Virus record (IMG/VR): IMGVR_UViG_3300006565_000010
Span: 1-29,801 of that record
Length of the DNA: 29,801 nt
Reading direction: 5' to 3' (one strand)
DNA from: a virus
Under the pieces are notes generated by a model. It ran no database searches, was not told where the DNA came from, and was given only the letters and a program-made list of their open reading frames with translations. This document shows, one piece after another, positions 1 through 29,801 of the stretch. Within the stretch, counting starts at the first letter, position 1. Each line of letters opens with the position of its first letter. The translations under genes were made by a program, and so were the position numbers.

Positions 1-14
1 CGCCGTTTCTACAG

Positions 15-69
15 TATAGTAGAGAGTGTCCCACATGGGACATTTACTGTTATTTGTAGGAGGACTGTT
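15..69 (+). promoter_or_regulatory. Leader of the packaging operon with possible -10 box and inverted repeat
   Basis: The leader contains TATAGT at 15-20, which could be a -10 box; a matching -35 box would lie before base 1, so the promoter cannot be confirmed. A perfect inverted repeat follows at 27-42: arm TGTCCCA (27-33), centre CA, arm TGGGACA (36-42). It lies just downstream of the possible -10 box, where an operator or 5' hairpin could act. A strong ribosome-binding site (AGGAGG, 58-63) sits 6 bases before the ATG at 70. The repeat is seen directly; its role is inference. Confidence 0.4.
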
Positions 70-498
70 ATGTGGCAGACTGACCCTGAGTCAGGTGAAA
101 AGTTAATGCCGTCGGATTGGTCTGAGTTTTTGGATTGGTTGTTGTCGGAGGATCGGGTGCCTGGTACTCAGAAGGAGTGGGCTGCTGATCGGGGCGTGAA
201 TGAGCGTACTGTTCGGCGTTGGAAATCGGATCCTCGTTTTGTCCGCGAGTGGGACCGCAGGGCGGCAGAATTGAATGTTCACCCTGAACGAACGCAGTCG
301 GTTGTGGATGCGTTATATCGTCAGGCGGCTCAAGGTGATGTGAAGGCTGCTACTTTGTATTTGCAGTACATAGATAAGTTCACTCCGAAGCGTCGTGTGT
401 TGGTTGAGGATGAGCGTGATGCTTCTGGTTTGTCTGATGATGAGTTGGCTGCAGAATTGGAAGATCTCATTGAAGAGTTAAGGAGTGAGGATGCCTAA
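70..498 (+). CDS. terS: Terminase small subunit (HTH DNA-recognition protein)
   Basis: This 142-residue protein probably recognises the phage packaging site and hands DNA to the large terminase. A helix-turn-helix is visible at residues 33-52 (TQKEWAADRGVNERTVRRWK). It is followed by a helical segment that could oligomerise and an acidic tail (residues 117-142) rich in Asp and Glu, the usual position for contact with the large subunit. Length and layout fit the phBC6A51-like small terminase families. The ATG follows AGGAGG by six bases. It is first in the packaging operon, and the large terminase genes follow about 1.4 kb downstream, interrupted by small genes and a reversed gene. The family call rests on the HTH and synteny; a generic HTH regulator is the alternative. 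Confidence 0.75.
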   Translation: MWQTDPESGEKLMPSDWSEFLDWLLSEDRVPGTQKEWAADRGVNERTVRRWKSDPRFVREWDRRAAELNVHPERTQSVVDALYRQAAQGDVKAATLYLQYIDKFTPKRRVLVEDERDASGLSDDELAAELEDLIEELRSEDA

Positions 499-601
499 GG
501 TCGGCAAGAAGCATTATTCTTATTCGGCTAAGGGGCGTGCGGCTGCTAAGCGTGCGTCTAAGAGGACTGGTAAGCCAATTAAGAATGCTCGTCGCAAATG
601 A
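491..601 (+). CDS. Very small basic protein (36 aa)
   Basis: The ATG at 491 lies inside the last codons of the small terminase gene (8-base overlap), with GGAGTGAGG just upstream as ribosome-binding site. The 36-residue product starts MPKVGKKHYSYSAKGRAAAK and is dominated by Lys, Arg and Ala; only a few residues are neutral polar and none is acidic. Such a peptide could bind nucleic acid, but I recognise no family and assign no function. Its stop overlaps the next start (AATGA arrangement), so it belongs to a translationally coupled chain of small genes. Support comes from the tight overlaps and ribosome-binding site, not from homology. Confidence 0.6.
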   Translation: MPKVGKKHYSYSAKGRAAAKRASKRTGKPIKNARRK

Positions 602-750
602 GGGCTCCTGAGGATTTGCATGATGATGGGATGTGGATGCAGCTTGAGGAGATGGGGGAGCGTCCTGATTTGTTGACTGACCCGTTTTTAGATGATGAAC
701 CTATTGAGTGTTCGTTGGATGAGGTGGATATTTGTGAAAGTTGTCAGTGA
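598..750 (+). CDS. Small acidic hypothetical protein (50 aa)
   Basis: The start ATGA overlaps the stop of the previous basic gene, and its own stop TGA shares one base with the next ATG. The 50-residue product is strongly acidic (many Glu and Asp, few basic residues) and ends with a Cys-x-x-Cys pair (ICESCQ). I recognise no family. Its opposite charge to both neighbours is striking: the upstream 36-residue and downstream 94-residue proteins are strongly basic, so pairing or charge neutralisation is possible, but that is inference only. Confidence 0.6.
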   Translation: MRAPEDLHDDGMWMQLEEMGERPDLLTDPFLDDEPIECSLDEVDICESCQ

Positions 751-1034
751 TGGCTCCTCCTAAGGTTAAGAATCCTAAGAAGTCAGCTAAGTATTATGCG
801 AAGAATCCTGCGGCTCGGGCTAAGAAGAAGGCATATGATTCGAAGTTTGGGAAGCAGCCTGCTCAGCGCAAGAAGCGCACTGAGCTAAATAAAGCGCGAC
901 GCCGCGCTAAGGCGGCGGGTGTTGATGTTAGGGGGAAGGATATGTCACATGGGAGAGATGGGTCGATTAGACCTGAGAGTACATCGAAGAATAGGGCTAG
1001 GCAGGGGGCTGGGGGTAGAGCCCGTCTGCGTTAG
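750..1034 (+). CDS. Small basic Lys/Arg-rich protein (94 aa), unknown
   Basis: The ATG at 750 shares its A with the TGA of the preceding gene; an in-frame TTG at 741 is less likely. The protein begins MAPPKVKNPKKSAKYYAKNP and continues with repeated Lys/Arg clusters (AARAKKKAYDSKFGK, QRKKRTELNKARRRAK), then a Gly/Arg-rich tail ending in GGRARLR. It is probably helical in the middle and disordered at the ends. Proteins of this type (YAKNPxARAKKKAYD...) are, as I recall, found beside packaging genes in aquatic phages without a known function. Binding to DNA during packaging or in the head is possible but unproven. Confidence 0.75.
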   Translation: MAPPKVKNPKKSAKYYAKNPAARAKKKAYDSKFGKQPAQRKKRTELNKARRRAKAAGVDVRGKDMSHGRDGSIRPESTSKNRARQGAGGRARLR

Positions 1035-1042
1035 GGGGGTCT

Positions 1043-1327
1043 ATGTCAATAGAAGATGTTGCTGAGCGAACTGATGTTTGGGCCGAGTCCATCAAGAAGA
1101 TCATTAAAGCTATTACGGCTGCTGTTGTGGCTCTTATTGCTGGTATATCTGGTCTTATGATGCTGTGGCCTGGTAACGAGAAGTCTGATCCCGCGCCTAT
1201 AGTCAGAACTGATCTTGTGCCTGGGTATGGACCTCAGTGTTCGCAGTTATATAATACGATTGACCATACGTGGACTGAATCGCAGTGGTCTGTGTGGGAG
1301 AAGTTGCGGAAAGATATGGGCTGTTAG
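1043..1327 (+). CDS. Single-pass membrane protein, unknown (94 aa)
   Basis: The ATG follows a purine-rich GGGGGG stretch (1034-1040). Residues about 22-42 form one clear transmembrane segment (IKAITAAVVALIAGISGLMM), preceded by a short charged N-terminus and followed by a soluble part with two cysteines, one being the last residue. The tail has two short Trp-containing helices (TWTESQWSVWEKLRKDMGC). A membrane role during infection or lysis is possible, but the lysis genes lie far downstream and I do not recognise the family. The stop codon overlaps the stop of the reversed oxygenase gene by two bases. Confidence 0.65.
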   Translation: MSIEDVAERTDVWAESIKKIIKAITAAVVALIAGISGLMMLWPGNEKSDPAPIVRTDLVPGYGPQCSQLYNTIDHTWTESQWSVWEKLRKDMGC

Positions 1328-1932
1328 CGTAAAGGGTAGCCGTTGTACCAGACGACAGCCGCTCTGCGTTCTCCCGTTTCGATTGGGGTTACTCGGTGTT
1401 CGATAAAGCTGGGGAATACGACTATGGATCCTCTGGGGGCTTCGTTGAAGATGTGCATTTGGTCGTAGCAGCGAAGCTGAAGTTCCCCTCCCTTGTAATC
1501 GTCAGGGTTTGACAGGTTGACTGTTGCTGAAAGTTTTCGTACAGTTCCTTGAAAGTCTGGGAATGGAGTAACATTTAATGGAATCGGATTGGGGGCTGAC
1601 TGGACGAGTCTACGGGCGGCGTGTTGATCTTGGTTTCCGTCGATATGCCATTCGTACTGCCCGCCTTCGCGGTAGCGAGTATATTGTACGGCTTCTGGTA
1701 TTTGTAGGTCGTAGTACCAGCCTGCTTCTTTGTTTGCTTGACGCATCCAAGCACAAATTAGTTCGCTTATGGAGTCGTCATAAATCCAAGATATTTGGGA
1801 GTTTCGTTGTCCCCCTTCATCTCCGAAATGGATTCCTTCGATTTCGTGGATACCCGCAGCAGCGTGGTCGATCTCGTCGCACTGCTGTGGGGTTAAAGCC
1901 TCTGGGATCCACCAGTAATGATTGGTAAGCAC
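1324..1932 (-). CDS. 2OG-Fe(II) oxygenase (prolyl 4-hydroxylase/PKHD-like)
   Basis: This 202-residue protein carries the full iron and 2-oxoglutarate site of the Fe(II)/2OG dioxygenase fold: His96-x-Asp98 (in YEWHIDGN), His179 (in IEHRV) and Arg189 (in GERRAAVVW). The strand patterns KLSATVNLS and YKGGELQL are typical of the P4Hc/PKHD branch common in aquatic phages. The family uses O2 and 2-oxoglutarate to hydroxylate a protein or small-molecule substrate; the substrate here is unknown. The start is GTG at 1932. The gene is reversed inside a + strand operon: its start is one base from the terminase ATG (1934) and its stop overlaps the stop of the preceding gene. No promoter or good ribosome-binding site is evident in front of it, and any promoter must lie inside the terminase gene. 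Confidence 0.9.
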   Translation of the reverse strand: MLTNHYWWIPEALTPQQCDEIDHAAAGIHEIEGIHFGDEGGQRNSQISWIYDDSISELICAWMRQANKEAGWYYDLQIPEAVQYTRYREGGQYEWHIDGNQDQHAARRLVQSAPNPIPLNVTPFPDFQGTVRKLSATVNLSNPDDYKGGELQLRCYDQMHIFNEAPRGSIVVFPSFIEHRVTPIETGERRAAVVWYNGYPLR

Positions 1933-1933
1933 A

Positions 1934-2821
1934 ATGTCTAGACTAGCAGAGCTTAAGCAAGAAGTTGAATGGAGGAGGTGCGTTAAAGATGAATCATATT
2001 TTTTACAGAATTATTGGCACATTGCTCACCCTGCTCACGGGCGTATTCTTTTTGGGTTACGTCAGGCTCAGGAAGAAGCTATCGACCACTGGGCAGCAAA
2101 TAGATATTCGCTTACGTTAAAAGCGCGGCAGATTGGGTGGAGCACGCTTGTTGCGGCTCACCAGTTCTGGCTGGCGTTTTTTCATCCAGACCAGAACATT
2201 ATTGATCTCTCTCGAACTGAGAGGGAATCCGTACTGTTACTTCGGAAAAGTAAGTACGGATTTCAACACTTACCGAAATGGATGGTAGAACGTGGACCTA
2301 AGTCCCTGGTGGAACACCAACAGCGAATGGGTTTCGATAACGGATCGCAGATTACATCGATGCCGTCGGCGTCGGATCCTGCCCGTGGTGAATCGGCCAC
2401 ACTTATTGTCGTTGACGAATGGGCCTTTCTCCCCAACCCTGAAGAGGCATGGGCGAGTATTGAACCCGTGGCGGACGTGGGAGGGCGGATCATTGGCCTA
2501 AGTACGGCTAACGGTTCAGGAAATTTTTTCCACCAGTTGTGGGTTGGGGCTACGACTGCATCTAATAAGTTTGAGCCCATGTTTTATCCTTGGTCTGCGA
2601 CTGAGGATAGGGGGGATTCTTGGTATCAGGAGAAAGTTGAGTCAATGCTGCCTTGGCAGTTGGCTCAGGAATATCCAACTACGGCAGAAGAAGCATTTGT
2701 CAAATCTGGTAATCCTGTGTTTGACTTAGATATCCTAGATGCAATGCAACAGCATGTCATCCACGGGGAAATGGGATATATGCGACTTAATGGTCGTTCA
2801 GCAGAATTTAGGCCGTCGTGA
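1934..2821 (+). CDS. terL: Terminase large subunit, ATPase part (split gene)
   Basis: This 295-residue protein is the N-terminal motor half of a large terminase, which pumps DNA into the prohead using ATP. Seen: an adenine-binding/Walker A region with KARQIGWST (residues 63-71), Walker B LIVVDE (157-162) with the catalytic Glu, and the coupling motif STANG (190-194). It ends in the usual linker after the ATPase fold (GNPVFDLDIL...). The nuclease half is missing and is encoded by the next ORF, whose GTG overlaps this stop (GTGA). The ATG at 1934 is one base from the start of the divergent oxygenase gene; upstream GGTAAG is a weak ribosome-binding site. Alternatives are a frameshift mutation or sequence error joining what should be one gene. 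Confidence 0.9.
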   Translation: MSRLAELKQEVEWRRCVKDESYFLQNYWHIAHPAHGRILFGLRQAQEEAIDHWAANRYSLTLKARQIGWSTLVAAHQFWLAFFHPDQNIIDLSRTERESVLLLRKSKYGFQHLPKWMVERGPKSLVEHQQRMGFDNGSQITSMPSASDPARGESATLIVVDEWAFLPNPEEAWASIEPVADVGGRIIGLSTANGSGNFFHQLWVGATTASNKFEPMFYPWSATEDRGDSWYQEKVESMLPWQLAQEYPTTAEEAFVKSGNPVFDLDILDAMQQHVIHGEMGYMRLNGRSAEFRPS

Positions 2822-3489
2822 GTGTTGAAGTTTGGCAAAGACCAGACTCAATGTCTGCGTATGTGATGGGTGTCGATACTGCGGAAGGTCTTGGACATGG
2901 CGATTACTCTGTAATCCAGGTCTTGGATGTGGGTACTGGAGAACAAGCAGCTATTTGGCATGGACATATTTCTCCAGATCTTTTAGCTGAAGAAGTAATG
3001 GCTTTGGGTTTGTGGTATCGCAATGCTTTGTGCTGCGTAGAGTCTAATAACCACGGATTAACGACAATTACCGAGTTAAGACATTTGGGTTACCCTAATC
3101 TTTTTAGACGCAGGCAACTAAATAATGTTAATAACAGAATCAGTCAAGAGTATGGTTGGAAAACGACAAGGACTTCGAAACCTTTAATGATTGATGATCT
3201 CAGTTCCGCATTACGGAATGAGGAGATCATTATCCGAGATAAACATACTTTGGCAGAGTTGAGAACATTTGTCCGAAACGATAGGGGCTCAATGTCAGGT
3301 TCGCCTTATGATGATAGGGTTATGGCTCTTGCGTTAGCTAATCAGATGCGTAAATTTGCTTATGAACCTGAATATGCACCTGAAGTCAATGATTATTGGA
3401 CTGTGGATTGGTTTGCTAGACTTATCCCTGGTCACAACACGGAAGATCCGCTACAAATAGGCTTGAATACTATTCGTGGGACACATTAA
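2818..3489 (+). CDS. terL: Terminase large subunit, nuclease part (split gene)
   Basis: This 223-residue ORF is the RNase H-fold nuclease domain of the large terminase, which cuts concatemeric DNA at the start and end of packaging. The acidic metal ligands are all visible: Asp20 in GVDTAEGLGHGDYS, Glu75 in CVESNNHG, and Asp165/166 in SPYDDRVMALALA. It starts with GTG inside the TGA stop of the ATPase ORF, one frame back, which suits termination-reinitiation. The first residues (VEVWQRPD) look like the normal inter-domain linker, so ancestral fusion is clear. A single missing base near 2818 would also explain the split. I saw no canonical X-XXY-YYZ slippery site in the right phase. Confidence 0.88.
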   Translation: MSVEVWQRPDSMSAYVMGVDTAEGLGHGDYSVIQVLDVGTGEQAAIWHGHISPDLLAEEVMALGLWYRNALCCVESNNHGLTTITELRHLGYPNLFRRRQLNNVNNRISQEYGWKTTRTSKPLMIDDLSSALRNEEIIIRDKHTLAELRTFVRNDRGSMSGSPYDDRVMALALANQMRKFAYEPEYAPEVNDYWTVDWFARLIPGHNTEDPLQIGLNTIRGTH

Positions 3490-3506
3490 CCTACCTAGTA
3501 GGAGCA
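3476..3506 (+). promoter_or_regulatory. Copy 1 of a repeated leader element (GTGGGACA...TAGTAGGAGCA)
   Basis: GTGGGACA at 3476 and TAGTAGGAGCA at 3496 occur with exactly the same 20-base offset as at 5962/5982. The element straddles the end of the terminase nuclease ORF and lies before the small gene starting at 3528, whose own ribosome-binding site is probably AGGAAGGG (3515-3522). It may be a promoter/leader cassette or a duplicated processing site. No good -35/-10 pair is evident, so only the repetition is firm. Confidence 0.3.
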
Positions 3507-3527
3507 TGTTCCACAGGAAGGGCTGTA

Positions 3528-3812
3528 ATGGCTAAATTTGTTTCCCACACCAACGGTACTGAAACCGTTGATGGGGCGAAAGGGAAAAACGCTAAGATGG
3601 AGCGGGGTGGCAGTGTATCTGCTAACCCGATCTGGACTCCTGGCGGACCTCAATCACCGAAACAACGTATGGACGCAGGCAAATATGCGAACCAAACTGG
3701 TGGTAACGGTCAGGCAGGTGTGCGCGAAACACCCAAGAATCAACATGGCACAACTGGTAAAGTTGAACCAGCAGGTAGGCAACCAAACTACCGTGGCTCA
3801 AACGCTGGTTAA
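3528..3812 (+). CDS. Small Gly/Asn/Gln-rich hypothetical protein (94 aa)
   Basis: The 94-residue product (MAKFVSHTNGTETVDGAKGK...) is polar and low in hydrophobic residues, rich in Gly, Asn, Gln, Lys and Pro, and is probably disordered over most of its length. The ATG follows AGGAAGGG. It sits between terminase and portal, where phages often encode small head accessory or decoration proteins, but no family is recognised. Three bases separate its stop from the next ATG, so the two are probably co-translated. Confidence 0.65.
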   Translation: MAKFVSHTNGTETVDGAKGKNAKMERGGSVSANPIWTPGGPQSPKQRMDAGKYANQTGGNGQAGVRETPKNQHGTTGKVEPAGRQPNYRGSNAG

Positions 3813-3815
3813 GCT

Positions 3816-4085
3816 ATGGCCGTCTTACCAGACGGAGCAACCTTTGCAGAGTTTGCCGAATACGTTTTAGCGCGACGTGACGTTCCCTTGTCGGAACTGC
3901 GGGAACTTTACGAACGGAGGCTCCGTCTAAAGTCGATTACCGTATCGACGGGCGAAGGCTATCAATCAACGCTACCTCCTGATGAGCGAGGTCTGACGAA
4001 GCGCGAGCGAGAGGCTAAGGTACTGGCCGAGGCGAAAGCTTCGGGCCGAAATATCCAGAAATTGCCAGAGAAAGCTCAGTTCTAA
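3816..4085 (+). CDS. Small helical hypothetical protein upstream of portal (89 aa)
   Basis: This 89-residue protein has an N-terminal region (MAVLPDGATFAEFAEYVLAR) and Arg/Glu-rich helices (LSELRELYERRLRLK; LTKREREAKVLAEAK), then a basic tail. It looks like a small helical protein that could bind another phage protein. The TAA stop shares its last base with the portal ATG, so translation is coupled to the portal gene. I do not recognise the family; a role in portal or head assembly is suggested only by position. Confidence 0.7.
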   Translation: MAVLPDGATFAEFAEYVLARRDVPLSELRELYERRLRLKSITVSTGEGYQSTLPPDERGLTKREREAKVLAEAKASGRNIQKLPEKAQF

Positions 4086-5962
4086 TGCCCAAAAAATCTC
4101 GTCAGGAAATACTTTCTGATTACATTGAGAAAGTAGACAAATGCGAAAATTGGCGGGATCAAGAAAGCTTTGAGCAGACTTGGCGAAGGCTAATAGACCT
4201 CTACAGAGGGAAACATTGGCCTTCAACTACTTCCTCTAAACAGGATCTCATCGCTGTAAACTTGGCTTTTTCTACAGTCAATGTGATTGCTCCTTCTGTA
4301 GCTGTGAACTATCCGAAGATAGTTGTGCAAGCTACAGATCCTGCTGATTCTGCTCGGGCGGCTGTGGTTGAAGGTGTCGCCAACTATATGTGGCGGCACC
4401 ATGATTTCAGAACACCATTTCGCTCTGCTGTTAAAGATTTTCTTGTTATTGGGCATGGCTGGCTTAAAGTTGGCTGGAAGTTTGTAGAACAAGAACAAGG
4501 GATTTCAGACGAACAGCGCGAAGAAATGATCGGCTCAGCAATGCTAGAAGCCGATACATTTGCGATGCAAAATCCTGAGATGGCTGCAGATTTGCCAACG
4601 GATAACGACATTATCGCTAGCATTCCTGAATCGGCCATGACCATCGTAGAGGATCAACCATTTGTTGAAAGAGTTTCACCTTTCGATGTTTTTGTGGATC
4701 CAGCGGCAACGTGCATGGCAGATGCCAAATGGATAGCACAGCGAATTGTTAGGCCTGTAGAAGAAGCCCAGAAAGACAAGCGCTATAAGCCATCTGTTAG
4801 GAAACGGTTGTCAAGTTCGGTAATGGATACCGAATACCCAGAATACCATGATGGCAAAGGTGAATTCGTAGGCGATCAAGTTGTAATCTGGGAGTTTTAC
4901 GACATTTTGGAGAACACGGTTGGCATATACGCTGATGGTGCAGAAGAATTTCTTGTAGATCCTGTCCCTATGCCTTATGCATATGGGCAGCCTTTCGTAA
5001 TGATACGAAACTACGACGTCCCTGATCATTTCTATCCGATTGGAGATTTAGAGTCCATCGAATCCCTCCAACTGGAACTAGATAAAACTCGTAGCCAGTT
5101 GATGAACGATAGAAAGCGTTATGCGCGCAAATATCTTTATCACGAACGCTCATTCGGACCTGAAGGTCGCGAAGCCCTTGAATCTGATGAGGACGGTAGG
5201 CTCGTCCCCGTGGTGGACGAAAACAAACCTCTCCAAGAGGTTGTTGTACCGATGCCTCAAATCCCCCTAAGCCCTGAAATATATAACTATTCAAGCATTA
5301 TCGAAGAAGATATAAATACTGTTTCAGGCATTTCGGAATACGCCAGAGGCGCTATGCCCGAAATACGGAGAACAGCTACAGAAGCTAGCATTATCGCAGA
5401 TGCTCAGAATGCTAGAGCAGCAGATAAACTAGCAATAGTCGAGATATCTATTTCCGATGTAGCTCGCCACGTTATCCAGCTAATGCAACAGTTTATGACT
5501 GGAGAGCACATAGCTAGGATTACGGCCAGAGGTGGCGAAGATATATTCTTTGAATTTGACCGAGATATGATTGCTGGCGAATATGATTTTTCGGTTCAAG
5601 CTGGCTCTACGCAGCCGATGAACGATACGATACGAAAGCAACAAGCAGTTTCTTTGATGAATGCTGTTGCTCCGCTTGTCGGGGAAGTTATTGACCCGCA
5701 AGCGCTTGCTGTTCATGTGCTTGAACAAGGTTTCGGTATCAAAGATCCCGAAAAATTCCTTGTTCAGGCTCCTGGCCCAGAAGTTGCCGCAGAAGAAGGT
5801 CAAATTCCTTCTGAGGGCCCTGTGCCAGGTGGGATGCCGCCAGTACCGCCTGTATCCCCTGATATGGGGGCGGACGGGGCGTTTGCCCCCACTGGTGGTG
5901 TTCCACCCGAGTTGTTATTACAACTTCAAAATCAAATGGGAATGGAACTTCCATCTCTCTAG
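4085..5962 (+). CDS. Portal protein
   Basis: At 625 residues this fits a portal protein, the twelve-subunit ring at the head vertex through which DNA enters and leaves. Supporting features are the position after terminase and before scaffold and coat, the N-terminal part with SFEQTWRRLIDLYRGKHW, a beta-rich wing (VERVSPFDVFVDPAA), and a long helical region of crown/stem type (SLQLELDKTRSQLMNDRKR; SGISEYARGAMPE followed by TATEASIIADAQN), motifs common in podovirus/P22-SPP1-like portals. The last 50 residues are Pro/Gly-rich (GMPPVPPVSPDMGADG) and probably flexible. The ATG overlaps the preceding stop by one base. I recognise it from motif pattern and synteny. Confidence 0.85.
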   Translation: MPKKSRQEILSDYIEKVDKCENWRDQESFEQTWRRLIDLYRGKHWPSTTSSKQDLIAVNLAFSTVNVIAPSVAVNYPKIVVQATDPADSARAAVVEGVANYMWRHHDFRTPFRSAVKDFLVIGHGWLKVGWKFVEQEQGISDEQREEMIGSAMLEADTFAMQNPEMAADLPTDNDIIASIPESAMTIVEDQPFVERVSPFDVFVDPAATCMADAKWIAQRIVRPVEEAQKDKRYKPSVRKRLSSSVMDTEYPEYHDGKGEFVGDQVVIWEFYDILENTVGIYADGAEEFLVDPVPMPYAYGQPFVMIRNYDVPDHFYPIGDLESIESLQLELDKTRSQLMNDRKRYARKYLYHERSFGPEGREALESDEDGRLVPVVDENKPLQEVVVPMPQIPLSPEIYNYSSIIEEDINTVSGISEYARGAMPEIRRTATEASIIADAQNARAADKLAIVEISISDVARHVIQLMQQFMTGEHIARITARGGEDIFFEFDRDMIAGEYDFSVQAGSTQPMNDTIRKQQAVSLMNAVAPLVGEVIDPQALAVHVLEQGFGIKDPEKFLVQAPGPEVAAEEGQIPSEGPVPGGMPPVPPVSPDMGADGAFAPTGGVPPELLLQLQNQMGMELPSL

Positions 5963-6018
5963 TGGGACAGTATGCTACTCTTAGTAGGAGCAACTTTACT
6001 GACTCCTAGGAGGGGCTA
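5962..6018 (+). promoter_or_regulatory. Leader of the scaffold gene: repeat element copy 2 and anti-Shine-Dalgarno
   Basis: GTGGGACA (5962-5969) and TAGTAGGAGCA (5982-5992) repeat the arrangement seen at 3476. No start codon follows TAGTAGGAG at a proper distance. Instead CTCCTA (6003-6008) can pair either with TAGGAG at 5985-5990 (12-base loop) or with the true ribosome-binding site AGGAGGGG at 6008-6015, which lies directly before the GTG start at 6019. TATGCT (5971-5976) could be a -10 box without a clear -35. The competing pairings are seen; a regulatory role is inference. Confidence 0.35.
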
Positions 6019-6738
6019 GTGCCCGAAGAAAACGAAGTAGACCTGGAATCCACTTATGAGGACACTCCAGAAGCTTTAGATGATGTTCCACAGGAACCTT
6101 CTGAAACCTATATTGTCAAGATTGACGGTGCGGAATCAGAGGTCACCCTAGAAGAACTTCGAGATGGATATCAGCGTCAAGCGGATTATACCCGTAAAAC
6201 GCAGGAATTATCCGCTGAACGTGACCGTTTGCGTCAAGCTGAGGCAATCGCTTCCGCTTTGGAGTCAGATCCAGAAGGAACTTTACAAGCTTTACAGCGA
6301 TCATTTGGTATTGATATTTCCAGTCCTCAAGAATTAGAGGAATGGGAAGAGCTTGATCCAACTGAACAGAAGCTACGAGAACTTGAAAAGAAGATTGAAC
6401 AGCAAGAACAAACACAACGTCAGCAACACGTTGAACGTGAGGTTACAAATCTTCAAGAGAAATACGGTGAATTCGATGCTAAGGAACTTCTTCGCCACGC
6501 TGTGAAGAACGGAATTAGCAATTTAGATGCAGCCTATACTCACTGGAGATTCGGTGAAGTTAAAGCTACTGCTGACAAACTCCAGCAGGAGCAGGAAATC
6601 ACTCAAAAAAAGCGTGATGCGTCTGTTATTACGCCTGGAGGGTCAACCCAAGCGGGAACCCAGCAAACCCAGCCTGATACAGCACCATCTAGCATCCGAG
6701 AAGCGTTTGAACGAGCAAAACAACAATTAAGCACTTAA
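6019..6738 (+). CDS. Capsid scaffolding protein
   Basis: This 239-residue, highly charged protein directly precedes the coat gene, the standard scaffold position; scaffolds guide coat assembly and then leave the prohead. The acidic N-terminus is followed by a motif familiar from phage scaffolds (VKIDGAESEVTLEELRDGYQ, then RQADYTRKTQEL), a coiled-coil-rich centre (about residues 60-145, including ELEKKIEQQEQTQRQQ), a helical region and a polar Gln/Thr-rich linker before a basic C-terminal helix (SIREAFERAKQQL), the type that binds coat. The start is GTG at 6019 after AGGAGGGG. No protease gene is seen nearby, so scaffold may exit intact, as in P22. Confidence 0.82.
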   Translation: MPEENEVDLESTYEDTPEALDDVPQEPSETYIVKIDGAESEVTLEELRDGYQRQADYTRKTQELSAERDRLRQAEAIASALESDPEGTLQALQRSFGIDISSPQELEEWEELDPTEQKLRELEKKIEQQEQTQRQQHVEREVTNLQEKYGEFDAKELLRHAVKNGISNLDAAYTHWRFGEVKATADKLQQEQEITQKKRDASVITPGGSTQAGTQQTQPDTAPSSIREAFERAKQQLST

Positions 6739-6758
6739 CCTTTTAGGAGCAAATAAAA

Positions 6759-7727
6759 ATGGCTGCGGGAAACAGCAATTTTGATGAGATTCTGACTACG
6801 ACTCTCAACAACTATGTTCCAAAATTGGTGGACAACATTTTCAGTGCTCGTCCATTGTTCTATGCTTTGACCAACAGTCAAACCATGCGAACAGTTTCGG
6901 GTGGCGCAAAGATTGTTGTTCCAGTAATTTATGGAACCAACTCAACCGCTGGCTCGTACAGCGGAACCGATTCTATTTCCACGACTGCTCAGACAGGCAT
7001 TTCGGCTGCTGAGTACAACTGGAAACAGTATGCGGCGACAGTAACCATCAACGGTATGGAAGAAGCCAAAAACAACGGCGAAGCTCAAATCATTGACCTT
7101 CTCGAAGGCAAAATCTTCCAAACCCAAGAAACCATCATTGAGAACATGAACACCATGTTCTACGCAGATGGCACTGGCAACAGCGGCAAAGACTGGGAAG
7201 GCATCGCTGCCCTTGTTGACTCTGCTGGCACTGATGTTGGCGGTATCGACTCTACAGATGCCGACAATGTTTGGTGGCGTTCCACAGAAACTGCTTCTGG
7301 CGGTGTGGCTTCGCTTACCACAGCGATGATGGCAACCCTGTATAACGATGTTTCTGTTGGCAACGACCAACCGACCATCATTATTACATCACAACAGGGT
7401 TACGAAAAATATGAAAGCTTGCTCACCAGCAATATCCGTTACACGGATACAGACATGGCTGATGCTGGCTTCCAGAACCTCATGTTCAAGGGTGCGCCAA
7501 TGACATTTGACGCAGCTATTTCGACAGGAACTGTAGCCGCGGGCTCACAGCCTCTGTACATGCTGAACACGAAGTATCTGCAACTTGTACGCCACTCGGA
7601 TGTTTGGTTCAAGCCAACGCCGTTCGTGCGTCCTACAAACCAGGATGCTGTGTTCTCACAGATCCTTTGCTACGGCAACTTGACCTGTTCAAACAGGGCT
7701 CGCCAAGGCAAGCTAACAGGGCTATAA
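6759..7727 (+). CDS. Major capsid protein
   Basis: This 322-residue protein is the main shell subunit, probably HK97-fold. It has a helical N-terminus (FDEILTTTLNNYVPKLVDNI), the coat-family segment GGAKIVVPVIYGTN followed by SYSGTDSISTTAQTGISAAEYNWKQ, the spine-helix region (ATVTINGMEEAKNNGEAQIIDLLEGK), TMFYADGTGNSGKDWEGIAAL, and a C-terminal beta-rich P-domain (TSQQGYEKYESLL ... GAPMTFD). This pattern matches a coat family widespread in podo- and siphoviruses. The ATG follows TTTTAGGAGCAAAT. Codon choice is more C-rich than in neighbours, as expected for the most highly expressed gene. A stem-loop follows the gene. Confidence 0.9.
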   Translation: MAAGNSNFDEILTTTLNNYVPKLVDNIFSARPLFYALTNSQTMRTVSGGAKIVVPVIYGTNSTAGSYSGTDSISTTAQTGISAAEYNWKQYAATVTINGMEEAKNNGEAQIIDLLEGKIFQTQETIIENMNTMFYADGTGNSGKDWEGIAALVDSAGTDVGGIDSTDADNVWWRSTETASGGVASLTTAMMATLYNDVSVGNDQPTIIITSQQGYEKYESLLTSNIRYTDTDMADAGFQNLMFKGAPMTFDAAISTGTVAAGSQPLYMLNTKYLQLVRHSDVWFKPTPFVRPTNQDAVFSQILCYGNLTCSNRARQGKLTGL

Positions 7728-7744
7728 GCTAATAGCTCACAGGT

Positions 7745-7776
7745 GGTGGGGTGAGGGTTTCGGCCCTCGCCCCACC
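7745..7776 (+). terminator. Strong stem-loop after the capsid gene (terminator or RNA processing/stability hairpin)
   Basis: The left arm GGTGGGGTGAGGG (7745-7757) pairs with CCCTCGCCCCACC (7764-7776) across a six-base loop TTTCGG, giving 13 pairs with one G-U wobble. It lies 18 bases after the capsid stop. The stem is followed by CAAAAG, not a T-run, so it lacks the usual intrinsic-terminator tail. It may be a partial terminator or a 3' stabiliser that lets capsid mRNA accumulate above downstream messages. Confidence 0.6.
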
Positions 7777-7794
7777 CAAAAGTTCTGAGGATTC

Positions 7795-8040
7795 ATGGGC
7801 AGAGAATTGCAGTTAGGGTACGGAAGTAGCCGAAGAGTTTATGGGGATCCTGGGGAGGGATATTCTCCAAGCGTTCCTAGGGGGGAATACTTCGGAGGAC
7901 GTGGGGTAAGGGCCATCAATGCTGATATCCCACACGAAGAACCACAACCTTCCGTTTGTTTTGCGACTACCAAAGCTGGTGATCCATGCAAAGCTCGTCC
8001 TGCCGAGGGGCAAAGCTTTTGCTCTTTCCATAAGGAGTAG
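7795..8040 (+). CDS. Small protein with C-terminal Cys/His zinc-binding motif (81 aa)
   Basis: The 81-residue product has a Gly/Arg-rich N-terminal half, probably disordered (LGYGSSRRVYGDPGEGYSPS), and a C-terminal module with pattern C-x9-C-x9-C-x2-H (VCFATTKAGDPCKA ... FCSFHKE). This C/C/C-H signature with T-K-x-G-x-P-C-K is typical of a small zinc-binding domain found in many actinobacterial and phage proteins (DUF5763-like, as I recall). It lies between coat and adaptor genes, so it could be a small head or connector accessory protein. The ATG has only a modest ribosome-binding site (TGAGGA). Confidence 0.7.
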   Translation: MGRELQLGYGSSRRVYGDPGEGYSPSVPRGEYFGGRGVRAINADIPHEEPQPSVCFATTKAGDPCKARPAEGQSFCSFHKE

Positions 8041-8042
8041 CG

Positions 8043-8747
8043 GTGAACTTAGGGGAAATGCGTTCCTACATTCAGAGCGTTGTTGAAATTGACAACAGCG
8101 ACATTTCTGATGATGTGATGAACCGCATGTTGGGGCAAGGCTACGATCAGATTGTTTACAGCGAGAAACGTTGGCCTTGGTACGAGGTTTCTACAACCTT
8201 TTCTACTGTTTCTGGAACTTCGGATTATGCTCTTTCTACGGTAGGAGGAAGTGTCACCAACGGGTTGCGTGAAATAAATGCGTTAAGAACAGACGATCAT
8301 GTTCTTACGCTCATTGGAAGAGATGCAGGTGACCTTGTTTATCCTTTGGATTCTGCTGGGAATGGCGATAGTTGGTATTGGTCTTACTGGGCCGAAACCG
8401 CAAGGTTGTACCCTACCCCGTCCTCTGCTCAAACAATTTATGTTCGGGGATATAAAAACCCTTCAGCATTTGGGGCAGGTTCATTAGATTCTGCAACTCC
8501 AAGTGATTTCCCTGAACCGTTTCATCAGCTAATTGCGACCTTTGGGATTGCTCGTGCTTATGAACAGCAAGAAGATCCTGGTATGGCTCGCGAATACCAA
8601 AACATTTTCGCTAGGGAGTTAGATAATTTGCGGGCAAGGTATCTTGATGCGCCTGCACCGCAGCCTTTGGTTTTGAATACTGTTTCGACTTCTCGTTGGC
8701 GTTCACAGAGTGTTATGCCTGACCGACTTAGGTTTAGTTGGGAGTAA
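8043..8747 (+). CDS. Head-tail adaptor (P22 gp4-like connector)
   Basis: This 234-residue protein probably extends the portal ring. The N-terminal helical part (MNLGEMRSYIQSVVEIDNSD, then VMNRMLGQGYDQIVY) and the aromatic segment SEKRWPWYEVSTTFSTVSGTS lead to a beta-rich core and then a helical C-terminal part (FHQLIATFGIARAYEQQEDPGMA, REYQNIFARELDNLRARY). This is the layout of the phage adaptor family that also covers P22 gp4-type proteins. Position after coat and before the gp10-like protein supports it. The GTG start at 8043 is preceded by AAGGAGTAGCG, where AAGGAG is the ribosome-binding site and TAG the previous stop. Confidence 0.78.
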   Translation: MNLGEMRSYIQSVVEIDNSDISDDVMNRMLGQGYDQIVYSEKRWPWYEVSTTFSTVSGTSDYALSTVGGSVTNGLREINALRTDDHVLTLIGRDAGDLVYPLDSAGNGDSWYWSYWAETARLYPTPSSAQTIYVRGYKNPSAFGAGSLDSATPSDFPEPFHQLIATFGIARAYEQQEDPGMAREYQNIFARELDNLRARYLDAPAPQPLVLNTVSTSRWRSQSVMPDRLRFSWE

Positions 8748-8750
8748 CGG

Positions 8751-10352
8751 ATGTCTAAAGCGGAATCCCAGGGCTCTGTTCCACATGGTCAGCGATATAA
8801 GCTGACTATGTTAGAGGATTTCAGTGGGGGCTTAAATTTACGTTCGGACCAATTTAATTTGGGTCCTAATGAAAGTCCTAACATGCTTAACGTAGATGTT
8901 GACCCTCGTGGCGGCATTAAGATGCGTTTAGGGGTAGATAAACGCAATTCAACTGCTTTGCCTTCTAGGGTGACGGGTTTAGGGCAGTTCACCCCAGATG
9001 GGGGAACAGCCCGAGTTATTTGTTCATATGGGACTACTGTTGCGGAATCTTCTGCAAATGATTTCACAACTTTAAGTGGTGTTTCGGTTACTGACGGTAA
9101 CCGTTTGTATGGGCAAACAACTAACGATAAGTTTTATGGGGTTTCGGGAGATGCTGCGTCATTTGTTTACGATGGAACGACTGCTTCAAACCTTGCGTCG
9201 AATGTCAACGGTTCAGCAGGAAATTACCCTATAGCTAAATACACTTGCCATTGGAACAACCATGCTTGGGTTGCTCACACCAAAGAAGGTGGCACTGCTT
9301 ACGCTAACCGTGTGCGTTGGTCACGAATAGATGACCCAGAAACATGGTTTGATTACGATTATGTGGATGTCAACGTGGGGGAACGAGGCGACGAACTTTC
9401 TGCTCTCGTACCCTTCGCTGATCGCTTATTAATTTTCAAAACGAACAGCGTTCATGCGCTGTACGGTTTTGATTCTTTGACGTTTCAATTAGTGCCTCTT
9501 TCCCAGGATGTGGGTTCTGTGGCAATGTCGTCACCAGTTTCGACTCCTTATGGAGTGTTTTTCTGGTATGACCGTCAAGGCGTATGGATGTATGACGGCG
9601 ACAAGTTTGTTTGGGTGTTTGAGAAACTCCAACCAGCTATCGACGATGGAAGATTACAGTTCAACAATCCGCCTCAGTTGGCTTGGTTTAAGAACAGGCT
9701 TTATGTTTCTGTTGATTGGGATGATTCAGGTGGTGCTGTTACTCATCGCCGTGTTCTAGTTTTTGACCCGACTTTGGGCGCTTGGACTATGACGAACATA
9801 GACGCTAATGCGATGATGACGTTTGCGCCTCCTGGCGCTGAACAGGATTTGTTGGCTGCTTGTTATACGAACTCGGGTCGTGTGATCCATTTGGAACAGG
9901 ATTTGCAAAGCGATTTCTACGGGACGACGACATCGCATATTGATTCTTCTTATACGACAAGTTGGCTTGTTGGGAAGAATCCGATTGTTAAGAAGCGTTG
10001 GGGTAAGCCTCGTATTGTGGTGAGTTCTGATGCAACTGTGGCTATGTCTGCAAAGTTGTATACGGATTACGACACTGCGAACTTTAAGAAGTCAATGTCC
10101 TTTGGTGTTCAAACGGGGGCTACGTCTGGGGCAACATGGGCTGCTTCGGCAGGCCCAACGGGGGGGACAGGCGTTTATGGTACGAGTACTTGGGCGAGTG
10201 AGCCCAATACGGATGTTACGAATATTGAGCGGCTGCCTACTCTTGGGACAGCTAAGGCTATTCAATTAAAGGTAGAAGGTCCTACATCTGTTGATGAGGC
10301 TTGGGAAGTGAACGCTATGGCATTTACTTATATTCATAGGAGACTGCGTTAA
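8751..10352 (+). CDS. P22 gp10-like tail/head-completion protein (beta-propeller)
   Basis: This 533-residue protein is the likely tail hub/stabilisation protein that closes the connector in short-tailed phages. It begins with a polar leader and the family-typical opening (LTMLEDFSGGLNLRSDQFNL, then GPNESPNMLNVDVDPRGGI with RLG). After that come repeated beta blades with WxxxDxxxxW-like motifs (TKEGGTAYANRVRWSRID, PETWFDYDYVDVN; GVFFWYDRQGVWMYDGDKF; HRRVLVFDPTLGAWTM), as expected of a beta-propeller. The C-terminal part is a separate beta domain (WGKPRIVVSSDATVAMSAKL). The stop overlaps the next ATG by one base. The similarity is to phage stabilisation proteins in general; exact P22 homology was not tested. 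Confidence 0.75.
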   Translation: MSKAESQGSVPHGQRYKLTMLEDFSGGLNLRSDQFNLGPNESPNMLNVDVDPRGGIKMRLGVDKRNSTALPSRVTGLGQFTPDGGTARVICSYGTTVAESSANDFTTLSGVSVTDGNRLYGQTTNDKFYGVSGDAASFVYDGTTASNLASNVNGSAGNYPIAKYTCHWNNHAWVAHTKEGGTAYANRVRWSRIDDPETWFDYDYVDVNVGERGDELSALVPFADRLLIFKTNSVHALYGFDSLTFQLVPLSQDVGSVAMSSPVSTPYGVFFWYDRQGVWMYDGDKFVWVFEKLQPAIDDGRLQFNNPPQLAWFKNRLYVSVDWDDSGGAVTHRRVLVFDPTLGAWTMTNIDANAMMTFAPPGAEQDLLAACYTNSGRVIHLEQDLQSDFYGTTTSHIDSSYTTSWLVGKNPIVKKRWGKPRIVVSSDATVAMSAKLYTDYDTANFKKSMSFGVQTGATSGATWAASAGPTGGTGVYGTSTWASEPNTDVTNIERLPTLGTAKAIQLKVEGPTSVDEAWEVNAMAFTYIHRRLR

Positions 10353-11611
10353 TGGCAACCTTTACCCAGCCGAATACGGCTGTAGCTGGTAGTGCGATCA
10401 TTGCTAGCGAACATAACTCTAACTGGACTTATTTGAAGAACTGGTTAGAGGGTGTTCCTGGTCAGACCGCTACTTATCCTGGGGTAATTCAGAATACTGG
10501 TGGAACAGTTAGCGGCGATTTAGCCGTTACTGGTGGTTTAACTGGTGGGACTCTTACCTGTACGGGAAATGTTTCTCTTGGAGCAACAGACCATCTGTAT
10601 ATAAGTAGCACGCAACATAGCGTTATTGGTTTGAGCACTGGTACTGATATCAATGCTCAGACTGCTGGAAGTTTCTTAAAGGATCTGAACTATCGAGCGA
10701 ACTTCACAAGTGCTGGTCCTGGCAATAACACTCATCAGCTTTCTTATGGTTCAGATATAGCCAGCGGTGCTTATGCTGGCAATTATTTGTCCGAGAGTCA
10801 CCGTTACTCGGTGTACTCTCGTCGTGCTGGGGAAGGGTACACAGGGCCATATGATGGACGTCCTGCTTCCGAATATCGTTTAGTTATTAATGGTTCTATG
10901 GCAATCCGTGGAGACATTATTGGCTACACGGGATACAACGAAAGCGTGCCTGGAACTTCAACTGATTATTTAGAAGGTGAAGGTACACGCTTAAATGTGA
11001 ACTGGGCAAATATTTGGTCGAACATTGATTGCGGCGGAGAGATTCGTGTGGGTAGCCGTTTCCAAACTGCGACGTTGTATTTCGGTGATGAGTACAGCCT
11101 TAATCAAGATTACATTCAGTGGAAAGACAATCTTCCTACTACGAATCTTCCTGGGTTTCAGTTTGTTCATAACGATACTGCTCATTTGACGATTGCAGAA
11201 TCTTCAGGCAATTTGGATTTGCGTGCGGCGGCTGGTTGGCCGACGCTTGCTTCAACTAGCACTGCTGGTATCACCACGACTGGTTCTCACCAGTTGGGGA
11301 TTGTTTCTTCTTCGGAACGATACAAAGAAGATATTACTGATGTTGATTTAGCTGCTGCTAAAACAAAGATTGCGGCATTAACTCCACGAACATTTAAGTG
11401 GGATGCTGCTGTTTCTACAGCTTCGGGGATTGATTATCAGAATCAAACTCCTGAAACTGGGTTTATTGCTGAGGAAGTTGCGGCTGTGGCTCCTGATTGG
11501 GTTTCTTATGACTCGACTGATTTGCCGCAAACGTGGCGGCATCAGTCAGTTGTATCTGCGCTTGTAGCTGTAGTTCAAGATCTTGAAAATCGTGTGGGGG
11601 CTCTTGAATAA
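10352..11611 (+). CDS. Tail fibre/spike with C-terminal S74 chaperone domain
   Basis: This 419-residue protein has a short N-terminal attachment region ([20 protein letters not shown]) and a beta-rich, Gly/Ser/Thr-rich body. From about residue 318 it has a peptidase S74 intramolecular chaperone domain: [10 protein letters not shown], then [29 protein letters not shown] and a final helix ([20 protein letters not shown]). In this family the domain trimerises the fibre and then cleaves itself off, using a Ser near the SSxRxK motif. So the mature fibre probably ends near residue 317. It is the first of a run of fibre genes and is coupled at both ends by one-base stop/start overlaps. Confidence 0.88.
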
Positions 11612-12258
11612 TGGCAACAGGGACCACGTACACCAATGATGTAGGCAGAGGCCAGAACCTCATTTCCTATGCTGACGGTTTCCGTTATCAAGGACAATGG
11701 TCGTCTGGTACCTCCTACTCTGTTGGCGATGTTGTTGAATACAGCAGCGGTTCCTATGTTGCGCGCACAGCGCATTCTGGTCAAACTCCTTCTGCTGGCA
11801 GCAGCTATTGGCAAACAATTTCTGCGCCAGGAGCAGCAGGTGGCCCTGGCCCAGCAGGAGCGGCAGGACCCCAGGGGTCGTCTGGCCCCACGGGTCCAGC
11901 AGGCGCAACTGTTCTTAACGGGATAGGTGATCCGCAAGGAGTTACTGGTCAAGACGGTGACTTCTATTTGAATGTGTCCAATAACTATTTCTTTGGGCCT
12001 AAAGCCAGCGGCGTTTGGCCTGTTGGGTTTAGTTTGATTGGCCCGAATGGGCCACAGGGATCAACGGGGCCAACTGGCCCAACTGGTCCCGTTGGCCCAC
12101 CTGGAGGTCCCCCAGGGCCGACAGGGCCCACGGGTCCCACGGGGAGTACAGGTCCAGCGGGTCAAGCAGCGGGAACCGTAAATGGTGGTGTTGCTGAGTC
12201 AAATACAAATGGAGATTATGGAGGCGTCACACCTATTGACGCAGGAGGGCCAACGTAG
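11611..12258 (+). CDS. Collagen-like tail fibre protein with carbohydrate-binding-like module
   Basis: The 215-residue product has an N-terminal module (residues about 25-70: [20 protein letters not shown], then [21 protein letters not shown]) resembling the CBM5/12 chitin-binding fold. Two Gly-x-y collagen-like blocks follow (about 73-97 and 144-187, mostly GPT, GPA, GPQ), separated by a globular insert ([20 protein letters not shown]). Collagen-like blocks in phage fibres form trimeric stalks. The C-terminus ends in [16 protein letters not shown] and a short Gly tail, which resembles the end of the next protein. It probably forms a stalk and attachment piece of the receptor-binding apparatus. 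Confidence 0.8.
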
Positions 12259-12560
12259 TGCCTATTCAGATTCAATTCCGCCGAGGAACCCATGCCCAGT
12301 GGACGGCTGCTGACCCCGTTTTAGCTGACGGCGAAATGGCAATCCAAACTGACGCTGGTGGCGGTCAACCAGCCATGACCTTAAAGATAGGTGATGGTAC
12401 TACGGCTTGGAGTTCGCTGGCTTACGGCGGACTTGTAGGCCCGACTGGACCGACAGGTCCTCACGGAACTTCCGTCAATAACCTTGACGGTGGCGAAGCG
12501 GCAACTAACTATGGAGGCATCGGAGCTACGGCTACTGGTGGAAACGCACAAGGAATATAA
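12258..12560 (+). CDS. Small Mtd_N-type fibre protein with short collagen-like tail (100 aa)
   Basis: The GTG start shares one base with the TAG stop of the previous gene. Residues about 1-58 carry the major tropism determinant N-terminal pattern: IQIQFRRGTHAQWTAADPVL, ADGEMAIQTD, and LKIGDGTTAWSSLAYGG. Next is a short [10 protein letters not shown] block and a C-terminal motif VNNLDGGEAATNYGG. Mtd_N-like domains anchor or trimerise fibre proteins; here no C-type lectin receptor-binding domain follows. It may be a short adaptor between fibre parts. The next gene begins immediately after the TAA. Confidence 0.8.
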   Translation: MPIQIQFRRGTHAQWTAADPVLADGEMAIQTDAGGGQPAMTLKIGDGTTAWSSLAYGGLVGPTGPTGPHGTSVNNLDGGEAATNYGGIGATATGGNAQGI

Positions 12561-13040
12561 ATGGCTGTACAGATACAACTTCGACGAGATACCAGCACGA
12601 ACTGGACCTCTGCTAACCCTACGCTCGCTCTTGGTGAGCTTGGGTTAGAAACTGATGGATACAAATATAAGATTGGTGACGGCGCTACTGCGTGGACTTC
12701 TTTAAGTTACGCAGAGCTAGCTGGTACCGACATATTCACGATTAACGAGCAGACAGGTACCGCTTACACATTGGTTGGTGCGGACTCTGGCAAGCTTATT
12801 AAGATGACGAACGCTGCGGCGAACACTTTAACGGTGCCGCCAAGTTCAAGCGTCAACTTTGATATTGGAACAACAATCAATGTTGTCCAATATGGTGCAG
12901 GTCAAACAACTATTGCCGCTGGCGCTGGTGTAACCATCTACTCGTACAACAGTGCGTTATCTATCACAGGTCAGTACGGTCAAGCTGTTCTTACCAAGTG
13001 TGACACTGATCTTTGGATTGCGGCAGGGCTTCTGAGCTAA
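12561..13040 (+). CDS. Mtd_N-type fibre protein with beta C-terminal domain (159 aa)
   Basis: This is a paralogue of the preceding gene: residues 1-52 repeat the Mtd_N pattern (VQIQLRRDTSTNWTSANPTL, ALGELGLETDGYKYKIGDGA, TAWTSLSY). Instead of collagen repeats it continues with a different beta-rich domain of about 100 residues (FTINEQTGTAYTLVGADSGK, then LIKMTNAAANTLTVPPSSSV, and AGVTIYSYNSALSITGQYGQ), a pattern seen in phage tail proteins. The TAA stop overlaps the next ATG by one base. It probably belongs to the receptor-binding complex. Confidence 0.78.
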   Translation: MAVQIQLRRDTSTNWTSANPTLALGELGLETDGYKYKIGDGATAWTSLSYAELAGTDIFTINEQTGTAYTLVGADSGKLIKMTNAAANTLTVPPSSSVNFDIGTTINVVQYGAGQTTIAAGAGVTIYSYNSALSITGQYGQAVLTKCDTDLWIAAGLLS

Positions 13041-13615
13041 TGGCTGGTGTAACGACTGCTTCTAGGGCTAGTTGGGGGGTTATTGCTTCTTCGGAAGCAA
13101 TGAACCCATCGAAGATCGGTGGCTATTTGCTGTATGACAACGGCGCATCAGGAAACTTTACTATAAGTAGTATTCCTACGACTGATTACCGAGATATTGA
13201 AGTGATCTGGTACATGGGGAATCAAAGCACATGGGTAACTAACCACAACTTTGGTTTCAATAGCGACTCTGGCAATATGATGAGCCAATATTTTTATTGG
13301 GGTTGGTCGACAGGTTCTAGCCCTGGCTATCAAGCAAACCAACAGGCATATGTCTATCCTTGTGCGTACTCTAGCTATGGGTTCACTGGCCGCCTATACA
13401 TATCCAATTACTCTTCTAATAGCAACACTAAAGCTTTCACTTATGATTGGCATTATGCTATTGGCAGTGCAACTAGTTATGCGACAACAGGCACAGGTGC
13501 TGGAACGTATCGTTCAACTACCCCAATAACAAGTATACAGTTTAGTCAACCTTACGCCAATGGAAGTAGCAGCTATCAGGGTTGGTTGATTACTGGAAGG
13601 AACCCTAAAGACTAA
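13040..13615 (+). CDS. Beta-rich putative fibre/receptor-binding protein A (191 aa)
   Basis: The ATG at 13040 shares a base with the previous TAA; an upstream in-frame TTG is rejected because it lies inside the previous gene. The protein has a short polar start, then GGYLLYDNGASGNFTISSIP and TTDYRDIEVIWYM, a pattern common in phage fibre domains in which residues of an x-I-P-x-T-Y segment start a jelly-roll-like fold. It is rich in Tyr, Ser and Gly with Asn, and ends with ITSIQFSQPYANGSSSYQGW and LITG. The two downstream genes have a similar beginning and end, so they are probably paralogous modules. Function as a receptor-binding tip is inferred. Confidence 0.65.
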   Translation: MAGVTTASRASWGVIASSEAMNPSKIGGYLLYDNGASGNFTISSIPTTDYRDIEVIWYMGNQSTWVTNHNFGFNSDSGNMMSQYFYWGWSTGSSPGYQANQQAYVYPCAYSSYGFTGRLYISNYSSNSNTKAFTYDWHYAIGSATSYATTGTGAGTYRSTTPITSIQFSQPYANGSSSYQGWLITGRNPKD

Positions 13616-14310
13616 TGACGCTTACACAATCCTTCCATAGGCTCGCTCATGTTGAAACTGCTGATTCGACTAGCCAGTACATAGAGCTTTCAGGTCTGAG
13701 TACGAACTACGCTCAGTTGTATTTCACATTTACGGGTTATCTTGACTGGTCAGGCACTAACTATGGTGCTGGTCAGCGTACTTGGAATGGGCCTACGCTT
13801 CAATTCCAAGGAGCGTGGCCTGGGGGAGCAAACGCTAGTGCAGCTTCATACAGGTGCTACGGGGTCATAGGTAAAGATTCGACTAACTCAACGTATTCAT
13901 ATCTTGGTGACATGATTAATAGTTCGAGTTATACGGTTAGCCCAAACTGGGCGAACATGGGTAACTTGTTTTATCCGAGTGGCACGTTTTATGCAGACAG
14001 AAACCGTTTCACCATTGAAATGTGGGTTCTGCAACCAAGAGATAACCAAGTCAAGACTGTGATGTGGTACGGCGGTCAAGGCCCACCTGATACGGGAAGC
14101 TACAATGGTACGCCGTTAATGCAAGGGGCCGCTCACTTGTGTGGACAGACTTCTACGTCTGCCCCTACAGCGATGGGACCGTTTGACAGTATCCGCATAG
14201 GTGCTGGTTGTGACACTGCTGGTGGCGCTCAAAAATTTGGAACTTTGTCTAGTTTCACTGCTTATGGCATGGGGAACTCATCTACCGTGAATACGGGAAA
14301 TGCGGGATAA
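13615..14310 (+). CDS. Beta-rich putative fibre/receptor-binding protein B (231 aa)
   Basis: This 231-residue product starts MTLTQSFHRLAHVETADSTS, followed by QYIELSGLSTNYAQLYFTFT, a beta opening comparable to that of the gene before it. Its end (MGPFDSIRIGAGCDTAGGAQ, then KFGTLSSFTAYGM) resembles the closing strands of many phage fibre domains (a SIxI strand, a variable loop, then a F-x-x-YGM/YGI strand). The body is Tyr/Trp/Gly/Asn-rich and has no transmembrane or signal segment. It is coupled to its neighbour by a one-base overlap. A receptor-binding or fibre-tip role is inferred; no enzyme motif is seen. Confidence 0.65.
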   Translation: MTLTQSFHRLAHVETADSTSQYIELSGLSTNYAQLYFTFTGYLDWSGTNYGAGQRTWNGPTLQFQGAWPGGANASAASYRCYGVIGKDSTNSTYSYLGDMINSSSYTVSPNWANMGNLFYPSGTFYADRNRFTIEMWVLQPRDNQVKTVMWYGGQGPPDTGSYNGTPLMQGAAHLCGQTSTSAPTAMGPFDSIRIGAGCDTAGGAQKFGTLSSFTAYGMGNSSTVNTGNAG

Positions 14311-14312
14311 AC

Positions 14313-15035
14313 ATGGCACAACAAAACATGGCCTTAATCGGGCATCAACAAATCAACAGTTGGTCAACAAGTTTTGGCATAAGCAACTTGACTAGTGTCC
14401 AAATTTTTAATGATGAGGGGCAACATGTCGCTAATACAAGTTACGGTGATTTTCCTGGGTACAGGATTGTGGGGAAACTGTATTTTGACACAACAGTCTC
14501 ACAGTTTTCGGGATCTCACATAAACTTTTATGCGTATTCAACTGGCAACTATGACCAATACGCCACGTACAGCACTGCAAGTAGCACAACCTATTCAAAT
14601 ACGATACAGCAAACTGGTACCTATGGGGGTGGCAACGGCTACTCCTATATCCAGATTGGCGAAGGGATGTACCCGTCAAAGTACAACGGTAGTGGTCAAT
14701 ACAACTGGGGAAGTGACGTTACCGACGTAGACGGGAACACGGTTGCTTCAGATTCGCCACGGCGTGGTGTTTGGACCAACTTTGTTATCGACGCTTACTA
14801 CCAAAACACTAACAAAATGCCTTCCTTTAAGATAAAAACGGCTGCCGCTACAAACGGGTTCTCCACTTCGACTACTGATACCTCTGAACAGTATTCAGGG
14901 CGCTACTACAACGGTGGCGGCGGTTCAAACAACTATTACAACTTAGACGGTATTTATATAACAACTGGGTATCAGTGTCGAGGTGAATGGTTCTGCTATC
15001 GCATGGGTAGGGAAAACTGGGTTGGAGGAAGCTAG
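14313..15035 (+). CDS. Beta-rich putative fibre/receptor-binding protein C (240 aa)
   Basis: This 240-residue product begins MAQQNMALIGHQQINSWSTS, then FGISNLTSVQIFNDEGQH and a strand series (YRIVGKLYFDTTVSQFSGSH, then INFYAYSTG). It is very rich in Tyr, Asn, Ser and Gly, like proteins A and B, and ends NNYYNLDGIYITTGYQCRGE followed by WFCYRMG, again a closing I-x-I plus aromatic-Tyr-x-x-G pattern. The ATG starts three bases after the previous stop. It is probably the third member of a set of fibre-tip proteins; I see no catalytic motif. Confidence 0.65.
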   Translation: MAQQNMALIGHQQINSWSTSFGISNLTSVQIFNDEGQHVANTSYGDFPGYRIVGKLYFDTTVSQFSGSHINFYAYSTGNYDQYATYSTASSTTYSNTIQQTGTYGGGNGYSYIQIGEGMYPSKYNGSGQYNWGSDVTDVDGNTVASDSPRRGVWTNFVIDAYYQNTNKMPSFKIKTAAATNGFSTSTTDTSEQYSGRYYNGGGGSNNYYNLDGIYITTGYQCRGEWFCYRMGRENWVGGS

Positions 15036-15043
15036 GAGCGAAT

Positions 15044-15292
15044 ATGCCAACTATTACTATTTATGATTGCGCGACAGGTGAAACAACTGTTCGCGAAATG
15101 ACAGAAGAAGAAAATGCTATTCGCATTGAGGCGGAGCATAACGCTGAAGAAGAAATGAAAGCCAGAGAGAAAGAACGAGTAGACGCCCAAAATGGTCGCC
15201 AAAAACTTCTTGATCTTGGGTTAAGCGAAGATGAGGTTACGGCTCTTGTGGGGCCTGCGCCTGTTGCGCCAGAGCCAGCACCAGCGGTATGA
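15044..15292 (+). CDS. Small acidic protein after fibre genes, possible fibre assembly protein (82 aa)
   Basis: The ATG at 15044 follows GGAGCGAAT. The first 20 residues (MPTITIYDCATGETTVREMT) form a short beta hairpin-like start. A charged helix follows (EEENAIRIEAEHNAEEEMKA, REKERVDAQNGRQKLLDLGL), then a helix-turn (SEDEVTALVG) and a Pro/Ala tail. Short proteins with this beginning and a Glu-rich helix are common after phage tail-fibre genes and may act as chaperones or small structural parts. The family is not firmly recognised. The stop overlaps the next start (ATGA). Confidence 0.6.
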   Translation: MPTITIYDCATGETTVREMTEEENAIRIEAEHNAEEEMKAREKERVDAQNGRQKLLDLGLSEDEVTALVGPAPVAPEPAPAV

Positions 15293-15447
15293 GCGCTGAC
15301 GTAGGTATCGAAGAAGTTATTGCTTCTTTGAGTGAGCGTGGGAAGCTGGAATGGGAAATCGCTTTGATGCGAGTTCACATTGCCCAGCTTGAAGCGGCTC
15401 AATGTTCGTGTGACTGCGATAAATGTGGGACGGAAAGTACTGAATAG
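15289..15447 (+). CDS. Small Cys-cluster protein (52 aa)
   Basis: The ATG at 15289 overlaps the TGA of the preceding gene by four bases (ATGA). The 52-residue product has an amphipathic helix (EEVIASLSERGKLEWEIALM, then RVHIAQLEAAQ) and ends with a tight cysteine cluster CSCDCDKCG: four Cys within eight residues, able to bind a metal ion. I recognise no family. It precedes the internal virion protein block, whose first gene has a strong ribosome-binding site starting right after this stop. Confidence 0.65.
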   Translation: MSADVGIEEVIASLSERGKLEWEIALMRVHIAQLEAAQCSCDCDKCGTESTE

Positions 15448-15459
15448 TAGGAGGCCACG

Positions 15460-16563
15460 GTGGGAATTAGACTTGTTGATCCGCATATAGCTAATAGAAC
15501 GAGGGCTCGCAAGAACCGTAATCTTTCTAATTCATCTTATACTGTTCCTAACCTTGATGGTCGTACTGGGGTTATGGGTGCGACTAAGCGTGGGGCTAAT
15601 GTTGTTGATGCTGGGGAGCGTGATGCTCCCAAGTTCCCGCCTGCGTTTACAGGCAAAGGTGCCAATAGTAGTGCTGCTTTGGGTAGTCTTGAGGGTTTGA
15701 CGGGCCAGTATGGTGGGAATACTGGTTCCGCTTCTCGACGTGCAGAGAATAAGGCTGCGATAGCTCAGTTGATTGCTGATAATAAAGCAAAGAATGCTTT
15801 GGGTGACCATATGCGCCAGAATCCCTGGGCATATGGCGATAAGTATCGCACAAGTTCTACCCCTGGTTTAGATGCTGCTATAGATTTTGGTGTCGCTCAG
15901 CGTACTCCTACTAGTCTTGGGCAGGGTGGCCCTTCGATGACTGATTTGGAGTCTTACGCTTTCGATAACCCTGTTGCTACTGGTAGTGCTACTAGCGACA
16001 CTGGTGGCGACGACACCACTGGGGGTAGTGTCTTAGACGCCATAGAAGCCGACTTGATGTCTGGTGGGCGCCAGTTCGGTGATATGAGAACTTTGCAGAA
16101 TGCGTTAGTGCAGCTTCGTGGTTCTTTGAATGCGAATGAGTTGCAGCGTTCTCGCAGATTAGAAGATTTTGCTTTGATGATTGATAGATATCGACGCCAA
16201 GCGGATCGTATGCGTCGCCAGATTCCTGGTGGTTTTAATCGTCGCGGGATGTTAAATAGCGGCCAGTTTGATCGCGGTATGGGCGAGTTCGAGAGTCAAG
16301 TTATTCGTGACGAGTTAGAACAGCGTCATAAGTTACAACGTGCGCTGCAGGATCTTGGCTTCTCTGATCGTGCTGCAGGGCATACTTTCGATGAGACTAT
16401 CCGTGAGAATGCCATTTCTGATGCTTTAGCTTCAGCAGCGAAAGCATCTGCTATCTCTATTCCTGGGCTAGACGGTGGCTTTACACCTGTGGGTGACAAC
16501 ATGATGAATAAATATGGGGATGCTTATATGAACTCTTTAATTCAAAGCATGTTTAAGGATTAG
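15460..16563 (+). CDS. Putative internal virion/ejection protein 1 (367 aa)
   Basis: The GTG start follows AGTAGGAGGCC. The product has a basic N-terminus (MGIRLVDPHIANRTRARKNR) and a long Gly/Ser/Thr/Ala-rich, low-hydrophobicity region to about residue 200. A helical C-terminal half follows with many Arg/Gln/Asp (LVQLRGSLNANELQRSRRLE, then DFALMIDRYRRQADRMRRQI), GFNRRGMLNSGQFDRGMGEF, and a further helix. The RRGMLNSGQFDRG segment is reminiscent of internal and tail-related phage proteins that start as helical bundles. It is the first of three long genes between fibres and lysin, a place where podoviruses encode ejection proteins. Function is inferred from place and composition. Confidence 0.6.
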   Translation: MGIRLVDPHIANRTRARKNRNLSNSSYTVPNLDGRTGVMGATKRGANVVDAGERDAPKFPPAFTGKGANSSAALGSLEGLTGQYGGNTGSASRRAENKAAIAQLIADNKAKNALGDHMRQNPWAYGDKYRTSSTPGLDAAIDFGVAQRTPTSLGQGGPSMTDLESYAFDNPVATGSATSDTGGDDTTGGSVLDAIEADLMSGGRQFGDMRTLQNALVQLRGSLNANELQRSRRLEDFALMIDRYRRQADRMRRQIPGGFNRRGMLNSGQFDRGMGEFESQVIRDELEQRHKLQRALQDLGFSDRAAGHTFDETIRENAISDALASAAKASAISIPGLDGGFTPVGDNMMNKYGDAYMNSLIQSMFKD

Positions 16564-16571
16564 GGACTGAT

Positions 16572-17939
16572 ATGAGTAACGGACAACCAAAAACTATTCC
16601 AGATTCAGCTTTATCGCCAGAAGAACAAAAAGAGCTTGCTGCTTTTAGAGAACTAACAGGCAATACTGATCCGTTGTCTTTGAAAGGCACACTAGGTTTT
16701 AATGACGGGGGCGGTGCCGTAGGCAATCTTTGGTCTGATCTAGGTGATGGTTTGCAAGGGCTAATGGATGCCCCGCAAGCGGCTTTAGATGATTTAGACC
16801 AATTTTTGTTTGGGGATTACCCAGAACGAACTGGTCCTCCTAGGGGGCCGCATGGTCCTGGGAGAGATGAGTTAGCTAAAGCTGAGCAGAATCTAAGGAT
16901 ACAAGGATACAAAGAAGGCGCTGATGGCCCGTTTATGGGTCCTTGGGGCTCAGGGCAATTCAAGTCTGGGCATGGTTCTAGCACTGCGGTTAATCCCGAA
17001 TGGCAAGAACCAGGTTTCTATTTATCTGAGGATAATGTTCGGGGTCGTTTTGATGATTTGCTTGCTCTTTACGATCAGTTACATAGTTCTGATTCAGAAG
17101 CAGCAAAAAGTTATTTTGACACAATCCAGGCTTACATAGGGGATTCTGGTACTCGGGGCGCTAACCAAATTCAATCCGACACTGATGTTATCAATCGTCA
17201 ACTTGACGATATGTGGGAAAATAGTTTTGGAGTCGATGGCCGAGAAGCTAAGAATGATCTCCGATTTGAGGCAGAGTTTCAAAATGCTATACAAGGCATG
17301 GAAGATACCCAGGAAGCTGCAGATGCTCGTTTAGGAACTTGGGGTATTGATCCGCAACGGTGGACTGCTGGTGCTGGGGCCGAAACTGCTGCGTTGTTGA
17401 CTTCGCAGGCAATGAATGGTGCTCGTTTCGCTAATGAAATGGGTGCCATTATGAAAATGGCTCACGGGATGGCTAATGCTCGCGTGAATCAAGGTATGGC
17501 CGCCGAGGCTCGTAATCTTGCTAACACGGTTTCTCAATTAGGGTTACAAGCGCAGCTTCAGTACAAGTCAAATATTCAGCAAATTGATCGAGAGTTGCTG
17601 ATGAATAAGATTGGTGTTGAGCAAGCAAGTATGGCTTTGAATGCTGCGGAAGAAGCAGCTTTGGATAAAAGTTTGGCTGCTATGCAGGCTTACCAAATTT
17701 TGGGAGCGATGACAAATACTTCTTCAAAGCAGTGGATGGCTGCGGACCAAGTTGGGATTACAGATGACTTGTTTGCGCGGACACCTTTGATTCCGTCTTT
17801 GCCTGACACTGATCGGCCTTTGGGTGCCACAGCTATTCATCCAGAAGGATTCGAATATCCTTTCCCAGTTAGTTATAAGGATATAGGGGAACTAAATCAA
17901 ATTATTGAAACTTATTTGCAGATGGACAGAAACGCCTAG
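16572..17939 (+). CDS. Putative internal virion/ejection protein 2 (455 aa)
   Basis: The ATG at 16572 follows a weak AGGGACTG ribosome-binding site, eight bases after the previous stop. The protein has a Gly/Pro-rich N-terminal third (GGGAVGNLWSDLGDGLQGLM; PERTGPPRGPHGPG) and then mainly Ala/Gln/Met-rich helices (TAALLTSQAMNGARFANEMG, then AIMKMAHGMANARVNQGMAA; LGLQAQLQYKSNIQQIDREL). Such Ala- and Met-rich helices without a signal peptide are typical of podovirus ejection proteins, which leave the head with DNA and build a conduit through the envelope. It has no recognised catalytic motif. It sits directly before the giant third member of the set. Confidence 0.6.
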   Translation: MSNGQPKTIPDSALSPEEQKELAAFRELTGNTDPLSLKGTLGFNDGGGAVGNLWSDLGDGLQGLMDAPQAALDDLDQFLFGDYPERTGPPRGPHGPGRDELAKAEQNLRIQGYKEGADGPFMGPWGSGQFKSGHGSSTAVNPEWQEPGFYLSEDNVRGRFDDLLALYDQLHSSDSEAAKSYFDTIQAYIGDSGTRGANQIQSDTDVINRQLDDMWENSFGVDGREAKNDLRFEAEFQNAIQGMEDTQEAADARLGTWGIDPQRWTAGAGAETAALLTSQAMNGARFANEMGAIMKMAHGMANARVNQGMAAEARNLANTVSQLGLQAQLQYKSNIQQIDRELLMNKIGVEQASMALNAAEEAALDKSLAAMQAYQILGAMTNTSSKQWMAADQVGITDDLFARTPLIPSLPDTDRPLGATAIHPEGFEYPFPVSYKDIGELNQIIETYLQMDRNA

Positions 17940-17945
17940 GAAGCT

Positions 17946-20900
17946 ATGGCCGACAGAAAAGATATATTGGCCGCACTTAAATCTGCGCCTGGTTTAGATC
18001 TATCTCCTGATTCTGGGCATATAGATTTAAGTCCAGATACTCCTATGTTGGGAACGCATGATCCCACTAATCCGTGGGGTCTAGAATTAAATCTGCCAAC
18101 CCCTCGCCCTGTTGGGGGCGATGGGTTTTTGGGTCCCCTTGGTCAAGTTATTGACATTATAGATACGCCTAGAGCCGCAATTATGTCTACTGTCAAAGAG
18201 GTTACGGACCTTGTGCAGGGTGAAGGTTTTTCTGGGAAAGACTGGTGGAACCAAACTTCTGATAATTATATGTTTGGTGACCTTTTGCAAGATGAAGGCT
18301 GGGGGACTGGCACTGGCTGGGATATAGCTCTTGGTTTGCCTATCGACATTTTGTTGGATCCTGTTACTTATGCTTTGTCTCCTTTGAAGGCTGCAGGGAT
18401 GCTTGCCCGTGGCACGATTGGGGCCAAGGGTGTTGCTGTAAAGATGCAGAATGTAGCGAAGGCTTCAAGCAAAGCTGCTTATGCTGCAGATAAAGCTGGA
18501 GATGCGGCGGGTGCTGCGAAACATGCTGCTAAAGCGGATGAATATAATGCTGCTGCCGCTGCTGTTGTGAAAAATAATGCTATTCAAGCTGCTCCTAAAA
18601 AGATTCTTGAAGAGATGGGCTTTGATGTAGCAAAGGGTATGACGTTTAGTGTGCCTTTGACAGGTCGTGTTGGACGTAAAGTCGTTGAACGTCCTTTGGA
18701 TCGAGTGTTGGGTGGTTTGCTTTCTAAGGTTTTAGATCCGAGGCGGATCAAGCAGCTTCCTAAGTTTATGATTGATGATGCAGGTTTCGATCTTTGGAGC
18801 AATACTGCTAAGGCGCAGAAGAATCGTGACCTTGTTCAGAAAGCTATGTATCGTCTTAAGCGGGGCGAAAACATAGACAATCTGGCAGATGCGGCAACCA
18901 TGAAGAGTGTTCGCCAAGCCGCAAAGATGGCTAATCAAATGGCTGTTGATGTCCCTGGGGTTCTTATTCCTGGGACTTATGGTTTAGCTACTAAGGTTGC
19001 TTTGGGCCCTGGCAGGTTGTGGGGAACCGCTATGGTTCGTACTCCTTTCATGGACGATATGCACAAAGCTTTTGCTTCTGGTGAAAGCGGTGCTGTAAAA
19101 CGCATGATGCGTGGTACGGGTTTGCGAGCTAAAAATCTTACAGATGAGGACAGGCTTGTTGGTCTGGCTATGTGGGATAATTTGCAAACAGCTTTAACTG
19201 CTGAAAGAACTTTTGGTGTTCAGTTTGGTGAACGGGTTGCTGGTTTACGTCAAACGATAGACGAGATTAATGAAAGTCTTGTTGCTGCTGGTAGAGATGA
19301 GATCACCCCTGAGGATATGATGCGTTGGGGCCAGATCGACGATGCTGCCAATATGACTCCTGAGGCACGTCGATTAGCTGGGCTTGAAGAGGTATTTGGT
19401 CCAGGGCAAGGTGAAGTTCTTCCTTCTAAGTGGGAAGCGCAAATTAAGATTAAAGAATTTTGGGAAGGTGTCAGGAAAGATTTCAATGCGGCTTTAGCCC
19501 GAGAAGGCGAAGAGGGTTTTGGAAGCATCGATGAAATGCTTGACGATTTCTATGTTGCCCGTTTCATAGATTTAGAAACGGAAATAGGAAAAAAGATTGT
19601 AGACAAAGGACGCTGGACTCCGCCTGCAGATGCACGACATACTCAAGGTTTGCGAGGTAGTCCAACTAAGTTGCGTGAGTATAAGCCAGGAGAAACTTTC
19701 TTAGGGAAGCTTTTGGTTTCACCTGCTGAGCATCCGCAAGGTTTAAGCATTGTGGATCAGATGCGAGTTATTGGTAAAGATGTCGTGGGTCCAGAGTTCA
19801 GGTCCATGTACTCTGAACAATTTTGGGATGTGGCTGATCGTTACGGGAAGGTAATGAAGTCACGGGCTCGCCATCAACGCTGGATTAATGAGCTAGAAAA
19901 TTCTGCAATTCTTCAAAGAGGAACGATGCAGGCGGATGGCATTGCTTTTAAGTATGACACCGATGTCGTTAATCAATTAGAAGATCTAATTAAGGCCATC
20001 AATAAAGAACGCGGAAAATTTCAAAAAGATATTCTTAGTTCTAATGAGGATATAGAGAAGCTTCGAGAGACTGCTGTTGCTTCTTTAGATCAGGTAGATG
20101 AGGTTTCTCAAGCTGCTGGGGCTGTCCTTGTACGCTTGAATAACCAGTTGACTGATGTCCAAACTGTTCTTAACGAGTTTGAAGAAATAGCTGGTGTAGC
20201 TGGATTTAGCCCTAAAGCTAAACAGTATCTATTGGATCTTCTTGACGGCAAAATGGCGACAAGAAGCTCCAAGGAAGCTGCTTTAGAAGCTGAAATTCTT
20301 GAAGAGATTGTTGAGTTTATTGAGCCTTTAGCCCAGAAGCTTGCAAAGTTGCGCCAAGCGCAGAATCAGTTGCAAGAAACTATTGGGATGGCCCACAGGG
20401 AAGGCGTCCAAGTTGGTGCTACTCCTCGGAATGTTGCTTGGGATGACATGCTTGAAGTCCCAACTAAAGACCGTGGATATGCTACTGATCTTCAGAATTT
20501 CTTAACAAAGCTAGACGCTGAGATTACAGACTTAGAAAAGTTCATGCGTTATGTCACTGGGAATTTACATACCAGTGCTTTGGCCGATGAGACTGTCGAA
20601 ATGATGGAAACATTAGTCAAGTTAAGTGATGATATTAAGGATCCAAAATTTCCATTAGTTATTAGCGGAGAAACTGCAGCAGAAGGGGTACTTCGTCCTA
20701 AGAGGAGACTTTCCCCTGAGCGTATGCGTCAGCTTCGTCAGCCTCGTGGGACTGCGGAACCGCAGTTAGTTCAACGTCGCGAGGGAGGAAAATTTGCTGA
20801 AGGAAAAGAGATTAAATCTCGTGCTGCTTACAATTATGAAGAAACTATCGAGTCTCCTAATTTTCAAAAAATAACTATTGAGCAATTCACTGAAATGGAT

Positions 20901-23594
20901 TTGCCTTCTACGATTGTTGTTGAGCAGGTTTACACTTCGACGGGAGAAAAGATTGTTTGGCAGGTTGAGCATTCTGGTAGAACATTTGATTCTCGTACAG
21001 CGGCGATGGATCATGTTTATGAGGAACTTGGATATTTCAAAGTTCCTCGTGTCTTTCGGAATGAGAAGGGCCAGATTGTAAGCCAGACTTCGAAAGAGAA
21101 TGGTCATTGGGTTCGTAAGATTTCTGTTCCGAAAGAGTCACCTATCCGCAAAACGAAGAAGGGCAATACTTGGGCTGATCTTTTTGAGCGGATGGGGAAT
21201 TTATCTAATGAGTTAAATGCTGAACAGATTTTGGTAACTAATCAGTTAGATGATGTTGTTGAGCGTGTAGCCAATTTAAGGAATAGTCTTGAAGCTTCTC
21301 CAGTGATGATGGGGCTTAATGAAGATTTGGCTCGCTTGGATGCTTATATCAATACCACTCAGGGAACTCGGCAATGGTTTATTCAATTAGCTAACCGTGG
21401 TCGTCCCAATAAATACGGTTGGTCGGGTACAGGTCGGCCAAAGGGTGCTGAAGGTAAGAGCGATTATTGGTTGGGGAAACAGCGAGGCATGTCTGATGAA
21501 GATATTGCCCATAGGTACCAAACTAGGGCTCAACCTAGAACTAAAGGTGGTAAACCAGAACCTGCCCGCAAGGGCGCTAAGGTTGCGCCAGGTGAGACTG
21601 CTGCTGCTCGTTGGGTGAGTGGAGTTGTTGAAGGCGATTTGAATGATGCCCATAGACAATTCGATATAGATCGACTTCGGTATTACGCCGATGAAGGGAT
21701 AGAACCTCCTGATCTTTATGTTGGTGCGAGACAAGAGCATGAAGATCTTCTAAAGGTCAAGAATCAAATTAATGAGCAAATTGCCATTCAGCAGAATCTT
21801 ATTGATGAGGCTGTCCAGAAAGCTAAAGTTGCCGAACAAGCTGCTTATCAAGCTCGGGCTAACCAAGCTGACGATATCCAGAATTATGCTTTGCATAAAG
21901 CTGAAGCAGATGCTCGCAAACTTCAGCTTGAAGCTGAGGTTGCTAGCTTAAGAGAATCTGGTTCTATTGTAGATTTCTTTAGGTCTGCCCCTACTCCAGA
22001 TGAAGCAATTCTGAGGGTGCTTGCTGATCGAGGGCTCTACAGCAAAGCTTTAGATGCTTATGGCGAAGCTCAGTCTAATTTCTTGCTTTCTTATCGGGGG
22101 ATGCAACAAACTTTAACTCCTGGTGGTCAGTCTTACGTTGCTGGCGGTTTAAGCGAAACTGGTTTTCAAATGTTTGAAGAAGCTCTCATGGCTGGGGCTA
22201 AGCTTCACGACTTTGACGAAGTTGGAAAGTTCCTTAAGGGATATAGGCAACTTGCGAACTGGTGGAAATCACAAGCCGTGACCACGCCAGGTTTCATTAT
22301 CCGCAACCTTATGGGCGGTATGTGGATTAACTCGATGGTCGCTGGAGTTGAGTTTGGGACCCACAGCAAAGTAATAGGCATGACTAAAGCTGCGGCTTCA
22401 GCAGGCAACGGGGATGTTCTTGCAGGTATGCGTCAGCTAGCTGCTTCTGACGGTCCTGTCCGTTTAGAAGGTATTTCTGGACTGGGTGGTGCTCGCAAAG
22501 CAGGCGCAGAAGATTTTAGAGATTTGCTAGAACTAATGGAAAGCGGTTCTGTCGGATCTGGTCAATCATGGTCTGAAATTATCACCAATGTTGATCAGGC
22601 CGCTGTGTTGCGACCGTACCAAAGAAGGCAAGGCAAATTGGGTGGCGCCCAAAGCGGTTTGGGGGCAGGCTGGACAGAAGGCACATGGAAGCCTTGGTCT
22701 GCTGATTTCAAAATGTCTAGAGCTATCCGTTCACAGAACGAGCGTGCAGAGTTTGTTTTGCGTGCCTCTGTAGGTATGGATACTCTTGCCAAAGGTGGAG
22801 ATGTTGCTTCCGCTTACAGAAATATCACCAAGTATCATTTTGATTACGGAGATATCACAAATGTGGAGCGGCGAATCAAAGATGTGATTCCTTTCTACAC
22901 TTGGCAAAAAAATGTTATTCCTGTGTTGTTGGAGTCAATGGGACGTAAACCTCAGTCTTGGGGACGTTTGCTTCAAGTCAAGAAAGAACTTGAGCTTCAT
23001 TCTCCTCAGCAGGGATTAGTTCCTGATTATTTTGGTGAGAATATGGGAATCAGGTTGCCATTTAAGATTCCTGGGATCAAGGGCGGGCGTGTGTACGCTC
23101 TTCCAGATCTTCCTTTCAGGGATTTCCAAAGGTATTTGAAAGAACCAACTTCTCCTATTCGGGGACCTTTGGAGTCTGCATTTCCTTGGGTCAAGTTACC
23201 TGCCGAAATGTGGGCGACTAAGCAGACTTTCGCTGATATTCCTTTCATGGAAAGGTATCAGCAAGTTCCTTCTTGGGGTAAAATTCCTGGTCTAATGCCA
23301 ATATTAGGTGGTTTGGGTAAAGCCAAGAAAGCTAAAGACGGTACGTGGGTTATGAAAGATAACGATATTTATGCTGTTGATCAGTTCGTTCCTTTCTTTG
23401 GTCGTATGCGTAGAATGTTGCCTAATGAAGAGGCTAAGCAGCGTCGCCTTATGACAACTTGGGTGTCTACTATTTTCGGTGGCGGTTTTAGGGTTAATGA
23501 TCCGTTTGAAAAGCGTTCGCAATTTATTCGGGATCAGAAGAAATTTGCGAACGATATGCGTGACATCCTAGATATTGAAACAAGGCGAGTCTGA
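17946..23594 (+). CDS. Giant internal virion/ejection protein 3 (1882 aa)
   Basis: By far the largest gene in the window. Order of visible parts: a flexible N-terminus (1-100); a small amphipathic region (LPIDILLDPVTYALSPLKAA); an Ala-rich helical stretch (about 165-215); a long helical body; coiled coils at about 673-750 (VVNQLEDLIKAINKERGKFQ) and 774-814; a beta/loop insert (about 975-1075) followed by KENGHWVRKISVPK; another coiled coil (1264-1340, INEQIAIQQNLIDEAVQKAK); and a C-terminal domain that includes VTTPGFIIRNLMGGMWINSM (about 1441-1460). Near 1630-1665 lies HFDYGDITNVERRIKDVIPF and YTWQKN, a motif I recognise from large phage virion proteins. It probably enters the host with the DNA. 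I saw no transglycosylase or RNA polymerase motif. The next gene starts two bases after its stop. Confidence 0.7.
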   Translation: MADRKDILAALKSAPGLDLSPDSGHIDLSPDTPMLGTHDPTNPWGLELNLPTPRPVGGDGFLGPLGQVIDIIDTPRAAIMSTVKEVTDLVQGEGFSGKDWWNQTSDNYMFGDLLQDEGWGTGTGWDIALGLPIDILLDPVTYALSPLKAAGMLARGTIGAKGVAVKMQNVAKASSKAAYAADKAGDAAGAAKHAAKADEYNAAAAAVVKNNAIQAAPKKILEEMGFDVAKGMTFSVPLTGRVGRKVVERPLDRVLGGLLSKVLDPRRIKQLPKFMIDDAGFDLWSNTAKAQKNRDLVQKAMYRLKRGENIDNLADAATMKSVRQAAKMANQMAVDVPGVLIPGTYGLATKVALGPGRLWGTAMVRTPFMDDMHKAFASGESGAVKRMMRGTGLRAKNLTDEDRLVGLAMWDNLQTALTAERTFGVQFGERVAGLRQTIDEINESLVAAGRDEITPEDMMRWGQIDDAANMTPEARRLAGLEEVFGPGQGEVLPSKWEAQIKIKEFWEGVRKDFNAALAREGEEGFGSIDEMLDDFYVARFIDLETEIGKKIVDKGRWTPPADARHTQGLRGSPTKLREYKPGETFLGKLLVSPAEHPQGLSIVDQMRVIGKDVVGPEFRSMYSEQFWDVADRYGKVMKSRARHQRWINELENSAILQRGTMQADGIAFKYDTDVVNQLEDLIKAINKERGKFQKDILSSNEDIEKLRETAVASLDQVDEVSQAAGAVLVRLNNQLTDVQTVLNEFEEIAGVAGFSPKAKQYLLDLLDGKMATRSSKEAALEAEILEEIVEFIEPLAQKLAKLRQAQNQLQETIGMAHREGVQVGATPRNVAWDDMLEVPTKDRGYATDLQNFLTKLDAEITDLEKFMRYVTGNLHTSALADETVEMMETLVKLSDDIKDPKFPLVISGETAAEGVLRPKRRLSPERMRQLRQPRGTAEPQLVQRREGGKFAEGKEIKSRAAYNYEETIESPNFQKITIEQFTEMDLPSTIVVEQVYTSTGEKIVWQVEHSGRTFDSRTAAMDHVYEELGYFKVPRVFRNEKGQIVSQTSKENGHWVRKISVPKESPIRKTKKGNTWADLFERMGNLSNELNAEQILVTNQLDDVVERVANLRNSLEASPVMMGLNEDLARLDAYINTTQGTRQWFIQLANRGRPNKYGWSGTGRPKGAEGKSDYWLGKQRGMSDEDIAHRYQTRAQPRTKGGKPEPARKGAKVAPGETAAARWVSGVVEGDLNDAHRQFDIDRLRYYADEGIEPPDLYVGARQEHEDLLKVKNQINEQIAIQQNLIDEAVQKAKVAEQAAYQARANQADDIQNYALHKAEADARKLQLEAEVASLRESGSIVDFFRSAPTPDEAILRVLADRGLYSKALDAYGEAQSNFLLSYRGMQQTLTPGGQSYVAGGLSETGFQMFEEALMAGAKLHDFDEVGKFLKGYRQLANWWKSQAVTTPGFIIRNLMGGMWINSMVAGVEFGTHSKVIGMTKAAASAGNGDVLAGMRQLAASDGPVRLEGISGLGGARKAGAEDFRDLLELMESGSVGSGQSWSEIITNVDQAAVLRPYQRRQGKLGGAQSGLGAGWTEGTWKPWSADFKMSRAIRSQNERAEFVLRASVGMDTLAKGGDVASAYRNITKYHFDYGDITNVERRIKDVIPFYTWQKNVIPVLLESMGRKPQSWGRLLQVKKELELHSPQQGLVPDYFGENMGIRLPFKIPGIKGGRVYALPDLPFRDFQRYLKEPTSPIRGPLESAFPWVKLPAEMWATKQTFADIPFMERYQQVPSWGKIPGLMPILGGLGKAKKAKDGTWVMKDNDIYAVDQFVPFFGRMRRMLPNEEAKQRRLMTTWVSTIFGGGFRVNDPFEKRSQFIRDQKKFANDMRDILDIETRRV

Positions 23595-23595
23595 T

Positions 23596-24363
23596 ATGAG
23601 CCTGACTATTATTTCTCGGTCGGGCTGGGAAGCCCGACCTCCAAAGAAACCTTTCACGAAGCTGAAACGCTGGCGGGTTAAGGGAATTGTTTTGCACCAT
23701 AGCGGTGTAAAGAATGGCCCTTCTGGCGTGACTGCCGTTAAGCAGTACGAGCGTTTCCACATGGATTCTCGGGGCTGGAATGCTATTGCATATAACTGGC
23801 TTGTAGACGAGAAGGGTGTAGTTTACGAGGGGAGAGGCCCTGGTATTCAGTCTGGGGCTACGAAAGGTTGGAACAGTCGCACTGAAGCTATTTGCTATAC
23901 GGGCTGGGGAGCAGCGAAAGTTCCTAATGAGGCTTTGGTTTCGATTAAGGCTCTTATAAATGATATCCAAGGACGTTACGATCATGGACTCTGGGTTAAA
24001 GGACACAGAGACTTGGGTAATTCAACTTGCCCTGGTAATTGGCTTTATGACTGGCTTCGCGCAGGGATGCCCGTCGATGAAGGAGATTGGGCTCAGATCG
24101 ACTGGGCGTCGATCACAGCGCATTTAGATAGCCTAAAGGGGGTAGTGTCACACTCCCCCCTCTCCGCTCGTCGTAGGAGCCGTGGTGAGGCCGTGAGAGC
24201 CGTACAGCAGAGATTGAGTGACTTGGGGCATGAGCCTGGTGGTATTGACGGCATATTTGGCCGAAATACGGCCAGAGCCGTCAAAGAATTTCAAAAAAAG
24301 TTTGGGTTTCTTAAAGCAGATGGGATCGTAGGCGTACAAACTTGGGATGTCTTATTTGCGTAA
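23596..24363 (+). CDS. Endolysin: N-acetylmuramoyl-L-alanine amidase with peptidoglycan-binding domain
   Basis: The 255-residue endolysin cuts the bond between muramic acid and the peptide stem. Residues 5-150 form an Amidase_2/PGRP domain: ISRSGWEARPP start, zinc ligands His34 (VLHHSG), His137 (KGHRDL) and Cys145 (STCPG), and Tyr66 in NAIAYNWLV. A polar linker (residues 178-196, SLKGVVSHSPLSARRRSRG) leads to a PG_binding_1 domain (197-255: AVRAVQQRLSDLGHEPGGID, GIFGRNTARAVKEFQ, DGIVGVQTW). There is no signal peptide, so release needs a holin, encoded two genes downstream. The ATG at 23596 is preferred over an upstream TTG at 23575 inside the previous gene. A perfect hairpin lies in codons 8-15. 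Confidence 0.93.
   Translation: MSLTIISRSGWEARPPKKPFTKLKRWRVKGIVLHHSGVKNGPSGVTAVKQYERFHMDSRGWNAIAYNWLVDEKGVVYEGRGPGIQSGATKGWNSRTEAICYTGWGAAKVPNEALVSIKALINDIQGRYDHGLWVKGHRDLGNSTCPGNWLYDWLRAGMPVDEGDWAQIDWASITAHLDSLKGVVSHSPLSARRRSRGEAVRAVQQRLSDLGHEPGGIDGIFGRNTARAVKEFQKKFGFLKADGIVGVQTWDVLFA
23618..23639 (+). promoter_or_regulatory. Perfect 9-bp hairpin with GNRA-type loop inside the start of the endolysin gene
   Basis: GGTCGGGCT (23618-23626) pairs fully with AGCCCGACC (23631-23639) around loop GGGA, a GNRA-type tetraloop. It begins 22 bases downstream of the ATG. A stem here could slow early translation or protect the message. It encodes the conserved RSGWEARP part of the amidase, so coding constraint may explain it. 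Confidence 0.45.
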
Positions 24364-24402
24364 GTGGGCCAAAGTTGCTCTATTATAGGAAGTGAGGTAG
24401 CA
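24364..24402 (+). promoter_or_regulatory. Short leader before the lysis-accessory genes, possible -10 box
   Basis: Beginning directly after the endolysin stop, this leader has GTGGGCCA, TATTAT (24381-24386, a candidate -10 box) and GGAAGTGAGG as ribosome-binding site. GTGGGCCA sits 20 bases before TATAGGAAG, so the arrangement is a weak third version of the element at 3476 and 5962. No convincing -35 box is seen at 16-18 bases, so a promoter is possible but not established. Confidence 0.25.
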
Positions 24403-24549
24403 ATGCCTAAAGAAAGTAAACAGTGGAAGGATTCTTCTTCTGTCGATAACGCTGAGGCGATGGGAATGAAAGCTAAAGAAGCAGCTTCGTTTCTGCGTTC
24501 CACAGCACTAGGTAACCAACATTCGGGCGGTCGCCCGTTCGGGAAGTGA
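24403..24549 (+). CDS. Small hypothetical protein in lysis cassette (48 aa)
   Basis: The ATG at 24403 follows GAAGTGAGGTAG. The 48-residue polar product (MPKESKQWKDSSSVDNAEAM, then GMKAKEAASFLRSTALGNQH and a Gly/Arg end) has no membrane segment and looks helical in the middle. It lies between endolysin and holin. It could modulate lysis, but I recognise no family. The TGA stop is one base before the holin ATG (TGAAATG). A longer in-frame start at 24364 is rejected because it would overlap the leader and lacks a ribosome-binding site. Confidence 0.6.
   Translation: MPKESKQWKDSSSVDNAEAMGMKAKEAASFLRSTALGNQHSGGRPFGK
24524..24537 (+). promoter_or_regulatory. Short GC-rich hairpin before the holin gene
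   Basis: CGGGCG (24524-24529) and CGCCCG (24532-24537) are perfect complements with a GT centre, so the real loop would open to about four bases with a five-pair stem. It lies just before the holin ribosome-binding site (GGGAAGTGA, 24541-24549). It might tune holin translation; it also encodes the end of the small upstream protein. Confidence 0.25.
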
Positions 24550-24550
24550 A

Positions 24551-24745
24551 ATGACTGAAGGTTCAGCCAAGAAACCATTTGACTGGGGCGATTGGATTGA
24601 GCGTTCTGTTTGGACTGCGGTCGAAGCAGGGCTCGCTATTCTTGTTGTCACAGACGTATCAAGCTTCAAAGCTGCTGCATCTGCAGCGGCTGCGGCTGGC
24701 ATAGCGGCTCTGAAGTCGCTAGCCAAGCAACGTCTGGCTCGGTGA
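24551..24745 (+). CDS. Holin (phage r1t-type, 64 aa)
   Basis: This small membrane protein should make pores in the cell membrane so that the endolysin reaches the wall. The N-terminus has WGDWIERSVWTAVEAG, then one hydrophobic segment (VEAGLAILVVTD, about 24-35), a short polar turn, and an Ala-rich second segment (SFKAAASAAAAAGIAALKSL, about 38-57) with a basic end (AKQRLAR). This order, W-x-x-x-x-x-R-x-V-x-T-x at the front and an Ala-rich second helix ending in Lys/Arg, fits the r1t holin family of Gram-positive and actinobacterial phages. It follows the endolysin closely. The stop overlaps the next GTG (GTGA). Confidence 0.75.
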   Translation: MTEGSAKKPFDWGDWIERSVWTAVEAGLAILVVTDVSSFKAAASAAAAAGIAALKSLAKQRLAR

Positions 24746-25074
24746 TACCTGTGGGGGACGACGAGGCTTTCGATGACATCTGGGCAGACTGGATGGCAGA
24801 AGAAGGTTTAGAGATGGAAGAAGAGATTGAGCTAACCCTTCTAGAGTCTCGTGGCACCCTCGATATGCAGGACGGCACTCATGCCCAGTGGGTTAATGGC
24901 GACCTTGGGGTTCTCTTAACTTTTTCTTCAGAAGAAGTTTCAGAACTTTTAGACGCTTGGGATGATGCTGTTGACGGCAACATAATTGCCTTGAGCAGCC
25001 TCATGCAGTGGCTCAACGGTTTCCAAGGTTTCCTTGCTTCTTGCATTAAAGCAAGATCGGATTTGGAAGATTAA
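24742..25074 (+). CDS. Acidic hypothetical protein at the end of the lysis cassette (110 aa)
   Basis: GTG at 24742 overlaps the holin stop (GTGA), the same coupling used by the split terminase genes; a second in-frame GTG at 24751 is possible. The 110-residue product is strongly acidic (DDEAFDDIWADWMAEEGLEM, then EEEIELTLLESRG) with a helical C-terminal half (EEVSELLDAWDDAVDGNIIA, then LSSLMQWLNGFQGFLA). No membrane segment or signal peptide is visible, so it is not a classic spanin. Function unknown. Its stop TAA overlaps the stop of the convergent sigma-like gene. Confidence 0.65.
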   Translation: MIPVGDDEAFDDIWADWMAEEGLEMEEEIELTLLESRGTLDMQDGTHAQWVNGDLGVLLTFSSEEVSELLDAWDDAVDGNIIALSSLMQWLNGFQGFLASCIKARSDLED

Positions 25075-25511
25075 TCCTTGAGTTTTCTCCACACAGCTTC
25101 ATGCTGAAGGAGATTACGACGGATCTTAGCTGCCAGTTCGTCACGTCTGCGCGCCAACGTGGTTTTGGGTATGTGCAGTACTCGTGCAACGAAGCGCAAG
25201 GAGAGGCCCACATCTACAAGGATGTGGTAAAGCCATTGTTCGTCCTCAGTCAATGAGTCAAAGACCTCTTCCACGGCATCTATTAAATCCCCTTCATCTC
25301 TGTAGACGCTTTCCCAAGAGGCAGAAGGTTCTTCGAAAGGGGCGGCGCTCATAAGAGCTTCCGCATCTGTTTCGGGGATATGATAAAGCCTGACGGCTCG
25401 ATACCATTCTGTGTCAGAAACAGCGACTCTGGACCGTTGCGGTCGCAAAGAAGGGAATTTGTAATCTCTTAATGATTGAAAGAATGTTTCAGGATCAAAT
25501 TCATTATCCAT
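25071..25511 (-). CDS. Sigma-70 region 4-like helix-turn-helix protein (146 aa)
   Basis: Residues about 84-137 form a sigma region 4-like module: FDSLTEDEQWLYHILVDVGL, then SLRFVARVLHIPKTTLARRR and a basic helix (DELAAKIRRNLLQ). Sigma region 4 normally binds the -35 box and the RNA polymerase flap, so this could be a phage transcription factor or a DNA-binding regulator. No region 2 is seen in the N-terminal 80 residues, which are acidic and Pro/Trp-containing. It is the last gene of the - strand operon and overlaps its upstream neighbour by eight bases. A switch role from early to late genes is inference. A different HTH protein of phage origin is the alternative. Confidence 0.6.
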   Translation of the reverse strand: MDNEFDPETFFQSLRDYKFPSLRPQRSRVAVSDTEWYRAVRLYHIPETDAEALMSAAPFEEPSASWESVYRDEGDLIDAVEEVFDSLTEDEQWLYHILVDVGLSLRFVARVLHIPKTTLARRRDELAAKIRRNLLQHEAVWRKLKD

Positions 25512-25953
25512 TGTCCCAGGGCAATAGCTTAGAGCTTATGGAGAAATAAGCTTTGCCCTCGGGGAACTTACCCAATGGTGCATCTTCCTTATTGATGATA
25601 TTAAGCATTTCGCTGTATTTAAGTTCAGCGAAATTCTGTCGGGTTGATGACCAGATCCAAAAGTATAAGTCCATTCCCGAGTGGTCCCACCAAGACAACG
25701 CAGATATCTTTTCCAATTTTAATTTCAGCGGCGTTTTGCCCATTCCCATCACTTCTACAAGCCGCTGAGGGTTTCCTTGTAAGTAATCAGGAGTATATCT
25801 AACTCCCAACGGCATTTTGTGTATATGGAACGGTGGGCGGTTCAAACCGTACCTAACCCAAGATTCGTTTCTTTCTTCAAAAGCTGTTTCAGCTTCATCT
25901 CCCATCTTGACGTAACGCTCTTGGTAGCTTCCTTGATGGAACGGTTTATTCAT
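25504..25953 (-). CDS. Putative PD-(D/E)XK-like nuclease-fold protein (149 aa)
   Basis: The ATG at 25953 overlaps the RusA stop (ATGA). The N-terminal helix contains YVKMGDEAETAFEERNESWV. This is followed by VRYTPDYL (Pro55-Asp56), LVEVMGMGK (Glu67-x-Met69, Lys73) and KLKLEKISALSWWD. The arrangement of acid, beta strand with PD, beta strand with E-x-x, then a Lys-rich helix resembles the PD-(D/E)XK fold, but the usual Lys of the third motif is Met, with Lys nearby. I recall similar proteins in actinophage replication regions without proven activity. The context beside RusA and the Cas4-like gene supports a DNA-processing role. Enzyme activity is not assured. Confidence 0.45.
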   Translation of the reverse strand: MNKPFHQGSYQERYVKMGDEAETAFEERNESWVRYGLNRPPFHIHKMPLGVRYTPDYLQGNPQRLVEVMGMGKTPLKLKLEKISALSWWDHSGMDLYFWIWSSTRQNFAELKYSEMLNIINKEDAPLGKFPEGKAYFSISSKLLPWDNG

Positions 25954-26288
25954 TTTTTCCTCCCGACAATTCTTTGAATTTGAATGTCGTCAGCGTAAGC
26001 GATGCCGTTTAAGGCATCTTCTATCGCTTTAAGGTAGTTGGTAGTATCTCCTCGGAGTTTGCTTTCCTCTCCTTCTAGCTGTGTGATGGTCACTTGCGCT
26101 CGCTTGGAACTAAAGACCACACTCATGCTTATGGGGCCTTCAAAGAGGGGCCCTTTGTAATGTTCTTTGACTGCGTTTTCGTAGTCCCGAGTATTTTTAG
26201 GAGTGTAAGCATAACCTTTTTTAGAAAATCTAGGTCTGCCTTTAACTTTTGGGCGGACTGGTATGGTGAATTTGTAAGACTTAGGCAC
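25950..26288 (-). CDS. rusA: RusA-family Holliday junction resolvase (112 aa)
   Basis: RusA cuts four-way DNA junctions made during recombination and replication, so branched phage DNA can be packaged. Seen: IPVRPKVKGRPRF at the start, YAYTPKNTRDYENAV, and the signature RGDTTNYLKAIEDALNGIAYADDIQI. Acidic residues are Asp81, Asp91 and Asp100/101, with Lys87. In E. coli RusA the first motif is DLDN; here it reads DTTN, so one of the two aspartates is Thr. Length is normal. The start is GTG at 26288, overlapping the primase stop by eight bases; its own stop overlaps the next ATG. Confidence 0.85.
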   Translation of the reverse strand: MPKSYKFTIPVRPKVKGRPRFSKKGYAYTPKNTRDYENAVKEHYKGPLFEGPISMSVVFSSKRAQVTITQLEGEESKLRGDTTNYLKAIEDALNGIAYADDIQIQRIVGRKK

Positions 26289-27183
26289 GCCTGTCGCCTA
26301 TCGCTGTCGCTGCTCGTTCAACGAGATTACGAAGTTGACGTTCTCGGTCTGCTCGGCCTGTGAACTTTTGTAAACGGTCATCGAATCGCCTTACCCAATC
26401 AAGAGTTGCGTCTATCGTAAACTCTTGCCAAATAAGACTGGTGGCAAACCCGAATAAAGACTTGCTTCGATCTTCGTGTTCGTTCTGTTCCCATAGTTCT
26501 TTAGCCAATCCAAGGAACTCCCCCTCCAGCCGAAAACCCCGATCAACATACTTCAGTTTCTTCGGCTCAGTCGCGGCGTGGAGGGGGAGCAGTTTCCGCA
26601 TTATGGCAGGTGGGGTCCTGTTTAGTAAAGCTTCTTTGGTGAATTTTTGCCAAGAGTACCCTTCTATCTCCTGTTTTCCTGGCGTTCGCCCTCCTGGGTA
26701 GGGCAACCGCAAACAGTTCCCTATTGAACCCTTTTCTAAAGATATTTGTTTGGGGTACACCTCGCGAATGGGCACGTCCACGATTCTGCACGCCCCAATA
26801 AGGGCTTGTCTAACCAAGCTTGCGGCCATAGGAGCCTGTAAGTAGACCCATACATGCACGCCTTTGGATCTGGATGGTTCTTTCCAAGAAGTAATACCCA
26901 TTTTTGTGAGTAATTTCTGTAAGTTCGTGGCATGAACATACGATATCTCTCCATCGTCTAGGTCTACTGCGCCCCAGTTGACCATCCAAACGCCATTCTT
27001 TTGCCAAAGAGGGTACACGCCAATGTTGGCATCACCTTCTAAATGCTTTTTGATTAGCTCTTCGTATTCTTCGCCATACGCCTCAACATAGTCCCCCTGT
27101 CGGGTAAGAGGCTTTACTCCTTTCGCTACGTTAGCGATGAAGCCGCCCTTGTGAAGCTCAGCGAAATCTTCTACTCCACCCAT
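26281..27183 (-). CDS. AEP-type primase (prim-pol-like, 300 aa)
   Basis: This is an archaeo-eukaryotic primase-superfamily protein, which makes primers and sometimes DNA. Core motifs are visible: the DxD metal site in WGAVDLDDG (Asp74, Asp76), the sGxH motif SRSKGVHVWVYL (His110), and a third motif region around NCLRLPYPGGRTPG (156-169). The C-terminal third (about 215-300) is helical (LWEQNEHEDRSKSLFGFATS; FDDRLQKFTGRADRERQLRN, then LVERAATAI), fitting the PriCT-like helical part that accompanies such primases. The ATG at 27183 overlaps the end of the helicase gene by 13 bases. It should work with the helicase encoded just upstream. Whether it primes only or also polymerises cannot be seen. 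Confidence 0.82.
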   Translation of the reverse strand: MGGVEDFAELHKGGFIANVAKGVKPLTRQGDYVEAYGEEYEELIKKHLEGDANIGVYPLWQKNGVWMVNWGAVDLDDGEISYVHATNLQKLLTKMGITSWKEPSRSKGVHVWVYLQAPMAASLVRQALIGACRIVDVPIREVYPKQISLEKGSIGNCLRLPYPGGRTPGKQEIEGYSWQKFTKEALLNRTPPAIMRKLLPLHAATEPKKLKYVDRGFRLEGEFLGLAKELWEQNEHEDRSKSLFGFATSLIWQEFTIDATLDWVRRFDDRLQKFTGRADRERQLRNLVERAATAIGDRRA

Positions 27184-28154
27184 CGGTCATCCAGTGGGAT
27201 ATCAGACTCGAAGTAGTCCCTGACAAATCCGCAGTTGGGATCCATGTAATAGTCAATGGGGTCGTGGGTGACGTGGCATGGCGGTCGCTTGTTCTTGCAG
27301 AGGTCCAGCGATACTGAAACCGAGTGCATGAGTCGTTCAGCGTCCGAAAGCTTTGGGTCATCACGTTTCCTAAATACGTTTAATTGAAGTATAGCATATT
27401 CATCGGCATTGAATTTGCCATCGTCCATCCCTCTGGAGCTACCACGAGTGGATCCTTTACCAGATTGGTGGATGAGGGCGGTTGGCATCTTCTCTGCTTC
27501 GGACCATTCTTTTAGCCCTTTAAGCACCTTTGACACTCCCTCATATCCGCTTGCCTGTGGGAGTTGCTCTAAGAAGTCAACCATGACAAAGCCTGCCTTG
27601 GCTTGCCAGTAATCTTCACATTCTCGCATGGCTTCCGACATATGTTCGAAAGACATAGCGTTAGGGAAAATTTTTATTCTGTCTAAGAAGGAGACTTTCG
27701 CTTCTTCAATCTCTTGTATGACTGCAGGATCTTGTGTCCGCAAACCATCTTCCACCTCCGCAAGATTGCGTTGGTAAAGAAGAGCGTAAAGTTTCGAGAC
27801 AACCAAGATCTCTGGTTCGTCGGGGGTGTAGATAATTCCATGAAAGTCTGGGTTCTGTAATAAGTTCGTTGCCATTGAGGAAAGGATTACAGCGGACTTG
27901 CCACTGTGTGCTCTGCCTGTAACGACTAGAACGTCGCTAGGCCAGATGCCTCTCATCTTTTGGTCTATGTCTGAAAGACCCATGTAGTAACAGTCGTCAC
28001 CACGTTGGGCATAGTCCACCCACTCATCCACTGCCGCTGAAGTGGGGCGGAACCATTTGTATTGTTGCTCTCCCAGTAGGTCGAGATCGACGCCCGCTAA
28101 AAGGGCATCGACCTCGGCCTCGGAAAGCTCTACGGCTTCTCCCTGGGTTTCCAT
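27171..28154 (-). CDS. DnaB/RecA-like replicative helicase (327 aa)
   Basis: A hexameric replicative helicase or RecA-like ATPase is expected. Walker A is GRAHSGKS (80-87), Walker B FVMVDFLEQ (189-197), and the sensor IHQSGKGS (229-236) holds the Gln/His that contacts phosphate. The helicase core is preceded by a short N-terminal region of about 55 acidic residues and YYMGLSDIDQKMRGIWPSD, the typical DnaB-type opening before the ATPase core. The usual DnaB N-terminal domain is missing, so this is a short phage version. The last part (about 275-327) contains LDLCKNKRPPCHVTHDPIDY. The start ATG is directly adjacent to the stop of the upstream gene (TAAATG). Confidence 0.85.
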   Translation of the reverse strand: METQGEAVELSEAEVDALLAGVDLDLLGEQQYKWFRPTSAAVDEWVDYAQRGDDCYYMGLSDIDQKMRGIWPSDVLVVTGRAHSGKSAVILSSMATNLLQNPDFHGIIYTPDEPEILVVSKLYALLYQRNLAEVEDGLRTQDPAVIQEIEEAKVSFLDRIKIFPNAMSFEHMSEAMRECEDYWQAKAGFVMVDFLEQLPQASGYEGVSKVLKGLKEWSEAEKMPTALIHQSGKGSTRGSSRGMDDGKFNADEYAILQLNVFRKRDDPKLSDAERLMHSVSVSLDLCKNKRPPCHVTHDPIDYYMDPNCGFVRDYFESDIPLDDRWVE

Positions 28155-28874
28155 TTAGGAATGAAGCTCCTCGCGTCGGGCCAGCCAATCCCATTCCACT
28201 GCGTCAGCTTCAGTCTGGCCTGCGGCCTGATCGAACACGCGGAGAGGGACATTGCTGTCGCCGTCGTTGACCCACATCCCGAAGTCTTGTTTGACTTCGA
28301 TTCCTAAATGAGCAAGAGCGTCTTTGCCAATAGAAAAGTTGGGGTAACTTGTTCCACGGTTGGTGGTGTCAGTCGTCCCGTCAGCTTTTTCTTTGACTTT
28401 ATAAACTTCGATGGTGTTCCCATCTTCGTCTCGCCATTCTTGTGGGTGGAAAGCAATGAGGTTCCAGCCAGCCTGACGAACGTCAGCTTGCTTGCCTACG
28501 CAAAGCGGTGTTCGCTTGTAGACACGACCAGTTACTTTTCCGCCTGATGGGGCAGAAGCTTTCGGTCGTACTGGAGTGCTACTCGCAGGGGCTTCCTCAG
28601 ATGAGGTGGGCTTATCACCGTCAGGCCTGGAAACGCCGCTTTTCAGGCGTCGCATCACAACCCCGTCAGGAGAAAGGTCAACTTCCTGCCCTGCTTGTTT
28701 CAGCACTTCATTCTTTACATCAGCGAACAAGGCATTTGCTTCAGCGATAATGCCTTCATCGCCCATTGATTCGGGGACAGTTCGCTCTATGGAGAGCGAA
28801 TAGTCCGCTGTTTCATACGGGGCTTCGCTCACTTTTTGAGTGAAGCTAACCGTTATTTTTGCATTTTCTGTCAT
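28155..28874 (-). CDS. Unknown protein in replication operon (239 aa)
   Basis: The ATG at 28874 is preferred because GGGAGGATGAA precedes it; the frame is open upstream to 29027, so a longer form cannot be excluded. The protein has a beta-rich N-terminal domain (residues 1-60, TENAKITVSFTQKVSEAPYE and TADYSLSIERTVPES), a helix, a disordered Pro/Ser/Lys linker (about 117-140, SEEAPASSTPVRPKASAP), and a C-terminal domain (about 143-239) with GRVYKRTPLCVGKQADVRQA, GWNLIAFHPQEWRDEDGN and FSIGKDALAHLGIEVKQDFG. I recognise no family. Its place before the helicase suggests a replication or DNA-binding accessory role, e.g. a single-strand-binding-like protein, but that is inference. Confidence 0.7.
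   Translation of the reverse strand: MTENAKITVSFTQKVSEAPYETADYSLSIERTVPESMGDEGIIAEANALFADVKNEVLKQAGQEVDLSPDGVVMRRLKSGVSRPDGDKPTSSEEAPASSTPVRPKASAPSGGKVTGRVYKRTPLCVGKQADVRQAGWNLIAFHPQEWRDEDGNTIEVYKVKEKADGTTDTTNRGTSYPNFSIGKDALAHLGIEVKQDFGMWVNDGDSNVPLRVFDQAAGQTEADAVEWDWLARREELHS
28822..28846. other. Inverted repeat near the start of the 239-residue protein gene
   Basis: GCTTCGCTCA (28822-28831) and TGAGTGAAGC (28837-28846) are complementary over ten positions with one G-T wobble on the + strand and a five-base loop CTTTT. On the - strand transcript the wobble becomes an A-C mismatch. It lies 28-52 bases inside the gene that starts at 28874. Coding sequence explains it adequately; a role is uncertain. 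Confidence 0.25.
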
Positions 28875-29043
28875 TTCATCCTCCCTTTGGATGTTTGTCC
28901 AACAGACTTTTTTGCGAAGCCGATGATATTCCGACGGCTTGTATTCACGAATAATTGGTTTGATGCGTATTGGGAAATTGAACTTGCCCGCACAATAGCT
29001 TACATGAAAAGACATGAGTTCGCCCAACGGCCTACGGCACGTC
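28875..29043 (-). other. Gap in the replication operon, no confident gene
   Basis: This is the only stretch above 100 bases in the - strand operon without a clear gene. The frame of the following gene stays open through it from an ATG at 29015 or a start at 29027, which would add 47-51 residues (MSFHVSYCAGKFNFPIRIKP...). I favour non-coding leader because GGGAGGA precedes the ATG at 28874. A short stem (TTGGA/TCCAA, 28887-28891 and 28898-28902) lies just before the ribosome-binding site. No convincing promoter was found. Confidence 0.3.
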
Positions 29044-29394
29044 TTAGTTGATAGTGAGCCTTCTCCCGCACGTCCACCATTTCCATCCCCCTGCCTCCCA
29101 TATGTGGATTCCCATTTCTATGTTAGCATCATAATCGTAGCGTTGCGCCCAGCGCTCTTCCCCAAATACATCCGCCCAGAAAAAACGGTTGACTTGCATG
29201 ACACCGTGGTCATCTGATTTTGAGTTTACGGCGGTGGGGCTCATCAGGCTTTCACACCATACGACCCCGATAGCGTTTTTGCATCCCCATTCTTCGTACT
29301 CGCATAGCGCTGCAGGGACTTCATGGTTGGGTGGTTCCACGTTGACTGAAGCGAAGTCCAAGATACCCCAGATTACAAGCCAGACGTTTACCAT
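29044..29394 (-). CDS. Lysozyme/SLT-fold protein with N-terminal membrane segment (116 aa)
   Basis: The C-terminal part resembles a small lysozyme or soluble lytic transglycosylase fold: VVWCESLMSPTAVNSKSDDH with Glu48 as likely catalytic acid, GVMQVNRFFW (64-73) matching the G-x-x-Q-x-N motif, and WKWWTCGRR near the end. Residues 2-17 (VNVWLVIWGILDFASV) form a short hydrophobic segment that may be a signal or anchor, so the domain would act outside the membrane. Cys31, 38, 47 and 109 could form disulfides. ATG at 29394 overlaps the end of the upstream gene; a longer start at 29460 is less likely. It lies in the replication operon, away from the lysis cassette, so a role in early cell-wall passage or a moron-type function is possible. 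Confidence 0.65.
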   Translation of the reverse strand: MVNVWLVIWGILDFASVNVEPPNHEVPAALCEYEEWGCKNAIGVVWCESLMSPTAVNSKSDDHGVMQVNRFFWADVFGEERWAQRYDYDANIEMGIHIWEAGGWKWWTCGRRLTIN

Positions 29395-29801
29395 GATTCT
29401 GGTTTCCCTTGTCCTAGGTGTTTGCCTCGGCATTTGCCGTCTTGCCAGACAGGGCACCATTTAGGGGAGCAGTGCCATCCTGTCCAGTTCATCGGCCAAG
29501 GCTTAATGTCGGCGGTGATGAGGGGAACGATTGACCAGCACAGATCTATGAAAGCTTTATGGTCTGCTTCGTTGCGTTCGATGGGAATGTGTTGATACTG
29601 ACCATTGGCAAATACGGCAAGGTTAAACTTTTCTGCCCCTAATGCCCAACAGTAGGCGTGAGATTGGATATCCCAGCGACGCTTCTCCCACGGTTCGTAG
29701 AAACGTGAAGGATTTTTCCAATCCCATATCTCTCCAGACTCATCTTCCCAGTCGGCTGTGCCGCTTAGCCACAACTCGACACCCTTGCGTTTCCCTATTT
29801 T
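29388..29801 (-). CDS. Cas4/RecB-like PD-(D/E)XK nuclease, partial (5' end beyond window)
   Basis: The reading frame is open to the window end, so the N-terminus is missing. The visible part begins KIGKRKGVELWLSGTADWED. It contains the core of a RecB-type nuclease: Asp in GTADWED, D-x-K in IWDWKNPSR, and the Q-x-x-x-Y motif in WDIQSHAYCWAL, then a C-terminal cysteine group (WHCSPKWCPVWQDGKC), which in Cas4-like proteins helps bind an iron-sulfur cluster. Such enzymes resect DNA ends and work with phage recombination. Here the operon also holds RusA, primase and helicase. The earlier start suggested by a TTG at 29774 is internal to the domain and unlikely to be the real one. Confidence 0.78.
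   Translation of the reverse strand, partial: KIGKRKGVELWLSGTADWEDESGEIWDWKNPSRFYEPWEKRRWDIQSHAYCWALGAEKFNLAVFANGQYQHIPIERNEADHKAFIDLCWSIVPLITADIKPWPMNWTGWHCSPKWCPVWQDGKCRGKHLGQGKPESW

Follow-up and report, generated by a model that had tools for sequence, protein, structure and literature searches.

The large terminase (TerL), the motor that drives DNA into the capsid, counts as a hallmark protein of tailed viruses and is normally a single chain, but it is encoded by two genes in the virus DNA analysed here and in its relatives. We consider it very probable that this is a fixed fission inherited throughout a clade, with a pair of coupled cistrons, one for a chain made up of ATPase and hinge and the other for a nuclease chain, whose products assemble non-covalently. 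The window, by which we mean the whole stretch of 29,801 nucleotides that was analysed, is IMG/VR virus record IMGVR_UViG_3300006565_000010. A sequence-only reading of this DNA had described an ATPase ORF and a nuclease ORF that share GTGA, the second one frame back (-1), and both ORFs were found as described. The features at the junction are as follows.

1934-2821, + strand: TerL-N, the ATPase chain, 295 aa, ATG start (Pfam, PHROG and T4 gp17 matches)
2774-2815, + strand: hinge/linker beta-hairpin, retained by the ATPase chain as modelled (strands 281-286 and 289-294)
2810-2812, + strand: weak Shine-Dalgarno-like AGG, 5 nt 5' of the nuclease GTG (sequence)
2818-2821, + strand: fission point, the GTGA stop/start overlap, at about T4 gp17 residue 381/382 (sequence and fold alignment)
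2818-3489, + strand: TerL-C, the nuclease chain with an RNase H fold, 223 aa, GTG start (Pfam, PHROG and fold)

An alternative TTG start for TerL-N is open 12 nt upstream of the ATG. TerL-N matches Pfam Terminase_6N (4.7e-08) and PHROG TerL families, and TerL-C matches Pfam Terminase_6C (7.2e-05) and terminase PHROGs. By profile and fold searches, T4 gp17 was the best or near-best solved relative for both chains. Residues 1-263 of TerL-N were aligned on T4 gp17 100-360 with a Z of 16 in the fold comparison, and TerL-C was superimposed on T4 gp17 (3cpe) over 172 residues at 2.1 A (Z 22.5). Residue 1 of TerL-C falls at T4 residue 382, which agrees with the earlier proposal that the break lies at the inter-domain linker. 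The motif set that had been claimed for the ATPase ORF stands in two of its parts, the Walker B with the catalytic Glu (IVVDEW) and the coupling motif (LSTANG), and has to be corrected in the third, since the Walker A is a deviant P-loop, KARQIGWST (window 2117-2146), in which Trp takes the place of the Walker A Lys of T4 gp17. Single-chain relatives have this deviant type in common (KARQIGFS or similar). The full RNase H acidic set attributed to 2818-3489 is indeed present: D20, E75, D165 and D166 are invariant and align with the acidic residues D401/E458/D542 of T4 gp17. Both the ATPase motifs and the nuclease catalytic residues are conserved in the split clade and in the single-chain relatives.

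Both folds, the nuclease catalytic residues and the domain order are therefore shared with T4 gp17, which differs in being one chain with a covalent hinge, where here there are two genes, and in the position of the P-loop Lys. As expected of a large terminase, the pair has the ATPase motifs (with the P-loop deviant), an RNase H nuclease with its acidic triad, and TerS and portal genes nearby; it departs from the usual state, which is not part of the homology, of both domains in one polypeptide, since each of the clade members looked at has two ORFs. By these matches the window pair is a T4-gp17-like TerL, predicted to carry out ATP-driven DNA packaging and DNA cleavage. Two short PHROG models, phrog_24361 and phrog_7579, each match one half, and may stand for other split or truncated TerLs elsewhere.

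On the window are tailed-phage genes for packaging and for the virion, including scaffold-like, major capsid, tail and lysis genes, and TerL-N and TerL-C sit between the TerS-like and portal genes. The surrounding features are listed here.

70-498, + strand: TerS-like gene (upstream context)
1324-1932, - strand: 2OG-Fe(II) oxygenase gene, between TerS and TerL-N
4085-5962, + strand: portal gene, SU10/P22-like (downstream context)
17946-23594, + strand: largest ORF of the window, 1882 aa
26281-27183, - strand: archaeo-eukaryotic primase domain of TOTE conflict systems, adjoining a DnaB-like helicase gene (Pfam AEP-TOTE, 1.6e-15)

An opposite-strand ORF similar to that of the oxygenase lies directly upstream of TerL-N in one relative (L136).

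IMG/VR was searched for relatives with each half as query and also with an alignment, genome contigs were added, and a script located the ATPase stop and nuclease start in each locus with both halves. All 201 loci holding both halves, the window included, were split at the same point (best 80 loci per scan). A relative with a single continuous TerL frame across the junction, the check that had been proposed, was not met among these 201. They represent 93 distinct protein pairs, and this is the fair count because several loci derive from the same contig. Identity over the full halves goes down to about 79% for the ATPase and about 69% for the nuclease among split loci. One locus is identical to the window, perhaps from the same assembly, and was left out as independent support; another (L081, 99%, from a different metagenome) is still split, with one additional in-frame codon immediately 5' of the stop. 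The clade is one of uncultured tailed viruses, probably mostly marine, the habitat being guessed from the relatives found. Split TerLs were also seen on contigs binned to an Acidimicrobiaceae TMED189 MAG (L238) and a Euryarchaeota MAG (L239). These host leads disagree, and the contigs are possibly misbinned virus contigs.

The junctions themselves are of several types. In the 93 pairs, the two halves meet at NTGA (ATGA or GTGA) in 83, at TAATG in 3, at ATGCTAA in 1 and at TAG-ATG in 1, the last being L063, with TAG and then immediately an in-frame ATG. The other five have insertions between the halves, of 830-845 nt in three pairs and 131 nt in two. The longer inserts (L073:1218-2066, L068 at about 4873-5720, and L136:2858-3691) hold a PAPS-reductase-like (PP-loop) ORF matching phrog_424 at 1e-45 to 1e-55, and in this group the ORF has an ATGA or GTGA overlap with both neighbours. 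Two versions of it were found, only 51% identical and on separate tree branches, and therefore the comparison suggests that such genes entered the TerL junction repeatedly. The shorter insert (L225:5885-6019, and the same stretch of L228) is an ORF of 44 aa that contains two CxxC pairs and has GTGA at each end. Because the junctions vary in this way and whole genes intervene, separate translation of the halves is the only reading compatible with all junction types.

To place the cut, the linker was compared with that of 88 single-chain relatives, some from the phage collection and others from searches in which the queries were the TerL of the Manatee Spring podovirus ct52p938 (MW202803; L148) and a mixed alignment (best 80 loci per scan). 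This TerL and the IMG/VR loci L242-L321 are the nearest single-chain relatives among the best 80 loci per scan, with about 46-57% identity in the ATPase half and 36-53% in the nuclease half, and they share the motifs and the linker strands. Unlike the window, they have one continuous ORF. Their linker reads NLEFREDGGELSIW, as against SVEFRS-stop / MSLEIW in the split form; close single-chain relatives have GYLHRISPKNLEFREDGGELSIWQFP (L276) and GYLHRLGPKNLEFRRDGGELAVWEFP (L249), and the split member L077 has GYLHKVSARSVEFRS-stop / MSLEIWVRP. The stop/start stands in place of the DGG turn between the two linker strands, and nothing else is lost. The E-F pair of the linker hairpin is invariant across the clade alignment. 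In the AlphaFold models TerL-N ends in a hairpin (strands 281-286 and 289-294), the mean pLDDT of this model being only 71, and TerL-C begins with a strand at residues 2-5 (mean pLDDT 80). Because TerL-C starts at T4 382 and TerL-N keeps its C-terminal hairpin, the hinge, as modelled, remains on the ATPase chain.

Quick maximum-likelihood trees of representatives agree whether or not the most distant outgroups are included. The split TerLs form one side of a single branch and the single-chain TerLs the other, with an SH-aLRT of 99, or 100 once the most distant outgroups are removed. Because the split sequences occupy one side of one branch, one fission is enough, and the simplest reading of the trees is a single ancient event on the clade's stem.

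The sequence-only reading had favoured a real split while allowing that a one-base error near 2818 might have broken an ordinary single-chain TerL, and the proximity of the frames, one base apart, together with the general rule of a single chain, spoke for such an error. The first of these views has held up and the second has not: the split is found in 201 loci from many metagenomes, and in several of them the junction is occupied by an in-frame stop or a complete gene, which lies beyond any one-base error. Assembly error is thus excluded and the split is genuine, so that we give the indel a negligible probability. Programmed -1 frameshifting, yielding some full-length fused TerL, would fit the -1 position of the nuclease frame in most members. 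However, in the window the nuclease frame is closed up to a TAG at 2809-2811 and open from 2812, and the two frames are open together only over the 10 nt of 2812-2821 (GCCGTCGTGA), where no slippery heptamer occurs. The earlier statement that no such heptamer lies in phase is correct for this overlap; it is not for the ATPase ORF, which has four in-phase XXXYYYZ heptamers (1999, 2329, 2521 and 2524), all at least about 280 bases 5' of the overlap and unusable because the nuclease frame is not open before 2812. The relative frame is also not conserved, the nuclease of L063 being in frame behind the TAG and those of L136, L068, L073 and L225 being separated by a whole gene, and we regard frameshifting as very improbable. 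Rejoining of the halves by a split intein or an intron has precedents in phages whose TerL coding sequence is interrupted, namely Mic1 (PMC7156551) and Campylobacter phage IBB_35 (PMC3322345). There, splicing is expected to remove the inteins or intron and leave a single chain, while no splicing element was seen here. The halves share 4 nt and end one to three residues from the conserved linker strands, and therefore there is no room for an intein or intron; the inserts found are ordinary ORFs, and Rfam gave zero matches in the window. Such rejoining seems scarcely credible to us.

Packaging ATPases of the phi29 type need no packaging nuclease and function without one, a point in favour of TerL-C being a free enzyme for the initiation and headful cuts, with TerL-N alone translocating the DNA. 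T4 mutants with a dead nuclease also still package linear DNA (PMC3012670). Against this, the translocation groove is assigned to the nuclease domain in T4 (PMC3012670), and TerL-C retains a linker strand and, in every locus, adjoins TerL-N or is one gene away. We find a free nuclease unlikely. As to how the fission arose, a homing endonuclease gene might have been inserted between the domains and later lost, as proposed by analogy with phage nrdA, split by mobE; this origin would be compatible with the two-cistron reading. Split essential phage genes are on record for nrdA and gene 43 (PMC2988022), and nrdA resembles the present case as an essential phage enzyme made as two chains that need reassembly (PMC2988022). 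It is a different enzyme, however, and there the homing endonuclease gene causes the split, where here none is seen. Some members do have other genes precisely at this point, but these are PAPS-reductase-like (three pairs) or CxxC ORFs (two pairs), in derived branches. No homing endonuclease ORF was found at the junction in any locus examined, nor any insert outside the five pairs, and this origin appears doubtful, if a little less so than the free nuclease.

Both halves are under strong purifying selection. Median dN/dS was 0.087 for the ATPase (range 0.05-0.17) and 0.074 for the nuclease (0.03-0.19), as computed from the 14 unsaturated pairs only, synonymous sites being saturated in the other pairs. 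Of 103 sequences, 92 use GAG for the Glu that precedes the linker Phe, as against 1265 of 2526 (about 50%) elsewhere in the gene, these sequences being related to each other. This codon places GGAG 8-11 nt before the nuclease start in many members; the window itself has only AGG. The bias is suggestive only of a Shine-Dalgarno signal, as it counts related sequences. A 4-nt Shine-Dalgarno match precedes the nuclease start in 69 of the 103, compared with 29% of control positions, and longer matches were no commoner there than at control positions inside the gene. The general length of the Shine-Dalgarno match was not clearly above that of the gene interior and was set aside as evidence, the codon bias being used instead.

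Returning to the two coupled cistrons, we propose that a single mRNA would bear both overlapping genes, and that ribosomes ending the ATPase chain would reinitiate at the overlapping GTG or ATG (termination-reinitiation), often helped by a Shine-Dalgarno-like sequence within the last ATPase codons, so that the nuclease would be made as a separate chain. The chains would then dock non-covalently, most simply by re-pairing of the linker strands, together with the ATPase-nuclease interface known from T4, and the assembled two-chain motor would package DNA as in T4. We infer the reinitiation, the roughly equal amounts of the chains, the two-chain complex and DNA translocation by it.

That a two-chain motor works is not self-evident, because when T4 gp17 was artificially split at the linker the ATPase and nuclease activities were kept and translocation was abolished (PMC3012670, PMC9958956; reviews). 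The T4 motor stops when split, and therefore viruses with a split TerL must have found a way round. Perhaps the position of the natural cut, at the nuclease end of the linker, explains the difference from the T4 split. We think it likely, with less confidence than the fission itself, that the halves are separate and possibly exchangeable subunits, that contrary to T4 translocation can do without a covalent hinge, and that the junction takes up extra genes.

The interest of the clade lies in this tension with the T4 result, since the T4 packaging model centres on the transmission of force through the TerL hinge and a two-protein TerL would be a natural counter-example. It would also provide a motor that nature has made in two parts, open to direct tests of subunit ratio, exchange and coupling. 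Our literature search, with most subscription journals outside its scope, found no description of a TerL divided between two genes in this manner. For annotation, both ORFs are to be treated as genuine genes, and such viruses may be lost or wrongly scored where TerL trees or length filters are used.

The second GTGA overlap that had been pointed out in this DNA, at 24742, is real as well; at 24742-24745 it joins a short hydrophobic ORF to an acidic ORF of 110 aa.
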